Assembly (NCBI RefSeq): GCF_003815875.1
Contig: NZ_CP033924.1
Coordinates: 2,356,001 to 2,420,000 of the forward strand
Direction of reading: 5' to 3'
Length of the DNA: 64,000 bases
Source: Chryseobacterium lactis
GTDB lineage: Bacteria > Bacteroidota > Bacteroidia > Flavobacteriales > Weeksellaceae
The translations under genes and the position numbers were made by a program. Positions 1 through 64,000 of the stretch are shown here, one piece after another. Numbering within the stretch: position 1 is the stretch's first letter; the number at the start of each line of letters is the position of its first letter. The notes below the pieces were generated by a model, which ran no database searches, had not been told where the DNA came from, and saw nothing but the letters and a program-made list of their open reading frames with translations.

Positions 1-679
1 GTTCAAAGAAGATTTCATCATGTCCGGCAATAGTTTCCAATAATTGCATTCTGTATTCATCAGCATCTGCCCGGTAATCTTCCGGAATTTCCTTTTCAAG
101 AATAGTTTCTCCGTTTTCATCTGTCCAGTATAAAGCTTTCTGTTGTATCAGATCAATGATACCTTTAAAGTTATCTTCAGCTCCTATTGGAATTTGTAAA
201 GCCATAGGAACAGCATCCAGCTTGGTTTCAATATCTTTAAGAACAGCAAAGAAATCAGCTCCGATTCTATCCATTTTGTTGATGAAACAAATCTTTGACG
301 TTCCGTGTTTTTCAGCCTGGAACCATACATTTTCGGTTTGTGGCTGTACTCCTGAAGAAGCACAGAAAACGGCAACGACACTGTCCAATACCCTTAATGA
401 ACGTTCTACTTCTACAGCGAAGTCAATATGTCCCGGAGTGTCAATAATATTGATATTATACACCTCATTTCCTTTTTTCCATTGAGTAGAAACAGCAGCC
501 GATGAAATGGTAATTCCTCTGTTTTTCTCCTGAATGTCTTTATCCATCGTTGTATTTCCATCGTCTACATTACCGATTTTATGGATGAGTCCTGTGTAAT
601 AAAGAAGTCTTTCCGATAAAGTTGTTTTTCCGGCGTCTACATGTGCTATAATCCCTATATTTCTGGTTTTGTTTTTCAT
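1..679 (-). CDS. Elongation factor G paralogue (5' part only, runs off the window)
   Basis: The first 226 codons read on the minus strand from an ATG at 679. The product is a translational GTPase: G1 AHVDAGKTT (residues 12-20), the G2 motif RGIT (54-57), G3 DTPGH with the catalytic His (80-84) and G4 NKMD (134-137) are all intact. EF-G drives tRNA/mRNA translocation on the ribosome. The switch region reads [20 protein letters not shown] instead of the housekeeping EF-G form ([20 protein letters not shown]), and the gene has no ribosomal-protein neighbours, so I read it as a second, divergent EF-G rather than the str-operon fusA. A TetQ/TetM-type ribosome protection protein is less likely, because the G2 region RGITISSAA is EF-G-like, but the missing C-terminal domains would be needed to decide. 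The long structured leader upstream implies inducible expression. Confidence 0.85.
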
Positions 680-726
680 TTTGTTTGATTTAAATTGTTG
701 ATTTTTAATAATCTGTGTAAGCGTTG

Positions 727-814
727 TTCTGAAAAAAGCAGACACAAAGCATAACCCGACCTGATAAAGCCGGTAAAATTTTTTGAACTTTGTGTGAATG
801 TGATTTTTTCAGAA
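727..814 (-). promoter_or_regulatory. Large stem-loop in the 5' leader of the EF-G paralogue
   Basis: Read on the minus strand, TTCTGAAAAAA (804-814) can pair with TTTTTTCAGAA (727-737). Inside that, ACACAAAG (788-795) pairs with CTTTGTGT (742-749). The result is a roughly 88-nt hairpin ending in a U run 48 nt before the start codon. A second, tight hairpin sits just upstream at 822-839 (AACAACA / TGTTGTT). Its loop side, ACAGGTCT, is an exact complement of AGACCTGT in the upstream terminator arm. These structures are seen directly; their regulatory function is inferred. Confidence 0.55.
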
Positions 815-864
815 TAATCTTAACAACAGACCTGTTGTTTGTTAAAGTCTGAAAGTAGGGCAGC

Positions 865-920
865 AAAAAAGACCTATCCGAATAGACAGGTCTTTAGTAT
901 ATTTTGTTGTAAAGATCTAT
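865..920 (-). promoter_or_regulatory. Transcription attenuator: antiterminator and terminator hairpins
   Basis: On the minus strand, AAAGACC and GGTCTTT (865-895), with CTAT/ATAG around a TCGG loop between them and six U residues after, form an intrinsic terminator. A competing hairpin is possible just upstream: ATAGATCTTTA (910-920) pairs with TAAAGA-bulge-TCTAT (882-896), which would consume the 5' arm of the terminator. The antiterminator's left arm begins only 4 nt after the stop codon of the leader ORF at 925-1011. A ribosome reaching that stop would cover the arm, while a ribosome stalled earlier would leave it free. This is the layout of ribosome-mediated attenuation. Confidence 0.6.
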
Positions 921-924
921 AGAA

Positions 925-1011
925 CTATTCAGATAAATATTGAGTGCTGCCAAAGAACACAGCTCTGACAGGGTTACTTAAAGTTATAATATTTATCATT
1001 TTTGTTGACAT
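925..1011 (-). CDS. 28-residue leader peptide upstream of the EF-G paralogue
   Basis: ATG at 1011-1009 and TAG at 927-925 enclose 28 sense codons. The peptide runs through S-N-P-V-R-A-V-F-F-G-S (residues 12-22) and ends TQYLSE. It lies between a Bacteroidota-type promoter (1034-1061) and an antiterminator/terminator pair (865-920), with the EF-G gene 246 nt further on. Its position and length match leader peptides that sense ribosome stalling, as in attenuation-controlled antibiotic-resistance genes. The proline and the R-A-V-F-F stretch could be the stall-prone part, but that is inference and I cannot match it to a named leader family. There are no rare-codon runs or strings of one amino acid, so amino-acid starvation sensing of the trp/his kind is less likely. 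Confidence 0.55.
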   Translation of the reverse strand: MSTKMINIITLSNPVRAVFFGSTQYLSE

Positions 1012-1033
1012 TGTTGATTGTTAATCGGTTGCG

Positions 1034-1061
1034 AAAATATAATAATTTTTTCATTTTCAAA
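1034..1061 (-). promoter_or_regulatory. Promoter of the leader and EF-G paralogue transcript
   Basis: On the minus strand TTTG (1058-1061) is followed after 16 nt by TATATTTT (1034-1041), close to the Bacteroidota TTTG/TAnnTTTG consensus but with a short spacer. Transcription would start near 1027, about 16 nt before the leader ORF. Confidence 0.45.
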
Positions 1062-1178
1062 GAATTTTTTCATTTTTTTTCAGTTTTACAATATGTGTGA
1101 GATCAGGGAGCAGGATTGAAAAGTCATAAAAATATCTTAAAACAGACAAGTAAAGTAATGCATTTATGATAAAAATTT

Positions 1179-1186
1179 TATCTTTG
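1179..1186 (+). promoter_or_regulatory. -7 box of the Ter operon promoter
   Basis: TAtcTTTG matches the Bacteroidota -7 consensus about 90 nt before the first gene of the Ter cluster. No convincing TTTG element was found at -33. Confidence 0.45.
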
Positions 1187-1275
1187 GGAAGAATAGAAAA
1201 GTAAACACTTGTTGATGATTAAAAAATAGTAAAAATCTTTTTCAAGAGCTAAATAAAACTTTTAACTAAAACATA

Positions 1276-1944
1276 TTGAAAACAGATATCGACATTCAAA
1301 ACCACTGTCATTTTTCCTTTGACCTGTGGCTCACCCTAATCAAATCTCATCCTGAATTTAAAACAAAAAGAGTTGAGCTGTTCTCCTCATTTTTTAATGT
1401 AGATGCACCAATAGAAGTAGTGGCAAGAACCGTAAAATATTATGATGATCTTTGCAATACCATTAATGAAGTAACAGGAGGAAATATTGATACTTTTGAA
1501 ATTTATCTGATGATTCTGGGAGCATTGAATGTAGATGTAAAGCTTTTAAACAAAGAAAAACTCAATGCGTTCTATGAGAAAAGTGAAGAGTTGTTTCTGG
1601 AATATAAACCGGTTGTCATTTTTGAAAATATTCATGATTTTTTTGATGAAATTAAAAATCAGGGAAAAACCATTAATATTTTAAGCAATACAGGATTTAT
1701 CAAGGGAAAAACCATGAGAAAATTTCTGATTCATGAAAATCTGGATCAGTATATTGATTTCCATATTTACTCTGATGAGATCAACTGTTCCAAACCGAAT
1801 CCTCTTATTTTTCAGGAAGTGAAGAATAATCTGAAAGATCAGGATATACCTCTGCACCAGGTTCTGCATATCGGAGATAATCCTTTTGCAGACTATAAAG
1901 GAGCAACAGACTTCGGTTTCAGTGCACATTTACTTAAACACTAA
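1276..1944 (+). CDS. HAD-superfamily hydrolase of the Ter operon
   Basis: 222 residues from a TTG start; no ATG fits the N-terminal motif as well. HAD motifs are in order: motif I FDLWLTL with nucleophile D16 and T20, motif II Ser137 in ILSNTG, motif III Lys173 in CSKPNP, and motif IV GDNPFAD with D201 and D206. The second Asp of the classic DxDxT motif is Trp18, a variant found in several HAD phosphatase subfamilies, so a small-molecule phosphatase or phosphoesterase role is likely but the substrate is unknown. It is the first gene of a co-directional cluster, 7 nt before a phosphoribosyltransferase-like gene. HAD and phosphoribosyltransferase genes are known companions of Ter genes and are thought to make or modify a nucleotide-like metabolite. 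Confidence 0.8.
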   Translation: MKTDIDIQNHCHFSFDLWLTLIKSHPEFKTKRVELFSSFFNVDAPIEVVARTVKYYDDLCNTINEVTGGNIDTFEIYLMILGALNVDVKLLNKEKLNAFYEKSEELFLEYKPVVIFENIHDFFDEIKNQGKTINILSNTGFIKGKTMRKFLIHENLDQYIDFHIYSDEINCSKPNPLIFQEVKNNLKDQDIPLHQVLHIGDNPFADYKGATDFGFSAHLLKH

Positions 1945-1951
1945 TATAAAC

Positions 1952-2776
1952 ATGAATAAAAGATACAGCTTACACCACATTCATTCGGCGGATGAGTTTA
2001 GTTTCTCACCGGCTGAATACAGCTATTTCAAGTATGGCGATAAGTCGTATGCTGAAAAATTTGCAAAAGAATTATTCGAAGGATTTATTTCCGAACATGA
2101 GGAGCTTTTAAATACAGATAAAGAAATTGTGGTGCTTCCAAGTCCTTATATGGCGATTCCCACAGCTTCTAATTTTTTGTGTTTTTTCTTTAAAAAGCAA
2201 CTTGATTTCTATTTGTTTCAGAAAGAAAAAAAGTCTAGTATTTTATCGAAAATCAATAGAAATCATACCTATATCACAGATTATGGGAATCTAAGCTTTG
2301 AAGATCGCAAAAATCTGATTGCCAATGATACTTATTATATCGACAAGGATTTTTTGAGAGGAAAACTTTGTATTTTTATAGACGATATCAAAATAACAGG
2401 AAGTCATGAATACACGGTCAATAAAATTCTTGATGAATATGCTGTGGAGGCCGATTTTATGTTCCTGTATTATGCAGAATTAATGAATTTTAATCTCGAT
2501 CCCAAAATTGAAAACTTCTTCAATTATTATGCGGTGCAAAATGCAGTGCACGTTGCAGAAGTAATGCAGAAACCAAGTTTTGAGTTTAATACAAGAATCG
2601 TAAAATATATTTTAGGCCTGGATTCAAGTAATTTTGATTATCTTACGTCTAATGTAAAAAGAGAGCAGATGGATCTCCTTTTGGAACTGGCCATCAGCAA
2701 CAATTATCATTTAATAAAAGAATATAAAAATAACATCAATACTTTAACACAAACGGAATTATATTATGGCTATTAA
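1952..2776 (+). CDS. Phosphoribosyltransferase-like protein of the Ter operon
   Basis: 274 residues from ATG 1952; an upstream in-frame start would overlap the HAD gene. Residues 143-153 (IDDIKITGSHE) are the PRPP-binding loop typical of type I phosphoribosyltransferases, with the paired acidic residues and T-G. The rest is divergent and I cannot name a base or substrate. The gene overlaps terD by 11 nt, so translation is probably coupled. Related phosphoribosyltransferases accompany terD and telA genes in other bacteria as part of a predicted metabolite-processing arm of the Ter stress system. Confidence 0.75.
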   Translation: MNKRYSLHHIHSADEFSFSPAEYSYFKYGDKSYAEKFAKELFEGFISEHEELLNTDKEIVVLPSPYMAIPTASNFLCFFFKKQLDFYLFQKEKKSSILSKINRNHTYITDYGNLSFEDRKNLIANDTYYIDKDFLRGKLCIFIDDIKITGSHEYTVNKILDEYAVEADFMFLYYAELMNFNLDPKIENFFNYYAVQNAVHVAEVMQKPSFEFNTRIVKYILGLDSSNFDYLTSNVKREQMDLLLELAISNNYHLIKEYKNNINTLTQTELYYGY

Positions 2777-3323
2777 CTTACAAAAAGGACAAAGAGAAAA
2801 CATCAACGCACCTAAATTTACTGTAGGTTTAGGATGGGATATCAATAATACTTCTACAGGAACCGGTTTCGATCTTGACGCTTCTCTATTTTTATTAGGA
2901 GATGATAAAAAATTAGTTTCAGACAATCACTTTATTTTTTATAATAACCTGGAATCTCCGGATAAAGCTGTAATCCACACCGGGGATAACCTTACAGGAG
3001 AAGGATCAGGTGATGATGAGCAGATTAAAATTGATCTTACTAAAATTGATGATGCTGTAAAAGAAATTACAGTGGTAGTAACGATCCACGAAGCAGATTC
3101 CAGAAGACAGAACTTTGGACAGGTAAGAAATTCTTTCATCAGAATTTTTAATACAGATACGAATGAAGAAATCTTAAAGTACGAACTTGACGAAGATTTC
3201 TCAATCGAAACGGCAGTAGAATTCGGAAGAATCTACAACAGAAACGGAGAATGGAAATTTGAAGCAGTAGGGGCAGGACAAAGAGACGGCCTTGACAAAT
3301 TTGTATCAATTTATCAAAAGTAA
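2766..3323 (+). CDS. terD: TerD-family tellurium/stress resistance protein
   Basis: 185 residues, about the usual TerD length (190). It starts MAINLQKGQR and contains GLGWD, FDLDASLFLL and HTGDNLTGEGSGDDE, the acidic stretches that bind calcium in TerD domains, and ends NGEWKFEAVGAGQRDGL, the family C-terminal signature. TerD proteins are cytosolic calcium-binding proteins that act with TerC and TelA in resistance to tellurite and other envelope or DNA stress. The first 10 residues are the same as those of the second TerD at 5546. Its start overlaps the end of the phosphoribosyltransferase gene. Confidence 0.95.
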   Translation: MAINLQKGQRENINAPKFTVGLGWDINNTSTGTGFDLDASLFLLGDDKKLVSDNHFIFYNNLESPDKAVIHTGDNLTGEGSGDDEQIKIDLTKIDDAVKEITVVVTIHEADSRRQNFGQVRNSFIRIFNTDTNEEILKYELDEDFSIETAVEFGRIYNRNGEWKFEAVGAGQRDGLDKFVSIYQK

Positions 3324-3325
3324 TT

Positions 3326-4498
3326 ATGGACAATCAAGAAAATCAACCTATAGATCCGCTTGGATCAATTGAACCTCTTAAAACATTTGAGCCAACTCCA
3401 ATGACTCCACCACCGGGACAGCCTGTGCAAAACTCAGCGCCGGCAGTGCTTGTTGACAGAGAAGGAAATGTAAATCTTACTCAGATACAGACAGAGGAAC
3501 GTCAGAAATATGAAGTGTTGGCGAATTCTATCGATGAAGCGAATCCGGGTTCAATCGTAAATTTCGGAGCTGAGCTTCAGAAAACATTAACCAACCAGAG
3601 TGACAGCTTCTTAGGGAATGTAAGAAGATCCAACTCAGGTGAGGTGGGCGGACTTATCAATGATCTTTTGGTAGAGCTTAACTATGTAGATGTAGAAGAG
3701 CTTAACGGAAATAAAGTAAAAAGTTTCCTGAGTAAATTACCATTCATGAAGAAGGTGATGACTCAGGTAGAAAACTTATTTGCAAAATATGATAAGATCA
3801 TCAATAATATCGAGCAGATCTCGTATAAAGTAAATGCAGGAATCATTACCTCTACCAAAGATAACGCTGTTCTTCAGACTATTTTTGAAAGTAATGTGAA
3901 CTCCATTAAACAGATCGAGGATCTTGTAATTGCAGGAAATATAAGAATGGAAAGAGCAGCAGTTGAGCTTACCCAAATGGAAGCCGCTCCTCAGAATTTC
4001 CAGGATTATCAGATTGCAGACAAAAGAGATTTCATTGCAAGATTAGACCGAAGAATGGCTGATCTTAAAGTGGTACGTGTGATCATGATGCAGTCGCTTC
4101 CACAAATCAGACTGGTACAGAATAACAACGTTTCTATTGCTGAAAAAGCGCAAACGATTCTTACCACAACACTTCCGGTATGGAAAAACCAGCTTTCACT
4201 TGCCGTTGCCATGTACAGACAGCAGCAGAATATTGAGATTCAGCAGAAAGTGTCTGCTACTACAGAAGAAATCTTAAGAAAGAATGCGGAGCGTCTTGGT
4301 CAGAATTCTGTAAATGTAGCAAGAGCCAATGAGCAGACGATCGTATCTGTAGAAACATTAAGAGAAACTACTTCAATGTTGATCAATACGTTGAATGAAG
4401 TGAAACAAATCCAGAAACAAGGTGCTGATAACAGAAGAAAACTGGATCAGGATCTTCAGACATTGGAGCATGAATTAAAAGCAAATGTCAGAGGTTAA
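3326..4498 (+). CDS. telA: TelA-family toxic anion resistance protein
   Basis: 390 residues, 2 nt after terD. A Pro-rich N-terminal tail (residues 1-40) is followed by a long helical, coiled-coil body characteristic of the TelA/YaaN family, with segments such as FLSKLPFMKKV and many Gln- and Glu-rich heptads up to the C-terminus. There is no signal peptide or membrane segment. TelA proteins accompany TerD and TerC and confer tolerance of tellurite and some antimicrobials; the mechanism is not settled. A co-transcribed position between two terD copies supports the call. Confidence 0.93.
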   Translation: MDNQENQPIDPLGSIEPLKTFEPTPMTPPPGQPVQNSAPAVLVDREGNVNLTQIQTEERQKYEVLANSIDEANPGSIVNFGAELQKTLTNQSDSFLGNVRRSNSGEVGGLINDLLVELNYVDVEELNGNKVKSFLSKLPFMKKVMTQVENLFAKYDKIINNIEQISYKVNAGIITSTKDNAVLQTIFESNVNSIKQIEDLVIAGNIRMERAAVELTQMEAAPQNFQDYQIADKRDFIARLDRRMADLKVVRVIMMQSLPQIRLVQNNNVSIAEKAQTILTTTLPVWKNQLSLAVAMYRQQQNIEIQQKVSATTEEILRKNAERLGQNSVNVARANEQTIVSVETLRETTSMLINTLNEVKQIQKQGADNRRKLDQDLQTLEHELKANVRG

Positions 4499-4514
4499 TT
4501 AATAGGGAACTAAG

Positions 4515-5462
4515 GTGGGGGATGATGCAGCAACCATATTGTCGCAGAGCAAAAGAAGATTAACAAGGCTTAAGCTTCTTGCCAATTTTTTTGAACATAT
4601 TGACATAATATCAATTTACATCAAAACAGATATTATCCACAATTTGTTCCAGGAAAATACGGCTCTGGATTACAATAAGCTGGAACTTTTTCACCTTCAG
4701 TATACCGATAGTCTGATAGAGCTTTTAACCAAGATCAAAAGGCAGAAAGAAAATGATATGCTGGCGGTCATCAATGAGATGGGAATCAATACTAAATATA
4801 TTTCCGGGTTTGAAGAAAGGCGTGTAGACAGCTTTGAAACTGACCGGAAAATGTATAGCGGTATATTTTCTCAACATCTGAAATCACTGTATAAAGATCT
4901 TACGGAAGAGATTTTTACTGTCAATTGGGATAATGTCCTGTATTTTCATAAAAAATATGCGCAGGAATTTTACAGAACGGAAGCAGATGAGTCACTATTG
5001 AAAACCGGAGCATTTCCGGCCTATCAGTATAAAGACTATTCCATTGAAAGAAAACTGTTGGGAAGGCTTAATATACAAGGATTTAAAGTCCGCTTTGTTT
5101 GTGGTTACCGGATTGGAACCCATGAGTATGAGCTTTTTAAGATCTTTCAGTCTGATGATCATTTCATTTTTAGTGTGGATGATAAAAAGCTGTATCTTTT
5201 TGATAAGGAGTTGGATAAATTGGATATCTCTGAAAATCAATCTAATCAGTCTTCCATTATCGATCAGCTAAAACAGAAAAATGAACAGCTGGAAAGCAGT
5301 ATGAATGAAAGAAAACGTACTTTACCCATAGAAGTGGAAGGCGTTTTAAAAGACTATCTCAGAAACCTTGAGAATATAGACATTATGAGCAAAATATTTG
5401 ATTTTGATGAAGAAACAAATATTTTGAAAGCAATGCTTAATTTGAATTTGAATAATAACTAG
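4515..5462 (+). CDS. Unknown protein encoded inside the Ter operon
   Basis: 315 residues from a GTG start 16 nt after telA; no better ATG lies upstream. I do not recognise a family. It is predicted soluble, without signal or membrane segments. The N-terminal 120 residues are helical and rich in Leu, Ile and Lys, a central part (about 165-235) contains beta-like segments (FKVRFVCGYRIGTHEYELF and FIFSVDDKKLYLFDKEL), and residues about 250-275 form a short coiled coil. Its co-directional place between telA and the second terD implies a role in the same stress system, possibly bridging TelA and TerD, but this is inference. Confidence 0.8.
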   Translation: MGDDAATILSQSKRRLTRLKLLANFFEHIDIISIYIKTDIIHNLFQENTALDYNKLELFHLQYTDSLIELLTKIKRQKENDMLAVINEMGINTKYISGFEERRVDSFETDRKMYSGIFSQHLKSLYKDLTEEIFTVNWDNVLYFHKKYAQEFYRTEADESLLKTGAFPAYQYKDYSIERKLLGRLNIQGFKVRFVCGYRIGTHEYELFKIFQSDDHFIFSVDDKKLYLFDKELDKLDISENQSNQSSIIDQLKQKNEQLESSMNERKRTLPIEVEGVLKDYLRNLENIDIMSKIFDFDEETNILKAMLNLNLNNN

Positions 5463-5545
5463 AACGAAATTTGAAAACGGAAAGACTAATCTGCATTAGA
5501 AATTTGGCTTTTCACAAAAAATAAATAACAACAAAACATAAAAAA

Positions 5546-6154
5546 ATGGCTATCAACTTACAAAAAGGTCAAAGAATTAACCTTAAAAAAGAAAACGGAG
5601 CTGAGCTTTCCCAGGCTTGTGTAGGAATCAACTGGGGAGCAATTGAAAAAAAAGGATTTTTCGGAACTAAAAAAGAAGCAGTAGACTTGGATGGAAGCTG
5701 TATTTTATATGATTCAAACAAAAATGTAACGGAAGTAATCTATTTCGGTAATTTAAAATCCAAAAACGGATCAGTTAAACATAGCGGAGACGACCTTACG
5801 GGAGATGTAGACGGAGATGACGGATTGGATAACGAGGTAATCACTGTAGATTTCAGCAATCTGGAACCTAATGTAGAACACGTTGCAATGGTTCTGAACA
5901 GTTACAGAGGCCAGGATTTCGGAACAATTCCTTTCGCTTCTATCAGAATCTATGAAGGAAGCCCTACCAACGTCAGAGAAGTATTTGCAAAATATGACAT
6001 TGCCAATGACGCTTCTTTCAGTGGTCATGTGGCCATGGTTATGGGAGTTTTCTATAAGAGAAACGGAGAATGGAAATTCAACGCTATCGGAGATCCTACA
6101 TCAGACAGAAAACTGGAGCAAACGATCCAGACTGTACAGATGAATTATTTGTAA
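5546..6154 (+). CDS. Second TerD-family protein (TerZ-like)
   Basis: 202 residues. It opens MAINLQKGQRINLKKENG and has VGINWGA, VDLDGSCILYD, HSGDDLTGDVDGDDGLDNE and YKRNGEWKFNAIGDPT, the usual TerD/TerZ landmarks including the acidic calcium-binding loops. An insertion after residue 30 (AIEKKGFFGTKKEAV) distinguishes it from the first TerD at 2766 and resembles TerZ-type members. It lies 83 nt downstream of the unknown gene and 90 nt before terC, and is probably part of the same operon. TerD-family proteins often occur as several paralogues that act together. Confidence 0.95.
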   Translation: MAINLQKGQRINLKKENGAELSQACVGINWGAIEKKGFFGTKKEAVDLDGSCILYDSNKNVTEVIYFGNLKSKNGSVKHSGDDLTGDVDGDDGLDNEVITVDFSNLEPNVEHVAMVLNSYRGQDFGTIPFASIRIYEGSPTNVREVFAKYDIANDASFSGHVAMVMGVFYKRNGEWKFNAIGDPTSDRKLEQTIQTVQMNYL

Positions 6155-6244
6155 TCAATTATCAATCAAAAGATAAAATAAAACAGCAATATTTGTACCT
6201 TGTGCATCTATTGCTTTTATCATATATAATAACACATTAATCAA

Positions 6245-7285
6245 GTGGAAAAACATCAAAGTATTTTAGAGCTGCACCCGGGTCTGGTGTGGGGATTTGC
6301 GATAACGGTTGTTATCATGCTGCTCCTTGACTTAGGGGTATTCAACAAAAAAAGTCACGAAGTATCGTCTAAAGAGGCTACCATCTGGACTATCGTATGG
6401 ATTTCACTATCCATGGTCTTTTCAGGCGTAGTTTATTGGGCATTCAATACAGACGGAACACCAGAGAGCCATGCGTTGGCGGTGGAGAAATTTACACAAT
6501 ATCAGGCAGCCTACTGGATTGAGAAAGCACTTTCGGTCGATAACTTATTCGTGTTTATCCTTGTCTTTGGATTCTTTAAAGTTCCGAAATTTCTTCACCA
6601 TAAAGTTCTTTTCTGGGGGATTATCGGAGCCTTGATTTTCAGAGCTATATTTATTTTCGCCGGAGTAGGGCTTATCAACCTTACCTATCTTCCTGAAATG
6701 CATATTTTCGGAGAAGCCGTAAAGATTAATATTGTGATGACTCTGTTCGGATTATTCCTGGTATATGCGGGAATCAAATCATGGGGTGACGGTGGTGATG
6801 ACGATGATGAAGATTATAGCAATACTGCCGGAGCAAAGCTGATCAAGAGCTTCTGGAAAGTTTCCGATAATTACGATGGTGATAAGTTCTTCACAATCCA
6901 GAATGGGATTAAGATGGCAACCCCTCTTTTAGTGGTGGTTGGAGTAATTGAGTTTACTGACGTTCTTTTTGCGGTAGATTCTATTCCTGCAATCTTTGCG
7001 ATTTCTGATGACCCATTCATCCTTTATACATCCAATATCTTCGCTATTTTAGGTCTTAGATCTTTATATTTTCTATTGGCGAATTTTATTCACATGTTCA
7101 GCAAATTACCATACGGCCTGGCGATTATCCTTTCGTTTATCGGGGTTAAAATGCTTATTGCACCGTGGTATCACATCTCTTCTCCGGTTTCACTTGGAAT
7201 TGTAGGTGGAGTATTGGTTATTTCCGTTATTCTATCCATTATGTTCCCTGATAAGGAAGATGAAAAGGAAAAATTAGAAGAATAA
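6245..7285 (+). CDS. terC: TerC-family integral membrane protein
   Basis: 346 residues from a GTG start. Eight or nine hydrophobic helices are visible, with the TerC core WIEKALSVDNLFVFILVFGFF and the second acidic motif VVGVIEFTDVLFAVDSIPAIFAI. An acidic cytoplasmic loop (GDGGDDDDEDY, around residue 182) sits in the middle, as in Alx/TerC proteins. Family members are thought to move metal ions such as Mn or to partner TerD at the membrane. It is the last gene of the operon and is followed by a strong terminator at 7311. Confidence 0.95.
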   Translation: MEKHQSILELHPGLVWGFAITVVIMLLLDLGVFNKKSHEVSSKEATIWTIVWISLSMVFSGVVYWAFNTDGTPESHALAVEKFTQYQAAYWIEKALSVDNLFVFILVFGFFKVPKFLHHKVLFWGIIGALIFRAIFIFAGVGLINLTYLPEMHIFGEAVKINIVMTLFGLFLVYAGIKSWGDGGDDDDEDYSNTAGAKLIKSFWKVSDNYDGDKFFTIQNGIKMATPLLVVVGVIEFTDVLFAVDSIPAIFAISDDPFILYTSNIFAILGLRSLYFLLANFIHMFSKLPYGLAIILSFIGVKMLIAPWYHISSPVSLGIVGGVLVISVILSIMFPDKEDEKEKLEE

Positions 7286-7310
7286 AAGTCTTAAACGATT
7301 ATACAGATAC

Positions 7311-7341
7311 AGCCCCGGAATGTAAATTTCGGGGCTTTTTT
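7311..7341 (+). terminator. Intrinsic terminator of the Ter operon
   Basis: AGCCCCG and CGGGGCT form a GC-rich stem around a 15-nt AT-rich centre, followed by six T residues, 26 nt after terC. Confidence 0.9.
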
Positions 7342-7467
7342 GTGGGAATAGAAGACAGGAACAGAGAAGTGATATTGTGATCATCTATAACTGGGTTTCA
7401 TTATTTCAGAAGTTTCATATTAATTATTTAAACAAAAAGTACTTCCAACTTCTATCTTTAAATTAAA

Positions 7468-7489
7468 ATAGACAGACAGGTTTGTCTAT
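7468..7489 (+). promoter_or_regulatory. Inverted-repeat operator of the TetR-type regulator
   Basis: ATAGACAnAC and GTnTGTCTAT form a 22-bp imperfect palindrome covering the -33 element of the regulator's own promoter. This is the expected place and size for an autoregulatory TetR operator. Confidence 0.55.
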
Positions 7490-7512
7490 ATTGGATTTTT
7501 ATCCTACATTTG
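7481..7512 (+). promoter_or_regulatory. Promoter of the TetR-type regulator
   Basis: TTTG (7481-7484), a 20-nt spacer and TAcaTTTG (7505-7512) match the Bacteroidota consensus. The -7 box overlaps an in-frame TTG at 7510, which therefore cannot be the start codon; the ATG at 7531 is. Confidence 0.7.
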
Positions 7513-7530
7513 TCTCACAAACAAACTCAT

Positions 7531-8058
7531 ATGGCATCTCCAAAAGACAGGATTGTAGAAACAACTTTTGAATTATTTGCGAAGCAAGGATACAATTCTA
7601 CAGGAATCAATCAGATTATTGCTGAAGCAGCTGTTGCAAAAGCGAGCTTTTATCAGCATTTCAAATCTAAAGAAGATTTGTGTGTAGAATTCCTGAAGAT
7701 AAGACATGAATATTGGTTTAATGAGTTAAATAATTTTTTATCAGAAATAAAAAATAGAAAGGGTAAGATAGCCGGAGCATTTGATTTTCTTATCTACATG
7801 AACCAAAAAGAGAATTTCAGAGGTTGCAGCTTTCTGAATATTTTATCAGAAATCCCGATGGATAATATCAAGATTTTGGATGTGATTCAATCCCATAAAA
7901 CAGATCTCAGAAACTACTTTTCAGGATTGGCAGAAAATCAAGTTCTTGCAGATCATATTTATATGCTTTTTGAAAGCAGTATTATTGAAAGCCAGCTTTT
8001 TAGATCCAATGAACTTATTGAAAAATCAAAAAATATAGTCACCCGTTTAATACAATAA
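7531..8058 (+). CDS. TetR/AcrR-family transcriptional regulator
   Basis: 175 residues from ATG 7531, chosen because the promoter -7 box ends at 7512. The N-terminal helix-turn-helix domain is typical: RIVETTFELFAKQGYNSTGI, then IIAEAAVAKASFYQHFKSKEDL. The C-terminal part is a ligand-binding helical domain with FRGCSFLNI, a segment seen in LmrA/YxaF-like members. The ligand is unknown. It probably represses itself through the palindrome at 7468-7489 and controls the DUF1348 gene that starts 3 nt downstream. Confidence 0.92.
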   Translation: MASPKDRIVETTFELFAKQGYNSTGINQIIAEAAVAKASFYQHFKSKEDLCVEFLKIRHEYWFNELNNFLSEIKNRKGKIAGAFDFLIYMNQKENFRGCSFLNILSEIPMDNIKILDVIQSHKTDLRNYFSGLAENQVLADHIYMLFESSIIESQLFRSNELIEKSKNIVTRLIQ

Positions 8059-8061
8059 ATA

Positions 8062-8475
8062 GTGGAACAGAAACATCCGCTTCCCCCTTTCACATTAGAA
8101 ACGGCGAAGGAAAAAATTCAATTGGCGGAAGATGCCTGGAACAGTCAGGATCCTGAAAGAGTATCCAAAGCATACACGATCGACAGTGAGTGGAGAAACA
8201 GGGACACATTTGTCAATGGAAGAGAAGCGATCGTAGAATTTCTTCAAAAGAAATGGCAAAAGGAACTTCATTATACCCTTAAAAAAGAGTATTGGGCTCA
8301 CACGGATAACCGTATTGCTGTTCGGTTTGAATATGAATATCAAACAAAAGACGGTCATTGGTTCCGCGCATATGGAAATGAAAACTGGGAATTTGATGAA
8401 AATGGATTAATGGCAAAAAGATACGCCAGCATCAATGATGTAGCCATAAAAGAAGAAGACCGAAAATTCAGGTAA
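8062..8475 (+). CDS. DUF1348 / NTF2-like fold protein
   Basis: 137 residues from a GTG start, translationally adjacent to the TetR gene. The sequence [25 protein letters not shown] near residue 50, [13 protein letters not shown] and the late [16 protein letters not shown] match DUF1348, a small SnoaL/NTF2-type cone fold. Members are of uncertain function and may bind or isomerise small molecules. Pairing with a TetR regulator suggests induction by a xenobiotic or metabolite. Confidence 0.85.
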
Positions 8476-8480
8476 ATGCT

Positions 8481-8507
8481 AAAGACCGCTATGGTAGTGG
8501 TCTTTTA
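8481..8507 (+). terminator. Terminator after the TetR-DUF1348 pair
   Basis: AAAGACCGCTA and TAGTGGTCTTT pair (one G-T) around TGG, with T residues following. It sits between convergent genes and may work in both directions. Confidence 0.75.
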
Positions 8508-8533
8508 CTTTTAAATAAAATTATTTTTCCCTT

Positions 8534-9547
8534 TTACAAATCAGTATTCTTTCCGTGTAAGAGCTTATTGATCTTTCTCCTGGTCTGCATAGAAACCTTG
8601 TAGGCCTCATCACGTAATTTCTGTATTTTGCCGACAGGCTGAAAGATCGTTTTACTTTCAAATGGATTGAAGGAAAGCAGTTCATTATTACAGGAACGGG
8701 GATCCAGTAATCCATTTTTATCTATTTTCACTTCACCTATTTTAATATAAGGAGAATTTTTCCACTCTACATTCAGTTTGTTGATGGGCTGGTCTTTCAG
8801 ATCATAACAGAATTGAATGAAAACATCAGCGCTGAAATCATTTACCTGAAAATAATTTTTCAACACTTTTTTGATATTCTGCTTTCTCCCAATATTTTTA
8901 TCTACAGATTTGGGTTCCAGTTTTATTTTGATCATATAATCTCCGAGACGATAGGCTCCCACGGAATAATAATCAAATGAGAGAATAAAATCATTTCTTC
9001 TCCGGATTATTTTCACGATATTTTTCAGGAAAGAACCTGTCAGAACCGATGGAATGGTTTTAAATAACTGTACTGCGATCGATAGTAAACTACTTCCTTT
9101 TTTGATATACGATCGGTTAATAGCTGTAAATAATTTCAAGAATGTAGAAACAGAATTAATCGGAAATAAAGGAAAGTTGACCAACGGAAAATTGGCCAAC
9201 AGCCCATTGTTTTCATCTCTGATCTGAACGGCAAATCCGTAAGCGGGAATATCTCTTCTGGAATTTTTAATTTTCAGTTGAGCATTGGAAAATCTGATGA
9301 CAAGATCAAATTTTTCCTGAACGAAAAAAGGTTGTAATGTTTCAGGGATATTCTGATCGACGCAAAATGTCCCTTTTGCTACCGCATAGGTCTTTGCATG
9401 AGCATTTCTTGTAGCATAATTGACGTCACTTATAGAAGAGGATTGTTCAACGAAATCGGCAATCGTTTTTTTATTGATTTCCAACAGCTCTTTTTCCTCA
9501 TCATTAAGTTCGTCGAACTTCTTATTATATTGTAATGGATTTGGCAT
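8534..9547 (-). CDS. Catalase-like heme protein (small, y4iL-type)
   Basis: 337 residues. NAHAKTYAVAKGTFCV (around residue 48) carries the distal His of the catalase fold. FDLVIRFSNAQ and RRDIPAYGFAVQIRD correspond to the RFS and RGFAVKF segments, and LVNFPLFPI to the distal Asn region. The chain is much shorter than true catalases (about 480-750), like the small catalase-fold peroxidases and y4iL-like proteins. I could not place the proximal Tyr ligand with certainty, so real H2O2 activity is uncertain. No signal peptide is seen. The gene is monocistronic and convergent with the DUF1348 gene. Confidence 0.75.
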   Translation of the reverse strand: MPNPLQYNKKFDELNDEEKELLEINKKTIADFVEQSSSISDVNYATRNAHAKTYAVAKGTFCVDQNIPETLQPFFVQEKFDLVIRFSNAQLKIKNSRRDIPAYGFAVQIRDENNGLLANFPLVNFPLFPINSVSTFLKLFTAINRSYIKKGSSLLSIAVQLFKTIPSVLTGSFLKNIVKIIRRRNDFILSFDYYSVGAYRLGDYMIKIKLEPKSVDKNIGRKQNIKKVLKNYFQVNDFSADVFIQFCYDLKDQPINKLNVEWKNSPYIKIGEVKIDKNGLLDPRSCNNELLSFNPFESKTIFQPVGKIQKLRDEAYKVSMQTRRKINKLLHGKNTDL

Positions 9548-9809
9548 TTAGTTTTTAAATCCAATTATAACGCCAAGTTTCGGAATCTGTGTTAAGAGAG
9601 TATTACAATTATTTGAATTTTATTGGAAAAATTGTCAGTTTTAATGATGAAAAGATCATAAAAAGGAATATTTTAAATATAAGTATTTGATTATTAGTGT
9701 TTTTTATTGAAGTTTTTATTAAAGGTATTGTGGGATTTTTAAAGCTTTTTAATCCTGATTTTAGCCAATAAGAGATCTTTCTTCATCTTATCTTCAGCCC
9801 AAAAAGCAT

Positions 9810-9817
9810 TATCTTTG
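9810..9817 (+). promoter_or_regulatory. -7 box of the FKBP gene
   Basis: TAtcTTTG lies 14 nt before the ATG at 9832, giving a very short 5' UTR, as is usual here. Confidence 0.6.
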
Positions 9818-9831
9818 TAAAAAATTAGAAT

Positions 9832-10266
9832 ATGGGAGTAGCAGATTTGTTATTTAAACGTAAAAAAGAATTGGCAGAAAAGAACCTGAAAGACGGTAAA
9901 GAATATATGGAAGAGTATGGTAAAAGAGAAAGCGTTGTTCAGTTACCAAGCGGCTTGCAATATGAAATTATCACAGAAGGTGACGGTCAGAAGCCAGGAC
10001 CAAAATCTACAGTAACATGCCATTACCATGGAACTACCATCACAGGGAAAGTTTTTGATAGCTCTGTAAAAAGGGGTAAATCCGCATCTTTCCCTCTGAA
10101 TAGAGTAATTACAGGATGGACGGAAGCGCTTCAGCTTATGCCTGTTGGAAGTAAGTGGAGATTGATTATTCCTCCACATCTGGCATATGGAGATCAGGAA
10201 ATCAGCAAGGAAATCGGACCGAACAGTACCCTTGTTTTTGAAGTAGAATTGTTGGGTATCAAATAA
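9832..10266 (+). CDS. FKBP-type peptidyl-prolyl cis-trans isomerase
   Basis: 144 residues without a signal peptide, so probably cytoplasmic. A charged helical N-terminus (residues 1-35) precedes a complete FKBP domain: SGLQYEIITEGDG, V-TCHYHGTTITGKVFDSS, FPLNRVITGWTEALQLMPVGSKWRLIIPP, LAYGD and NSTLVFEVELLGI. These include the usual proline-pocket aromatic and aliphatic residues. It catalyses proline isomerisation in folding proteins. The layout resembles the FkpA/Mip type without its dimerisation domain. It is monocistronic. Confidence 0.95.
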   Translation: MGVADLLFKRKKELAEKNLKDGKEYMEEYGKRESVVQLPSGLQYEIITEGDGQKPGPKSTVTCHYHGTTITGKVFDSSVKRGKSASFPLNRVITGWTEALQLMPVGSKWRLIIPPHLAYGDQEISKEIGPNSTLVFEVELLGIK

Positions 10267-10410
10267 TCCAACTTAAAAATAGCTTAAAAATTTACCTGAA
10301 TTCAGGTAAATTTTTTTATTTGTATTATATTCGTATTGATAAATTGTAAGACAGATTGTAAGTTCCCAATCAATTTTTACAAGCTTCATTACTGCACAAA
10401 ATATGACTGA

Positions 10411-11361
10411 ATGAAAAAACTCATCTATCTTTTTGCTGTTTTCAGCGTATTGATTTCTTGTGTTTCCAAGAAAAATCAGGCTATTAAACAGAATATACTG
10501 ACCCTTAAAGACAGTTATTGTAAAGCACCTTTTCAGTATAACTACAATAATAAGGTTCCTTCCTATAATTCGGATTCTATTCTGGCAGCAAATCAAAATC
10601 TTAAAGTAATGTTCTCTGATCAGAGTATTTTAATTTTAAATGCTTTAGGAAATCTGGATGAAGTACATAAAATTATTGAGCTTAAAAAAGATTCGTCTCT
10701 GGCTTCACAGGTAAAGATTTTACAACTTAAAACACAAATCAACAGCAGGGTCACCATTGCTTTAACCGAGCTGGATGCCGTAGCCGCAGAATTTGATTGT
10801 GAAGGAGAAAGGGTGGCACAGATTGGTAATTATGTAGACAACCTCAACTCGTCCAGAAATAATAAACTTATTCTATATTCTATCATAGCAGGAGCTGCAT
10901 CTTCTATTGCCGGAGGAATTGTAAAAAGTGACGGCTGGGATAATGCGATTGGCATTGGTGGTGGTATTTTGGGAGCTGGTTTCGGGCTTGCAACTCTTAA
11001 TCCGAAAGGGAAGAAGGTAGAATTCATTCATCAGAGAAACCTGTTGAGAGATATCTGGAAAGGAAAACTGGAATCTCCGAACTTTCCACCCTTTATCTGG
11101 TATATGTACACAGAGAAAAAGTTTTCAAACAGAGAAGAAAACTCTATTATCGGAAATATGAAACTGAGATGGTTGCACTATCAGTTTGATGACAATAAAA
11201 CAGCAGCAGATCAATCTGTTATTTTCAGTGATGGCGGATTTTACAGAGCCGATGATCTGCACAACCGTGCGGCGATGCTGAACCAGATGCAGTCGGCGAC
11301 ACGTACCATCAATCAAAATATCAATTATTTACTGCTGGATTTGGACAAATTGATACTTTAA
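10411..11361 (+). CDS. Lipoprotein of unknown function
   Basis: 316 residues with a type II signal peptide: charged start, hydrophobic core and lipobox LISC with Cys17. I do not recognise the family. Residues about 20-145 are helical with a few Cys (C36, C131). A Gly/Ala-rich hydrophobic stretch follows (about 150-190, IIAGAASSIAGGIV and IGIGGGILGAGFGLA) that could insert in a membrane. The C-terminal part is helical (RAAMLNQMQSATRTINQNIN). It is not linked closely to a neighbour. Confidence 0.8.
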   Translation: MKKLIYLFAVFSVLISCVSKKNQAIKQNILTLKDSYCKAPFQYNYNNKVPSYNSDSILAANQNLKVMFSDQSILILNALGNLDEVHKIIELKKDSSLASQVKILQLKTQINSRVTIALTELDAVAAEFDCEGERVAQIGNYVDNLNSSRNNKLILYSIIAGAASSIAGGIVKSDGWDNAIGIGGGILGAGFGLATLNPKGKKVEFIHQRNLLRDIWKGKLESPNFPPFIWYMYTEKKFSNREENSIIGNMKLRWLHYQFDDNKTAADQSVIFSDGGFYRADDLHNRAAMLNQMQSATRTINQNINYLLLDLDKLIL

Positions 11362-11373
11362 GAAAAAATTAAC

Positions 11374-11392
11374 TGTAATAAAATTTGTTACA
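11374..11392 (+). promoter_or_regulatory. Operator 1: TGTAA-N9-TTACA before the Rrf2 gene
   Basis: A palindrome with arms TGTAA (11374-11378) and TTACA (11388-11392) covers the -33 element of the Rrf2 promoter. The same arms with the same 9-nt spacing recur at 11856-11874. Confidence 0.6.
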
Positions 11393-11414
11393 TTTGAAAA
11401 AATGTTTACCTTTG
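11384..11414 (+). promoter_or_regulatory. Promoter of the Rrf2 regulator gene
   Basis: TTTG (11384-11387), 19 nt, TAccTTTG (11407-11414): an exact fit to the Bacteroidota consensus, 14 nt before the ATG. Confidence 0.8.
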
Positions 11415-11427
11415 TCCTGTAATTAAA

Positions 11428-11838
11428 ATGAATAATACAAGATTTGCTACGGCAGTACATATCATGACCTTATTGGCGAAGAGCCCTCAGGAGTGGCTCA
11501 CTTCTGAATGGGTGGCTGGTAGTATTAATGTAAATCCGGTAATTGTACGAAAGGAAATCAGTGTATTGAGAGAAGCAGGCTTAATTATTAGCAGACAAGG
11601 TAAAGAAGGAGGTAGCCAGCTTGCGAAAGATGCAGAGACGATCACCATTTCACAAATCTACAGAGCTGTGAAGAATACGGAGGTTTTAGGAAAGAAAAAT
11701 CAAAATCCTAACCCGGCGTGTAGCGTAGGAAAAGAAATCAATATTCATTTAGATACTTTATTTGAAGAAACAGATCAATTGGTAACTCAATTTTTAGGAG
11801 ACAAGTCATTGCAGGAATTTGCAGATCAGTTTGCTTAA
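11428..11838 (+). CDS. Rrf2-family transcriptional regulator (YwnA-like)
   Basis: 136 residues. The winged-helix Rrf2 N-terminus is clear: TRFATAVHIMTLLA, SEWVAGSINVNPVIVRKEISVLREAGLI and ISRQGKEGGSQLAKDAETITISQIYRAV. The iron-sulphur cysteine triad of IscR or NsrR is absent; only one Cys is present (ACSVG, residue about 94), as in YwnA-like redox or electrophile sensors. An NAD(P)-binding protein gene follows, the same pairing as ywnA-ywnB in Bacillus. Identical palindromes before both genes suggest that the regulator represses itself and its neighbours. Confidence 0.92.
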   Translation: MNNTRFATAVHIMTLLAKSPQEWLTSEWVAGSINVNPVIVRKEISVLREAGLIISRQGKEGGSQLAKDAETITISQIYRAVKNTEVLGKKNQNPNPACSVGKEINIHLDTLFEETDQLVTQFLGDKSLQEFADQFA

Positions 11839-11855
11839 AATTTTTTATCCATAAA

Positions 11856-11874
11856 TGTAACAAAAATTATTACA
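11856..11874 (+). promoter_or_regulatory. Operator 2: TGTAA-N9-TTACA before the oxidoreductase gene
   Basis: TGTAA (11856-11860) and TTACA (11870-11874) are separated by exactly 9 nt, repeating the site in front of the Rrf2 gene. The site lies 23 nt before the next start codon. Confidence 0.6.
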
Positions 11875-11897
11875 ATTTAATATAAAAATAAGACATT

Positions 11898-12551
11898 ATG
11901 AAAAAAGTAGCAGTAATCGGGGCAACCGGATTTGTAGGTACACAAATAGTAAACGAATTAGCTGGCAGAGGATATGCCGTTGAAGCTTTAGTGAGAGATG
12001 CATCGAAGGTAAAAACACAAGAGAATGTAACCGCAAAAAGTGTTGATGTAAATAACGTAGAAGAGCTGGCAGAAGCTTTAAAAGGGAGTGATGCGGTAAT
12101 CAGCGCATTCAACGCAGGCTGGACAAATCCTAATCTTTACAACGATTTCCTGAATGGTTCTGTAAATATTGAAAAAGCAGTGGAAGAGGCAGGAGTGAAC
12201 AGATTAATCGTAGTAGGTGGGGCGGGAAGCCTTTATACTCCGGACAACATTCAGATTGTAGATACTCCCGACTTCCCTGATGCATACAAACCAGGTGCAA
12301 CCGCAGCAAGAGATTATTTAAATAAAATTAAAGAAAACAATACTTTAAACTGGACATTCTTCAGCCCTGCAGTAGAAATGAATCAGGCAAATGTTGGCGA
12401 AAGAACCGGAAAATACAGAACTTCATTAGAGACTCCTGTATTTGATGAAAATGGAAGAAGCCGTCTTTCCGTACAAGATGTAGCTGTAGTGCTGGTAGAT
12501 GAATTAGAGCAAAACAACCACATCCGTGAACGTTTTACAGCAGCTTACTAA
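11898..12551 (+). CDS. NAD(P)-binding oxidoreductase, NmrA/YwnB-like atypical SDR
   Basis: 217 residues. An N-terminal Rossmann motif GATGFVG (residues 8-14), a V-R-D-A-S stretch after beta 2 that suits NADP, DAVISAFNAG, and VVGGAGSLY (the atypical-SDR counterpart of the active-site strand) are seen. The Tyr-x-x-x-Lys pair of classical SDRs is missing, as expected for this group. It is probably a quinone or carbonyl reductase, or a redox sensor. It forms an operon with the metallo-beta-lactamase-fold gene 22 nt downstream, and is probably controlled by the Rrf2 protein encoded upstream. Confidence 0.9.
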   Translation: MKKVAVIGATGFVGTQIVNELAGRGYAVEALVRDASKVKTQENVTAKSVDVNNVEELAEALKGSDAVISAFNAGWTNPNLYNDFLNGSVNIEKAVEEAGVNRLIVVGGAGSLYTPDNIQIVDTPDFPDAYKPGATAARDYLNKIKENNTLNWTFFSPAVEMNQANVGERTGKYRTSLETPVFDENGRSRLSVQDVAVVLVDELEQNNHIRERFTAAY

Positions 12552-12573
12552 TTGTTAATTTAAGAGAACAAAA

Positions 12574-13749
12574 ATGTTAAAAAAGAAATTATTATCATTG
12601 CTTGCCCTGTTGGGGTTTGTAAGTATTTTACTGGCCGGAAATATTAAAGTAAAGGTCTATAATCCAGGAACCAAGGCTGTTTTTCCTATTACATCTACCA
12701 TTATTTATGGAGATAAAGAGGCAATGCTGGTGGATGCTCAGTTTCAGAAACAGTATGCCGAAGAATTGGTAAAAGAAATAAAAGCTACAGGAAAAAATCT
12801 GAAAACTGTTTTTATTTCTCACAGTGATCCCGATTTTTATTTTGGATTGGATGTGATTAAAAAAGCATTTCCGAATGTAAAAATCATTTCAACGGCTCAA
12901 ACGGCTTATCTGATCTCTGCCTCAAAGGATGATAAACTGGCGGTATGGAAACCTCAACTGAAAGCAGATGCTCCTTCTGAAATTATTGTTCCGGAAGCCG
13001 TGAATGCTATTCCTGATCTTGAAGGAAATAAAATTGAGATCAGACAGAATCCTGAAGATCCGGCGCATAGCTTTGTTTGGATTCCCTCTATTAAAACCAT
13101 TACAGGAGGAATTTCCGTTTCCGCAGATTCACATCTTTGGATGGCAGATACTCAAAATACAAAAGCAATTGACCAATGGATCGCACAAATTGATGCGATG
13201 AAGGCATTGAAACCGGAGCAGGTAATTCCTTCGCACTTTGCAAAACAGTCTTTCTCTCCTCAGTCTCTGGATTTTGTTAAAAATTATCTTGAAAACTATA
13301 AAAAAGCTGTGACAGAGAATACAACCACTCCTGCTATCGTAGATTTTATGGTTAAAAAATATCCGACCCTTTCAGGAAAAGATGAACTTGAAATGGGAGT
13401 AAAGGTATTTCGTGGAGAAATGGATTGGGATCTGAAATCACCCTATCCGGCCATTGGAAGAAAAGTGGAGGTAGATTTTGGAGCTGTAAAATTCCTTTTG
13501 GATTTTAAAGATAATAAAACCATGACATTCACCGGAACAGCCGGAAGCTCAAAAGATAGTACTGATACTGTGGAATACACCGCGGTAGAAGTAGCAAAGA
13601 ATATCTTTATGGTATATTGGCACGAACCTCACCTTGGCTTTAATGTAACTCACATTCAGGATTATAACAAGAATATGGTGTATTCGAATATTGCAGGCTC
13701 TGATGGTACATTTACTCATCCTAAGGGAACGCTTAAAATTTTAAAATAA
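12574..13749 (+). CDS. Secreted metallo-beta-lactamase-fold protein with MoaF-like C-terminal domain
   Basis: 391 residues. Residues 1-22 are a signal peptide. An MBL-fold domain follows (about 25-250), but the metal motif HxHxDH is degenerate: SHSDPDF (82-88) keeps the first His and the Asp while the second and last His are Asp and Phe. PSHF near residue 220 supplies another His. Residues about 285-391 (GRKVEVDFGAVKFLLDF, VEYTAVEVAKNIFMVYWHE) resemble the lipocalin-like C-terminal domain of MoaF proteins. A hydrolase or a binding protein is possible. It is second in the operon probably controlled by the Rrf2 protein. Confidence 0.82.
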   Translation: MLKKKLLSLLALLGFVSILLAGNIKVKVYNPGTKAVFPITSTIIYGDKEAMLVDAQFQKQYAEELVKEIKATGKNLKTVFISHSDPDFYFGLDVIKKAFPNVKIISTAQTAYLISASKDDKLAVWKPQLKADAPSEIIVPEAVNAIPDLEGNKIEIRQNPEDPAHSFVWIPSIKTITGGISVSADSHLWMADTQNTKAIDQWIAQIDAMKALKPEQVIPSHFAKQSFSPQSLDFVKNYLENYKKAVTENTTTPAIVDFMVKKYPTLSGKDELEMGVKVFRGEMDWDLKSPYPAIGRKVEVDFGAVKFLLDFKDNKTMTFTGTAGSSKDSTDTVEYTAVEVAKNIFMVYWHEPHLGFNVTHIQDYNKNMVYSNIAGSDGTFTHPKGTLKILK

Positions 13750-13750
13750 A

Positions 13751-13777
13751 AAATAGCTGCCTTTGGCAGCTATTTTT
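13751..13777 (+). terminator. Intrinsic terminator after the MBL-fold gene
   Basis: AAATAGCTGCC and GGCAGCTATTT form a perfect 11-bp stem with a TTT loop and trailing T residues. Confidence 0.92.
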
Positions 13778-13789
13778 GTTTATACTGTA

Positions 13790-14090
13790 ATTTAAAACCT
13801 CATGCTAAAATAGCGTCGCGCAGATTTCACAGATGTTTGTGAAAAGAATCTGCTTAATTTACCAGATCCGCGAGATAATCTTTTATATCACAAGAATCAA
13901 TCACTAAAATATCCCCAAAGCTTCGTCAAATCAGCTAGCTGATTCCATTCTTAGCTCCTTTAAAGTTGTAAGCAAAAAACTTAAAACTTTGCATTGAAAG
14001 ACTTCTTTGCAGATTCTATGGATTAACCAGATTTATTTCCTCGTGAATTATATTTTGTGATATTTGTGAAAGTATTAAATAGTACCAGAA
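13790..14090. repeat. Non-coding intergenic repeat, copy A
   Basis: This 300-nt stretch between a terminator and the 3' end of the M23 peptidase gene has no convincing ORF. It contains the perfect palindrome AATCAGCTAGCTGATT (13929-13944), followed by CCATTCTTAGCTCCTTTAAA and later AACTTAAAACTTTGC. A similar order (AATCA...TGATTCCATTCTTTGC, then a Ct-rich stretch, then AAAGCTTTGC) occurs at 62450-62640. The copies are diverged, so they look like decayed dispersed elements rather than an active one. Confidence 0.45.
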
Positions 14091-14105
14091 CTATTTTTTA
14101 GGACT

Positions 14106-14136
14106 AAAAAAAGCTGCCTTATCTGAGGACAGCTTT
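14106..14136 (-). terminator. Terminator of the M23 peptidase gene
   Basis: On the minus strand AAAGCTG-TCCT and AGG-CAGCTTT pair across a short loop and run into T residues, just after the stop codon. Confidence 0.8.
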
Positions 14137-14141
14137 CTGTT

Positions 14142-15176
14142 TTATAAATTCATAAACAATTTCGGATTCACCGGCGTATTGTTTTTGTGCACTTCATAGT
14201 GAAGATGAGGTCCTGTAGATCGTCCTGTATTCCCTGATTTGGCAATAACCTGGCCTACTTTTACCTTATCATTTACCTTAGAGATAAGTTGTGATAAATG
14301 TCCGTAAAGAGTTGCTAATCCGTTTCCGTGAGAAACGATAACACAATTTCCGTAACCTCCTTTCTGTCCTGAAAAAATTACAGTGCCGGCAGCGGCAGCT
14401 CTTACGTCAGAACCAAAGGCAACTGCGATATCAAGTCCTTTATGAAATTGCATCTGATCTGCTTCAGCAGGTGGGTTATTTTTTTCAACAGGAGCTGGCT
14501 GAGAAGTGGTTGTAGTAGCAACAACAGCCTTTGAAGAGGCAGTGGATGCAGGTGATGCAGCAGCAGGAGTTGCTTTTGGAGTAACCATTACTTTTACTTC
14601 TCTTTTATTTCCATAACTGTCTGTAAGCTCAACGATTTTTTCAACGGGTTCTGCTTTCACTTCAGGTTTTGAAGCTGCTGCTTCTGCCGGCTTTGATTCT
14701 GAAGTTTTGTGGGACTTTACAGAAGCGAAAACAGTTTTAAACGGGATGGGATTTTTTCTCACTCCAAAATTGGAGGAAATATATCCATCGGTTGGCATTC
14801 CCAATGGAACCTGCATCAGTTTTGTCTGAAGGTCCATCAAGTATTGGCTGTATCGGTTGGCTTGTTTGGAAAGGTAAATGGAATTGGCAATACTGTCCTG
14901 ATTAAGCATCATCAGTTTTGCGCTGGAAATGTCTTTTGCTTTCAGAAAAGAATTTAGCTGGGCAACAGTTTGATCTACCAAGGTAAGATCTGTCTTCATT
15001 TTCAGGTAATCTACACTGTCTTTTTCAGTGTTTATTCTGACAAGGTTCACTTCATAATTCTTGTCATCCTTTTCAGAATAAAGCCTGGCAATAAATATGC
15101 CTTGTGCAAAAACTACTAATAGAAGTCCTCCAAGAAGAACATTGATGTTCTTCCTGCTGTTTAGAAATTTTTTCAT
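14142..15176 (-). CDS. M23-family (LytM) peptidoglycan endopeptidase with an interrupted catalytic domain
   Basis: 344 residues. One N-terminal membrane anchor (about 12-31), then a helical region (40-125) as in M23 proteins of the divisome/envelope type. The LytM domain starts with SNFGVRKNP (135-143), but the zinc motif HKGLDIA (H245, D249) comes about 100 residues later. The gap (about 148-241) is filled by Ala/Pro/Lys/Thr-rich low-complexity sequence. The rest is intact: YGHLS (H293) and HLHYE (H326). It probably cuts peptide cross-links in the periplasm. A TAaaTTTG box (15219-15226, minus strand) lies 43 nt before the ATG. Confidence 0.92.
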   Translation of the reverse strand: MKKFLNSRKNINVLLGGLLLVVFAQGIFIARLYSEKDDKNYEVNLVRINTEKDSVDYLKMKTDLTLVDQTVAQLNSFLKAKDISSAKLMMLNQDSIANSIYLSKQANRYSQYLMDLQTKLMQVPLGMPTDGYISSNFGVRKNPIPFKTVFASVKSHKTSESKPAEAAASKPEVKAEPVEKIVELTDSYGNKREVKVMVTPKATPAAASPASTASSKAVVATTTTSQPAPVEKNNPPAEADQMQFHKGLDIAVAFGSDVRAAAAGTVIFSGQKGGYGNCVIVSHGNGLATLYGHLSQLISKVNDKVKVGQVIAKSGNTGRSTGPHLHYEVHKNNTPVNPKLFMNL

Positions 15177-15218
15177 ATTTCTTCCTCTTAGATATTTAAA
15201 ACGGTTTTTTTAAGGCTG

Positions 15219-15226
15219 CAAATTTA
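15219..15226 (-). promoter_or_regulatory. -7 box of the M23 peptidase gene
   Basis: TAaaTTTG on the minus strand, 43 nt upstream of the start codon, in a region divergent from gpsA. Confidence 0.55.
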
Positions 15227-15378
15227 ATTAAAAATAATCTTTGTTGGTTATCTTTAATTAAAATTCAGTTTTTTCTGTATCTAACGCTGAATTGTATATT
15301 TAATTGTGTTGAAGCATTAATTTTTCCAGAATATGGTTTTTATCATACTTTCAAGGCTTCTGTTAAATCTTTGTTTAA

Positions 15379-15386
15379 TATCTTTG
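15379..15386 (+). promoter_or_regulatory. -7 box of gpsA; decides the start codon
   Basis: TAtcTTTG at this place puts the transcript start near 15393. An in-frame TTG at 15371 would be upstream of the transcript, so ATG 15404 is the start. Confidence 0.65.
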
Positions 15387-15403
15387 CAGTTCACATTCCA
15401 ATT

Positions 15404-16435
15404 ATGGCTAAAAAGAAAATAATTTCAGAATCTTCGAATCCAAAAAAGAATCTTTCTGTAGGAGTAGTAGGGAGCGGAAGTTTTGCAACTGCTATTGTAA
15501 AAATGTTGGTTGAAAACTGTAAAGTGGTACACTGGTGTGTAAGAAGTGAGTTTGTAAAAGGGGCGATAGAGCTTCGCGGACATAATCCTACTTATCTTAC
15601 AGCAGCGCATTTTAACCTTAAGAGCTTAAAGCTTACTACTGATATCAATGAATTGGTCTCTGCCTGTGATGTCATTGTATTGGCAACACCTTCCATTTAT
15701 CTTTCCGACACGTTGGATAAAATGACCTGTGATTATTCAGAGAAGATCTTTGTTTCTGCAATTAAGGGAATTATTCCGAGAGTAAATGATGTGGTAGCAC
15801 ACTATCTTAGGGATGAATTTAAAATCGGTTTCAGAAATCAAGCTGTTATTGCCGGTCCTTGTCATGCTGAAGAAGTGGCAATGGAAAGACTTTCTTACCT
15901 AACCATTGCAACAGTAGAAGATGAGACGGCTGAAAAACTTGAAGGAGTTTTCAGTTCAGATTTTATTAAAGTCCATACCAGCAAGGATATTTTAGGAAAC
16001 GAATACAGTGCAATTCTTAAAAATATATTTGCAATCGGTGCGGGAATAGCCAGCGGATTAGGATATGGTGATAACTTCACTGCTGTGTTTGTATCCAATG
16101 CAATCCGTGAAATGGAAACTTTCCTGGAAGCTATTTATGAAGCACCAAGAGATGTGAATGAAAGTGCTTATTTGGGAGACCTATTGGTAACGGCTTATTC
16201 CCTGTTCTCAAGAAACAGAAACTTAGGGAACCTTATCGGAAAAGGATATACCGTAAAATCTGCTATCCAATCTATGAATATGGTGGCTGAAGGTTATTAT
16301 GCTGCAGATTCTATTTATAAAACAGCAAAGCAGAAAAATCTTAAATTGCCAATCATTGAAACGGTATATGCGATTCTATATGAGGGTAAAAATGCAGAAA
16401 AACAATTTAGAAAGCTAACGGCAAAACTGAATTAA
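15404..16435 (+). CDS. gpsA: Glycerol-3-phosphate dehydrogenase [NAD(P)+]
   Basis: 343 residues. A short basic N-terminal tail (AKKKIISESSNPKKN) precedes the Rossmann motif VGVVGSGSFATAI. The family landmarks VLATPSIYL, SAIKGIIP, AVIAGPCHAEEV, KDILGNEYSAILKNIFAIGAGIASGLGYGDN (with the catalytic Lys in A-I-L-K-N) and the SRNRNLG segment are all present. The enzyme makes sn-glycerol-3-phosphate from dihydroxyacetone phosphate for phospholipid synthesis. Monocistronic, with a terminator after it. Confidence 0.97.
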   Translation: MAKKKIISESSNPKKNLSVGVVGSGSFATAIVKMLVENCKVVHWCVRSEFVKGAIELRGHNPTYLTAAHFNLKSLKLTTDINELVSACDVIVLATPSIYLSDTLDKMTCDYSEKIFVSAIKGIIPRVNDVVAHYLRDEFKIGFRNQAVIAGPCHAEEVAMERLSYLTIATVEDETAEKLEGVFSSDFIKVHTSKDILGNEYSAILKNIFAIGAGIASGLGYGDNFTAVFVSNAIREMETFLEAIYEAPRDVNESAYLGDLLVTAYSLFSRNRNLGNLIGKGYTVKSAIQSMNMVAEGYYAADSIYKTAKQKNLKLPIIETVYAILYEGKNAEKQFRKLTAKLN

Positions 16436-16437
16436 AA

Positions 16438-16470
16438 AAAACAAGGTTTTCAAAAAGAAAACCCTGTTTA
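16438..16470 (+). terminator. Terminator of gpsA
   Basis: AACAAGGTTTTC and GAAAACCCTGTT pair with one mismatch around AAAAA, directly after gpsA. The T run is weak, and a second hairpin at 16484 probably helps. Confidence 0.6.
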
Positions 16471-16483
16471 AAATAAATATTTC

Positions 16484-16515
16484 AAAACTTAAGCAGCATA
16501 TGCTTAAGTTTTTTT
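16484..16515. terminator. Bidirectional terminator between gpsA and the secreted-protein operon
   Basis: AAACTTAAGCA and TGCTTAAGTTT form a perfect 11-bp stem, with T residues on the plus strand. It overlaps the stop codon of the minus-strand gene and can serve both convergent transcripts. Confidence 0.85.
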
Positions 16516-17290
16516 ATTGACTCATTTTTGTGATCACGAGCGCTAATGAAGATCTTACGTTCAGGTTACTGGCCGTAAATCCGTTGCCTCCATCAAACTC
16601 AAATTTTTGACGGATCGTCGTGGGAGCCGTTAATTTTAGAAAATAACTTCCCTGAAAAAAAGTAAATGAACTTGATAACTGACACATTCTGTTGGTCTCC
16701 GTAATCGTTGTACTGGTTGCAGCATTGATCAGGTAAGACCGTGTACAGGTAAAATTTTGAGAAAGATACTGTGTATTAGCTGTTCCATTGTTGTTATTGG
16801 CATTACTTGAATCCACCGAATAACGCAGGATATAAGTTCCTGCAGGCAAAGTAATCGTAGAAGTGTCACTTCCTAATGAAGCACCGGTAATCTTATTGGC
16901 AGCTACGGTAAAGTTGGTCAATGTATTATCAGTACTACCCGTAGGAATCAGAACTCCTGAGTTGATAATCAGTGACATATTCTGAGGCTCAGAGCCGGAA
17001 AGAATGGCGCGTTGCCATTGATCCCTGATCCATACATAATAACCTTTAGGGAAAGTAGAAACTCCTCCTTTATTATAAATCATCAGACCATCTACAGGAT
17101 TGGCAACAGGTACTGTCGTGCTGTTCAATACCGTAAGATCATACTGCGGGAAAAGAACTCCTTTATTCGAAGAGTTGATGTCAAGAACACTGCTTGCGTT
17201 GGGAGAGTTTGTATTAATGCCAACTTGCGCACGAACGGAAGTGCCAAACAAGATCATGGTCATACAAACTATATACATATATGTTTTCAT
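16514..17290 (-). CDS. Secreted protein of a three-gene paralogous set (third gene)
   Basis: 258 residues from ATG 17290, chosen because the signal peptide MKTYMYIVCMTMILFGTSVRA starts there and an upstream start would overlap the preceding gene. After the cleavage site comes QVGINTNSPNASSVLDI and then NKGVLFPQ (42-48), a motif common in secreted Bacteroidota proteins, then GLMIYNKGG and a predicted beta-rich C-terminal domain with Thr/Ser/Asn-rich strands. No T9SS sorting domain is visible. It is last of three co-directional genes separated by 10-nt gaps. Function is unknown; a fibre-like or adhesin-like surface protein is my inference. Confidence 0.8.
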   Translation of the reverse strand: MKTYMYIVCMTMILFGTSVRAQVGINTNSPNASSVLDINSSNKGVLFPQYDLTVLNSTTVPVANPVDGLMIYNKGGVSTFPKGYYVWIRDQWQRAILSGSEPQNMSLIINSGVLIPTGSTDNTLTNFTVAANKITGASLGSDTSTITLPAGTYILRYSVDSSNANNNNGTANTQYLSQNFTCTRSYLINAATSTTITETNRMCQLSSSFTFFQGSYFLKLTAPTTIRQKFEFDGGNGFTASNLNVRSSLALVITKMSQ

Positions 17291-17300
17291 TGTAAACGAA

Positions 17301-18122
17301 TTATTGGTTAAGGGCTGATCTTTGAATATCCACTTTTGTATTGGTGATAATAATTTCTCCGTTATTGGGAGCTGTACCTCCTGATCCCAGTTGATAGGTG
17401 CCTCCTGCATCATGAGCTAGGGCGGGAACTAATGTAATAGGTGTTGCAGAAGTGGTCACAAAAGAAAAACTCATATTTAAAGTATGTGTTTTATTACTGG
17501 CTATCGATTGTGCATTGATACTGATCGTTTTTCCATACTGTGTTCCGGTTACAGGATCTACCAGTTTTACCAGATATTGATGCAGCTGAACAGCGGTACC
17601 TCCGATTCCACCGGTTGTGCTTTCAAGAGCTGTTCTTATATTGAGACACATATTAACAAGATAGCCGCTGTTTCCCGGAAGGGTAATGCCTCCTGAAGCA
17701 GCATTATAAGTAGCTCCGATATCATTAGATACCACTGTAAAAGAGGCATCGGTGAAATTTTTAAATGTACCGTTGGCGGAATTCCCCAGTATCGTATAAT
17801 CTGTCGTGCGCTGAAGCATCATATAACTTACCAGATTGTAACCATCAGCAAGCTGGGTCCATCTGTTATTTTTCCACAAATAGAGACCAGGACTGATTGA
17901 GTTTCCTTTATTATAAACAATAAGCCCTTGTGCAGGATTATTAACGGGGGTGGTATTGTTTAGAATATCTACAATATCCACTCTTGGAAGAAGAACACCT
18001 TTATTGGTAGATTCTGATACATCAAGAACAGCAGAGCTGTTAATTGTTGTTTTTCCAATTCCTACTTGCGCACATACTATCTGTGCCACAATCAGTAATA
18101 GGAGTATATAACTTTTTTTCAT
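17301..18122 (-). CDS. Secreted protein of a three-gene paralogous set (second gene)
   Basis: 273 residues from ATG 18122, where the signal peptide MKKSYILLLLIVAQIVCA begins. Mature part: QVGIGKTTINSSAVLDV, then NKGVLLPRVDI (40-50), NPAQGLIVYNKG and LYLWKNNRWTQL, followed by a beta-rich C-terminal domain. The N-terminal layout matches the genes on both sides. Spacing of 10 nt to each neighbour indicates one operon. Function is unknown. Confidence 0.8.
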   Translation of the reverse strand: MKKSYILLLLIVAQIVCAQVGIGKTTINSSAVLDVSESTNKGVLLPRVDIVDILNNTTPVNNPAQGLIVYNKGNSISPGLYLWKNNRWTQLADGYNLVSYMMLQRTTDYTILGNSANGTFKNFTDASFTVVSNDIGATYNAASGGITLPGNSGYLVNMCLNIRTALESTTGGIGGTAVQLHQYLVKLVDPVTGTQYGKTISINAQSIASNKTHTLNMSFSFVTTSATPITLVPALAHDAGGTYQLGSGGTAPNNGEIIITNTKVDIQRSALNQ

Positions 18123-18132
18123 GTCGTTTGTT

Positions 18133-19239
18133 TTACAGTTGAGATATTTTAATATACGATCCGGTAGGAATGACATTCACCAGATCATAAAAGGTGCTGT
18201 TCTGCATTCTTCCTAATCTTAGTCTTAATCCACCGATAATATTGGCATTGGCATTAGCCGGTACTGTGTAATAGTAAGACCAGGTAGCCAGGTGATTTGT
18301 ATTGACTTTAGATACAATAGGTACCTCTTTTCTGGTATTGGCTCCACCGGTGAATGTATTGGTAGAGTTATTATAAGTATCGTTGGTAAAATCAATAAAG
18401 TATCCCATCAGATAATAAGTACTGCCTGAAAGAGGAGCCGTTCCGCCTTGTCCGGCCGGGCTTTCCTGAGGAGAGTTTAAATTAAGATTAACCTCTACAA
18501 GATAGTTTCCTTGCGGAAGAACCAGAGAGTACCCGCCAAAAGCCGTATTTTGAACCACCTTAAAGCCATTGATGTTTGATACCCCGGAAATAGCAGGTGG
18601 ATTCACTACCAATAAGGCATTAGTACCTGCAACAGCATTGTCTAGGGCTGATAATGATCCTGTGAAATCCAGGTAAGCTACTTTAGGCGTATTTTCAGCA
18701 TCGATGGTACTCTGCCACTGATTTGTTGTACTGTTGAAAAAATGCAACGCTTTATTATTGGTGTTGCTTCCGCCGTTATAGCCTATAAGGCCATTGGCAG
18801 GTGAAGCTACCGGAGAGGTGGTACTGCTAAGATTAGCAATATTCAGATTGGGAAATAATACGCCTTTATTTCCTCCCGATACCACTACTGTAGGAGCCGC
18901 TGTATAGCCACTTCCTCCATTGTTGATGGTTATACCGGTTACAACACCGTTGGTGAGCGTAGCGGTTGCCCGTGCTTTTGTACCACCACTGATTACTGAT
19001 CCGCCTCCATAAAAGCTGATTGTGGGAACTGAGGAATATCCGCTTCCTCCATTGCTTATGGTAATTCCGGTTACCGCGCCTCCCGATACGGTGGCGGTAG
19101 CAGCTGCTGGAACTCCATTGAAATTTTCGATATGCAGAATTGCACTGGGGTCCGGTTTGGACGTGTTGATTCCTACACTTCCGCTTTGGGCTAATGCCGC
19201 TGTAGCGAAAAATGTACATACGAAGGTAACAATTTTCAT
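18133..19239 (-). CDS. Secreted protein of a three-gene paralogous set, with an inserted repeat pair (first gene)
   Basis: 368 residues. A signal peptide (1-17) is followed by SVGINTSKPDPSAILHIENFNG. Two tandem repeats of about 35 residues (about 46-80 and 89-123) follow, each with the core VTGITI-N-GGSGY and a P-T ending. Only then does NKGVLFPNLNI (124-134) appear, which directly follows the VLDI segment in the two downstream paralogues. The repeats are thus a precise insertion. Similar glycine-rich repeats occur in phage tail fibres and beta-helical adhesins. The rest is a beta-rich domain ending SYIKISQL. First gene of the operon. Confidence 0.82.
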   Translation of the reverse strand: MKIVTFVCTFFATAALAQSGSVGINTSKPDPSAILHIENFNGVPAAATATVSGGAVTGITISNGGSGYSSVPTISFYGGGSVISGGTKARATATLTNGVVTGITINNGGSGYTAAPTVVVSGGNKGVLFPNLNIANLSSTTSPVASPANGLIGYNGGSNTNNKALHFFNSTTNQWQSTIDAENTPKVAYLDFTGSLSALDNAVAGTNALLVVNPPAISGVSNINGFKVVQNTAFGGYSLVLPQGNYLVEVNLNLNSPQESPAGQGGTAPLSGSTYYLMGYFIDFTNDTYNNSTNTFTGGANTRKEVPIVSKVNTNHLATWSYYYTVPANANANIIGGLRLRLGRMQNSTFYDLVNVIPTGSYIKISQL

Positions 19240-19762
19240 CTTTTAGTCTATTTACGAAATAATTTTAATTAATTACACTGAAATATGGTATTAATTTAAA
19301 TGAAAGATACGTATAAAATATTATTGTTTAATGGTTTTAATATCGATTTTTGTCTATTAAATTGCATATTTATCAATTTAAAGTGAATTTAAGTTCATAT
19401 TATATAATGTTTTCTCACCTTTTGTTGATAAAATTTATTGACGTAAAACATTATGGTTAAGCTATTCTATATCATGAACTTAAATAAACTTAAGTTTTTA
19501 TAACTTTTTTGTGGTGGCTACACCGGATAATTACTTCCTTTTTAGTGAATTATTAAAGTGATAAAATGTGGTACATTTTTTCAAAATTCCCAGTCAGTAA
19601 TTGGTATTATTAATCATTTCAATGAAACTTTATTGAAACTTTCCATGATATCCTGTTGTGTAATCAAGAAGTATTTTAACTCCAAAAATTAACGTGTTAA
19701 AATCGTTAAACGCGTTCTTCTTTTTAAAACTTTTCACGAAATTTGAAGTAAAATTTAAAATT
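19240..19762. other. Long AT-rich divergent intergenic region
   Basis: About 520 nt between the divergent secreted-protein operon and mqo with no convincing ORF. A 12-bp inverted pair, ATTTAAGTTCAT (19387-19398) and ATGAACTTAAAT (19474-19485), could be a regulatory or hairpin element. TAtcTTTC on the minus strand near 19300 may be the -7 box of the operon. Confidence 0.4.
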
Positions 19763-21268
19763 ATGTCACAATCGCTTACAAGCAGAACACCGAAACCTAA
19801 ATATGACGTTGTACTGATAGGCGGCGGAATCATGAGCGCCACTTTAGCAACGCTGCTTCATGAATTTGATCCAAATCTTGAAATTGCCATCTTTGAAAGA
19901 CTAGGAAGGTTTGCCAAAGAAAGCACAGCAGCATGGAACAACGCCGGTACAGGCCATTCGGCTTTTTGTGAGCTAAACTATACCCCTGAAAAACCAGACG
20001 GAACGATTGATATTTCTAAGGCAGAAAGTATCGCAGAACAGTTTGAAATTTCAAAACAGTTCTGGTCTTATTTGTTGACTAAAGGATATATCCATGAACC
20101 TAAAGACTTTATCAACTCATGCGCGCACATGAGTCTTGTATTTGGTGAAAAAGATGCCGAATACCTTAAAAAACGTCATGATAAAATGGTTGAATCCGTA
20201 TTGTTCTCCGGAATGGAATTCTCCACGGACCATGACAAGCTAAGAGAATGGATTCCTTTGGTGATGAGCAAAAGAAACCAATCTGAAATTATGGCGGCGA
20301 CCAAAATGGATATGGGAACTGATGTTAATTTTGGAACATTAACCAGAAAAATGGGAAGACATTTACTGGAAGATTCCAATGTAGAAGTTTTCTTGTATCA
20401 CGAAGTGAAAGATGTGGACCCAAGAGAAGACGGGAAGTGGGAAATGAAGGTAAAAGACAGAATTCATAACCACAAACAGGAAGTTGTTGCCGACTTTGTA
20501 TTCATCGGTGCCGGTGGATACGCTCTTCCGTTATTGGATAGTTCAGATATCAAAGAGAGTGAAGGATATGGAGGTTTCCCTGTTTCCGGGCAATGGTTGG
20601 TGACTCACAATCAGGAATTGGTAGAAAAGCACCAGGCAAAAGTATACACACAGGCAACAGTAGATGCTCCGCCAATGTCTGTTCCTCACCTTGATCTTAG
20701 AATTATTGATGGCCAAAAAGCCCTTCTTTTTGGGCCTTTCGCAGGATTTTCAACAAAATTCCTGAAAGAAGGAAGTTACCTCGATTTGCCTGAAAGTGTA
20801 AATACGAAAAACTTAAGATCACTTTTCGGAGCATGGTGGCATAATCTTCCTCTTACAAAATACCTTATTCAGCAGGTGGCAATGACAAAGTCTCAGAGAA
20901 TGCAGCATTTGAGAGAATTTGTTAAAGATGCAAAAGAAGAAGACTGGGAATTGAAGGTAGCCGGACAAAGAGTTCAAATCATTAAAAAAGATGAGAAAGA
21001 AGGGGGTAAACTGGAATTCGGAACTGAAGTTGTGGTGAATAAAAATGGAACGATTGCTTCCTTATTAGGGGCTTCTCCGGGGGCATCCACAGCAGTATAT
21101 GCCATGTTGAATGTTCTTGAAAAATGTTTCCCTGAAAAACTGGAAGGAGAGTGGAAGAGTAAATTGCTTGAAATGGTTCCTTCTTATGGGAAAAAACTGG
21201 CAGAACACCCTGAACTCACCGAAGAAGTAAGAAATTACACAAAAGAAAAGCTGGAATTAGAATATTAA
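19763..21268 (+). CDS. mqo: Malate:quinone oxidoreductase
   Basis: 501 residues from ATG 19763; an upstream TTG would add an unlikely 23-residue tail. FAD-binding VVLIGGGIMSATLATLL, then FERLGRFAKESTAAWNNAGTGHSAFCELNYTP, the strongly conserved Mqo block, FIGAGGYALPLL, GFPVSGQWL and the C-terminal GASPGASTAVYAMLNVLEKCFP. The enzyme is a peripheral membrane flavoprotein that oxidises malate to oxaloacetate and passes electrons to quinone in the TCA cycle. Monocistronic. Confidence 0.98.
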   Translation: MSQSLTSRTPKPKYDVVLIGGGIMSATLATLLHEFDPNLEIAIFERLGRFAKESTAAWNNAGTGHSAFCELNYTPEKPDGTIDISKAESIAEQFEISKQFWSYLLTKGYIHEPKDFINSCAHMSLVFGEKDAEYLKKRHDKMVESVLFSGMEFSTDHDKLREWIPLVMSKRNQSEIMAATKMDMGTDVNFGTLTRKMGRHLLEDSNVEVFLYHEVKDVDPREDGKWEMKVKDRIHNHKQEVVADFVFIGAGGYALPLLDSSDIKESEGYGGFPVSGQWLVTHNQELVEKHQAKVYTQATVDAPPMSVPHLDLRIIDGQKALLFGPFAGFSTKFLKEGSYLDLPESVNTKNLRSLFGAWWHNLPLTKYLIQQVAMTKSQRMQHLREFVKDAKEEDWELKVAGQRVQIIKKDEKEGGKLEFGTEVVVNKNGTIASLLGASPGASTAVYAMLNVLEKCFPEKLEGEWKSKLLEMVPSYGKKLAEHPELTEEVRNYTKEKLELEY

Positions 21269-21275
21269 TATCAGT

Positions 21276-21336
21276 AATGAGCAATGGGTAATAAGCACTA
21301 TACCATGCATTATTCATTGCTCATCACTTATTACTT
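21276..21336. repeat. Intergenic inverted repeat of the TCATTGCTCATCA type
   Basis: After mqo, ATGAGCAATG and CATTGCTCAT face each other inside a longer imperfect inverted repeat rich in ATTAC/GTAAT. A related string (TTCATTGCTTATCACTCATCATT) occurs at 26293-26315 between the SDR and GH63 genes. This looks like a small dispersed intergenic sequence that can form a hairpin. Confidence 0.5.
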
Positions 21337-21345
21337 ATAAAAAAG

Positions 21346-21747
21346 GTGGAAGAAATAATTATAAAACCGGTTATTGCAAAAGAGCTTCTGGAATCTCTTC
21401 AGACCAAAGTGGAAGAAGAGAAGCAGGTTATTGTTCATTGTTGTTTTCCGGCATCACCATTTTTGGGAAACCTGATCAGGATCTGGCATTCAACTTATCT
21501 TTTCGACAATCAGTCTGAGCATAGAAGCAAGTTGATTCACGCAGAAAATATTTCAATTTCTCCTTATTGGACGCCTGTGCCTTTTATGCAGGATTTTTGG
21601 TTTACCCTTATATTTTCAGGCCTTCCCAAGGACTGTAAAAGTTTTGACTTAAAAGAAGTGATTCCTGAAGAAGGAGGGTTCTTTGTAGAGTCAATTAAAA
21701 GAAATTCTACAGACGTTTATCGTGTAAAAATATCCGAATCCTATTAA
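21346..21747 (+). CDS. Conserved hypothetical small protein
   Basis: 133 residues from a GTG start. I do not recognise the family. It is soluble, without signal peptide; mixed alpha/beta with VIVHCCFPASPFLGNLIRIWHSTYL near the N-terminus and aromatic-rich ISPYWTPVPFMQDFWFTLIF in the middle. It ends 1 nt before the adenylyltransferase gene, so the two are probably co-translated. Confidence 0.7.
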   Translation: MEEIIIKPVIAKELLESLQTKVEEEKQVIVHCCFPASPFLGNLIRIWHSTYLFDNQSEHRSKLIHAENISISPYWTPVPFMQDFWFTLIFSGLPKDCKSFDLKEVIPEEGGFFVESIKRNSTDVYRVKISESY

Positions 21748-21748
21748 A

Positions 21749-22615
21749 ATGAAAATAAGGGAAGAAAAGCTTGATCAGATTATTCAGTGGGCAGAAAATA
21801 ACCCGGATGTTCGTGTTGTACTCCTCACCAGTTCTCTGGTGAATCCCTATGCCCCGGTCGATGACTTTAGCGATCTTGATGTAGAGTTGGTTTTTGAAAA
21901 CAGAAAACCTTATGAAGAAGACAATGAATGGATCAGACTTTTTGGAGAACCCATTTCCATGATTGAAGAAGATGATCATGTTTTTGAAGGAAAGCATGCA
22001 ATGAAAATGGTTCTATATAAAGATCATGTAAAAGTTGATTTTAAACTATATCAGCTTTCAGAGTTCATTCCTGAGATCAAAGAAGAGATACTTCCGGACG
22101 ATTGGGATGTAGGTTATAGAGTGTTGATTGACAAAGATGATCTTACCAAAGAAATGAAAGCTCCGGGCTATAAATCGATTATGATTCAAAAGCCTACGGA
22201 GAAGAAATTTGAACAATTATTAAATGATTTTTGGTGGGATACAACGTATGTGGCGAAATGTCTAAAACGTGGAGATATTTTCTACGCCAAATTTATGTCT
22301 GAAAATATACTTCGTACAGATTATCTGGTTCCTTTGATCGAATGGTATATTGCAGGCTCTCATGACTGGAGTAATATAACGACCAATAAGCACGGCCGGC
22401 TTTTTAAAAAATATGTATCCCCGGAATTGTGGACTAAAATTGAAGCTACTTTCTCAGGAAGTGATATTGATGAAAATTGGACAGCTTTATTCGCCTTTGC
22501 AGATCTGGTTCATGAATTGGGCTCTTCGTTAGCAGAACAGCTTAAGTTCACCTATCCTGTAAAGCTTGAAAATGATGTCCGTAATTATCTTATTGAAGTA
22601 CAATTGTTACCTTAA
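21749..22615 (+). CDS. Aminoglycoside 6-adenylyltransferase-like protein (AadS/ANT(6) family)
   Basis: 288 residues, the usual ANT(6) length. The nucleotidyltransferase motif is LLTSSLVNPYAPVDDFSDLDVELVF with metal-binding D42 and D44. The C-terminal helical domain has WWDTTYVAKCLKRGD, LRTDYLVPLIEWYI and VRNYLIEVQLLP, as in AadS. Family members transfer AMP to the 6-hydroxyl of streptomycin. The genomic setting shows no mobile element, so it looks intrinsic; actual drug resistance is not proven by sequence. Confidence 0.88.
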   Translation: MKIREEKLDQIIQWAENNPDVRVVLLTSSLVNPYAPVDDFSDLDVELVFENRKPYEEDNEWIRLFGEPISMIEEDDHVFEGKHAMKMVLYKDHVKVDFKLYQLSEFIPEIKEEILPDDWDVGYRVLIDKDDLTKEMKAPGYKSIMIQKPTEKKFEQLLNDFWWDTTYVAKCLKRGDIFYAKFMSENILRTDYLVPLIEWYIAGSHDWSNITTNKHGRLFKKYVSPELWTKIEATFSGSDIDENWTALFAFADLVHELGSSLAEQLKFTYPVKLENDVRNYLIEVQLLP

Positions 22616-22617
22616 TT

Positions 22618-24207
22618 TCAGGCAAATTCATTCTGTTTGATCAGATTTTCAATACAATATTCTGTAATGGCAGTGATCGTCACAAAAGGATTAACCCCAA
22701 TTGTTCCGGGAATTAATGAGCCATCCAGGACGTACAAATTGTCATGACCATTTAATTTTCCATATTCATTGGTGGCTTCTCCAAGTACACAACCACCAAG
22801 TGGATGATAGCAAATATCAGCACCAAAACCATTATTGAAAAGGAGATGACTTCTTGTTCCGCCATTTGCTTGATTCATTTTTCTGATAAAGTATTTGGCA
22901 TTTTCTCTCATTGCAGCAGTATTACTTTTATCCCAGTTTAGTTGAAGCGATTGATTGATTTTATTATAAGTCACTTCTCCTTTTTTGTCAACTCTGTTAA
23001 TCAATAGGTAGAGAGCGGTTGCAACATCCATTCCCATTGGTAGTGGAGCAATTTCTGTGAAAAAAGGATGCTCTTTATTGTCCCAGTTATCGATTCCGCC
23101 CACGGGGATTGTAGATTGTTTTGATCCTGTACCACCTGAGAGAGGCTTAACCCAGTTCCTTCCGGTCATAAAATTTCCATTGTTGCCCCAGCTTTTTCCA
23201 ATTTTTTCGTTCAGAGGTAAACCATTTAAAGCATTTGATTTCAGGAGAAGTTGTAAAGTCCCCATTGTACCTGCCGAAAGGATCAGCTGATCACATTGGA
23301 AAGTTTTATCAGCAAGAATGTTCCCTGATGTATCAATGTGTTGTGTATTTAATGTATAACTTTTGTCTTCATTTAATTGAATATCTTCTACCCGATGAAG
23401 GTCAAGGATTTCGAGATTTCCTGTTTCCAGTGCTTTTTTGAGGTAGGTCTTGTCTAAACTGTTTTTCCCGTGATTATTTCCATAAATAACTTCTGTATTA
23501 AGGGCTGACCGTGGTACTTCATTCCGGAATTCTTTTTCCATATACTTGAAGTCATAGACATTGGGTACCCTGATCGTTTTAAAACCGGCTTGATGAGCTT
23601 CCTGTTCACCAACTCTCGTAAATTTATAATAAGGACAGTCCTTTAAAAACTCTTCATCAATAACGTTCACTTTAAGGTCTTTCTGTACTAAAGGGAAATA
23701 ATGATTGTAAAACTTTTCGGCATCAAGATTGGGGAAAACTTCCTTGAAATAGCTTTCTTTAGGGGTGACAGCCATTCCGCCGTTTACAAGCGAACCACCA
23801 CCTACACCTCTTCCTACCCATATATTGATATTTTCAAATTCAAGGCGGTCAAGAATTCCGGTGAAAGGTGTTAAAGAAAAAATATTCATAAAAGGAGCTA
23901 TGCTTTTCTTTTTCAACCAGGCAGAACTTTTCCCAGGCTTTAAAAGATTCGAATAAGGAATTCCTGATTTCTCCCAATTAAGACCCATTTCAAGTAACAG
24001 TACTTTTTTCCCGGATTCACATAAGCGTAATGCAGACACCGCTCCACCATACCCACTGCCAATTATGATAATAGGAGCCTTTATAGTTTTTCCCTGATTA
24101 CCTCTGACAGGTTGTGCCGCCTGAAATAGCTGAGAATAAAGAAAATAAAAACCGGATACGGCTAATGCACTTGTCTTAATGAATTTTTTTCTATCCATAG
24201 ACTTCAT
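22618..24207 (-). CDS. Cholesterol-oxidase-like GMC flavoprotein, exported
   Basis: 529 residues. The N-terminus MDRKKFIKTSALAVSGFYF is a signal or anchor. FAD binding IIIGSGYGGAVSALRL (48-63) and GRGVGGGSLVNGGMAVTP follow. The active-site residues of Streptomyces-type cholesterol oxidase are all in place: Glu385 in FFTEIAP, His468 in CYHPLGGC and Asn506 in GVNPFVTIT. It probably oxidises a 3-beta-hydroxysterol or another bulky secondary alcohol using FAD and O2, outside the cytoplasm. A start 9 nt downstream (MDRKK) is also possible. Monocistronic, facing the adenylyltransferase gene. Confidence 0.88.
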   Translation of the reverse strand: MKSMDRKKFIKTSALAVSGFYFLYSQLFQAAQPVRGNQGKTIKAPIIIIGSGYGGAVSALRLCESGKKVLLLEMGLNWEKSGIPYSNLLKPGKSSAWLKKKSIAPFMNIFSLTPFTGILDRLEFENINIWVGRGVGGGSLVNGGMAVTPKESYFKEVFPNLDAEKFYNHYFPLVQKDLKVNVIDEEFLKDCPYYKFTRVGEQEAHQAGFKTIRVPNVYDFKYMEKEFRNEVPRSALNTEVIYGNNHGKNSLDKTYLKKALETGNLEILDLHRVEDIQLNEDKSYTLNTQHIDTSGNILADKTFQCDQLILSAGTMGTLQLLLKSNALNGLPLNEKIGKSWGNNGNFMTGRNWVKPLSGGTGSKQSTIPVGGIDNWDNKEHPFFTEIAPLPMGMDVATALYLLINRVDKKGEVTYNKINQSLQLNWDKSNTAAMRENAKYFIRKMNQANGGTRSHLLFNNGFGADICYHPLGGCVLGEATNEYGKLNGHDNLYVLDGSLIPGTIGVNPFVTITAITEYCIENLIKQNEFA

Positions 24208-24309
24208 TTTTCAAAAAGTATGCTAAGCAAGAAGATTATACTTTTTTAGTACAATTTTAACTTTTGATCCGCTGAAAAATTCATAATTTTACTTATAATT
24301 TTAAGATTC

Positions 24310-24927
24310 ATGAAAAAATATATATTTATCCTTTTACTTCTTCCATTTTTGAGTTTTTCTCAGAAAATAGTTTCTCCGGAGATCATGGAGATGAAGAAGT
24401 TCCAGGAAGAACTTAACGAAGAATATCTGAATCCGAAGACAACTCCTTTACGAGGAGATAACTTTACCAATTTTAAAGGACATCCGTTCTTTCAATTTGA
24501 TAAAAAATATAGAGTAACGGCAAAGTTTGTTAAAACAAAAAATGCCCAACCTTTCGACTTACCAACATCTTCCGGAAAAACAAAATCGTACAGAGAATAT
24601 GGGAAAGCTACGTTTGATCTGGATGGAAAACCATACACGGTCACTTTATATCAAAGTCTGGATTTAATCAAACAAGAAAAATACAAAGACCACCTTTTCC
24701 TGCCGTTTAGGGATGCAACGAATGAAAAGGAAACCTACGGAGGTGGAAAATATATGGATTTGAAAATTCCAAAAGGAAATACCATCTTGCTGGATTTTAA
24801 CCAGTCTTATCAACCGTTTTGTGCTTACAATGCCTACGACTATAATTGTCCCATCGTTCCCGCAGAAAATAAGCTTCCTGTGGAAATACGTGCGGGCGTA
24901 AAGTATGAAGATACCTATCATCACTAA
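24310..24927 (+). CDS. Secreted DUF1684 protein
   Basis: 205 residues with a signal peptide (1-17, FLSFSQ). Family landmarks are FKGHPFFQFD, YGKATFDLDGKPYTVTLYQ, LFLPFRDATNEKETYGGGKYMDL, LDFNQSYQPFCAYNAYDYNCPIVPAENKLPVEIRAG. DUF1684 proteins are common in Bacteroidota and have no established function; the conserved acidic and Cys residues may bind a ligand. It is followed after 2 nt by a GNAT gene. Confidence 0.9.
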   Translation: MKKYIFILLLLPFLSFSQKIVSPEIMEMKKFQEELNEEYLNPKTTPLRGDNFTNFKGHPFFQFDKKYRVTAKFVKTKNAQPFDLPTSSGKTKSYREYGKATFDLDGKPYTVTLYQSLDLIKQEKYKDHLFLPFRDATNEKETYGGGKYMDLKIPKGNTILLDFNQSYQPFCAYNAYDYNCPIVPAENKLPVEIRAGVKYEDTYHH

Positions 24928-24929
24928 TT

Positions 24930-25403
24930 ATGGTAAGTTTAATCTTTTTTAAACAGGAATATCTTGCTGAGGTAAGCTATACGCTGGATGAAAATCAGTC
25001 GCAATTCACGGCAACTGCTGAACAGTCGATACAAAGAATCAGGGAGAGAGATGATATGAATGCATTTCCGATTATTATTTTAAATGACAACCGACCTGTT
25101 GGCTTTTTTGTACTTGATTTTGGAGATGATAAACTGGATCTTACCGATAATGAAAATGCAGTTCTGCTAAGGTCTTTGTCTATAAATCCTGAAATGCAGG
25201 GATCCGGGATTGGAAAATCTGCAATGCTTCAGGTAGACGATTTTGTAAGAGAAAATTTTCAATATTGTGATGAAATTGTACTGGCGGTTAATCAAAGAAA
25301 CGAGTCGGCATATCACATCTACAAAAAAGCGGGCTACACTTACAACGGTAAAACCAGAATGGGGAGAAGCGGGCCACAATATCTGATGTTTAAAAAACTT
25401 TAA
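24930..25403 (+). CDS. GNAT-family N-acetyltransferase
   Basis: 157 residues. The acetyl-CoA-binding stretch is LRSLSINPEMQGSGIGKSAM (Q-G-S-G-I-G), with LAVNQRNESAYHIYKKAGY in the last helix-strand segment, both typical of GNAT enzymes. The substrate is unknown. Co-transcribed with the DUF1684 gene, although the products probably act in different compartments. Confidence 0.9.
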   Translation: MVSLIFFKQEYLAEVSYTLDENQSQFTATAEQSIQRIRERDDMNAFPIIILNDNRPVGFFVLDFGDDKLDLTDNENAVLLRSLSINPEMQGSGIGKSAMLQVDDFVRENFQYCDEIVLAVNQRNESAYHIYKKAGYTYNGKTRMGRSGPQYLMFKKL

Positions 25404-25447
25404 TAAAATTTTAAAATCATAATTTCTTTACTGCTGATTACTTTCCA

Positions 25448-25455
25448 TAACTTTG
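25448..25455 (+). promoter_or_regulatory. -7 box of the SDR gene
   Basis: TAacTTTG, 21 nt before the ATG at 25477. Confidence 0.6.
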
Positions 25456-25476
25456 AGTAACATCAAATTTTAAATT

Positions 25477-26286
25477 ATGGAAATATCACTTCATAATCAG
25501 GTGGCTATCGTCACAGGATCCTCAAGCGGAATTGGTTCCGGAATTGCAAAATCATTGGCAGCAGCCGGAGCTACAGTCATCGTTAATCATTCTTCGGAAC
25601 GTTCTGTCGACGAAGCTAAAAGCGTTTTAAAAGAAATTACGGATGCCGGCGGAAAGGGGATTACCTATCAATGTGATGTATCCAAAGAAGATCAGGTTAT
25701 TGCTATGTTTCAGACAGTGGTTTCACAATTCGGAACGGTAGATATTCTGGTGAATAATGCAGGAGTGCAAAAAGACGCGAAGTTCACAGAAATGACCTTA
25801 GACCAATGGAATACCGTCATCGGAATTAATCTGACAGGTCAGTTTCTATGTGCAAGAGAAGCAATCAAAGAATTTCTACGTAGAGGAATAGACCCGTCGC
25901 GCTCTATTGCTTGTGGAAAAATCATTCACATCAGTTCCGTGCATGAAATCATTCCATGGGCAGGCCATGCCAATTATGCCTCCAGCAAAGGAGCAATCAG
26001 AATGCTGATGCAAACCTTAGCTCAGGAATATGGTGCAGATAAAATTCGTGTAAATTCTATTTGCCCGGGAGCAATCCAGACACCGATTAACAAGGATGCA
26101 TGGAGCACGCCGGAAGCACTTAATTCATTGCTCACATTGATTCCTTATAACCGGATCGGACAACCAAAAGACATCGGAAACCTGGCAGCCTTTCTTGCCA
26201 GCGATCTTGCAGACTATATTACCGGAACCAGCATTTTTGTTGATGGCGGGATGACCACTTTTGAAAGCTTCTCTACAGGAGGCTAA
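25477..26286 (+). CDS. Short-chain dehydrogenase, glucose 1-dehydrogenase-like
   Basis: 269 residues, classical SDR. Cofactor motif TGSSSGIGSGI (13-23), NNAG (93-96), Asn118, Ser154, Tyr167 and Lys171 (YASSK) form the full catalytic set. ICPGAIQTPINKDAW and the C-terminal DGGMTTF are as in glucose/ribitol dehydrogenases. It probably oxidises a sugar or polyol with NAD(P). The next gene, 43 nt on, is a GH63-like glucosidase, consistent with a shared carbohydrate role. Confidence 0.92.
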   Translation: MEISLHNQVAIVTGSSSGIGSGIAKSLAAAGATVIVNHSSERSVDEAKSVLKEITDAGGKGITYQCDVSKEDQVIAMFQTVVSQFGTVDILVNNAGVQKDAKFTEMTLDQWNTVIGINLTGQFLCAREAIKEFLRRGIDPSRSIACGKIIHISSVHEIIPWAGHANYASSKGAIRMLMQTLAQEYGADKIRVNSICPGAIQTPINKDAWSTPEALNSLLTLIPYNRIGQPKDIGNLAAFLASDLADYITGTSIFVDGGMTTFESFSTGG

Positions 26287-26329
26287 GAAGTGTTCATTGC
26301 TTATCACTCATCATTTATAATTATCGTTT

Positions 26330-28996
26330 ATGTCAGAGAAACAAAGAATTTCAGATATTTCATGGAAAAAATGGGGTCCATATGTCAGTAACCGTGAATG
26401 GGGTCTAGTGCGTGAAGATTACAGTGATAACGGAGACGCATGGAACTACACGAGTCATGATACAGCGGAAGCCAAAACCTACAGATGGGGTGAGGAAGGA
26501 ATATGCGGAATCTGTGATGATCTTCAAAAACTGGTATTTTCCGTTGGTTTCTGGAATAAAAAAGATAAAATGATCAAAGAACGTTTCTTTGGCCTTACCA
26601 ATGGACAGGGAAATCATGGTGAAGATGTAAAGGAGTATTTTTATTATTTGGATTCTACCCCGACCCATTCTTACATGAAGATGTTGTACAAATATCCTCA
26701 GAATCCTTTTCCCTATGAAGATCTTATAAAAACCAATGCTGAAAGAAATAAAAACGAACCGGAATATGAATTAATAGATACCGGAATTTTTGATCAAAAT
26801 GAATATTTTGATATTTTTATTGAATATGCCAAGGAAAGTCAGAATGATATCCTGGTCAAGCTTACCATTGTTAATAAATCTGAAAAAGAAAGCGCTCTCG
26901 TTATATTACCGACAATTTGGTTCAGGAATACCTGGAACTGGGGTTATGACGATTATAAACCTCAGCTGCACGGAGAAGAAGCCAATCGTATCAAAGTCAA
27001 TCACAAAGACCTTGAGATAAAGAATGTATATGCAAAACAATCCTTGAAAACATTGTTTTGTGATAATGAAACCAATAATCAAAGGCTTTACGAGTCATCC
27101 AATACATCGGAATATTGCAAAGACGGAATTAATAATTTTATTCTTACAGGAAATTCAGAAACAGTTAATTCGAGGAATGTAGGAACCAAAGCTGCATTTT
27201 TCATTGACGAATATTTTAAAGGGAAAGAGACTAAAATCTTTGAGTTCAGAATGATGGATAAGGATTTAAAAGAACCGTTCCGTGACTTTGACGCTATTTT
27301 TGACGAGAGGAATAAAGACGCTGATGAATTTTATACTGAAATTCAGAAAGGCATACAGTCAGAAGATGAGAAATTAATTCAACGGCAGGCATTTGCAGGG
27401 ATGCTTTGGAATAAAATGTTTTACCATTATAATGTTGAAAAATGGCTGAAAGGTGATCCTTCTGAAATTCCACCTTCAAAAAACCGGGAAAAAATAAGAA
27501 ATTACGACTGGAAACATCTTAATAATGAGCATATTATTTCCATGCCCGATAAATGGGAGTATCCCTGGTATGCAACGTGGGATCTGGCTTTTCATACTAT
27601 CAGCTTTTCGCTCATAGATCCTGATTTCGCGAAACATCAGTTAAAACTTTTTCTGTTTGAATGGTATATGCATCCTAATGGACAGCTTCCGGCTTATGAA
27701 TGGAACTTTAGCGATGTTAATCCTCCTGTACATGCGTGGGCGGTTTTCAGGGTATTCAAAATTGATGAGTATTTGAAAGATAAACCCGATCTTGAATTTT
27801 TGGAAAGTGCATTTCAGAAATTACTAATGAATTTTACCTGGTGGGTGAATAAAAAAGACATTAACGGGAATAATATCTTTGAAGGAGGATTTTTAGGACT
27901 TGATAATATCGGTGTTTTTGACAGAAATACAACGCTTCCCAATGGCGAGCAATTAGAACAGTCGGACGGAACAAGCTGGATGGCCATGTTTGCCCTGAAT
28001 ATGATGAGAATAGCACTGGAACTGGCTTTGTACAATAATGTATATGAGGAAATGGCCATGAAGTTTTTTGAACATTTCCTATCCATTGCCAATTCACTGG
28101 ATAATATGGGGGATGAAAAATTCAGTCTTTGGGACGAAGAAGATGAATTCTTCTATGATGCTATTGCATCTAATGATGGAGACCATATGTATTTGAGGTT
28201 AAGAACAATCGTAGGATTGATACCAATGTTTGCGGTTGAGGTAATAGACGACGAGATGATCGAGAATCTTCCGAATTTCAAGAAAAGAATGGAATGGGTA
28301 CTGAGCAATAAGCCGGAGTTAGCATCACTGGTTTCAAGATGGGAAGTTAAAGGTCAGGATTCTAAGCACTTGCTATCGTTACTTCGGGGGCATCGCCTGA
28401 AGAGATTATTGAAAAGAATGTTGAATCCTGATGAATTTTTAAGTGAATATGGAATCAGAGCTTTATCCAAGGAATATGAACAAAATCCGTATACATTGAA
28501 TCTCAATGAAACGGACTATACCGTTAAATATACTCCTGCAGAAAGTGATAGTGGACTTTTTGGAGGAAACAGCAATTGGCGTGGCCCAATCTGGTTTCCG
28601 ATTAATTTCTTGATTATTGAAAGCCTCCAGCGCTTTTTCTTCTATTATAGTCCTGATTTTATGGTTGAATATCCTACAGGAAGTGGGAATTATTCTAATC
28701 TGGATCAGATTGCCGATTCGTTAAACAAAAGGCTTTCCAAAATATTTTTAAAAGATGAAAATGGAAAGCGACCTGTAAACGGTCAGTATGAGAGATTTCA
28801 AACGGATCCTGACTTTCGGGATTATATTTTATTCTATGAATATTTTCACGGAGATTCCGGACGTGGAGTAGGAGCTTCGCATCAGACAGGCTGGACGGGA
28901 TTGATTGCAAAGATTCTCCAACCAAGATTTTCTAAAAAGGAAATTGCTGAGTCGGAAACTGAAATGCCTGATGATATTAAAGAAAATAAAGCATAG
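26330..28996 (+). CDS. GH63-like glucosidase (MGH1 type)
   Basis: 888 residues, no signal peptide. An N-terminal beta-sandwich (WKKWGPYVSNREWGLVREDYS) precedes an (alpha/alpha)6 barrel. Barrel landmarks are EYPWYATWDLAFHTI, GQLPAYEWNFSDVNPPVHAWA, LGLDNIGVFDRN, EQSDGTSWMAMFALNM, FGGNSNWRGPIWFPINFL and HQTGWTGLIAKIL. Acidic residues in the D-L and E-W-N-F-S-D motifs are candidates for the inverting acid/base pair. It probably removes glucose or a related unit from an alpha-linked glycan or glycoside. It shares a transcript with the SDR and converges on recO with only 18 nt between. Confidence 0.9.
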   Translation: MSEKQRISDISWKKWGPYVSNREWGLVREDYSDNGDAWNYTSHDTAEAKTYRWGEEGICGICDDLQKLVFSVGFWNKKDKMIKERFFGLTNGQGNHGEDVKEYFYYLDSTPTHSYMKMLYKYPQNPFPYEDLIKTNAERNKNEPEYELIDTGIFDQNEYFDIFIEYAKESQNDILVKLTIVNKSEKESALVILPTIWFRNTWNWGYDDYKPQLHGEEANRIKVNHKDLEIKNVYAKQSLKTLFCDNETNNQRLYESSNTSEYCKDGINNFILTGNSETVNSRNVGTKAAFFIDEYFKGKETKIFEFRMMDKDLKEPFRDFDAIFDERNKDADEFYTEIQKGIQSEDEKLIQRQAFAGMLWNKMFYHYNVEKWLKGDPSEIPPSKNREKIRNYDWKHLNNEHIISMPDKWEYPWYATWDLAFHTISFSLIDPDFAKHQLKLFLFEWYMHPNGQLPAYEWNFSDVNPPVHAWAVFRVFKIDEYLKDKPDLEFLESAFQKLLMNFTWWVNKKDINGNNIFEGGFLGLDNIGVFDRNTTLPNGEQLEQSDGTSWMAMFALNMMRIALELALYNNVYEEMAMKFFEHFLSIANSLDNMGDEKFSLWDEEDEFFYDAIASNDGDHMYLRLRTIVGLIPMFAVEVIDDEMIENLPNFKKRMEWVLSNKPELASLVSRWEVKGQDSKHLLSLLRGHRLKRLLKRMLNPDEFLSEYGIRALSKEYEQNPYTLNLNETDYTVKYTPAESDSGLFGGNSNWRGPIWFPINFLIIESLQRFFFYYSPDFMVEYPTGSGNYSNLDQIADSLNKRLSKIFLKDENGKRPVNGQYERFQTDPDFRDYILFYEYFHGDSGRGVGASHQTGWTGLIAKILQPRFSKKEIAESETEMPDDIKENKA

Positions 28997-29014
28997 CAAA
29001 AAAAGCAAATTAAT

Positions 29015-29701
29015 TTATTCAAATATCTGCTGAATTACTTCAAGCGATGCCGGTGTTTTGAAATCAGTAATATGATAATGATAATATACCAGGAGACTGT
29101 CCAGGAAATCTTTCCTTATGGAGGAATGAATTTTTGTTGCATATAAATTTTCTGCACTCAATGCTTGCTTCCATATCAGTGAAACCTCTTCGGTGAACAA
29201 TTGGTGAGTGGAGTTGGGGACGAATGTTCCGGTTTCCGGATCGAGAAACTTCCCATCACTTAATAAAGGTGCAACGCCCTGGATTTTCAAAATAACAAGC
29301 AAAAAAAGAAGGTGTGCCTGGTAATTTCTATTTGTCAGTTCATCAATAAATTGATCAATACTGAAATAAACCGGAATGTTTTTATTTTCATATCGAAGAA
29401 CCTGATTCAGAAAGTCTGAGATAAAAAAGATAACCGTATTGGTCTTTATATCAGTATAAATATCATTGTTTTTTACCAGTTCAAATCTTGAAACAGACGC
29501 TATGCCATTCCCTCTCGTTGAGGTTACTGAAAAATTAAGTTGGTTTAAAGGTTGTAACAGGGCTTTCTTTTTATTCTTTTTGGAATAGACTCCTTTTAAA
29601 AAATACGTCTGAAAACCCTCTTCTTCTGTAAAACAATGCAGCACTGCATCGTTTTCTCCATATTTTATGAATGAAAGTAAAAAACCGTTTTGTGAATTCA
29701 T
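29015..29701 (-). CDS. recO: DNA repair protein RecO
   Basis: 228 residues. N-terminal OB fold: GFLLSFIKYGENDAVLHCFTEEEGFQTYFLKGV and LNQLNFSVTS; then helical domain with FISDFLNQVLRYE. The zinc-binding cysteines of many RecO proteins are absent: the corresponding segment reads KFLDPETGTFV. RecO loads RecA on SSB-coated single strands with RecR. It is the last gene of a four-gene operon and overlaps porZ by 1 nt. Confidence 0.93.
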   Translation of the reverse strand: MNSQNGFLLSFIKYGENDAVLHCFTEEEGFQTYFLKGVYSKKNKKKALLQPLNQLNFSVTSTRGNGIASVSRFELVKNNDIYTDIKTNTVIFFISDFLNQVLRYENKNIPVYFSIDQFIDELTNRNYQAHLLFLLVILKIQGVAPLLSDGKFLDPETGTFVPNSTHQLFTEEVSLIWKQALSAENLYATKIHSSIRKDFLDSLLVYYHYHITDFKTPASLEVIQQIFE

Positions 29702-31962
29702 TAATTGACTACCCCTATTTTAGCTGTAGCTTTATCAGATCCGTCTTCATTGGTCATCAAAACAAAATAAATTCCTGAAGCAACTCTGGCGCCTTTCTGA
29801 TTATTAAGATCCCATTCATAATAGCCTCCTCTGGCTACCGCTGAATGCACTACATTTCCGGCAGCGTCTACAATTCTTATATTTGTTTTTTCTGCAAGAC
29901 CTTTGATGGTTACTTTTCCTTTGAAATTGGAATAAACAACAGGATTCGGATACACCAGTACGTCACCAAAATTGGAGGTTACATCTGAAACATCACTCTG
30001 GTAAGTTACAATTCCGCTGTAGGTTACAAAATATACTTTTCCTGTCTTTTTATCTACTTTAATGTCAGTAACACTATTGGTTGGAAGAGGTGAATTTTCT
30101 TTTGTAAAATGTTTTATCGTTCTCTGGCCATCTGAAGAAAGGTAATAAACCCCTCCGCCGTCTATAGAAACCCATTTGTGATCTCCGCCATCCACTTCAA
30201 TCTGAAGAACATGAGAGTCTTTGAAAAGTTCCTCCGGAATACCATTTTGCTCTATGACGATGGCTTCCATTTTAGGTTGTGACGACTTAATTTCTGATGC
30301 AGCATTCGTCATTACCCTTAAACCGCTGTCTGTTCCGATCCATGCATCACCCGACTTGTCAAAAGCTACGGATATTGCCCCTGCAGAACTTGCAGGAAGC
30401 CCATTGGCTTCACTCAGTATATAGTCTGCATCATCAGAAAGATTGGCCGCATTTTTATAATCGTATACCCAAAAGTTATTGGTTCTTGGTAGAGGAATCC
30501 ATAACATATTTTCATAGAAAACAGGTTTTTGCACCCCAGTACTTGTAAAGACAATCTTTTTTAAAACAAAATCATCACTTGCTTTATCATAAATACCTAT
30601 AGCGGGGTTTCCATCGTTATCAAATCCAATAGATGCGAAAATATTATTTTGTGGATCGGTGGCAAGACCTGTCGCTCGTCGCAAATAAGGCTGAGCTCCT
30701 AGGTTATAATATTTGACCAGTTCAAAGTCTTTACTAGTAGCATTATATTTCATTTTATAAACCCCCTGATCAAGCATTGTATAATTGGCAAAAAATACTT
30801 CATTATTATTGAGAGGATTTAATATAGCATCAAGGACATTAATACTTGTAGGTTTACTTGCGAAAAATGAAGAATATATCCATTCCGTGCCATTAAAATA
30901 ATAAAAGCCTGGCCTTTTAGGATTATTAACAGGATAATTATAGGTTTCTGCTCTGGCTCCAGTGGAAACAAGCATCTGATTATTATCGTAAAGATTTATT
31001 TTGTAGGCATAATTATAATATGGCCCTGAAGGTCTATAAGTCGTATTACCCTCATCTTTTATTCCTGATGCGGCTGTTCCTCCGAATATTTTTCCTCCTG
31101 CCATTAAAGCAGTATTGCATTCCTCTCCAAGGCTTACTGCGTTTAACGAAACTCCATTGGTACCATAAGTATATATTCTGTTATCGGTAACTACAATATT
31201 GTTTTGAGTAACGACAACGTCACGTATATTTCCAAAGTTGGTAGGAAGTGGCGTTGAGGCTCCATTATTATAAATATATGCTGTGGTAGCATTTGAATAT
31301 ACCAATTCAGATTCCGAATCTATATGTTTAAAAGCTCCGGGAACTTCTGTAGTCCATGTAGTATATACCGGAAAAGTGGTATTCATTTCATGGCTTTTTA
31401 AACCTGTGTTTGTGACAGAATAAACTTTGCTTCCAAATATAACAGCCTCATTACTGGCTTCATAAACCCCACCTCCCTGCATGAAAAATGAAGAGTCTCC
31501 AAATTCCTTCTTTTTTAAATTAAATATAGAGAGTCCATAGCCTACAGAAACCACGGCCTGGTCTCCGGTAATGGAAATGTGATTGATCTTTTTGTTTCCG
31601 TTATAACCGGCTGCAATAGGAATATCAACAATATATTTGATCTCCTGTGGCGTAATGACATCCATAGAACCGTCTTCATATCCAATGAGACCCATTTTGG
31701 TTTGTGGATTATAATCGAAAGCTGTAACTCCTATGTTATGAAGTCCATTAGCTTTGGATAACTTCGTAATTTCTCCTGTTGATATGGTATAATAAAATAT
31801 TCCACTTTCTGTGGCCGCTAATATTTTTCCGTTGTCTTCTTTCATGGCCAAGACATTGTTGTAGGAAAAAAGATCTGCCCACTTTTTTGAGGAAATAACC
31901 TGTGCTTTTGCAACCTGCAGAGATGCTAAAATACCAAGAGAAATTATAGAAAGTTTTTTCAT
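29701..31962 (-). CDS. porZ: PorZ-like type IX secretion component
   Basis: 753 residues, near P. gingivalis PorZ in length. Signal peptide 1-20, then two beta-propeller domains made of repeats such as GKILAATESGIFYY, AWIGTDSGLRVMTN and HKWVSIDGGGVYYL. The C-terminal 80 residues (DVLVYPNPVVYS, KVTIKGLAEKTNIRIVDAAG, GARVASGIYFVLM) are a type A T9SS sorting domain. PorZ sits on the cell surface in the attachment complex that links cargo to lipopolysaccharide. Neighbouring recO is a frequent partner in this phylum. The call rests on architecture and context. Confidence 0.85.
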   Translation of the reverse strand: MKKLSIISLGILASLQVAKAQVISSKKWADLFSYNNVLAMKEDNGKILAATESGIFYYTISTGEITKLSKANGLHNIGVTAFDYNPQTKMGLIGYEDGSMDVITPQEIKYIVDIPIAAGYNGNKKINHISITGDQAVVSVGYGLSIFNLKKKEFGDSSFFMQGGGVYEASNEAVIFGSKVYSVTNTGLKSHEMNTTFPVYTTWTTEVPGAFKHIDSESELVYSNATTAYIYNNGASTPLPTNFGNIRDVVVTQNNIVVTDNRIYTYGTNGVSLNAVSLGEECNTALMAGGKIFGGTAASGIKDEGNTTYRPSGPYYNYAYKINLYDNNQMLVSTGARAETYNYPVNNPKRPGFYYFNGTEWIYSSFFASKPTSINVLDAILNPLNNNEVFFANYTMLDQGVYKMKYNATSKDFELVKYYNLGAQPYLRRATGLATDPQNNIFASIGFDNDGNPAIGIYDKASDDFVLKKIVFTSTGVQKPVFYENMLWIPLPRTNNFWVYDYKNAANLSDDADYILSEANGLPASSAGAISVAFDKSGDAWIGTDSGLRVMTNAASEIKSSQPKMEAIVIEQNGIPEELFKDSHVLQIEVDGGDHKWVSIDGGGVYYLSSDGQRTIKHFTKENSPLPTNSVTDIKVDKKTGKVYFVTYSGIVTYQSDVSDVTSNFGDVLVYPNPVVYSNFKGKVTIKGLAEKTNIRIVDAAGNVVHSAVARGGYYEWDLNNQKGARVASGIYFVLMTNEDGSDKATAKIGVVN

Positions 31963-31963
31963 A

Positions 31964-32914
31964 TTATGCTATTATACTGCTGTCAATTACCTGATTGTTC
32001 CAGGAGATATGTTTTACGTTTTTGTTTGTATCAAAATAAAAATCAATTCTACCTAAAAGAAGTCCAGCCCATCCCACTTGGTTAACCAGAACATTTTTTC
32101 CCTGTCTGTTTGTGAAGGTCTGGGGTTCCGGTAGAAAAGTATGTGTGTGGCCACCTAAGATAATGTCAATGTTTTCTGTACTGGCGGCTAAAATTTTGTC
32201 ACTTATTTTAGTAGGTTCATCTTTGTAATCATATCCGATATGAGAGAGGCAGATGACAAGATCACATTGTTGCTCTTTCTTCAGGAAATTTGAATATTGT
32301 TGAGCAACATCAACCGGATTATTGTAAACCGTTTCTCCGTATTGTTTCTTACCTACAAGACCATCCAGCTGGATACCCACAGCAAAAATTCCTACTTTGA
32401 TTCCGTTTTTATTAAAAATTTTATAAGGAGACGTTTTTCCGTCCAGAATAGTGTTTTTAAAATCATAATTCGAGCAGATAAAAGGAAACTTGGCATTCGG
32501 AAGAACCTTCAGAAAGCCTTCCAATCCGTTATCAAAGTCATGATTTCCCATGGTAGAAGCATCATACTTCATCATAGACATTAACTTAAACTCCAGCTCT
32601 CCACCAAAAAAATTGAAATAAGGAGTTCCCTGGAAAATATCTCCTGAATCAAGAAGCAATACATTGTTTTCCTGATTTCTGATTTGCTGAATTAAACTGG
32701 CTCTTCTGGCGAAACCTCCCTGGTTAGGGTTTTTGGTGTAACTGGCATCGAACGGTTCTATTCTGCTGTGTTGATCATTGGTATGAAGGATGGTCAGTTT
32801 GTTTGCGGATTTTAAATCAAGAATTTTTAATTCTTCCGCCATCATCATATTAGGAGCTAAAGCTACCGCTAAAGATCCGCCACCTATTGCTTTTAAAAAA
32901 CTTTTTCTATCCAT
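31964..32914 (-). CDS. 5'-nucleotidase, metallophosphatase half
   Basis: 316 residues. N-terminal signal, possibly Tat-like: MDRKSFLKAIGGGSLAVALA. Metal-binding motifs of calcineurin-like phosphatases are complete: LHTNDQHSR (D-x-H), DSGDIFQG, MGNHDFD, LSHIGYD and GGHTHTF. This corresponds to the N-terminal catalytic domain of UshA-type 5'-nucleotidases. The C-terminal substrate-binding domain is encoded by the upstream gene, overlapping at TAATG. The pair probably dephosphorylates nucleotides in the periplasm. The next gene (porZ) starts 1 nt after this one ends. Confidence 0.93.
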   Translation of the reverse strand: MDRKSFLKAIGGGSLAVALAPNMMMAEELKILDLKSANKLTILHTNDQHSRIEPFDASYTKNPNQGGFARRASLIQQIRNQENNVLLLDSGDIFQGTPYFNFFGGELEFKLMSMMKYDASTMGNHDFDNGLEGFLKVLPNAKFPFICSNYDFKNTILDGKTSPYKIFNKNGIKVGIFAVGIQLDGLVGKKQYGETVYNNPVDVAQQYSNFLKKEQQCDLVICLSHIGYDYKDEPTKISDKILAASTENIDIILGGHTHTFLPEPQTFTNRQGKNVLVNQVGWAGLLLGRIDFYFDTNKNVKHISWNNQVIDSSIIA

Positions 32915-33672
32915 TATTTCTTACCGATAAAATTTAAACGAACGTCTGTAGCCGGAACTATTTCCGGATTTCTCTTGAAATAATCAATGTACAAATCTCT
33001 TAGCTTTACTCCTGTAGGAATTGATTCACCTTTTGCAAAGAATTTCATATTATCACCTCCAAGAGCCAGATAGTCTGAAGTCGCAATATAATAATCTTTG
33101 TTTGGATCTACAGTTTTTCCATTGATTAAAGATTGGGTGAGCTGTCCGTTTTTCGTTTCAATATACAAGTGAGAAACCGGGTTGTTGACCTGTGTTTTAG
33201 CATAATATTCAAAAAGTCCGGGTAAATCGACCCCCTTCATTTTTACAATAATCAGCTCATTTTCAAAAGGCATCACTTCAAAAAGATTCTTAAGCATAAT
33301 ATCTCCTTTTCCGATAGTAGTACGGATTCCTCCGATATTGATCAAAGCAGCATCTACATTTTGTTTAAGGTGAGTCTTCGTCCATTCATCACCGCCCTCA
33401 AGTGTATAATCAGCTAAAAGATTTCCCAGATTGCTGTTGTCTCCCTGTTTTGTAAGATCTACGTTGGTATGAGAGATTTTCTGATTCATCTCTTTATCCA
33501 GTTTTTGCTTATAGGGTTCAATAAATTTTACAAACTCCTCATCATTCTTCAGCTCATTATTAATAGAAATATTTTTCTGGGTCTTTACGTTCATCAGCTG
33601 CGGCGCAGAAGCCGTTTTGCATGCCGTAAGAGCTGCCAGAGCAATTCCTAGTAACAAGAATTTATTTTTCAT
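32914..33672 (-). CDS. 5'-nucleotidase, C-terminal substrate-binding half (lipoprotein)
   Basis: 252 residues from ATG 33672, chosen because a lipoprotein signal begins there (MKNKFLLLGIALAALTAC, Cys18). The mature part has NLLADYTLEGG, NIGGIRTTIGKGDIMLKNLFEVMPFENEL and YYIATSDYLALGGDN, the UshA C-terminal domain with the G-G-I-R substrate segment and the aromatic clamp. It is first in the operon and overlaps the metallophosphatase gene by 1 nt (TAATG), so translation is coupled. TAtaTTTG (33780-33787, minus) is the likely promoter box. Confidence 0.93.
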   Translation of the reverse strand: MKNKFLLLGIALAALTACKTASAPQLMNVKTQKNISINNELKNDEEFVKFIEPYKQKLDKEMNQKISHTNVDLTKQGDNSNLGNLLADYTLEGGDEWTKTHLKQNVDAALINIGGIRTTIGKGDIMLKNLFEVMPFENELIIVKMKGVDLPGLFEYYAKTQVNNPVSHLYIETKNGQLTQSLINGKTVDPNKDYYIATSDYLALGGDNMKFFAKGESIPTGVKLRDLYIDYFKRNPEIVPATDVRLNFIGKK

Positions 33673-33779
33673 ATGTTGTAAATTATTTTTTATAAAGGTC
33701 ATATGCAATCGCCGGTGCTTTCTGTGTTTTTTGTAAACAATTTCAGGCATAGCGATTTCATATTGTCTTTTAGTATATG

Positions 33780-33787
33780 CAAATATA
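33780..33787 (-). promoter_or_regulatory. -7 box of the 5'-nucleotidase/porZ/recO operon
   Basis: TATATTTG on the minus strand, about 108 nt before the first start codon, in the region divergent from dapA. Confidence 0.5.
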
Positions 33788-33841
33788 ACTATATGTATAA
33801 TAAAACATTATTATTTGTTACAAATTCTTATTGTAAATCAT

Positions 33842-33849
33842 TAAATTTG
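33842..33849 (+). promoter_or_regulatory. -7 box of dapA
   Basis: TAaaTTTG, 19 nt before the ATG at 33869. Confidence 0.6.
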
Positions 33850-33868
33850 GCAAAAATAATTCGAACAG

Positions 33869-34741
33869 ATGAGCATTTTAAAAGGAGTAGGTGTTGCATT
33901 GGTAACACCCTTTAATGAAGATTTATCCGTTGACTTCGAAAGTTTAACAAAACTTGTTGAATATAATATCGAAAACGGAACCAGTTATTTGGTGGTATTG
34001 GGAACTACGGCAGAAGCCGCAACGCTTTCTGATGAAGAGAAGAAACAGGTAATTGAGCATATCATTAAGGTGAATAATAAACGTCTTCCTCTTGTACTAG
34101 GAATTGGCGGTAACAATACCCTTGAAGTCAAGAAACAGATCGAAGAAACAGATCTTTCTGCGTTTGAAGCAGTGCTTTCTGTATCGCCTTACTATAATAA
34201 ACCCAATCAGGAAGGTCTTTATCAGCATTATAAAGCTTTGGCATCTACAGGGAAGAATATTATTATTTATAATGTTCCTTCAAGAACAGGGCAGAATGTG
34301 GAAGCAGATACAACATTACGTCTTGCAAAGGAATTTCCGAATTTATTGATGATTAAGGAAGCCGCTCCTAATATTTTACAATATTTTGATATCCTGAGAA
34401 AGAAACCGGAAGGCTTCTCTCTTGTTTCAGGAGATGATGAATACACACTTCCTGTGACTTTAGCAGGTGGAAATGGTGTAATCTCTGTAATAGGTCAGGC
34501 GTATCCTAAAGAGTTTTCTACCATGGTACAGCTGGCTTTTGATGGAAAGGTGAAAGAAGCCTATGAAATCCACAACAAACTAGTAGATATCACCCGTTTG
34601 ATTTTTGCTGAAGGAAATCCATGTGGAGTGAAAGTGGTACTGGCAGAAAAAGGAATTATTAAAAATTATCTGAGACTTCCTTTGGTTGCTGCTTCAGAAG
34701 GACTTTATTCAAAAATTAAAGCAGAGATGGCAACAATTTAA
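33869..34741 (+). CDS. dapA: 4-hydroxy-tetrahydrodipicolinate synthase
   Basis: 290 residues, the standard length. The TIM-barrel signature is GVGVALVTPFNEDLSVD, LGTTAEAATLS, SVSPYYNKPNQEGLYQHY, YNVPSRTGQN with Tyr134 and Arg139, and MIKEAAPN with the Schiff-base Lys163. It condenses pyruvate with aspartate semialdehyde in lysine and diaminopimelate synthesis. Monocistronic, divergent from the 5'-nucleotidase operon. Confidence 0.97.
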   Translation: MSILKGVGVALVTPFNEDLSVDFESLTKLVEYNIENGTSYLVVLGTTAEAATLSDEEKKQVIEHIIKVNNKRLPLVLGIGGNNTLEVKKQIEETDLSAFEAVLSVSPYYNKPNQEGLYQHYKALASTGKNIIIYNVPSRTGQNVEADTTLRLAKEFPNLLMIKEAAPNILQYFDILRKKPEGFSLVSGDDEYTLPVTLAGGNGVISVIGQAYPKEFSTMVQLAFDGKVKEAYEIHNKLVDITRLIFAEGNPCGVKVVLAEKGIIKNYLRLPLVAASEGLYSKIKAEMATI

Positions 34742-34833
34742 TTGTAAAATACAATTGATTATTCACATCCAAAAATAGAACAGAGTGGAAAGCTAAGGCT
34801 TTTCACTTTTTTTAATCATAATAACATACAATC

Positions 34834-35334
34834 ATGAAATTAATAAAAGCAACGGAAGAAGATATCCCTTTAATTCAGGACCTGGCAAGAAGATCCTGGG
34901 AAAATGCTTATGCAGACATACTTTCCAAAGAGCAGATGCACTATATGTTGTCTGAAATGTATTCTGAAACTGAAATTAAAAACCACCTTCAAAATCCCGA
35001 TTATCATTATTATCTGATTCTTGATGATGAAAATTCTTCAGAAGGTTTTATCGGGTATGAGCACAACTACGAGGAGAAGACTACAAAATTGCACCGTATC
35101 TATCTCGTTCCGGAAAGCAAGGGGAAGGGGCTGGGAAAAGAGGCTCTTCAGTTTTTAAATAAAAAAGTTTTTGAAAACAATAATAACAGAATTATTTTAA
35201 ATGTCAACAAACATAATGCTGCCAGAAAATTCTATGAATCCCAAGGGTACAGGGTTTATGACGAAGGAGTTTTCGATATTGGGAACGGTTTTGTAATGGA
35301 TGATTTTATGATGGAATTTCTAATTCACAAATGA
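34834..35334 (+). CDS. GNAT-family N-acetyltransferase
   Basis: 166 residues. N-terminal IKATEEDIPLIQDLARRSWENAYADILSKEQMHYML, central GFIGYEHN, acetyl-CoA loop IYLVPESKGKGLGKEAL, and NVNKHNAARKFYESQGYRVYDEG are in the usual GNAT order. The spacing resembles small-molecule or protein N-acetyltransferases of the PaiA/RimI-like kind. Substrate unknown. A possible stable RNA or leader lies downstream. Confidence 0.92.
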   Translation: MKLIKATEEDIPLIQDLARRSWENAYADILSKEQMHYMLSEMYSETEIKNHLQNPDYHYYLILDDENSSEGFIGYEHNYEEKTTKLHRIYLVPESKGKGLGKEALQFLNKKVFENNNNRIILNVNKHNAARKFYESQGYRVYDEGVFDIGNGFVMDDFMMEFLIHK

Positions 35335-35364
35335 TTGACTTAAAATTTTGTAACTTTATCGGGT

Positions 35365-35536
35365 AATTCTATAACAAGTGATTTCTTTTTTTGAATCATC
35401 TTTGCTCCAGAACCAAATCACTTATAATACAATACATTCATATGCTTGGTTTTGAGCTGCTATAGCTTTTTATCAGTATATTTTTTTCATCCTTAGTGTT
35501 TAAATTCCTGTATTCTAGAATACAGGAGTTTTTTTA
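35365..35536 (+). ncRNA. Candidate non-coding RNA or regulatory leader ending in a terminator
   Basis: Between the GNAT gene and the AraC-type regulator, AAGTGATTT and AAATCACTT (around 35380-35430) can pair over a 30-nt loop. The stretch ends in a perfect palindrome CCTGTATTCTAGAATACAGG (35507-35526) with seven T residues after it, a strong intrinsic terminator. It stands 170 nt after the GNAT stop codon and 95 nt before the next gene. It may be a short stable RNA, a long 3' UTR or an attenuator. No known RNA family is recognised. Confidence 0.35.
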
Positions 35537-35537
35537 T
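35505..35537 (+). terminator. Strong intrinsic terminator between GNAT and AraC-type genes
   Basis: A 10-bp perfect stem CCTGTATTCT/AGAATACAGG followed by T residues. Confidence 0.88.
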
Positions 35538-35630
35538 ATATGAATAATGTTAAAAAAATATATTTCTATTTCACTTTTACTTGAAATAAATCATTATATT
35601 TACTAAAAAATTGGCTTACTTATTACTAGG

Positions 35631-36212
35631 ATGAAAATGTACGTAAAATTTGATTTCAATGCCCTTTGTAAAAAGGTATTGGACGAAAAACTCAAGGAGC
35701 ACGGGTTGAAATACCGGTTGCTGAACTTCGGTGAGGTTGAATTCTATGAACCCTTTACTCAGGAACAACACAATCTTTTTAAGAAAAATCTTGGAGATTA
35801 TGGGATTGAGATCATAGAAAGCCAAAAGACGGCTCTTGTACAGAAAATAAAAGATGCCATTGTAGAACTTGTGTTTTCCGATGAGATCATTCCCGTAAAA
35901 GCATCTATTTATATTTCTGAAAAACTGAATCACAGCTATGGATATCTTTCTAATCTGTTTTCAGAAGTAGCGTATACATCAATTGAGAATTTTATTATTC
36001 TTCAGAAAATCGAGCATTCAAAAGCATTGATTATAAGGAATAAGCAAAGTCTCACAGAAATTGCCCACAAACTGAACTACTCCAGTGTGGCACATTTGAG
36101 TACACAATTTAAAAATACGACAGGAATCACTCCATCACAGTTTCAAAAGATCATAGGAAAAAGAAGAAGAATCCAAAGCACGGTAATAAATCCTAAAATG
36201 CAGTATGAATAA
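35631..36212 (+). CDS. AraC-family helix-turn-helix regulator
   Basis: 193 residues. The C-terminal 100 residues are an AraC DNA-binding domain: SIYISEKLNHSYGYLSNLFSEVAYTSIENFIILQKIEHSKALI (first HTH) and SLTEIAHKLNYSSVAHLSTQFKNTTGITPSQFQKI (second HTH). The N-terminal 85 residues are short, acidic and not a cupin; they resemble the small alpha/beta N-terminus of YesN-like or orphan AraC proteins. Its stop codon overlaps the start of a receiver-like gene (ATGAATAA), so the two are translationally coupled. Confidence 0.93.
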   Translation: MKMYVKFDFNALCKKVLDEKLKEHGLKYRLLNFGEVEFYEPFTQEQHNLFKKNLGDYGIEIIESQKTALVQKIKDAIVELVFSDEIIPVKASIYISEKLNHSYGYLSNLFSEVAYTSIENFIILQKIEHSKALIIRNKQSLTEIAHKLNYSSVAHLSTQFKNTTGITPSQFQKIIGKRRRIQSTVINPKMQYE

Positions 36213-36651
36213 AGAATTTCTGAACGTAATTGTAGCAGATAACGATGAAAACACCTTAATTTTTTTTAAAAATATATTCAAAGAGCTGAAAGTCTCTATA
36301 AAAGTTCAATGTTTCGACAACGGAAATAGTCTGATGGAATATTTGAATAATGACGATGCAGTGGTGCCCGAAATAGTTTTTATCCAACATTCAATTGCTG
36401 GAAGAAATAGCGTTGAATGTATTGAAGAATTTAAAGCAAATCCAAAGTTTAACAATATGGTGACGGCCATATTTTCTGATCAGATTTGTGAAGATGAGGT
36501 TGAAGATATTTTTGTAAAAGGAACCAATATTTACATAAGAAAACCGGAGGATTTTAAGAGTCTGAAGAAGGTTCTTACAGATGTGATTACTATTAATTGG
36601 CAGTACCATACTTCAGGATTGAATAAAGATAATTTTATTCTCAAACTATGA
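36205..36651 (+). CDS. Receiver-like protein lacking the phospho-acceptor Asp
   Basis: 148 residues, a stand-alone CheY-like fold. The acidic pocket ADNDE (11-15) and the conserved Lys113 in IRKPEDF are present, as is Ser91 for the switch Ser/Thr. At the end of strand beta 3, where D-x-x-M-P is expected, the chain reads IVFIQHSIAGRN, placing Gln61 where the phosphorylated Asp should be. It therefore probably works without phosphorylation, perhaps as a binding partner of the AraC-type protein encoded just before it. Confidence 0.75.
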   Translation: MNKEFLNVIVADNDENTLIFFKNIFKELKVSIKVQCFDNGNSLMEYLNNDDAVVPEIVFIQHSIAGRNSVECIEEFKANPKFNNMVTAIFSDQICEDEVEDIFVKGTNIYIRKPEDFKSLKKVLTDVITINWQYHTSGLNKDNFILKL

Positions 36652-37230
36652 TGAATAAATGATTTTACAATTTCATTTTTTTTTAAAATGAGATGATATT
36701 TATTACATACTATTCACACAAAAGTGAAAATTTTATAACTAATAGTTGAAATCATATAAAAAAATTCTCATTTAATATTCAGACATTTGTAAATATAAAC
36801 TATGACACAAATTCGACTATATACGAAAATACAGATTGAATGAAAGGTAATTGTTTCTACAAACAAAGAATTTAATAAATCACGATGTTAGTTTACAAAA
36901 TGAATTATATTAATTTCCGACTATAAAGCATAGAAGATCTTTAAACAAAACGGTACAATCATGAAAACTTGAAAGTAGTTGGAGATATTTTTTATTCGTT
37001 TCATTCCCTCATCTCCACCTTTACACAGTTAGTTTTTATAATAAGCAAGTTGGAAACATAATTCATTTTGTTTTTTATAATTTATTTTAATAGTTATGGC
37101 TTTACACGTATTTATTCAATATAAATATTTTCACACCACACCACATCACAAAATATTAAGCCTGACTATTAAAATAAATTTTTTTAAACAGACCAAAAGT
37201 AATTTCTTCTAAATAACAGTTTTATAAGGG
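36652..37230. other. 580-nt gap with an orphan terminator
   Basis: AT-rich sequence without a convincing gene between the receiver-like gene and recG. One 38-codon ORF (37096-37212, His-rich) is present but weakly supported. The plus-strand terminator at 37231 ends whatever is transcribed here: a long 3' UTR of the regulator pair or a separate RNA. No repeat or tRNA seen. Confidence 0.5.
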
Positions 37231-37262
37231 GGCCGCAGGAAAAATTTTTCTGCGGTTTTTTT
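37231..37262 (+). terminator. Intrinsic terminator before the 3' end of recG
   Basis: CCGCAG and CTGCGG flank a self-complementary AAAAATTTTT centre, followed by seven T residues on the plus strand. Confidence 0.85.
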
Positions 37263-39348
37263 ATGAAATTTTACTCCATTTATTTTTCCCTTTGTAGTAT
37301 TTAATATAATAATTTTTGATAATAAGATTGTCCGGTCTTGCCAGCATAGGATCTGCCTCGAGAATTTTTTCAACCGTATTTTTTGTCGTTTTTATAATAG
37401 CCGAGTCATTGATGAGATCAAGCCTTTTAAAATCTACAACACCGCTTTGCTGAGTTCCCAGAATATCACCGGGGCCACGAAGCTGCATATCAACCTCTGA
37501 AATTTTAAATCCATCATTGGTTTCTGTCATTGTTTTGATGCGAGTTCTGCTTTCTTTGGATAGCTTATCTGAGGTCATTAAAATACAATAGCTTTGCTCT
37601 GCTCCTCTTCCCACACGGCCTCTCAGTTGGTGAAGCTGTGAAAGCCCAAACCGTTCGGAGCTTTCAATAACCATGACCGAGGCATTTGGTACATTTACCC
37701 CAACTTCAATAACCGTTGTTGCTACCATGATTTCAGCTTTCCCTGAGGCGAAATAAGACATTGCCGCATCTTTTTCATCCGGTTTCATTTTTCCATGTAA
37801 CATGGTAACATTGTAGTCTGAAAAATAATCCATAACATGTTCTAATCCTTCTACCAGATTCTTATAATCTAAGGTTTCAGATTCTTCAATAAGCGGATAA
37901 ACAAAATAAACCTGCCTTCCTTTTTTGATTTCATCCTTGCAGAAATTATAAACATAAAGCCTGTCCTTTTCACGTCTGTGCGCCGTTATAATCGGTTTTC
38001 TACCAACAGGCATTTCATCGATCACCGAAACATCAAGATCGGAATAGAAACTCATCGCCAGTGTTCTTGGAATAGGCGTAGCAGTCATCACAAGGATATG
38101 AGGTGGGATTTTATTCTTAGCCCAAAGTTTGGCCCTCTGTGCAACTCCAAATCGATGCTGTTCATCAATAATAGCTAGTCCCAGGTTTTTAAATTTAACC
38201 TTATCTTCCAGGACAGCGTGGGTACCTACCAAAATAGAAAGACTACCATTTTCAAGCTCTTCATGGATAATTCTCCTCTCTGCGGTTTTGGTGGAACCGG
38301 TCAGAAGCCTGATGTTGATTCCTGTTTTTTCTAATAACTCTTTAATACCGTTGTAATGTTGCTGGGCAAGAATTTCCGTAGGTGCCATAAGGCAACTCTG
38401 AAACCCATTATCCATGGCGATCAACATTGTTAATAAAGCGACCATTGTTTTTCCCGAACCAACATCTCCCTGTAAAAGTCTGTTCATCTGGATCGGTTTT
38501 TTCATGTCCATCCGGATTTCCTTTAAAACCCTTTTCTGAGCATTGGTAAGGTCAAATGGAAGATGATTTTCATAAAAATCGTTGAAGTGATCCCCGATAA
38601 TAGGGAAGGGATTGCCGTAAGACTGGGTTTTATGATGAAGTTTTTTCAAGCCATATCCTAGTTGGAAAAAGAATGATTCTTCGAATTTTAATCTGAAATC
38701 AGCCTTATCAAAATGTTCCTGATCTTTGGGAAAATGAACGTTTAGAAAAGCATGTTGTCTTGACATAAACTTGAACGTTTTCATCAGGTAATCCGGGAAG
38801 TTTTCCTCAATCAGGTTCGGAATTTCTTTGCAGATATTTCTTAAAGCATTCTGAAAAAACCTTTGATTCAGGCCTCTTTTGGTCAGCTTTTCAGAACTTG
38901 GATAAATCGGTTTAAGACGAATATCGCCCTCCTTCTTTTCCTCTGCTTCAATTTCCGGATGCGGCATAGAAAACTGACGGTTGAAAACATTGATTTTTCC
39001 AAAGATATAAACCTCTTGATTGATGGGAAGCTGCTCTTTCAGCCACTTTGAATACTGAAACCATACCAGGTCCATACTGCCGGTTTCATCATTGAATTTC
39101 GCAGATAGTCTCTTGGTTTTTCCGGTCTGAATTTCCTGTACCTGAGTAATTCTCCCTTTAAACTGGATCTCCTGACTGCTTTCTTCATGCAGTTGAGATA
39201 CTTTGTAGACTTTACTTTTGTCCAGATAACGAATAGGATAGAAGTTGAGCATATCTTCTACAGTGGATAATCCCAACACACTCTTGATGAGTTTGGCTCT
39301 TTCCGGACCTATTCCTTTTACATATTCTATCGAGGTATCTAACGTCAT
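37261..39348 (-). CDS. recG: ATP-dependent DNA helicase RecG
   Basis: 695 residues. An OB-fold wedge domain (EEIQFKGRITQVQEIQTGKTKRL is part) is followed by helicase motifs GDVGSGKTMVALL (I), MAPTEILAQQHY (Ia), GTHAVLEDKVKF, IDEQHRFGVAQR (II), MTATPIPRTLA (III), and the TRG segment HQLRGRVGRGAEQSYC. It unwinds branched DNA and reverses stalled forks. The gene stands alone on the minus strand. Confidence 0.97.
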   Translation of the reverse strand: MTLDTSIEYVKGIGPERAKLIKSVLGLSTVEDMLNFYPIRYLDKSKVYKVSQLHEESSQEIQFKGRITQVQEIQTGKTKRLSAKFNDETGSMDLVWFQYSKWLKEQLPINQEVYIFGKINVFNRQFSMPHPEIEAEEKKEGDIRLKPIYPSSEKLTKRGLNQRFFQNALRNICKEIPNLIEENFPDYLMKTFKFMSRQHAFLNVHFPKDQEHFDKADFRLKFEESFFFQLGYGLKKLHHKTQSYGNPFPIIGDHFNDFYENHLPFDLTNAQKRVLKEIRMDMKKPIQMNRLLQGDVGSGKTMVALLTMLIAMDNGFQSCLMAPTEILAQQHYNGIKELLEKTGINIRLLTGSTKTAERRIIHEELENGSLSILVGTHAVLEDKVKFKNLGLAIIDEQHRFGVAQRAKLWAKNKIPPHILVMTATPIPRTLAMSFYSDLDVSVIDEMPVGRKPIITAHRREKDRLYVYNFCKDEIKKGRQVYFVYPLIEESETLDYKNLVEGLEHVMDYFSDYNVTMLHGKMKPDEKDAAMSYFASGKAEIMVATTVIEVGVNVPNASVMVIESSERFGLSQLHQLRGRVGRGAEQSYCILMTSDKLSKESRTRIKTMTETNDGFKISEVDMQLRGPGDILGTQQSGVVDFKRLDLINDSAIIKTTKNTVEKILEADPMLARPDNLIIKNYYIKYYKGKNKWSKIS

Positions 39349-39410
39349 TTGCTATCTGAAATTCGGGAATTTTTGAGTGAAAAAACAAAGGTTCGAATTT
39401 CGGTAAAATA

Positions 39411-39441
39411 AAAAAGACTTCCAAAAAAAATTGAAAGTCTT
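39411..39441 (-). terminator. Terminator of the thioredoxin gene
   Basis: AAGACTTTC and GAAGTCTT with a T-rich loop form a hairpin on the minus strand, followed by a T run. Confidence 0.7.
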
Positions 39442-39477
39442 CATACTTTATATAGAAATCCTACTCAGGATTGCTGG

Positions 39478-40011
39478 TTAATCTTTAATCTTAGATTTAA
39501 ATTTTTTCTGGTAATCTTCCCATTGTTCTCTGGTTCGAATCTTTTTAAAAAGGTTTTTCGAAATCAATTCAAGATAAGGTTCCAGTTCCTTTGCTGATAA
39601 TTCTCCCTGCAAGATGGTAATCGGATCACCGTGTTCATCCAGAAAAACAGTGCTTGGAACCGCTCCTACATTCATATATTGAGTAAATTCATGTAGAGAG
39701 TTTTTTCCTTTTCTCTGCTCTGTATCAGGATTGGAAAACGTTCTTCCAAAAATCTCAAATGATTTTTTTTCTTCTGCATTGAATTTCACAGGATAATAAT
39801 TTTCATTTAAAATCTGAGCGAGAACGGGATGTCCGTATGTTTTTTTATCCATAATCTTACATGGGCCACACCAATCTGCGTAGAAATCAATAAGAATTTT
39901 TTTTGGATTTTCTTTTTGAGCTTTTAAGGCTTCATCAATAGTCATCCACTTTACCTGAGCGAATGTAAAATTTAATATAAGTAAGAGCGCTATGCTTAAA
40001 ATTTTCTTCAT
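39478..40011 (-). CDS. Secreted thioredoxin-fold protein
   Basis: 177 residues. Signal peptide 1-18 (LILNFTFAQ), then a DUF255-like/thioredoxin-7 domain with ILIDFYADWCGPCKIMDKKTY, active-site Cys48 and Cys51, and the cis-Pro segment VGAVPSTVFLD. It probably reduces or isomerises disulphides in the periplasm. Third of a likely operon with the YhcG nuclease gene and a POT transporter (all minus strand). Confidence 0.9.
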   Translation of the reverse strand: MKKILSIALLLILNFTFAQVKWMTIDEALKAQKENPKKILIDFYADWCGPCKIMDKKTYGHPVLAQILNENYYPVKFNAEEKKSFEIFGRTFSNPDTEQRKGKNSLHEFTQYMNVGAVPSTVFLDEHGDPITILQGELSAKELEPYLELISKNLFKKIRTREQWEDYQKKFKSKIKD

Positions 40012-40052
40012 AATTTGATATTTATGTAAAAATAAGCATAATTACTTATTTT

Positions 40053-41564
40053 TTATTTTACATCCTGCATTAATTTTTTCACGAACGGAGATATCAAAAT
40101 TAATACCACTCCGGCAATTATCGCATACAATCCCAATTGTTTATATCCATCGGTATAAGTGATAAGTTCATCATAATTGGTAGAGCCTGTTTTTGCTGTT
40201 GCAAGACTTGCACCAATGATTCCTGCCACATACTGGCCATACGCTGAAGCAAGAAACCACATTCCCATCATCATTCCCTGAAGATTTTTGGTGGAAAGTT
40301 TTGTCATAATGGATAACCCGATAGGAGAGAGGCATAATTCTCCAAGCGTAATAATTAATAACGCCAGTGTAAAGAAGTTCAATGAAGTAACTCCCTGTAA
40401 GTCGGCGAATAATCGGGTAGCAAATAAAACATAATATCCAGCTCCTAAGAAGATAAATCCTAATCCGAATTTAATGATCGTATTCGGTTCAATTTTTCTT
40501 TTGTTCAACCATATCCAAAGAAGCCCAACTAATGGAGCAAGGAAGATAATAAAGAAGGCTCCTCCAGAGTTATTCACCCCATTTGGATCCAGTCCGAAAA
40601 GGTCTTTATTAAGGTTTTTCGCAGCGAAAATACTTAATGAACCTCCACTTTGCTCATAAATTCCCCAGAATATAATGGAGAAGATGATGAATACCAATGC
40701 AGCCCAAAGTTTTTTACGCTCAGCGGCCGTTACTTTAGACATTTCATAGAATAAATAGATCAATGTTAATGGTCCGATAGTCCACATAAAATAATCTGTA
40801 TATTCAGTCTTGGCAACCATTGTCATAATGATTGGAATGAAAATTAAAGACAGTACATACACCCCATATTCTTTCCATTTTGGAATAGGTGCACTTTTAG
40901 TTTCTGCTAATGGATGCCCCGGTTGTAAACCAATAGTTCCCAATCTTCTTTGTGTAAATACAAAGTTGATTAAGCTGATAACCATCACCACTGAAGCTAA
41001 TCCAAAGGCAATGTGCCATCTCATTTCTTCAGCAATCATATTTCCTAAAAATTCCCCTTTACCAATAGCAATACATAGGTAACCTCCTAGTAATGCTCCA
41101 AGGTTAATTCCTGCATAAAACAGGGAAAAACCTGCATCTGCTCTTGAATCATTAGGTTTATAAAGCTGACCTACCATAGATGAAATATTAGGTTTGAAGA
41201 AACCTGTCCCTACTACAGTAAATGCAATTCCAAGGAAAAAGAATTTATGAGGATCTGTTGCCAGAATTAAACTTCCAAGGATCATCAGAAGTCCACCCCA
41301 AAACAGGGATTTTCTGAATCCTAAAATTTTATCGGCAAAAAGACCACCTACAAAGGTAAAGGCATATACAAAGGCCTGGGTGGCACCATATTGAAGGTTG
41401 GCTTCTTTTTCGTGGAAATTAAGCTGTGAGATCATAAAGAAAACCAGCATTCCACGCATTCCGTAGAAACAGAAACGTTCCCACATTTCAGAGAAAAACA
41501 GACTCCAGATTTGTCTGGGGTATTTTCCTTTGAAATTTTGTATTTCATCTAAAGTTAAGCTCAT
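40053..41564 (-). CDS. POT-family proton-dependent oligopeptide transporter 1
   Basis: 503 residues, about 12-14 membrane helices. The proton-coupling motif ExxER is EMWERF (E26, E29, R30). GTGFFKPNISSMVGQLY and GINLGALLGG match the PTR2 signatures, and LCLSPIGLSIMTKL the second half. It imports di- and tripeptides with protons. It is the shortest of three tandem POT genes; a nuclease gene lies directly upstream (21-nt gap). Confidence 0.95.
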   Translation of the reverse strand: MSLTLDEIQNFKGKYPRQIWSLFFSEMWERFCFYGMRGMLVFFMISQLNFHEKEANLQYGATQAFVYAFTFVGGLFADKILGFRKSLFWGGLLMILGSLILATDPHKFFFLGIAFTVVGTGFFKPNISSMVGQLYKPNDSRADAGFSLFYAGINLGALLGGYLCIAIGKGEFLGNMIAEEMRWHIAFGLASVVMVISLINFVFTQRRLGTIGLQPGHPLAETKSAPIPKWKEYGVYVLSLIFIPIIMTMVAKTEYTDYFMWTIGPLTLIYLFYEMSKVTAAERKKLWAALVFIIFSIIFWGIYEQSGGSLSIFAAKNLNKDLFGLDPNGVNNSGGAFFIIFLAPLVGLLWIWLNKRKIEPNTIIKFGLGFIFLGAGYYVLFATRLFADLQGVTSLNFFTLALLIITLGELCLSPIGLSIMTKLSTKNLQGMMMGMWFLASAYGQYVAGIIGASLATAKTGSTNYDELITYTDGYKQLGLYAIIAGVVLILISPFVKKLMQDVK

Positions 41565-41585
41565 AATGATATATGATTGTTTTAA

Positions 41586-42575
41586 TTAAGGGTTTTTATT
41601 ATCCTGATCCAGTTCAAAACGAATTCTGTCCTGATCAATAATCTGTTTTAATTCTTCTTCTTTTGGGAGGTACAGCAGGTATTTGCTGGCAAATAAATTG
41701 TTTTTATCATTGAGTACCGAATATTTTACAATGGTTTCATCCTTTTCAGAACAAAGTAAAATACCGATTGTTGGATTGTCTCCTTCACCTCGTTTCAGAT
41801 CATCATACATTCTTACATACATATCAATCTGCCCGATATCCTGATGAGAAAGTTCGCCGGTTTTTAAATCGATGATGACAAAACATTTTAGAATGTAATT
41901 GTAGAACACCAGGTCTATATAAAAGTCTGATGTATCGGTGGAAACATGTTGTTGTCTTGCTACAAAAGCGAATCCTTTTCCAAATTCCAGTAAGAATTTC
42001 TGAATATGATCTATTATGGCGGATTCAATTTCTTTTTCTGAAAACTTTTCATCGGCTTTTAAACCCAGAAACTCAAAAATATAAGGATCTTTTAAAACAC
42101 TGTGAATGCTTTCAGTGGGAGATTGTTTATGTTTTAAAACTCTTTCGTAGGCTAGAGAACTGATTTGTCTTTTTAAGTCTCTTACATTCCAGTTGTTTTG
42201 TACTGCTTCATTCAGGTAATATTTTCTTTTGTCCTTATCGTCCTGACCGGAAAGTAATCGGTAATGAGACCAACTCAATTGTTGAGACAATGTGTCAACA
42301 ATTGGAAAAGCAATGTAAAACTTGCGCATATTGGAAAGATTTGTATAATCAAAGCCTTTTCCAAACTCTAAGCTAAGCTTCTGAGAAAGATTCTTTAAAG
42401 TATATTTTCCGTATTCAGCGCGTTCTTTTCCTTGTTGTTCATTTTCAACAATAAGTTTTCCAATCTGCCAATAGGTAAGCAGTAATGTAGAATTCGCTAT
42501 TCGAAAAACCTTTTCGCGCGACTGTTTAATGATTTCCTTTACGGATTGGAATAAAGAATCTTCGGAAATTTCCAT
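41586..42575 (-). CDS. YhcG/DUF1016 PD-(D/E)XK nuclease-family protein
   Basis: 329 residues. N-terminal helical domain (ANSTLLLTYWQIGKLIVENEQQGKERAEYG, NLSNMRKFYIAF, LSWSHYRLLSG) typical of DUF1016, then a nuclease domain with FYIDLVFYNYILKCFVIIDLKTG, giving D221 and D236-x-K238. YhcG proteins often accompany restriction loci or retroelements, and their natural DNA target is not well established. Here it sits inside a peptide-transporter array with no partner methylase, and shares a strand with POT 1. Confidence 0.92.
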   Translation of the reverse strand: MEISEDSLFQSVKEIIKQSREKVFRIANSTLLLTYWQIGKLIVENEQQGKERAEYGKYTLKNLSQKLSLEFGKGFDYTNLSNMRKFYIAFPIVDTLSQQLSWSHYRLLSGQDDKDKRKYYLNEAVQNNWNVRDLKRQISSLAYERVLKHKQSPTESIHSVLKDPYIFEFLGLKADEKFSEKEIESAIIDHIQKFLLEFGKGFAFVARQQHVSTDTSDFYIDLVFYNYILKCFVIIDLKTGELSHQDIGQIDMYVRMYDDLKRGEGDNPTIGILLCSEKDETIVKYSVLNDKNNLFASKYLLYLPKEEELKQIIDQDRIRFELDQDNKNP

Positions 42576-42588
42576 CGTACGAAAATAA

Positions 42589-42617
42589 AAAAAACCTCCG
42601 ACTTAGCAGAGGTTTAT
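42589..42617 (-). terminator. Terminator of POT transporter 2
   Basis: On the minus strand AAACCTC and GAGGTTT pair over a 10-nt loop, followed by a T run, so POT 2 is separated from the nuclease gene. Confidence 0.8.
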
Positions 42618-42635
42618 TTATATTTTGTTAATGCC

Positions 42636-44390
42636 TTAGTTTACACCGTGCATCATTTTCTTTAATATCGGCGAAAGCAGACCTAAAATTACCGAAGCAA
42701 TTCCACAAAGAACAACGAATACCATGAAGAATTCAAATAAATTATGAATTTCAAATCCTGCAAAAGTAGGGTTGTGTAATGGAAGTTGAGCTTTTTCAAA
42801 TGCAGCAATCTGATCAGCTGTCAGAATTACTTTTTTATCTAAAACATCCTGTAAGTTTACTCCAATTTCCTGTGCTTTTTTAAATTTATCACCTGTAGCA
42901 GGGATAAGAGCTCCCAATGAACCTGCTAATGCATATCCGGCAGCATTGGAAATAAAGAAAACACCGTATAATAATGAAGCAAATCTTTTTGGGGCTAATT
43001 TACCAACCAAAGATAGTCCGATTGGAGATAAACAAAGCTCACCACAAGTTTGGATAAAGTATAGAAGCATCAACCATTTGATCGCTAATAAACCTGAATT
43101 TCCCAGATCTTTTACGTTGTGTGCGATGATGAAATAAGAAAGAGCAATTAAAGCTAATCCCATCGCTTGTTTGAACGGAGATACCGGTTCTTTTCCTTTT
43201 GCTCTAAGCTTATCCCAACATAAACTGAAAGGAACAGCAAGCAGAACAACGAAGATACCGTTGAAAATCTGAACCATTGAAGGAGGCATGTTCCATCCAA
43301 AAATATTTCTGTCAGTCTGGTTATCCGCAATAAACGTTAATGAGGATCCAGCTTGTTCAAAAGCTGCCCAGAAGAAGATAATGAAGAATGAAACAATATA
43401 AATTACCCAGATTCTTTGTCTTTCAACCTTATTTTCAGCAGAAGACATAATAAGGAATGCTAAGGAAATACCGGCTGCATAGATGAAAGGATAAATAATT
43501 CCTTTAATCATTTGGCCCATTTCCACAGAATTGAATCCTAGTTCCCCTACAAGTAAATACCTGAATGCAAAGAATAAAACAACAAATATACCCACAGTTG
43601 CCCCTAAAAATGCCCCTGAGAATTTTGCTGTTTGAGATTCTCCCTCTTCAAAATCTGCCGTTGAATTATTTTTCGGTAACCCACCGATAGGTCTTCCTTC
43701 AGGAGTTACTACATATTTATTTTTAAGAATAAAGAATGTTACCGTTCCGATAACCATCGCGATTGAAGCGGCTAAGAATCCCCATTTGAAGGCAAAGATA
43801 TCTCTTACTCCAGTGGTTGCATCTTTTACATCTCCTACGTAAGGACAGATAAACTGACCTAAGAAAGCTCCGATGTTGATCCCCATATAGAAAATGGTGA
43901 ATGCAGAATCCAGCTTGGATTTCTCCTGCTTTGGATAAAGACTTCCCACCATTGAAGAAATATTCGGTTTGAAAAATCCATTACCGAAAATGATAACGAA
44001 TAACGCCAACCACATAATAAGCTTGGCACTGCTAATGTCTGCAGAGAAAGTTGAGGCACTGATGAATAATAAAAACTGACCGATTGCCATAAGGGATCCT
44101 CCTACGATAATTGCAAATCTGTTTCCGATGTATTTATCAGCAATAAAGCCTCCTAAAAGTGGTGTTAAATAACATAAAGCCAAAAATCCACCGTAGATAA
44201 TAGCTGCATCAGCTTCTTTTATTAATAAGGAGTTTACCATAAACAAGGTAAGCAACGCTCTCATTCCATAAAAGTTGAAACGCTCCCACATTTCCGTTCC
44301 GAAAAGAACCCATAATCCCTTTGGATGTCTGGAGCCCTTATTCTCTACAAATTCATCCGGTTTCGGACTCAATGCTTCAATATTATCCAT
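42636..44390 (-). CDS. POT-family oligopeptide transporter 2
   Basis: 584 residues. ExxER motif EMWERF (E33, E36, R37), GNGFFKPNISSMVGSLYP, GINIGAFLGQ and LCLSPIGLSLVGKL are conserved. A longer loop carries NNSTADFEEGESQTAKF (around 235), and a periplasmic or extracytoplasmic insertion of about 40 residues near the C-terminus lengthens the chain. It imports di- or tripeptides. Own terminator downstream. Confidence 0.95.
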   Translation of the reverse strand: MDNIEALSPKPDEFVENKGSRHPKGLWVLFGTEMWERFNFYGMRALLTLFMVNSLLIKEADAAIIYGGFLALCYLTPLLGGFIADKYIGNRFAIIVGGSLMAIGQFLLFISASTFSADISSAKLIMWLALFVIIFGNGFFKPNISSMVGSLYPKQEKSKLDSAFTIFYMGINIGAFLGQFICPYVGDVKDATTGVRDIFAFKWGFLAASIAMVIGTVTFFILKNKYVVTPEGRPIGGLPKNNSTADFEEGESQTAKFSGAFLGATVGIFVVLFFAFRYLLVGELGFNSVEMGQMIKGIIYPFIYAAGISLAFLIMSSAENKVERQRIWVIYIVSFFIIFFWAAFEQAGSSLTFIADNQTDRNIFGWNMPPSMVQIFNGIFVVLLAVPFSLCWDKLRAKGKEPVSPFKQAMGLALIALSYFIIAHNVKDLGNSGLLAIKWLMLLYFIQTCGELCLSPIGLSLVGKLAPKRFASLLYGVFFISNAAGYALAGSLGALIPATGDKFKKAQEIGVNLQDVLDKKVILTADQIAAFEKAQLPLHNPTFAGFEIHNLFEFFMVFVVLCGIASVILGLLSPILKKMMHGVN

Positions 44391-44470
44391 TTCTATTGTT
44401 AATTTTTGTTAAGACTGACAAATATAGTTTATTTTGGGTTTTTGGCAAGGTTTTAATTTTATTTTTAAAT

Positions 44471-44499
44471 AAAAAAGCTGCGGAACGATTCCGCAGCTT
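44471..44499 (-). terminator. Terminator of POT transporter 3
   Basis: AAGCTGCGGAA and TTCCGCAGCTT form a perfect 11-bp stem with TCG loop; T run on the minus strand. Confidence 0.93.
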
Positions 44500-44522
44500 G
44501 ATATTCGTTATAATATTAAGGA

Positions 44523-46178
44523 TTAATGCCCTTTTTCTTTCATGATTTTATTTAATCTTTTTAACATTGAAAGGCCTAAAAGTGTAGCAAATATTAACAA
44601 AGCGAAATTAACAAGAAAATAATTTGTTTTGTTTTCATAGCTGTACCAGGTACTGGCCAGAATTCCCGAAAGTTTATTTCCCACAGAGTTCGCTAAGAAA
44701 AATCCTCCCATCATCAATGCCGTAATCCTTGCCGGTGAAAGCTTGGAAACAAAAGAAAGTCCCATCGGAGAAAGACATAATTCCCCAATTGTGATCACTC
44801 CGTAGCTGGCAACCAACCAGAGCGGAGAAACTTTCACAGCCCCATTATCTCCCGCCATTACTGCTAAAACCATTACCAGACAGGATAAACCTGAAATGAA
44901 TAGACCCAGTACAATTTTTGTAGGGGTTAAAGGTTCTTTTCCTTTTCTTCGTAGAAGTGCCCAGAATCCAACAATAACAGGAGTAAGCGCAATTACCCAG
45001 AACGGATTAATAGATTGGAAAAGTTCCGTATTGTACAGGTATACCTTACTTTCCGGATTTTTCTCTAAAGCAGCACGTTGCTCAGCAGATATATTTTTAA
45101 AATAAACATCTTTACCGGTTTCCTTCCTGGTATCTCCGTTGTCATCTTTTTGAGACCTGAATTGATTGTCGTAAACAGGAGTCTCTTTGTTCTCATAACT
45201 TTTCCCGTCAACCATATAAATTCCTTCCAATGGTTTTTCAAGTGAAGCAGGAACACTTCTGTCTGTATAATAATTGGCCCATCTTGTTAAAGCAGTACCA
45301 TTCTGTTTGAAAACAGCCCAAAAGAACATACTGATCAGAAATACAGAAAGTAATGCACCAATAGATGCTTTTTCATCGGGTTTCGCTTTAAAATAAAGAG
45401 ACGCATAAAAGTAAATAACAGGAACACATGCAAAAATAAAGGCATCTGTACTGTCACTTCCAAAAATATTGTTAGGAATAAACCAACCGATGGCTCCGGC
45501 AATAATAGCAGGAACAAATACTTTAAGCATAATTTCAGAAAGCTTTGTATCACCTTCCTGTACAGGCTTCATCTGTGCAGCGTGGATATAATGTTTTCTT
45601 CCGATAGTAAAAATAACCATACCGATTAACATCCCAACTCCGGCAGTAATGAACGCTTCTCCCCAGCCAAATTTATTACGCATAAAAGCAGCAATAATAT
45701 TACAGATAAAGGCTCCGATATTAATCCCCATATAGAAGATGTTATATCCTGAGTCTTTATTGGCTTTATAAGGTTCTTCTGAATAAAGATTCCCCAATAG
45801 TGTAGAAATAGTAGGCTTAAAGAAACCGTTTCCGATAATAATTAAAGCCAAAGAACCGTAAAACAGCGGCAAATCTTTGAAAACTCCCATTCCTATATAC
45901 CCGGCAGCCATTAAAAAACCTCCGAGATAAATAGATTTGATGTATCCTAAAACTCTGTCTGCCAAAAAACCTCCAATGAAAGGAGTCAGGTAAGTAAGTG
46001 CAATATATGTTCCGAAAATGTCATCAGCAGTTTTATCAGGCAGTCCAAGTCCACCTTTCATGCCGGTAGGCTCAATAACATACAGAACAAAGATTCCAAG
46101 AATCAGGTAGTACCCGAAACGTTCCCACATTTCTGTAAAAAAGAGGAAGGGCAGGCCTTTAGGATGTTTAGTCTTCAT
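44523..46178 (-). CDS. POT-family oligopeptide transporter 3
   Basis: 551 residues from ATG 46178; an in-frame start 141 nt upstream would add a tail with no family match. ExxER motif EMWERF (E16, E19, R20), GNGFFKPTISTLLGNLY, GINIGAFICN and LCLSPMGLSFVSKL. A hydrophilic insertion of about 75 residues (around MVDGKSYENKETPVYDNQ) lies between helices in the second half, a feature of many Bacteroidota POT proteins. Imports small peptides with protons. Confidence 0.94.
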   Translation of the reverse strand: MKTKHPKGLPFLFFTEMWERFGYYLILGIFVLYVIEPTGMKGGLGLPDKTADDIFGTYIALTYLTPFIGGFLADRVLGYIKSIYLGGFLMAAGYIGMGVFKDLPLFYGSLALIIIGNGFFKPTISTLLGNLYSEEPYKANKDSGYNIFYMGINIGAFICNIIAAFMRNKFGWGEAFITAGVGMLIGMVIFTIGRKHYIHAAQMKPVQEGDTKLSEIMLKVFVPAIIAGAIGWFIPNNIFGSDSTDAFIFACVPVIYFYASLYFKAKPDEKASIGALLSVFLISMFFWAVFKQNGTALTRWANYYTDRSVPASLEKPLEGIYMVDGKSYENKETPVYDNQFRSQKDDNGDTRKETGKDVYFKNISAEQRAALEKNPESKVYLYNTELFQSINPFWVIALTPVIVGFWALLRRKGKEPLTPTKIVLGLFISGLSCLVMVLAVMAGDNGAVKVSPLWLVASYGVITIGELCLSPMGLSFVSKLSPARITALMMGGFFLANSVGNKLSGILASTWYSYENKTNYFLVNFALLIFATLLGLSMLKRLNKIMKEKGH

Positions 46179-46444
46179 ATAATCAATTTTCAAATTTCCC
46201 AAAATTAGCTTTTTAATTTCAATTGATAAAATAAATAATCCTTTCATAAACGATTCATGAAATAAATATAAAATTTTAACTCTACGGCCTTTTTTTCTTA
46301 ATAAAATAAACGTGTACAACTATCGTATGTATTGCAGATAAGCACTTGTACATAAAATATGCAATAATATTTCTCTTCAACGTGATATTTGTTTTCTAGT
46401 TTCGATGGTGTCAATAGTGACGAAATAATTAAAAAACATTTGTT

Positions 46445-46645
46445 ATGAAAAATTTAAAAAGACTTTCGAGAAACGATTTGAAAATTATCGCAGGTGGTTC
46501 CGTGGCTGATGATGAAATCACAAGTGACGAAAGTGGAGCAGGTTACTATAAGTGCTGTTCTAATAACAGTGATTCATGTAGTAGCTGTGTTAAGATAAAA
46601 ACTAAACCTGTATGTTCCACAGGGTCTTATCCTGTAGCTTGTTAA
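46445..46645 (+). CDS. GG-leader, cysteine-rich bacteriocin-like peptide
   Basis: 66 residues. The leader MKNLKRLSRNDLKIIAGG (1-18) has the LS-x-x-x-L-K-x-I-x-GG pattern of double-glycine leaders cut by C39-type peptidase transporters. The predicted core (19-66) begins SVADDE and holds six cysteines (37, 38, 45, 48, 57, 66), enough for three disulphides. Such peptides are frequent in Chryseobacterium and are usually labelled bacteriocin-like, without shown activity. A terminator follows at once, then two GLPGLI genes. No transporter or modification enzyme is in the window. Confidence 0.8.
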   Translation: MKNLKRLSRNDLKIIAGGSVADDEITSDESGAGYYKCCSNNSDSCSSCVKIKTKPVCSTGSYPVAC

Positions 46646-46652
46646 AAACAAA

Positions 46653-46682
46653 GCACCCTAAGTCTATTTTAGGGTGTTTTTT
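46653..46682 (+). terminator. Terminator after the GG-leader peptide gene
   Basis: CACCCTAA and TTAGGGTG pair, followed by TTTTTT. It overlaps an in-frame ATG at 46674, so that ATG is not the start of the next gene. Confidence 0.88.
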
Positions 46683-46697
46683 ACTAAAATTAAATAT

Positions 46698-47534
46698 ATG
46701 TATAGTTTCCAATATGTGTTAATTTTTGTTTTTTGTAGTGTTTCACTTATTTCTGCTCAACAATATCGTTTTACATATAGCTATACGTCTATACCTGATA
46801 CCCTTAATAAAAATCATATTATCAATGAAAATATGATTTTAGAGATTGATAAGGATAGATCTGTTTTTATTAGTCAAAAAAAAATAATTTCTGATTCTAT
46901 TATGAAGGAAGATGCTAAAAAAGGAATTATGACAATGCCGGATGAAAATATTAATACCAGATCTATTATTATTAAAAAATATCCAGATTTTAAAACCAGT
47001 ATAATAACAGATGAATTTTCGACTTCGTATAAATTTGTTATTTCTGATGATAGATCATTAAATTGGGTGCTTTCCACTGAAAAAAAGATGATTGGAAGTT
47101 ATGAATGTCAGAAGGCAGAATTAGATTTTGCTGGAAGAAAATGGACAGCTTGGTTCACAGAAGAAATTCCGTTTAATGATGGACCTTATAAATTCAAAGG
47201 TTTGCCAGGTCTCATTGTTGAGATCAAAGATGCATCAAACTCTCACTGCTTTCAACTTATAGGCATACAAAAAATAAAAGATAGCTATATTCCAACCATA
47301 ATTAATGAAAAAAAGAAATCAAGAAGCTTTACCTATACTGATTTCGTTAAATTTTATAAAGAATACCGTAAAGACCCAACTAAGGAATTTAGACAGAAGA
47401 CTTTGAGTGGAGACATATATTATGAATCAGAAGAAGAAAGACTGGAACATATGAGATTAATAGAAAACCTCAGAAAAGAAAGAATAAAAAAAGACAATAA
47501 TATTATTGAAATTGATTGGTTGAAGGATAAGTAA
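46698..47534 (+). CDS. GLPGLI-family secreted protein 1
   Basis: 278 residues from ATG 46698; an earlier ATG at 46674 lies within the terminator stem. Signal peptide 1-20 (SLISAQ). The family signature WTAWFTEEIPFNDGPYKFKGLPGLIVEI (GLPGLI at 168-173) is clear, with a preceding SYECQKAELDFAGR. The C-terminus is charged and helical. GLPGLI proteins are Bacteroidota-specific and of unknown role, often in multi-copy. Neighbouring genes are a GG-leader peptide and a second GLPGLI gene. Confidence 0.92.
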   Translation: MYSFQYVLIFVFCSVSLISAQQYRFTYSYTSIPDTLNKNHIINENMILEIDKDRSVFISQKKIISDSIMKEDAKKGIMTMPDENINTRSIIIKKYPDFKTSIITDEFSTSYKFVISDDRSLNWVLSTEKKMIGSYECQKAELDFAGRKWTAWFTEEIPFNDGPYKFKGLPGLIVEIKDASNSHCFQLIGIQKIKDSYIPTIINEKKKSRSFTYTDFVKFYKEYRKDPTKEFRQKTLSGDIYYESEEERLEHMRLIENLRKERIKKDNNIIEIDWLKDK

Positions 47535-47575
47535 AGTAATTGTATTTTTATTTTGTCAGAATATTAAACACATTT

Positions 47576-48394
47576 ATGAAAAACTTATTATTTATATTGC
47601 TGGGAACGGTACTATTTTTTCCCCAGAACAACAGGTTCATCTATGAGATGAAATACAAGAAAGATTCCACTTCAAAGCAGATTACCAGGGAAAACTACTA
47701 TCTGGATGTCACAAAAGAAGATATAGCCTACTATAACAGACTGAATTATATTAATGATTCAATATTCAGTGTTACCGGGCAATATATACCTGGTAGGCTG
47801 ACTTCATTTCTTGTCAAAAAGAACAATAGTGATGTCTATCAAAACTATGAATATATTGGGGATGTAAACTTTTATAAAATACCTGAAGAAGCCAGACAAC
47901 AATGGAATATTACGGATAGTATAAAAGTTTCCAATAATTTCCGGCTTCAAAAAGCTACCGCTCAATTTGGAGGAAGAAATTGGATCGCATGGTTTACTAA
48001 AGATATTCCAATGCCTTACGGGCCTTATAAGTTTAGTGGATTGCCGGGATTGATTATGGAACTGTACGATACCAAAAAGAATTATTATTTTAATGTTATT
48101 AAGAGTGAAAAAATTCCTGATGATTATAAACGTAATTCATTAAATAATTATATCCCCAGAGCAATTCCCGTTACTCAGAAAGAATTAAGTAAATTAAGGT
48201 TAGACCTCTATTCCAATCCCTTTAAATATGCATTTAATGGAGCATTAACGATTCCAGAAGGAAAGAAACTATTGCTGGATGACGGAACTGTTCTCTCAAA
48301 AGAAGAATTAAAGCCATCTGAAGCTAGAGAGCGGAAAAAGATAAAATCCTTTAATAACCCTATAGAATTAGATAAAGCAGTGAAATATCCTTAG
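47576..48394 (+). CDS. GLPGLI-family secreted protein 2
   Basis: 272 residues from ATG 47576, where the signal peptide starts (MKNLLFILLGTVLFFPQ). It carries the paralogous signature FGGRNWIAWFTKDIPMPYGPYKFSGLPGLIMEL (GLPGLI at 155-160). It is only moderately similar to the preceding copy outside that block and has a longer basic C-terminal region (KELSKLRLDLYSNPFKYAF). It lies 41 nt after GLPGLI 1 and is probably on the same transcript. Function unknown. Confidence 0.92.
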   Translation: MKNLLFILLGTVLFFPQNNRFIYEMKYKKDSTSKQITRENYYLDVTKEDIAYYNRLNYINDSIFSVTGQYIPGRLTSFLVKKNNSDVYQNYEYIGDVNFYKIPEEARQQWNITDSIKVSNNFRLQKATAQFGGRNWIAWFTKDIPMPYGPYKFSGLPGLIMELYDTKKNYYFNVIKSEKIPDDYKRNSLNNYIPRAIPVTQKELSKLRLDLYSNPFKYAFNGALTIPEGKKLLLDDGTVLSKEELKPSEARERKKIKSFNNPIELDKAVKYP

Positions 48395-48420
48395 TGGATG
48401 TGAATGTGTATGTATAATGA

Positions 48421-48455
48421 AAAGAACCCTTTCAAATTCTGAAAGGGTTCTTAAT
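48421..48455. terminator. Bidirectional terminator between GLPGLI 2 and the DPP-IV gene
   Basis: AAGAACCCTTTCA and TGAAAGGGTTCTT form a perfect 13-bp stem between convergent genes. Confidence 0.93.
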
Positions 48456-48474
48456 TTATTTTAAATATATAATT

Positions 48475-50604
48475 TTATAAATTCTCTAAAATAAAATCCG
48501 TCATTTTCTGATACAATTGTGGTCTTGTTTGTCCACCATAAATTCCGTGGTTTTTGTCCGGATAAGCCATGAATTCAAATTGTTTTTTATTTTGAATCAA
48601 AGCTTCAGAAAATTCCATAGAGTTTTGGAAATGTACGTTATCATCAGCAGTTCCATGGATTAACAGGAACTTACCTTTTAATAGATTAGCATATTCTGTG
48701 GGTGAATTTTTATCATATCCATCCGGATTTTCCTGAGGAGTTCTCATGAATCTCTCTGTGTACACAGAATCATAATATCTCCAGTTGGTTACAGGAGCAA
48801 CAGCAATTCCTGCTTTGAAAACATCTGCCCCTTTAGTCATAGCTAAGCTGGTCATATATCCTCCGAAGCTCCATCCGAACATTCCGATTCTGCTTTTGTC
48901 TATATAAGATTGATTTCCGAACCATTTTGCAGCAGTAATCTGATCCTCAATCTCATATTTTCCAAGGTTCATATAGGTTACTTTCTTATACTTTGCTCCT
49001 TTATACCCAGTTCCACGCCCATCTACACAAGCAACGATATATCCTTTTTGTACAAGGTGGTTGAACCACATTGCATTTCCATTGTCCCATGAATTGGCAA
49101 CCTGCTGTGAGCCAGGCCCAGAATATTGAAACATAAATAATGGATATTTTTTATTAGGATCAAAGTTTTTAGGCTTTATAATCCATGCATTCATCTGATC
49201 ACCAACAGCATTAGGAATTGTAATGAATTCTTTTTCAGAAAAATTATCAGCTTTAAGTTTTTGCAGCTGATCGTTATTATTCTGAAGCTCTTTTACCGTT
49301 TTACCATTTCCGTCTTTCAAAACATAAGTGTAAGGCCTTGAAGCGGTAGAAGATGTTTCGATGAAATAATTATAGTTTTTGCTGAAATTGGCAGCATTAT
49401 TTCCTTCTCCATTAGAAATCAGCTGAGATTTTCCACTTTCAATATTAACTTTAGAAACTACTTTGTTGATGCTTCCTTTTTCAGTGGTTTGAACATAGAT
49501 TTCCTTAGATTTCGGATTGAAACCATAATAATCTGTTACTTCCCAATTACCTTTTGTAATTTGTTTCTTCAACTTACCGTCTTTATCATACCAGTATAAA
49601 TGACGGTTTCCATCTCTTTCAGAAGCCCAAAGGAATGAATCATCTTCCAGAAATTCCAGAGTCGGACTGTCTGTTTCAATCCATTTTTCATCTGTTTCAG
49701 TGAACAGTTTCTGAACAGCCCCTGTTTTTGTATTGACTTTTAAAATGTCTGAAGCATTCTGAATTCTCTCCGAAGTAATCAAAACAATTTCATCCGGCTT
49801 TGCAGTTTGAAAAACATTCGGGATATAATAATTTTTGAAAGATCCCAGGTTAAGTTGCATCGTTTTTCCATTATCAAGACGATACAGCTGAGCCGAAACT
49901 ACAGAGTTTTTTTCTCCTGCTTTAGGATATTTATAACGCATTTCTACCGGATAAAGATTTTTTCCATAGATCGGAATATAAATTTCCGGAACCTGTGCTT
50001 CATCAGATTTTACAAATACAATTGCATCAGAATTTTTTGTCCATTCATATTGCTTTGCATGCCCGAACTCCTCTTCATATACCCAGTCTGCTAAACCATT
50101 TAGTATTGAGTTTTTCTTACCATCAGCAGTAATTTGTGTAATTTTTCCTGATGTTAAATCCTGATAAAACAAGTTATTATCCACAATGAAGGCTACTTTT
50201 GTAGCATCGGGTGAAAAACTTGGTTCCTGTACAGGTTTTCCTTCGTTCAGACTGATTACTTTTCCTGATTTTAAATCCTTTACATCAAATTTTCCTAAGA
50301 AAGAATGTCTGTAAATAGGCTGGCTGCCTACCTGTAAAAGAATTTTAGATTCATCATCAGAAAAAATATAACTTTCAAATTTCCCATCCACAAGATTGCC
50401 TTCTTTCTGAGATGTTTTGTAAGAATATTTTGCAATTCCTGTTGGTTCAATAACAAGATAATTATCACCGTTTTTCATAGAGGTGATGCCGGCAATGCTC
50501 TTGCCACGGTAATATCCTGAATATATTTTATCTAAAGTAATTTCCTGAGCTGACAAATTATGAATGGCAGCTACCATTGTAAGAGTTAAGAGTAGTTTTT
50601 TCAT
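48475..50604 (-). CDS. Dipeptidyl peptidase IV (S9 family), exported
   Basis: 709 residues from ATG 50604; another ATG 9 nt upstream would leave about 4 nt of 5' UTR after the promoter. Signal peptide MKKLLLTLTMVAAIHNLSA. An eight-bladed propeller carries DWVYEEEFG, the double Glu that holds the substrate N-terminus in DPP-IV. The hydrolase domain has GWSFGGY (Ser579), GTADDNVHF (Asp654) and KNHGIYG (His686). It releases X-Pro and X-Ala dipeptides, which the POT transporters could import. Confidence 0.95.
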   Translation of the reverse strand: MKKLLLTLTMVAAIHNLSAQEITLDKIYSGYYRGKSIAGITSMKNGDNYLVIEPTGIAKYSYKTSQKEGNLVDGKFESYIFSDDESKILLQVGSQPIYRHSFLGKFDVKDLKSGKVISLNEGKPVQEPSFSPDATKVAFIVDNNLFYQDLTSGKITQITADGKKNSILNGLADWVYEEEFGHAKQYEWTKNSDAIVFVKSDEAQVPEIYIPIYGKNLYPVEMRYKYPKAGEKNSVVSAQLYRLDNGKTMQLNLGSFKNYYIPNVFQTAKPDEIVLITSERIQNASDILKVNTKTGAVQKLFTETDEKWIETDSPTLEFLEDDSFLWASERDGNRHLYWYDKDGKLKKQITKGNWEVTDYYGFNPKSKEIYVQTTEKGSINKVVSKVNIESGKSQLISNGEGNNAANFSKNYNYFIETSSTASRPYTYVLKDGNGKTVKELQNNNDQLQKLKADNFSEKEFITIPNAVGDQMNAWIIKPKNFDPNKKYPLFMFQYSGPGSQQVANSWDNGNAMWFNHLVQKGYIVACVDGRGTGYKGAKYKKVTYMNLGKYEIEDQITAAKWFGNQSYIDKSRIGMFGWSFGGYMTSLAMTKGADVFKAGIAVAPVTNWRYYDSVYTERFMRTPQENPDGYDKNSPTEYANLLKGKFLLIHGTADDNVHFQNSMEFSEALIQNKKQFEFMAYPDKNHGIYGGQTRPQLYQKMTDFILENL

Positions 50605-50623
50605 TTCTAGCATTAATCAATTT

Positions 50624-50631
50624 CAAAGATA
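50624..50631 (-). promoter_or_regulatory. -7 box of the DPP-IV gene
   Basis: TAtcTTTG on the minus strand. With transcription starting about 7 nt downstream, the second ATG (50604) is the better start. Confidence 0.6.
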
Positions 50632-50725
50632 ACAATTTTATTAAAATGTGTAAAAAAGCTTTTCAAATAAGCGATTTGGCAAAAAAATTGAATATCATTA
50701 AGTATAATCAAATCAAATAATAATT

Positions 50726-51199
50726 ATGGAAACGAATGCATACAACCAGAAACTTAACCGTTACGTATTGAACGATCATGTCGTTTTTACAGGTTTTTCA
50801 AGCTTTAAAGATGCAGAAGACTGTGCGGCCAAAAAAGGCGGAGCTTTGGTGGAAGTAGGATTCAAAGATGGAAATGATAACCCGGAAATTACAGATGAAG
50901 CTGGTTTGATAGAAAAAAAACTTCATTACTATGTGTATGCAGGCGATGAATATAAATTTATCCATTCATCTGATCCCGGATTCAGAAAATACGCTGAAGA
51001 ACTACAGAAAATAAAGGCGAAAAATGATAAAACAAGCCCGGATGAAAGGTATTTTGCCAATTTTGAAATCGAAAATATAGAAGACCCGATTATTGTTCTT
51101 AAAAATGATCAGTTTCAATCGGTTACTTCAAGAGAGCGTTCAAAATATTTGAAACATGCCAGAGTTTATGAACTAGGGGTATCCCTGCCAAAATCTTAA
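50726..51199 (+). CDS. Conserved hypothetical protein
   Basis: 157 residues, soluble, no signal. I do not recognise a family. N-terminal METNAYNQKLNRYVLNDHVVFTGFSSFKDAEDCAAKKGGALVEVGF has a mixed alpha/beta pattern; the rest is rich in Asp, Glu and Lys. The DUF6496 gene follows after 10 nt. Both products are small and charged, as stress-response proteins often are. Confidence 0.7.
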   Translation: METNAYNQKLNRYVLNDHVVFTGFSSFKDAEDCAAKKGGALVEVGFKDGNDNPEITDEAGLIEKKLHYYVYAGDEYKFIHSSDPGFRKYAEELQKIKAKNDKTSPDERYFANFEIENIEDPIIVLKNDQFQSVTSRERSKYLKHARVYELGVSLPKS

Positions 51200-51209
51200 A
51201 AAAAATATC

Positions 51210-51395
51210 ATGAGCAAGACGAAATATTCAGAAAAAGCTCAGGACAAAGTAGGAAAAGTAATGCACGAATTTAAGGAAGGAAAACTAAAATCTTCTTCCG
51301 GTAAAAAAGTGACAAGCAGAAAACAAGCCATAGCCATCGGTATTTCTGAAGCTAAAGAAAAAGGATTAAAGGTACCTGCAAAGAAAAAAAGTTAA
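51210..51395 (+). CDS. DUF6496 small basic protein
   Basis: 61 residues: YSEKAQDKVGKVMHEFKEGKL, then SSSGKKVTSRKQAIAIGISEAKEKG, then a Lys-rich tail PAKKKS. This matches DUF6496, a Lys-rich family common in Bacteroidota and Proteobacteria with no assigned function; nucleic-acid binding is plausible from the charge. Co-transcribed with the preceding gene and followed by a terminator. Confidence 0.88.
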   Translation: MSKTKYSEKAQDKVGKVMHEFKEGKLKSSSGKKVTSRKQAIAIGISEAKEKGLKVPAKKKS

Positions 51396-51406
51396 TAATA
51401 AAAACC

Positions 51407-51442
51407 AAAAATCCGTGAAAGAATTTCTTCACGGATTTTTTA
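51407..51442 (+). terminator. Terminator after the DUF6496 gene
   Basis: AAATCCGTGAA and TTCACGGATTT form an 11-bp stem with a T run. Confidence 0.92.
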
Positions 51443-51476
51443 TGTCTTTAATATATTGGTGATTTATAATGAAAAA

Positions 51477-53135
51477 TTATTCATTATAAAGAACTTTGTA
51501 GTATTCATCAGCCATTCTATCGCTATTAAACTGATCTTTTACATCATTCATAGCATTATGCTGAATTTTTCTCCATCGATCAGGGTTATCATAATACGTA
51601 GGAAGGATTTCATTTTCAAGGATTTCGTATAATTTATTTAAATCATAATTGTCCTGTTCATAGATACTCATGTTGAGATAATCTGCCTTTGGAACGACAA
51701 AAGAGTTTTCTCCATGATTGGCAAATTCAGGGATCCAGCCATCATCAGTAGATAAATTGACAGAGCCGTTCATTGCGGCACTCATTCCTGAAGTTCCGGA
51801 GGCTTCCCGTGGAACTCTTGGATTGTTTAACCATAGATCTGAACCTTGCTTTAGAGATTTGCTTAATGATAACTCGTACCCGGTGAGTACAGCCATATTC
51901 TTATGATTTTTACTTTCTTCGACCAGAGTATTAAAAGTAGAAATCGCTGAATAATCCATAGGGTAAGGCTTACCGGCCCAGATAATCTGTACAGGATATT
52001 TTGAATGATTCAAAAGCCTGTAGAACCTGTCTTTATCATGCAAAAGAAGTTCTGCACGTTTGTAACCCGCAAATCGTCTGGCCCAGACAATAGTGAAGAT
52101 ATTGGGATTAAATAAATTTCCTGTTTGATCAGCCACAATGCTGAATAATTTTTTCTTTAAATGCTTTTTACGATAATCAAAAACCGTTTCGTCATTTTCA
52201 TCCTTTGCATTGTAAAGAGGTTTATCAGCCCAGTATTTAAATTCCTGGGCATTGGTAATCGAAGTAATTTCACAGATTCCGGGATATTTGCTCCACATAG
52301 TGCGGGAAACAATACCGTGAAGCTGGGAAACACCATTGGCTTTTCTTGCCATTTTCAAAGCACAAAGAGAATGATTGAAACGGTCATCATCATTACCTTC
52401 AATACTTTTTATTTCATCCATGCTGTATCCTGAGAAATAGGACATATCATAACATAATTTCAGATTATGTTTTTCGTTGCCTGCTTCTTCCGGAGTGTGA
52501 GTGGTAAAAACCAGCTTTTCTTTGACCTGATTAAGATCTCCGTTGTACTTTTTCAACAAATAAAATGCTGCAGGAAGGCCGTGAGCTTCATTAAGATGAT
52601 AGGCTTCTCGTTCAATATTCATCTCATCCAGTAATTTTGCACCTCCTTTTCCTAATAAAATGTACTGGGCAAGCTTTGTGGATTCATTAGCATCATACAG
52701 CTTATGACAGATCGTTTTGGACACATGATCATTTTCAGGAACATCTGTAGAAAGGAAAAACATGGGAGCTGTATTGAAAATTTCCGGATCCAGATACCAA
52801 ACTTTTACCCAAACCGGAGCACTGTGAATCTCAATCTGAAACTTTATTCCGGTGTCTTCAAGAAAACTGTACATTTTTCGGGTCCAAACCGGTTGTAAGG
52901 TCTGGTCGTGATTTCTTGCCTGGTCATAATATCCAAACTTCCAGAGAATACCGATCCCGATAAGATCCTGTTTCAGGTTATAAGCACTTCTCATATGTGA
53001 TCCTGCAAGGAACCCCAGTCCGCCGGAATAGATTTTAAGAACCTGCTCAAGGGCAAACTCCATCGAGAAATAAACTGTTTTCTTTGAATATTGGGGATTG
53101 ATGTGATAAGGTATTTTAAAATTCCTGAAATCCAT
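51477..53135 (-). CDS. Alpha-glucan phosphorylase-family (GT35) protein without the PLP lysine
   Basis: 552 residues from ATG 53135; a TTG 27 nt upstream falls inside the promoter -7 box. Landmarks of alpha-glucan phosphorylases are present: VYFSMEFAL, YSGGLGFLAG, HLNEAHGLPAAFYLL, VWARRFAGYKR, IWAGKPYP and LTGYELSLSKSLKQGSDLWLNNPRVPREASGTSG. In active glycogen phosphorylases the PLP-binding Lys follows GTSGM or GTGNM; here Ser452 (GTSGMSAAMNG) takes its place. It may be a lineage variant with changed chemistry, or non-catalytic. A glycogen synthase gene starts at 63832. Confidence 0.9.
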   Translation of the reverse strand: MDFRNFKIPYHINPQYSKKTVYFSMEFALEQVLKIYSGGLGFLAGSHMRSAYNLKQDLIGIGILWKFGYYDQARNHDQTLQPVWTRKMYSFLEDTGIKFQIEIHSAPVWVKVWYLDPEIFNTAPMFFLSTDVPENDHVSKTICHKLYDANESTKLAQYILLGKGGAKLLDEMNIEREAYHLNEAHGLPAAFYLLKKYNGDLNQVKEKLVFTTHTPEEAGNEKHNLKLCYDMSYFSGYSMDEIKSIEGNDDDRFNHSLCALKMARKANGVSQLHGIVSRTMWSKYPGICEITSITNAQEFKYWADKPLYNAKDENDETVFDYRKKHLKKKLFSIVADQTGNLFNPNIFTIVWARRFAGYKRAELLLHDKDRFYRLLNHSKYPVQIIWAGKPYPMDYSAISTFNTLVEESKNHKNMAVLTGYELSLSKSLKQGSDLWLNNPRVPREASGTSGMSAAMNGSVNLSTDDGWIPEFANHGENSFVVPKADYLNMSIYEQDNYDLNKLYEILENEILPTYYDNPDRWRKIQHNAMNDVKDQFNSDRMADEYYKVLYNE

Positions 53136-53159
53136 AATTTGGGTTTGTGTTAGAAGGAA

Positions 53160-53167
53160 CAAAGGTA
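53160..53167 (-). promoter_or_regulatory. -7 box of the alpha-glucan phosphorylase-like gene
   Basis: TAccTTTG on the minus strand, 25 nt before the ATG at 53135. Confidence 0.6.
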
Positions 53168-53337
53168 TTAATTATGAAAATAAACTGAACATTAATTATT
53201 TGATAAATAAATCACAAAAGTGACTATTGAATGCTTTTTTTACCTATCTTTAAATGTGTAAATTTTTGATTATCAAAAACTTTTAATGATGAAAGCCATT
53301 GGATGCATGTGTTCGTAATTAAATAAAAAAATCACAC

Positions 53338-54135
53338 ATGAAAAAGACATTTTCTGATGAAGATCTGATTAAGAATTTAAGTTTATATTACCTGAACAGG
53401 CATTTGAAAAAAAAGCCCATAGAAAAGTATCACCGTACCATAGACGAATCTCCGCTTCATGATCGCGAAAAATACAGAAAGAAGTCAGAGATCTTGCTTC
53501 TCAACTCTTTTATGCATCATTTCCCCGAAGTGAAATTTGAAAACCTTACCTGCGAAAGTCCAGACTTTATCGCAAAATTAAACGACAAGAAAATCGGAAT
53601 AGAACTCACCGAAGTGATTAACCATCTGGAAATGAAAAAGGTGGAAAGCACTTTAAACAAAATGTTCCGTCAGGCAGAAATACTATTAGAACAAGAAGAC
53701 ACTACGAAATATCGTGGTGTTTATTTTTTAGAATTCCACCCTAATGTAAAGTTTGATAATCTGGAAGTTCAGGAAGAGAATATCATTAATATTTATAAAA
53801 GTATCAAAAAAAATAAACCGATCGGATGTGTAAAAAGCATCAGAAAATCTTCTCACCGCAGAAACGTTTTTATTACCCACGAATATAATATGAACCTCTT
53901 TGATGAACTCTGCTCCGATAAGATTTTGGAGCTCATAGAAAAGAAAAACGAAAAGTTTCCCTATTATGATACTTCAGTAGATGAGTGCTGGCTGGTAATT
54001 GTTTCAGATATGAACTCAATAGCTTCAAGGTATACTTTCATTCAGGATAAAGAGCATTTGCAAGAAGTTAAAAGTCCGTTTCATAAGATTTTTCACCTTG
54101 AGAATCTTTGTGGTAATATTACAAGTATAAAATAA
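53338..54135 (+). CDS. Hypothetical protein with a possible nuclease core
   Basis: 265 residues, no signal. After a basic N-terminus (RHLKKKPIEKYHR), residues 51-92 hold E-I-L-L-L-N-S-F, then ESPDFIAKL and KKIGIELTEV. The spacing E...PD...ExT resembles PD-(D/E)XK folds, with Thr in place of the last Lys. Several His and Cys (HRRNVFITHEYN, SVDECWLVIVSD) occur later. Family unknown and nuclease function only inferred. It stands alone with no restriction, CRISPR or mobile genes beside it. Confidence 0.75.
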   Translation: MKKTFSDEDLIKNLSLYYLNRHLKKKPIEKYHRTIDESPLHDREKYRKKSEILLLNSFMHHFPEVKFENLTCESPDFIAKLNDKKIGIELTEVINHLEMKKVESTLNKMFRQAEILLEQEDTTKYRGVYFLEFHPNVKFDNLEVQEENIINIYKSIKKNKPIGCVKSIRKSSHRRNVFITHEYNMNLFDELCSDKILELIEKKNEKFPYYDTSVDECWLVIVSDMNSIASRYTFIQDKEHLQEVKSPFHKIFHLENLCGNITSIK

Positions 54136-54292
54136 AGCTGATTTGATGCGGTATTTTTTAATGATTTGCTGTATTGATTTTGAATATTTCAAAATTATAT
54201 GAATTTTATTGTTTGTAATTAAATTATAGGTATATTTGATATAAACTGGATATCTATCTGGTTTATAACTAATTTAACCAAAATATATATCT

Positions 54293-56395
54293 ATGAGAAA
54301 ATTTTTACTCTTCATTTTCTTGTGTATATCACATTCATTTTATTCTCAGCAAGATTGCGTCACTGCACTGGCCGTCTGTGGAAACTCAAATATTACATAT
54401 AGCCCTAATGGATACGGTGATGTCAAAGAACTGGTAAACTCGGGAAGCTGCATAGATTTTACAGGAGAACACAATTCTATTTGGTATAAAATTACAATTG
54501 CTACCGGAGGAACGCTTACTTTTGATCTTATTCCTAATAATCAGGATGCCGATTATGACTGGGCGATTTTTGGTCCGAATGTAAGCTGTGGGAGCCTCGG
54601 TTCTCCAATACGATGTAATGCCGCCACAGTGATTGGTGTTGGGGCAGCTACAGGTTTGAATATGACCAGTACAATTACCAATGCATTAGGAGGTTCTTTT
54701 ACACCGTACTGTAAATATATGGATGTTTTGCCCGGAGAAACCTACTATTTATTTATAGACAACTGGGTGAGCAGTACCAGTAGTGTTACAGCTCCGTTTT
54801 CTCTAACCTGGGGCGGAACAGCTACTCTTGCCTCTCCGTTTACAGATCCGAATATTCAGATTAATCCGTTTATTCCACCTGGGATTCCTGCAGCTAATCC
54901 TGCTGATCCTCGTGAAGTGGTTATTTGTGGAGCAACAGAGTTATTCGACTTTTCTACATTGTCAGCAAGTATTCTCAACGGGAACCCAAGTTTTGGGGTG
55001 AGCTATCATACAAGTCAGAATGATGCATTAACAGGTAATAATCCTATTACAGCGCCAAGAACGGTTAATACAACCACCGTTTTTTATTATAGCATCAATT
55101 ATACAGACCCGGGGAATCCTAATAATCCGCTCAATAAGTGTAAACAAATTGGGATGTTTAAATTCAAAGACGGTTCGATTACCGCAAAAAATGCAACGCT
55201 CACTCAATGTAACAATAACAATGCAGGAACTGCGCTGTTTGATCTTACAACCGCCGATCTGGGAACCAGCCCTGGCGTGACAAAAAAATATTATCAGAGT
55301 ATGGCTGATCTTAATGCAGGTATCAATGAAATTACGACACCTTCAGCATTTATCTCTGCAGAAGGAACGATCTATGTGAATGTAATTTCTGAATTTGGAT
55401 GCAAAGCAATTGCTCAGATTACTTTAAAATTCCATCCGGTAGTTGCGGTGAATGAGGCAACACTAAGAGAATGTTCAATTGCAACCAATCCGTCAACCGC
55501 ATCTTTTAACCTGGGAAATGCCTCCGTCACAAACCCTGTGAATCCTGGTAAAAAATATTATCCTTCAGTGACTGATGCCATCAACCAAACTAATGAAATT
55601 ATAACTTCAAACAATTACATTGCTCCTAACGGAGTGGTCTACGTAAGAGTTTCCAATGCTCAGGGATGTTACAACATAGCGAAAATTACTTTGGTCGTTA
55701 TAGCACCGGTGTATTCCAATATTCTTAAGGATAAAATCATTTGTGCCGAAGATCAGACCACTTTGGATGCAGGTCCGGGATTCAAAAGCTATGAGTGGAG
55801 TACAGGAGCTACCACGCAGACTATTAAGGTGGGAATTGGATCATATTGGGTAAAGCTTAAGACCGGAGAATGCGTGGTAACGCAGCCTGTAAAAGTATAT
55901 TCCTCTGAACAGCCGGTTGTCTCTGCTATTGAAATTTCCAGCAATACCGTTACTGTCTCTGTAATAGGAGGAACGCCGCCTTACAAATATTCTATCGATA
56001 ATGTAACCTGGCAGGATTCCAATGTTTTCAATAATGTGGCAAGAGGAGATCATACAATATTTGTAAAGGATTCTTATGATTGTGATCCTATAGAAATCGG
56101 AATTGTTGTTCCTAATCTGGTCAACGTGGTTACTCCAAATGCAGATGGTATCAATGATGTGATTGATTATTCTGCATTAGCCGGTAAGCAAAATCTTATA
56201 ATGACTATTTTTGATCGGTATGGAAATAAGATTCATCAATTAGACAGGTTAAGCGGTTACAAATGGGATGGTACTCAGGGAGGAAGGAGAGTTCCTACAG
56301 GAACATATTGGTATTCTGTAACCTGGAATGAGAATAACAAAAACAGTACACCTGTCAAATTTACAGGTTGGGTTCTCGTTAAAAACAGGGAATAA
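54293..56395 (+). CDS. T9SS type B-sorted surface protein
   Basis: 700 residues. Signal peptide 1-18 (FYSQ), then a beta-sandwich domain with paired Cys (CVTALAVCGN, SCGSLGSPIRC, YCKYMDVLPGETYYLFIDNW). Two repeats of about 80 residues (near 303-385 and 390-470) are marked by a Cys after T-L and KKYY. The C-terminus (VVTPNADGINDVIDYSA, FDRYGNKIHQ, VPTGTYWYSV) is the gliding motility-associated type B sorting domain of T9SS cargo. Probably exposed on the surface; the binding target is not evident. Confidence 0.93.
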   Translation: MRKFLLFIFLCISHSFYSQQDCVTALAVCGNSNITYSPNGYGDVKELVNSGSCIDFTGEHNSIWYKITIATGGTLTFDLIPNNQDADYDWAIFGPNVSCGSLGSPIRCNAATVIGVGAATGLNMTSTITNALGGSFTPYCKYMDVLPGETYYLFIDNWVSSTSSVTAPFSLTWGGTATLASPFTDPNIQINPFIPPGIPAANPADPREVVICGATELFDFSTLSASILNGNPSFGVSYHTSQNDALTGNNPITAPRTVNTTTVFYYSINYTDPGNPNNPLNKCKQIGMFKFKDGSITAKNATLTQCNNNNAGTALFDLTTADLGTSPGVTKKYYQSMADLNAGINEITTPSAFISAEGTIYVNVISEFGCKAIAQITLKFHPVVAVNEATLRECSIATNPSTASFNLGNASVTNPVNPGKKYYPSVTDAINQTNEIITSNNYIAPNGVVYVRVSNAQGCYNIAKITLVVIAPVYSNILKDKIICAEDQTTLDAGPGFKSYEWSTGATTQTIKVGIGSYWVKLKTGECVVTQPVKVYSSEQPVVSAIEISSNTVTVSVIGGTPPYKYSIDNVTWQDSNVFNNVARGDHTIFVKDSYDCDPIEIGIVVPNLVNVVTPNADGINDVIDYSALAGKQNLIMTIFDRYGNKIHQLDRLSGYKWDGTQGGRRVPTGTYWYSVTWNENNKNSTPVKFTGWVLVKNRE

Positions 56396-56490
56396 TTGTA
56401 AATATCAACTGAACTACATAGATAAAACTACTTCACAAGAGTGGTTTTATTATTTTAAAAAAAATTAATTTAGTAAGCAAAATAGAAAAA

Positions 56491-57081
56491 ATGAAAGAGC
56501 TGTTTATAAAACGTTTTGAATATTATAAATCCCTTGGTGATAAAGCTTTTGATCAGTTATCCGACGAACAGATTTTCTGGCAGTATAATGAGGAAAGCAA
56601 TTCTATAGCAATCATTGTAAAGCATATTGCCGGAAATATGTTGTCAAGATGGACGAATTTTTTAACCGAAGACGGAGAGAAGTCCTGGCGCCATCGTGAT
56701 GAAGAATTTATCAACACTTTTACAACAAAAGGACAAGTTCTGGACTATTGGGAAAAAGGTTGGAAATGTTTGTTTGATGCTTTGGACCAAATTAATGACG
56801 AAAATATTCAGTCAACAATTTACATCAGAGGGCAGGAACATTCTGTATTGGACGCGGTTTTCCGACAGCTGGCTCACTATCCTTACCACATCGGACAGAT
56901 TATTTATATCGCTAAAATGATGAAAAATGATGACTGGAAGACTCTCTCTATTGCCAGAAACAAATCCCAGGAGTTTAATACTGAGATGAAAAATAAATTT
57001 TCTGCAAAAGAGGCGGAGTCGAATTCATCACCGGTATGCTTTCAGAACAGTCCGGAAGTAAGGGACGAATACAAGCAATAG
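56491..57081 (+). CDS. DUF1572 DinB-like metal-binding protein
   Basis: 196 residues. A four-helix DinB fold with metal ligand candidates His45 (VKHIAGNM) and His129/His133 (HYPYHIGQI) spaced as in DinB-like enzymes, plus SWRHRDEEF and YIRGQEHSVLDAVFRQLAHY. DUF1572 members are thought to be thiol-dependent or damage-induced metalloenzymes. The C-terminal 30 residues are polar and unlike the family core. Monocistronic. Confidence 0.9.
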   Translation: MKELFIKRFEYYKSLGDKAFDQLSDEQIFWQYNEESNSIAIIVKHIAGNMLSRWTNFLTEDGEKSWRHRDEEFINTFTTKGQVLDYWEKGWKCLFDALDQINDENIQSTIYIRGQEHSVLDAVFRQLAHYPYHIGQIIYIAKMMKNDDWKTLSIARNKSQEFNTEMKNKFSAKEAESNSSPVCFQNSPEVRDEYKQ

Positions 57082-57093
57082 ATTGAATCAATC

Positions 57094-57122
57094 TTGAGTT
57101 CTTATTAAAATTACTATCTTTG
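57094..57122 (+). promoter_or_regulatory. Promoter of mtaB
   Basis: TTG (57094-57096), 18 nt, TAtcTTTG (57115-57122); ATG 25 nt further on. Confidence 0.65.
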
Positions 57123-57147
57123 CACCCATAAAATTCAGGAGTAACAC

Positions 57148-58494
57148 ATGTCTACTTTTCAAAGAACTGCCGCGTATCATACACTTGGCTGCAAATTAAA
57201 CTTTGCAGAAACATCTACTATTGCCCGTCAATTAACAGATGCAGGTTATGATAAGGTGAGTTTTGATGAGAAAGCAAACGTTTATGTTATCAATACATGT
57301 TCGGTAACCGAAAATGCTGACCGTGAATGTAAACTTCATGTAAAAAGAGCAATGAAAGCCAACCCGGAAGGTTTGGTCGTTATTGTAGGTTGCTATGCCC
57401 AATTAAAGCCTGAAGAAATTTCCCAGATTGAGGGAGTTGATCTTGTCTTGGGAGCAAAAGAGAAGTTTAATATTCTAAGCTATCTTGACGATTTAGCAAA
57501 AACAGACCACGAAGGTATCGTGCATTCATGCGAAATTGAAGAAACTGATTTTTTTATCGGAAGCTATTCTATCGGTGATAGAACCAGAGCTTTTCTTAAA
57601 GTGCAGGATGGTTGTGATTACAAATGCACGTACTGTACTATTCCTTTAGCAAGGGGGATTTCCCGTTCCGATACCATCGAAAATGTTCTTAAGAATGCTA
57701 CAGAGATTGCAGCAAGAGATATTAAAGAAATTGTTCTTACAGGTGTAAATATCGGAGACTACGGAAAAGGTGAGTTCGGAAACAAGAGACATGAGCATAC
57801 TTTTCTGGATCTCATTTCAGAGCTGGACAAAGTAGAAGGTATTGAAAGAATCCGTATTTCTTCTATTGAACCGAATCTTTTGAAGGACGAAAGTATTGAT
57901 CTGGTTTCGAAAAGCAGAAGTTTTGTTCCTCATTTCCATATTCCATTACAATCAGGAAGCGATGATTTGTTGAAAAAAATGAAACGCCGTTATCTGACTA
58001 AACTATACAACGATAGAGTAAGCAAGATCCGCGAGGTGATGCCCGATGCTGCCATCGGAGTAGATGTTATTGTGGGATTCCCGGGTGAAACAGAGGAAAG
58101 ATTTATGGAAACCTATAATTTCCTTAACGAACTTCCTATTACCTATCTTCACGTATTTACTTATTCTGAAAGAGAAAATACAGAGGCTACCGCAATGGAA
58201 GGAGTAGTGCCTATACCGGAGAGAAAAAAACGTAATAAAATGCTGAGAATTCTTTCTGAAAAGAAGAAAATGGCATTTTACCAGACTCAGCTTGGAAAAA
58301 CGCTTCCTGTACTTTGGGAGCATGAAGATAAAGACGGAAAAATGTTTGGCTTCACTGAAAATTATGTGAGAGTTCAGAAAGACTTTGATCCGGCATCAGT
58401 AAATCAAATCGAATTTCTAAATTTAGAAAAAATCCTGTCAGATGGCACAGTTTCTGTGCAATCTTCCTACCAAAATTTTTTAGCAAAAGCATAG
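57148..58494 (+). CDS. mtaB: tRNA t6A37 methylthiotransferase
   Basis: 448 residues. N-terminal methylthiotransferase domain with Fe-S cysteines at HTLGCKLNFAET, VINTCSVTENA and VIVGCYAQ; radical SAM core CDYKCTYCTIPLARG; HIPLQSGSDDLLKKMKRRY, VIVGFPGETEERF, and a C-terminal TRAM-like part. The opening HTLGCKLNFAET separates MtaB from MiaB (GCQMN). It adds the methylthio group to t6A at position 37 of tRNAs reading ANN codons. Confidence 0.95.
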   Translation: MSTFQRTAAYHTLGCKLNFAETSTIARQLTDAGYDKVSFDEKANVYVINTCSVTENADRECKLHVKRAMKANPEGLVVIVGCYAQLKPEEISQIEGVDLVLGAKEKFNILSYLDDLAKTDHEGIVHSCEIEETDFFIGSYSIGDRTRAFLKVQDGCDYKCTYCTIPLARGISRSDTIENVLKNATEIAARDIKEIVLTGVNIGDYGKGEFGNKRHEHTFLDLISELDKVEGIERIRISSIEPNLLKDESIDLVSKSRSFVPHFHIPLQSGSDDLLKKMKRRYLTKLYNDRVSKIREVMPDAAIGVDVIVGFPGETEERFMETYNFLNELPITYLHVFTYSERENTEATAMEGVVPIPERKKRNKMLRILSEKKKMAFYQTQLGKTLPVLWEHEDKDGKMFGFTENYVRVQKDFDPASVNQIEFLNLEKILSDGTVSVQSSYQNFLAKA

Positions 58495-58548
58495 GCTCTT
58501 TGCAAAATTTCCACTAAATTTATTTTTAAACTTTTAAATACTACATTC

Positions 58549-60066
58549 ATGAGAGATAAGTTTTTATCTTGGGGAATTGTATTAGTAATTGCTACCTGGA
58601 CCGTAGCGTTACTGATCAGAACGCATTATTGGATACCAACGCTGTTATCCGCCATTTATGCATTGGGTGTTTACAATGCCTATCAATCGAAACATGCTAT
58701 TTTGAGGAACTTCCCGGTTTTGGGGTACTTCAGGTACTTTTTTGAAAGTATTTCACCCGAAATGCAGCAATATTTTATTGAAAGGGAAACCGATGGGAAG
58801 CCTTTTCCAAGAAATCAGCGTTCTGCAGTATACAGACGTGCTAAAAACTTAAGTGATACGGTAGCTTTTGGTACACAGCTGGAGGTTAATCATAGAAAAT
58901 ATGAAGGAATCAAGCATTCTATTTATGCAAAGTCTCCTTCAGAAGAGCTTCCGAGAGTTTGGGTAGGAGGAGAACAGTGTACACAGCCATACCATGCCTC
59001 TTTATTTAATATCTCAGCGATGAGTTTTGGAGCATTAAGTGACAGAGCTCAGATTTCTTTGAACAGAGGAGCAAAAAAAGGGAATTTTTATCACAATACA
59101 GGAGAAGGAGGAATTTCTCCGTACCATCTGGAAGGAGGTGATCTTTGCTGGCAAATTGGAACCGGATACTTTGGATGCCGTGATGACGAAGGAAAGTTTA
59201 ATGCTGAATTATTTGCAAAATATTCAACCCTTCCCAATGTGAAAATGATTGAAATCAAGTTGTCACAAGGTGCGAAACCAGGACATGGTGGAGTACTTCC
59301 GGGAGTGAAAAACACACCGGAAATTGCAGCAATTCGTCACGTAACACCGGGAATGACCGTAATTTCTCCACCATCACATACTTCTTTTTCTGATGCTGCC
59401 GGACTATTGAGATTTGTTCAGGAGCTGAGAGAACTTTCAGGTGGAAAACCGGTAGGATTTAAGTTATGTATCGGTGATACTAAAGAATTTGAAGATGTTT
59501 GTGTTCAAATGAATGTTCTGAAGATTTATCCTGACTTTATTACCATTGACGGAGCAGAAGGAGGAACAGGAGCAGCTCCGCCGGAATTCTCAGATGGAGT
59601 AGGAATGCCTTTGGAACCGGCTTTAATATTTGTAAACAGAACGCTTAATAATTATAACTTAAGAAATAAATTAAGAGTAATTGCCAGTGGTAAAGTACTT
59701 ACGAGCCTTGATATTTTAAGAGCGGTTGCCATGGGAGCAGATATGTGTAATAATGCAAGAGGATTTATGTTCTCTTTGGGATGTATCCAGGCTTTAAGAT
59801 GTAATTCCAATAACTGCCCGACGGGAGTGGCTACGCAGGATAAAATGTTGATTAAAGGATTAGATGTAACCGATAAAAGTGAAAGAGTATATCACTTCCA
59901 TAAAAATACACTTCATACCTGTAATGAGCTGATAGCAGCGGCTGGAAGAAGCTCTTATGAAGAAGTGGATGCCACGATGTTTATGAGAGGAGACGAATTT
60001 GATCACCTTGCAGACCTATATTTCCCGGATATCTTGGGGAATGTAAAACAGAAAGCAAGATTTTAA
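58549..60066 (+). CDS. FMN-binding glutamate-synthase-family protein with membrane anchor
   Basis: 505 residues. Two N-terminal hydrophobic segments (9-24, 29-44) anchor the protein. The FMN/TIM-barrel part matches the central domain of glutamate synthase: SAMSFGALSDRAQISLNRGA, GEGGISPYHL, IEIKLSQGAKPGHGGVLPG, TIDGAEGGTGAAPPEFSDG and CNNARGFMFSLGCIQALRCNSNNCPTGVATQ, whose Cys set could bind an Fe-S cluster. There is no amidotransferase domain, so it is not a normal GltB. Substrate unknown. Confidence 0.93.
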   Translation: MRDKFLSWGIVLVIATWTVALLIRTHYWIPTLLSAIYALGVYNAYQSKHAILRNFPVLGYFRYFFESISPEMQQYFIERETDGKPFPRNQRSAVYRRAKNLSDTVAFGTQLEVNHRKYEGIKHSIYAKSPSEELPRVWVGGEQCTQPYHASLFNISAMSFGALSDRAQISLNRGAKKGNFYHNTGEGGISPYHLEGGDLCWQIGTGYFGCRDDEGKFNAELFAKYSTLPNVKMIEIKLSQGAKPGHGGVLPGVKNTPEIAAIRHVTPGMTVISPPSHTSFSDAAGLLRFVQELRELSGGKPVGFKLCIGDTKEFEDVCVQMNVLKIYPDFITIDGAEGGTGAAPPEFSDGVGMPLEPALIFVNRTLNNYNLRNKLRVIASGKVLTSLDILRAVAMGADMCNNARGFMFSLGCIQALRCNSNNCPTGVATQDKMLIKGLDVTDKSERVYHFHKNTLHTCNELIAAAGRSSYEEVDATMFMRGDEFDHLADLYFPDILGNVKQKARF

Positions 60067-60076
60067 TGATATAAAA

Positions 60077-60107
60077 TAAAAAAACCGTCGTGTGACGGTT
60101 TTTTTTT
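60077..60107. terminator. Bidirectional terminator
   Basis: AAAAAACCGTC and GACGGTTTTTT pair around GTGT, between convergent genes. Confidence 0.9.
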
Positions 60108-60111
60108 GCTG

Positions 60112-60867
60112 TTATTTTGGCTTCTGTATTTGATCGGTAGGTCTGTCTGCTCTTCCATAAATCTGGAAGTTAAAAACAAAAGATCTGTTTCTGTAAGATA
60201 TACCCAAATAAGGATAATGAGCATTTCTTGCAAATGCAGCTCTGGAAGGTACAATTATTACTCCTTGTAAATTATAAGGTGTTCCACTGGAAATATTATT
60301 AAAAGCTTTGAATTTTAATAATGCTTCTCTAAATCCTGGTATTTGATAATAACTGGCGTCTTTTGCCACAGCGGTAGTAGCAGCGTCCAGTGTTTGCTGT
60401 TTTACATAATAATACATAGGATCAATACTTGGAATTCCACTTCCGTTAATTGTATTTAAAAAAGCAGTTTGAGATGTAAAAGCTACGTTTCCATCAGTTT
60501 GGGCAGCTACATAGGTGTTAACTTTACCCATGAGTTTAATGATATCAGTGTCTTTAATTGTTTGAGCATCGGTTGTAGGTTGTGCTCCATCTCTCATGAT
60601 ATAAATAGTACCTGAAGGTAATTTTTCAAAAGGGAGTGCAGATAATTTTTTTTCTTTATCATCAGTGGTATCAGTAGCACTGAAAGGTTTTATATTTCCC
60701 TGTACATCCAGATAATTTTCGTCCATAAACTTTTTAATAGACTGATCGTCATAGCTATCCTGAGTGGCAATATCTGAAGGCTCCTGATATGTTGCTACAT
60801 CATCATCTTTTTTACATGCAGAAAAACATAAAGATCCTACAAGGGTATATAAAAATATTTTTTTCAT
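60112..60867 (-). CDS. Lipoprotein, possibly FKBP-like
   Basis: 251 residues. Lipobox CFSACKKDDD with Cys18 and an acidic linker. Residues about 95-251 could be a degenerate FKBP domain, since the end (GVIIVPSRAAFARNAHYP, RNRSFVFNFQIYG) has the order of the FKBP tail (G...P...AYG...L-F-E-V-E-L). The isomerase catalytic residues are not recognisable, so activity is doubtful. TActTTTG (60906-60913, minus) is the probable -7 box. Confidence 0.75.
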   Translation of the reverse strand: MKKIFLYTLVGSLCFSACKKDDDVATYQEPSDIATQDSYDDQSIKKFMDENYLDVQGNIKPFSATDTTDDKEKKLSALPFEKLPSGTIYIMRDGAQPTTDAQTIKDTDIIKLMGKVNTYVAAQTDGNVAFTSQTAFLNTINGSGIPSIDPMYYYVKQQTLDAATTAVAKDASYYQIPGFREALLKFKAFNNISSGTPYNLQGVIIVPSRAAFARNAHYPYLGISYRNRSFVFNFQIYGRADRPTDQIQKPK

Positions 60868-60905
60868 TTCAAAAAACTTTAATTACTTTACAAATAATAT
60901 AACGG

Positions 60906-60913
60906 CAAAAGTA
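60906..60913 (-). promoter_or_regulatory. -7 box of the lipoprotein gene
   Basis: TActTTTG on the minus strand, 39 nt before the start codon. Confidence 0.5.
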
Positions 60914-60922
60914 TAAAAAATT

Positions 60923-61366
60923 ATGAGAATAGATAAATTTTTATGGAGTATTCGTTTTTATAAAACGAGAAGTATTGCAGCAGAGGAGATTAAAAAGAAC
61001 AGAGTTTCTATTGGAACGTCTGCCGTAAAATCATCTAAAGAGGTAAAGGAAGGGGATGTAATCAAGATTCGTAAAAATCAGATTGACTATAAAATAAAAG
61101 TTATTCAGATTCCTAAAAGTAGAATTGGAGCCAAATTGGTGCCGCTTCATATCCAGGATGTGACCGATAAAGAGCAGTATGAATTACTGAAACTTCGTAA
61201 AATGTCCCAGGATTATTACAGAAATAAGGGAGAAGGAAGACCTACAAAAAAAGACAGAAGAGAAATGGACGACTATGTAGGGAATGATGTCACTGCAGAT
61301 TTTACAGATTGGGATGACTTTTTTGGGGAAACTGATGATACCGAAAGTAATGAAACTGAAGATTAA
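60923..61366 (+). CDS. S4-domain RNA-binding protein, Hsp15-like
   Basis: 147 residues. MRIDKFLWSIRFYKTRSIAAEEIKKNRVSIG is the S4 domain opening of HslR/Hsp15, which binds 50S subunits carrying stalled nascent chains. A basic stretch (KKDRREMDDY) and an acidic C-terminal tail (DDFFGETDDTESNETED) follow. Monocistronic, converging on aroK. Confidence 0.92.
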   Translation: MRIDKFLWSIRFYKTRSIAAEEIKKNRVSIGTSAVKSSKEVKEGDVIKIRKNQIDYKIKVIQIPKSRIGAKLVPLHIQDVTDKEQYELLKLRKMSQDYYRNKGEGRPTKKDRREMDDYVGNDVTADFTDWDDFFGETDDTESNETED

Positions 61367-61369
61367 AAG

Positions 61370-61395
61370 AAAAAGCTCTAGAGATAGAGCTTTTC
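61370..61395. terminator. Hairpin between the S4 gene and aroK
   Basis: AAAGCTCTA and TAGAGCTTT pair around GAGA. It contains the aroK stop codon and can act for both convergent genes. Confidence 0.75.
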
Positions 61396-61893
61396 TATGA
61401 TTTCTGTAACAATATCTTCAGGTTCCCGGGAGTCTGTTCCTACAGTGAATTGTGCCTTACTGTAAAACTGATTTCTTTCAAATAAGTGTTTAGCGATGAA
61501 TTCCGGGAGGTCTTCATCTGATATATTGGCAATTAATGGCCTTTTTTCTTTTTGTTTCAACAGTCTTTCAACTAACGTACCCACACCAGTTCGCAAAAAG
61601 ATACTTTTAGAGCTGTGGTTAATAATCTCCATGTTATTATAATAAACCGGAGTCCCTCCACCAACGCTTAATACTACATTTTCTTCAGAAGCTAATATTT
61701 CTTCCAAAGCCTCTCTTTCAAGCTTTCTAAAGTGAATTTCGCCCTTTTTTTCGAAAATTTCAGGAATGGTTAATTTATTTCTTCTGGAAATCTCTTTATC
61801 AAGGTCAATTAGTTTGAAATTTATTTTCTCGCTTAATATTTTGGAAATGTGAGATTTGCCACTTCCCATATATCCGATCAGTGAAATTATCAT
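61378..61893 (-). CDS. aroK: Shikimate kinase
   Basis: 171 residues from ATG 61893. An upstream in-frame reading frame runs into a tRNA gene and is rejected. P-loop LIGYMGSGKSH (5-15), shikimate-binding D30/D32 region LIDLDKEI, R-K-L-E-R, and the GGGTPVYY motif (78-85); LLKQKEKRPLI includes the adenine-side Arg. It phosphorylates shikimate in aromatic amino-acid synthesis. Confidence 0.95.
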   Translation of the reverse strand: MIISLIGYMGSGKSHISKILSEKINFKLIDLDKEISRRNKLTIPEIFEKKGEIHFRKLEREALEEILASEENVVLSVGGGTPVYYNNMEIINHSSKSIFLRTGVGTLVERLLKQKEKRPLIANISDEDLPEFIAKHLFERNQFYSKAQFTVGTDSREPEDIVTEIIEKLYL

Positions 61894-61924
61894 GAATTTA
61901 TTTTTAACAAATTTGCGAAAAAGT

Positions 61925-61954
61925 TTTGAGATAAAGAAAAAAGTCATATCTTTG
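61925..61954 (+). promoter_or_regulatory. Promoter of the tRNA cluster
   Basis: TTTG (61925-61928), 18 nt, TAtcTTTG (61947-61954), about 54 nt before the first tRNA. Confidence 0.7.
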
Positions 61955-62007
61955 CACCACTTAAAACAAGGGACATTACTTAAATGAAACTTGATGAGTA
62001 AGTGACC

Positions 62008-62080
62008 GACTCGGTAGCTCAGCTGGTAGAGCAATACACTTTTAATGTATGGGTCCTGGGTTCGAATCCCAGCCGGGTCA
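62008..62080 (+). tRNA. tRNA-Lys (UUU), copy 1
   Basis: 73 nt. Acceptor stem GACTCGG/CCGGGTC, T arm GGTTCGAATCC, anticodon stem ATACA/TGTAT with loop CTTTTAA giving anticodon TTT. The 3' CCA is not encoded. Confidence 0.97.
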
Positions 62081-62118
62081 CAAGCAAGAAAAATTACTGG
62101 AATTTTTGTAATTTTATT

Positions 62119-62201
62119 GCCTGCGTGGTGAAATTGGTAGACACGCCATCTTGAGGGGGTGGTTTCCTAAGGATGTGCTGGTTCGAGTCCAGTCGCAGGC
62201 A
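62119..62201 (+). tRNA. tRNA-Leu (GAG)
   Basis: 83 nt with a long variable arm. Acceptor stem GCCTGCG/CGCAGGC, anticodon stem CCATC/GGTGG with loop TTGAGGG giving GAG. No encoded CCA. Confidence 0.96.
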
Positions 62202-62255
62202 CTGCAAAGAAAATTTAATGATTATTAGTGAATTTATTCATTTTTAATTGTGGCC

Positions 62256-62328
62256 GACTCGGTAGCTCAGCTGGTAGAGCAATACACTTTTAATGTATGG
62301 GTCCTGGGTTCGAATCCCAGCCGGGTCA
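62256..62328 (+). tRNA. tRNA-Lys (UUU), copy 2
   Basis: 73 nt, identical to the copy at 62008-62080 and the last gene of the cluster. Confidence 0.97.
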
Positions 62329-62383
62329 CAAGTTTACTGAAAAGTAAATTTTTTTCATATTAATATTTTGTGATTTGGTGTTT

Positions 62384-62417
62384 CAAAGGCCTCCTTCAGG
62401 AGGCCTTTGATTTTTTG
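62384..62417 (+). terminator. Terminator of the tRNA cluster
   Basis: CAAAGGCCTCC and GGAGGCCTTTG form a perfect 11-bp stem with TTCA loop and six T residues. Confidence 0.93.
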
Positions 62418-62738
62418 TTTTAAAATTCTTGTTGAAATATGAGTGATATTTTTAATCACAAAAGATCACTCAAATCTTTTATTTTACAGAGCTAAGAAGT
62501 GCGACTTTGTCACAGAAGAAGCTTCATGGATACGCATTCGCTTTGAAAAGAATCAATGAAATTGATTCCATTCTTTGCTTTCTTAAAAAATGAGATAAGT
62601 TGCTAAAAGCTTTGCGTGAAATTAAATTACATAAATACAGGCAATATTATTCCCCAACTTTTAGACTGATTCCGTTAAAGTCAGGCGAGAAAAAAAATGA
62701 TCTGAGGATGATGATCCGAAATATGTTGGAGGATCATT
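62418..62738. repeat. Non-coding intergenic stretch with diverged repeat, copy B
   Basis: No gene is recognised in this 320-nt gap between the tRNA cluster and panC. Around 62450-62640 the order AATCA, TGATTCCATTCTTTGC and AAAGCTTTGC follows that of copy A at 13790-14090, in a diverged form. A pair of GGATGATGATCC and GGAGGATCATT strings (around 62706-62740) adds a small hairpin. Confidence 0.4.
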
Positions 62739-62771
62739 AAAATAAAAACTCTGACCATTAATGATCAGAGT
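62739..62771 (-). terminator. Terminator of panC
   Basis: On the minus strand ACTCTGA and TCAGAGT flank a partly self-complementary CATTAATG centre, followed by TTTTTATTTT. Confidence 0.85.
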
Positions 62772-62811
62772 CGTATTTTAAATAAGGAATAACTTTTTTT
62801 GCTAAATAATG

Positions 62812-63660
62812 TTAATCCAGATGCATATTATCAATTAATCTTACGCCGTCCACAACTACTACAATAAATGCTCTGAAGTTTCTGTCTTTATAGAAAAAAT
62901 TGGTTTCCTGCAGTGTTTTTTCATCAGCAATCAGGAAGTATTCAAGCTTCATTCCTTGCTGTCCATCGAAAATATCGTTTACTCTTTCTTTGATTTCCGG
63001 TATTGTCACGGTTCTGAACCAGTCATTTACTTTTTCCAACGTTTCATAAATGATTTTAGAAGCTTCTTTTCGCTCTTCCTGAAGTCTTTGGTTTCTGGAG
63101 CTTAAAGCCAGTCCGTTTTCTGCTCTGTAAATCGGGACGCCTACTATTTTCACAGGAATATGCTTTTTTTCTACCATTTTATTAATGATAGCAAGCTGTT
63201 GAAAATCTTTTTCTCCAAAATAAGCACTGTCAGGTTGTATCTGTTTGAAGAGTTCTTCCACAACGGTTCCCACACCATCAAAGTGGCCTGGTCTTGATTT
63301 TCCTTCCATTTCATTTTCCAATCCGTCAAAATCATAAGATTTGCTTTCTGTTTTTTCAGGATAAATATCCGTTACTTCAGGAATATAAACTGCATCTACG
63401 AGACCTGAGTTTTCCAGAATTAAAATATCTCTGTTGATGTCCCTAGGATACTTCTGAAGATCCTCAGAATTGTTAAATTGAGTAGGATTTACAAAAATTG
63501 ATGAAATAACAAGGTCATTTTCTTTTTTTGCCTCTTCATACAGGGAAAGGTGGCCTTTATGGAGTGCTCCCATAGTGGGGGCAAAGCCTATTCTTTTTCC
63601 CATTTCTTTCTGTCTTTCAATGAAATCCTGAAGGACTTTCCTATTTTTTATAACTTCCAT
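62812..63660 (-). CDS. panC: Pantothenate synthetase (pantoate-beta-alanine ligase)
   Basis: 282 residues. PTMGALHKGHLSL holds the HIGH-like ATP motif, SSIFVNPTQFN the pantoate-binding Gln, YFGEKDFQQL and LALSSRNQRL the KMSKS-like site. The enzyme joins pantoate and beta-alanine to make vitamin B5 for CoA. Divergent from the glycogen synthase gene, an arrangement seen in related flavobacteria. Confidence 0.97.
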   Translation of the reverse strand: MEVIKNRKVLQDFIERQKEMGKRIGFAPTMGALHKGHLSLYEEAKKENDLVISSIFVNPTQFNNSEDLQKYPRDINRDILILENSGLVDAVYIPEVTDIYPEKTESKSYDFDGLENEMEGKSRPGHFDGVGTVVEELFKQIQPDSAYFGEKDFQQLAIINKMVEKKHIPVKIVGVPIYRAENGLALSSRNQRLQEERKEASKIIYETLEKVNDWFRTVTIPEIKERVNDIFDGQQGMKLEYFLIADEKTLQETNFFYKDRNFRAFIVVVVDGVRLIDNMHLD

Positions 63661-63784
63661 AGTTTATTTTAATACTAATTCAAAATTAGTAAAAATATCA
63701 CATAATAACATGTGTTTTTAATAATTTGGAAAAGGGAATTTTCGTAAAAAAATGTTAATTAAAATAATGTTGGATGTTTTTTTG

Positions 63785-63792
63785 TAATTTTG
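63785..63792 (+). promoter_or_regulatory. -7 box of the glycogen synthase gene
   Basis: TAatTTTG, 39 nt before the ATG at 63832. Confidence 0.55.
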
Positions 63793-63831
63793 CACATTAA
63801 AGCATTTTTACAAAAATTAGATAGAAAGTTT

Positions 63832-64000
63832 ATGCCGAATCAAAAAATACTGTACATTACTACAGAGATGTATCCATATCAAGAAGACACAAATATGGCT
63901 GCAGTGGTAAACAAAATGGCACTTAAGATGCACAATGAAGGCAATGATGTAAGAGTTTTTATGCCAAGATTTGGACAAATAAGTGAGAGAAAATTCCAAC
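63832..64000 (+). CDS. Glycogen/starch synthase family protein (5' end only)
   Basis: 56 codons before the window ends. MPNQKILYITTEMYPYQEDTN opens like GT5 starch synthases (K-x-L-x-x-x-x-E-x-x-P), but the K-T-G-G-L motif that binds ADP-glucose is replaced by a T-N-M-A-A-V-V stretch, as in the Bacteroidota-specific branch. VNKMALKMHNEGNDVRVFMPRFG continues the N-terminal Rossmann-like domain. It would extend alpha-1,4-glucan from ADP- or UDP-glucose. The call relies on the first 56 residues and on its place beside panC. Confidence 0.7.
   Translation, partial: MPNQKILYITTEMYPYQEDTNMAAVVNKMALKMHNEGNDVRVFMPRFGQISERKFQ

Follow-up and report, generated by a model that had tools for sequence, protein, structure and literature searches.

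A conserved leader of attenuator architecture upstream of a second elongation factor G gene in Chryseobacterium

Many bacteria possess a second elongation factor G (EF-G) of unclear use. A locus on the minus strand of the Chryseobacterium lactis sequence analysed here (a stretch of 64,000 nt, hereafter the window) raises the question of how such a gene may be controlled, as a full-length EF-G paralogue lies there behind a leader ORF of 28 codons and an intrinsic terminator with a competing antiterminator. An earlier note had read this region as a promoter, a 28-codon ORF, mutually exclusive hairpins and a U-tract terminator ahead of an EF-G paralogue; that layout was confirmed, the promoter as a candidate element, and additional pairing segments were recognized. 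The features are as follows.

1061-1032, minus strand: candidate promoter-like element, TTTG at 1061-1058, 18 nt, then TATTTTCG at 1039-1032
1011-925, minus strand: leader ORF, 28 codons plus TAG, MSTKMINIITLSNPVRAVFFGSTQYLSE (ORF list, comparison of relatives)
997-988, minus strand: 5' arm of the protector helix, codons 5-8 (folding, comparison)
971-963, minus strand: segment A of the in-ORF hairpin, codons 14-17 (folding, covariation)
955-945, minus strand: segment B, codons 19-23, partner of either A or C (folding, covariation)
941-932, minus strand: 3' arm of the protector helix, codons 24-27, overlapping the outer antiterminator arm (folding, comparison)
935-925, minus strand: outer antiterminator arm, stop codon included (masked folding, partner swaps)
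920-910, minus strand: inner antiterminator arm, 4 nt 3' of the stop codon (folding, covariation)
896-886 and 885-875, minus strand: antiterminator partners within the terminator region (folding)
895-868, minus strand: intrinsic terminator hairpin (folding against shuffles, covariation)
870-865, minus strand: terminator U-tract (sequence)
865-859, minus strand: segment C, directly past the terminator, pairing with B in readthrough RNA (covariation)
679-1, minus strand: 5' part of the EF-G paralogue gene, ATG at 679, the remainder lying outside the window

The leader, its gene and their distribution

The gene encodes 688 amino acids from the ATG at 679 (genome position G000:C1:2354616-2356679). 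Residues 5-225 of its product are 50% identical to the housekeeping EF-G of the rpsL-rpsG-fusA cluster, the GTPase motifs and EF-G domains are intact, and the score against the EF-G model TIGR00484 (832.8 bits) lies above the cut-off of 659.4. Two related assignments were rejected, namely Bacteroides EF-G2 (NF058620, 416.6 bits against a cut-off of 1000) and tetracycline ribosomal protection protein (NF012153, 346.7 bits against 775). The leader region matched no Rfam family at gathering score. A sequence resembling the -7 element of flavobacterial promoters, for which TAnnTTTG is reported as the consensus (PMC9723704), is present upstream of 69 of 70 related leaders when one mismatch in TTTG is allowed, and 13 of these 69 carry it exactly. 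Elsewhere in the vicinity, a further terminator-like stem occurs between the attenuator and the gene (756-773, minus strand), and a divergent gene cluster on the plus strand (1276-7285) starts with a HAD-family hydrolase, followed by proteins that we take to resemble TerD- and TerC-type tellurium resistance proteins.

Within the genus Chryseobacterium, as defined by the named records among 71 loci, the paralogue was found at 78% identity or more in at least 93 of 173 genomes among the matches listed; since 80 of the 173 lack it among those matches, it appears to be dispensable. The leader is located upstream on the same strand for 93 of 93 genus paralogues among the matches listed. This constancy argues that the element is more than a chance arrangement: it is real, and a chance origin is very unlikely. 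The interval between the end of the RNA-model match and the start of the protein match is 67-395 nt, the longest values including genes whose match starts near residue 67, and the leader stop precedes the gene start codon by 132-406 nt. An RNA model of the leader matched 101 of 171 genus genomes, 94 strongly (126-144 bits) and 7 only weakly (36-41 bits), the strong matches being expected from a model built mostly on leaders of that genus. All strong genus matches lie at the EF-G paralogue, with the exception of one genome (G159, 75% complete) having a leader but no listed paralogue; this genome has two protein matches (best E 3.6e-200) and may contain a broken copy.

Beyond the genus the element is scarce. 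The RNA model matched 6 of 345 genomes in the phylum, of which three were strong and all from Chryseobacterium, while the three weak ones were rejected as leaders, being plain terminators. Among 395 genomes of the order, a DNA pattern fitting one of two leader types (not that of the window) was found in 6, all from the genus; searched as an exact pattern, the peptide was found in 7 of 59 relatives, again all Chryseobacterium. With a threshold of E 1e-235, the paralogue is present outside the genus in 3 of 397 Flavobacteriaceae genomes, including that on which the search was centred (L102); at E 1e-225, a sample of 58 genomes from the same family as the window gave it once, in the genome from which the window comes. 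Five loci of other Flavobacteriales do place a diverged leader before the paralogue: L095, L102 (Psychroserpens) and L105 (Dokdonia), from the set of 71, and L123 and L124, from the Flavobacteriaceae search. Four of the 71 loci (L110-L113), without leader and in records named as other phyla, were dropped before counting. All 86 plasmid records with an EF-G showed less than 60% identity, and the viral contigs searched contained no match.

Some loci bear signs of change behind the leader. The paralogue appears broken, by a frameshift at L090, L092, L098 and L109 and by one internal stop in G024, G107 and G096, in each case with the leader intact, reflecting either decay or sequencing error. Longer spacers between attenuator and gene (L085, L086, L091, L094, L096, L097 and L104) share, by eye, a similar repeat-like stretch, for example GCGACAAAGTCGCTGATGAAG or its complement, which might be a dispersed repeat that entered downstream of the attenuator.

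Selection on the leader peptide and on RNA pairing

The leader ORF is under coding selection, with pN/pS of 0.30-0.32 among 45 distinct genus ORFs. Codons 9-13 take part in none of the proposed pairings and have pS of 0.57, pN of 0.07 and pN/pS of 0.12 in the same set, and a sample of the EF-G gene itself (up to 24 genes, 60 random codons) gave pS of 0.52 and pN of 0.06. As the silent rate in these codons is like that of the EF-G gene, yet the amino acids are kept, selection here acts on the peptide. The reverse is true of codons 25-28, which are invariant among the 45 genus ORFs but specify different residues in distant relatives, so that RNA is what is conserved. At codons 23-24 the encoded residues change freely (pN 0.22). 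From these substitution patterns the peptide seems important up to about codon 22, which would fit a ribosomal pause before that point. R16, V18 and G21 are common to nine aligned peptide variants, each of which has Ala or Thr at residue 17; the conserved core can be written I-I-x-L-x-x-[PA]-[IV]-R-[AT]-V. Conservation of the peptide in relatives, proposed as a check in the earlier note, was thus found, together with selection on it as a peptide.

That note had also remarked on the absence of a repeated amino acid, and indeed no run of one amino acid was found. This bears on whether the leader might be an attenuator responding to amino-acid starvation. Its layout is the same as in biosynthetic attenuators, and clues for leader-peptide attenuation have been reported upstream of amino-acid operons in F. 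psychrophilum (PMC9723704); however, with no such run, and a translation factor as the regulated gene, we regard starvation as a very improbable signal.

Helices of the leader were evaluated by folding against shuffled sequences and in a main alignment of 49 of 70 leaders (a second comprised 32 of 70), near-copies having been left out by hand. The terminator hairpin (895-868) is strongly supported in folding (z = -5.9; 0 of 200 shuffles as good); 98.1% of its cells are paired in the 49 aligned leaders and its covariation score exceeds all 500 shuffles, although its number of pairs with two-sided change was reached by 72 of 500. A simple terminator scan did not report the hairpin, probably since stem pairing takes up three of its six T. 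The antiterminator (935-875) has z = -4.3, again with 0 of 200 shuffles as good. In its inner part 74.1% of cells are paired in the 49 leaders, one pair is never formed, and one pair exchanges between C-G (21), U-A (21) and U-G (7).

The left arm of the antiterminator had been placed in the earlier note 4 nt after the stop codon, which holds for the inner arm (920-910) but misses an outer arm of 11 pairs (935-925) spanning the last codons and the stop codon itself. In masked folding this outer arm pairs with the terminator loop and 3' arm (885-875). Its sequences differ between lineages while pairing is kept: in a partner-swap analysis of 67 distinct leaders and seven representatives, own partners of the seven averaged -10.2 kcal/mol against -6.2 when swapped, 4 of 5000 random partner assignments were as good as the true one, and at least 2 nt of the stop codon are paired in 62 of the 67. 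For individual rows the signal is weaker, a single own partner beating all swapped ones in only three of seven, and shuffled outer arms being equally good in 46 of 500 cases for L095 and 35 of 500 for L123. Aligned pair counts for this helix are barely above shuffles; the arm hardly varies within the genus and the aligner shifts distant rows.

Two helices within the ORF were additional to those described earlier. A possible protector helix (997-988 with 941-932) has z of -2.15, with 5 of 200 shuffles as good; 89.8% of its cells are paired in the leader alignment, and five two-sided pairs compare with a shuffle mean of 0.7 but with 2-4 in slid controls. At L089 codon 8 encodes Thr in place of Ile, and a silent substitution in codon 24 preserves the protector pair. 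The in-ORF hairpin (971-963 with 955-947) has z of -1.65, with 13 of 200 shuffles as good. Its helix between segments A and B is paired in 96.8% of cells, with A-U in 27 and G-C in 22 of the 49 leaders at the same base of B; one pair is broken in 10 of 49 rows, and further pair types are not above shuffles.

The best paired helix joins B to segment C, directly past the terminator (865-859 with 951-945), with 99.4% of cells paired in the 49 aligned leaders, a score above all 500 shuffles, and its first five pairs forming in 70 of 70 leaders. One of its pairs is U-A in 27 leaders and C-G in 22, five pair types occur at another, and one neighbouring pair shows four further types in deep lineages; the number of two-sided pairs was reached by 82 of 500 shuffles. 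One base in each of A, B and C changes together, as G, C, G or A, U, A, with B and C agreeing in 68 of 68 leaders and A and B in 49 of 49 aligned rows. On a tree of 65 rows, from which the four frameshifted loci and the overly short L082 were omitted (L085 being only 30% filled), two changes are enough to explain this switch, of which one falls on well supported branches. Together with the antiterminator, the B-C helix forms one long hairpin (z -6.85). Since segment C is made only after readthrough, it cannot influence the decision to terminate; presumably its role is to stabilize the mRNA in the ON fold or to protect the 5' end of that mRNA. A covarying strand beyond the terminator is a feature that the classical attenuator model does not need.

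Helices of this leader therefore covary, as had been suggested for examination, to different degrees. These findings weigh on the alternative of an ordinary terminator with a chance ORF before it. The hairpin is a strong stand-alone terminator; however, the neighbouring upstream gene is divergent, so that there is no gene before it for the terminator to serve, and the conservation, selection and covariation of the leader, with an ORF conserved as a peptide, leave this explanation scarcely credible.

Computed switching with ribosome position

The consequence of ribosome position was computed by folding the window leader up to the U-tract with a ribosome footprint masked, and by comparison of 62 distinct genus leaders. 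In the untranslated window leader the terminator has a probability of 0.82 and the antiterminator 0.14, an OFF outcome that results from pairing between the two ends of the ORF. With codon 1, 5, 8, 11 or 14 in the P site the antiterminator rises to 0.65-0.82; with codons 16 and 18 it is 0.21-0.27 and the window is mostly OFF, as the protector can reform behind the footprint; with codon 20 it reaches 0.96, and from codon 22 onward the terminator prevails at 0.96. Among the 62 leaders, the antiterminator wins in 9 when untranslated, in 29-35 with the footprint at codons 1-14 or 20, in 11-14 with the footprint alone at codons 16-18, and in 0-1 from codon 22. When the 5' side of the ribosome is held open, 30-40 of the 62 are ON at codons 5-20. 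The direction of switching is consistent in these models, but equilibrium energies do not switch every leader, and about half of the 62 follow. The model is weakest at the stall site that it favours, R16-V18.

We propose the following sequence of events. In untranslated RNA the protector, the in-ORF hairpin and the terminator would form, leaving the gene OFF. During normal translation the ribosome would reach the stop codon and cover the antiterminator arm that contains it, so that the terminator would again form. A ribosome held at about codons 1-20, probably with the help of the conserved peptide in pausing near R16-V18, would instead leave the ORF end and stop codon free to pair with the 5' arm, loop and 3' arm of the terminator, turning the gene ON. 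Once the terminator has been read through, pairing of C with B would extend the antiterminator to a single long hairpin and presumably lock the mRNA in its ON fold. The EF-G made under such a block of translocation may be one on which inhibitors of the housekeeping enzyme, most likely those of fusidane type, have less effect.

That the element is a leader-peptide transcription attenuator, sensing a ribosome held in the first two thirds of the 28-codon ORF and controlling the second EF-G, we consider likely. Conservation, coding selection, covariation and co-occurrence with the gene are observed, and both folds are computed; the promoter, the events in the cell and the stall site are postulated to complete the scheme. 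The earlier suggestion that ribosome position sets readthrough into the paralogue is well supported by the anatomy of the leader, and less uniformly by folding, in which many related leaders stay OFF.

Attenuators of the trp type comprise a leader ORF, alternative pairings that include a protector, and a terminator, with the position of the ribosome deciding between outcomes. The structural elements have counterparts here, and a like role of the ribosome is predicted. The EF-G leader differs in having no repeated control codon, in enclosing the stop codon within the antiterminator, in the conservation of its peptide residues, and in a post-terminator strand that pairs back into the ORF. A functional parallel is the fusB leader of the Staphylococcus plasmid pUB101, in which leader translation stalled by fusidic acid is reported to switch on a resistance factor acting at EF-G (PMC12493156, PMC12190993). 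That system combines translational attenuation with target protection by an EF-G-binding protein, in contrast to the transcription termination and second EF-G envisaged here, and no sequence relation is claimed. Translational attenuation of the fusB type was rejected for the present leader, as the conserved rival structures are a terminator and an antiterminator and the leader stop lies well upstream of the start codon (132-406 nt, as above).

Candidate signals and relation to known systems

What would hold the ribosome is addressed in part by the product itself. We compared 63 paralogues longer than 600 amino acids with one housekeeping EF-G, using S. aureus numbering by alignment. Position 461 is Thr in 58 of 58 genus paralogues and Arg in four and Thr in one of the five from outside the genus; the housekeeping EF-G has Ile at this site, and four EF-Gs whose records carry names of other phyla have Leu or Phe. 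Each of the 58 genus paralogues has Lys at position 464, where the housekeeping protein has Arg; position 436 is Ser against Thr, and F88, P406 and H457 are kept in all 58. In S. aureus EF-G, L461K is described as the most common fusidic acid resistance mutation, conferring high-level resistance, and L461S also occurs (PMC12493156). The residues at 461 may reflect other divergence. Sites relevant to argyrin are little informative, as the housekeeping EF-G differs there too.

The altered hot spot makes the proposal of a signal more specific. Taken together with the fusB leader, with the P. aeruginosa pair EF-G1A/EF-G1B (84% identical, one member reported not to be inhibited by fusidic acid; PMC3832671) and with fusidic acid disk values of 12, 14, 20 and 15 reported for four Elizabethkingia anophelis isolates (PMC10973501), which suggest that this group may not simply exclude the drug, it favours an EF-G inhibitor as the most plausible single signal, tentatively held, with a general stall sensor nearly as plausible. 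Both an inhibitor as signal and insensitivity of the paralogue to it are accordingly put forward with reserve. In its fullest form, the proposal is of a self-sensing target replacement, whereby a housekeeping EF-G jammed by a fusidane or other natural inhibitor would halt the ribosome in mid-ORF and permit readthrough into an EF-G with a resistant-type drug pocket, the second leader found outside the genus, ending R-E-R, adding a second drug class; this is possible, though we would not call it probable.

Also possible, and no less open to doubt, is a general monitor of elongation, in which any slowing on the leader (by several classes of antibiotic, low charged tRNA or cold) would lead to readthrough, the paralogue then adding EF-G activity without being insensitive to an inhibitor. 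The window leader is computed to be ON at most tested codons from 1 to 20 rather than at one site, and the toiL uORF of E. coli is reported to answer to several antibiotic classes (PMC12121999). On the other hand, codons 9-13 are selected as amino acids with no pairing to maintain, which a mere timing ORF would not need, and the fusidic acid hot spot is changed in 63 of 63 paralogues.

A third alternative is a drug-dependent arrest peptide for an antibiotic of the peptidyl-transferase centre or tunnel (a phenicol or oxazolidinone, or a macrolide), with the paralogue helping stalled ribosomes. Ala, Ser and Thr are the residues associated with phenicol and oxazolidinone stalling. Ala or Thr follows R16 in nine of nine aligned variants, and these drugs are reported to stall ribosomes with certain residues at a fixed position of the chain (PMC8987054); in addition, a second ORF precedes the gene in four relatives outside the genus, ending R-E-R-stop in three. 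Yet with codon 18 in the P site only 14 of 62 leaders are ON by footprint, or 34 of 62 with the 5' side held, and we consider arrest of this kind unlikely.

The second short ORF, with a terminator-like hairpin of its own after it, is found in L102, L105 and L124 and in changed form in L123. It sits about 90-155 nt before the paralogue start, between the first attenuator and the gene, and GGGAGAG is its likely antiterminator arm, the pairing having been drawn by eye. A strict pattern for it matched 2 of 397 Flavobacteriaceae genomes, both at the paralogue gene. This tandem leader looks like a separate sensor.

Among known systems, the second EF-G of Bacteroides (fusA2, EF-G2) is reported to be conditionally used under an activator, BT4338, that acts at its promoter (PMC6989115); the present paralogue resembles it as a second EF-G of the same phylum, and differs in its proposed mode of control and in protein subfamily (417 against 1000 bits). 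For the P. aeruginosa pair, the abstract names no leader control (PMC3832671), unlike what is proposed for the Chryseobacterium paralogue. The toiL uORF shares the sensing of translation stress by ribosome stalling, and differs in acting through translation and Rho and in its client, a toxin-antitoxin transcript (PMC12121999). Attenuators have been reported near rpsL and fusA of the ribosomal operon (PMC2965389), which is another gene than the paralogue. Titles and abstract openings of the open-access literature yielded, among the matches listed, no leader peptide of an EF-G paralogue, and leader-peptide attenuation in Flavobacteriia was found there only before amino-acid operons (PMC9723704). 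As an attenuator the element thus belongs to a known kind and adds new features to it, and its client gene is new as far as these searches show.

These observations tie one second EF-G to a conserved, putative sensor of ribosome stalling in Flavobacteriia. They also offer a leader in which constraint at the level of the peptide and constraint at the level of RNA can be separated codon by codon. If an inhibitor of EF-G is the signal, the paralogue would be a chromosomal spare, switched on by the failure of EF-G; and if it does replace the inhibited target, its synthesis would be triggered when the step it carries out itself fails.
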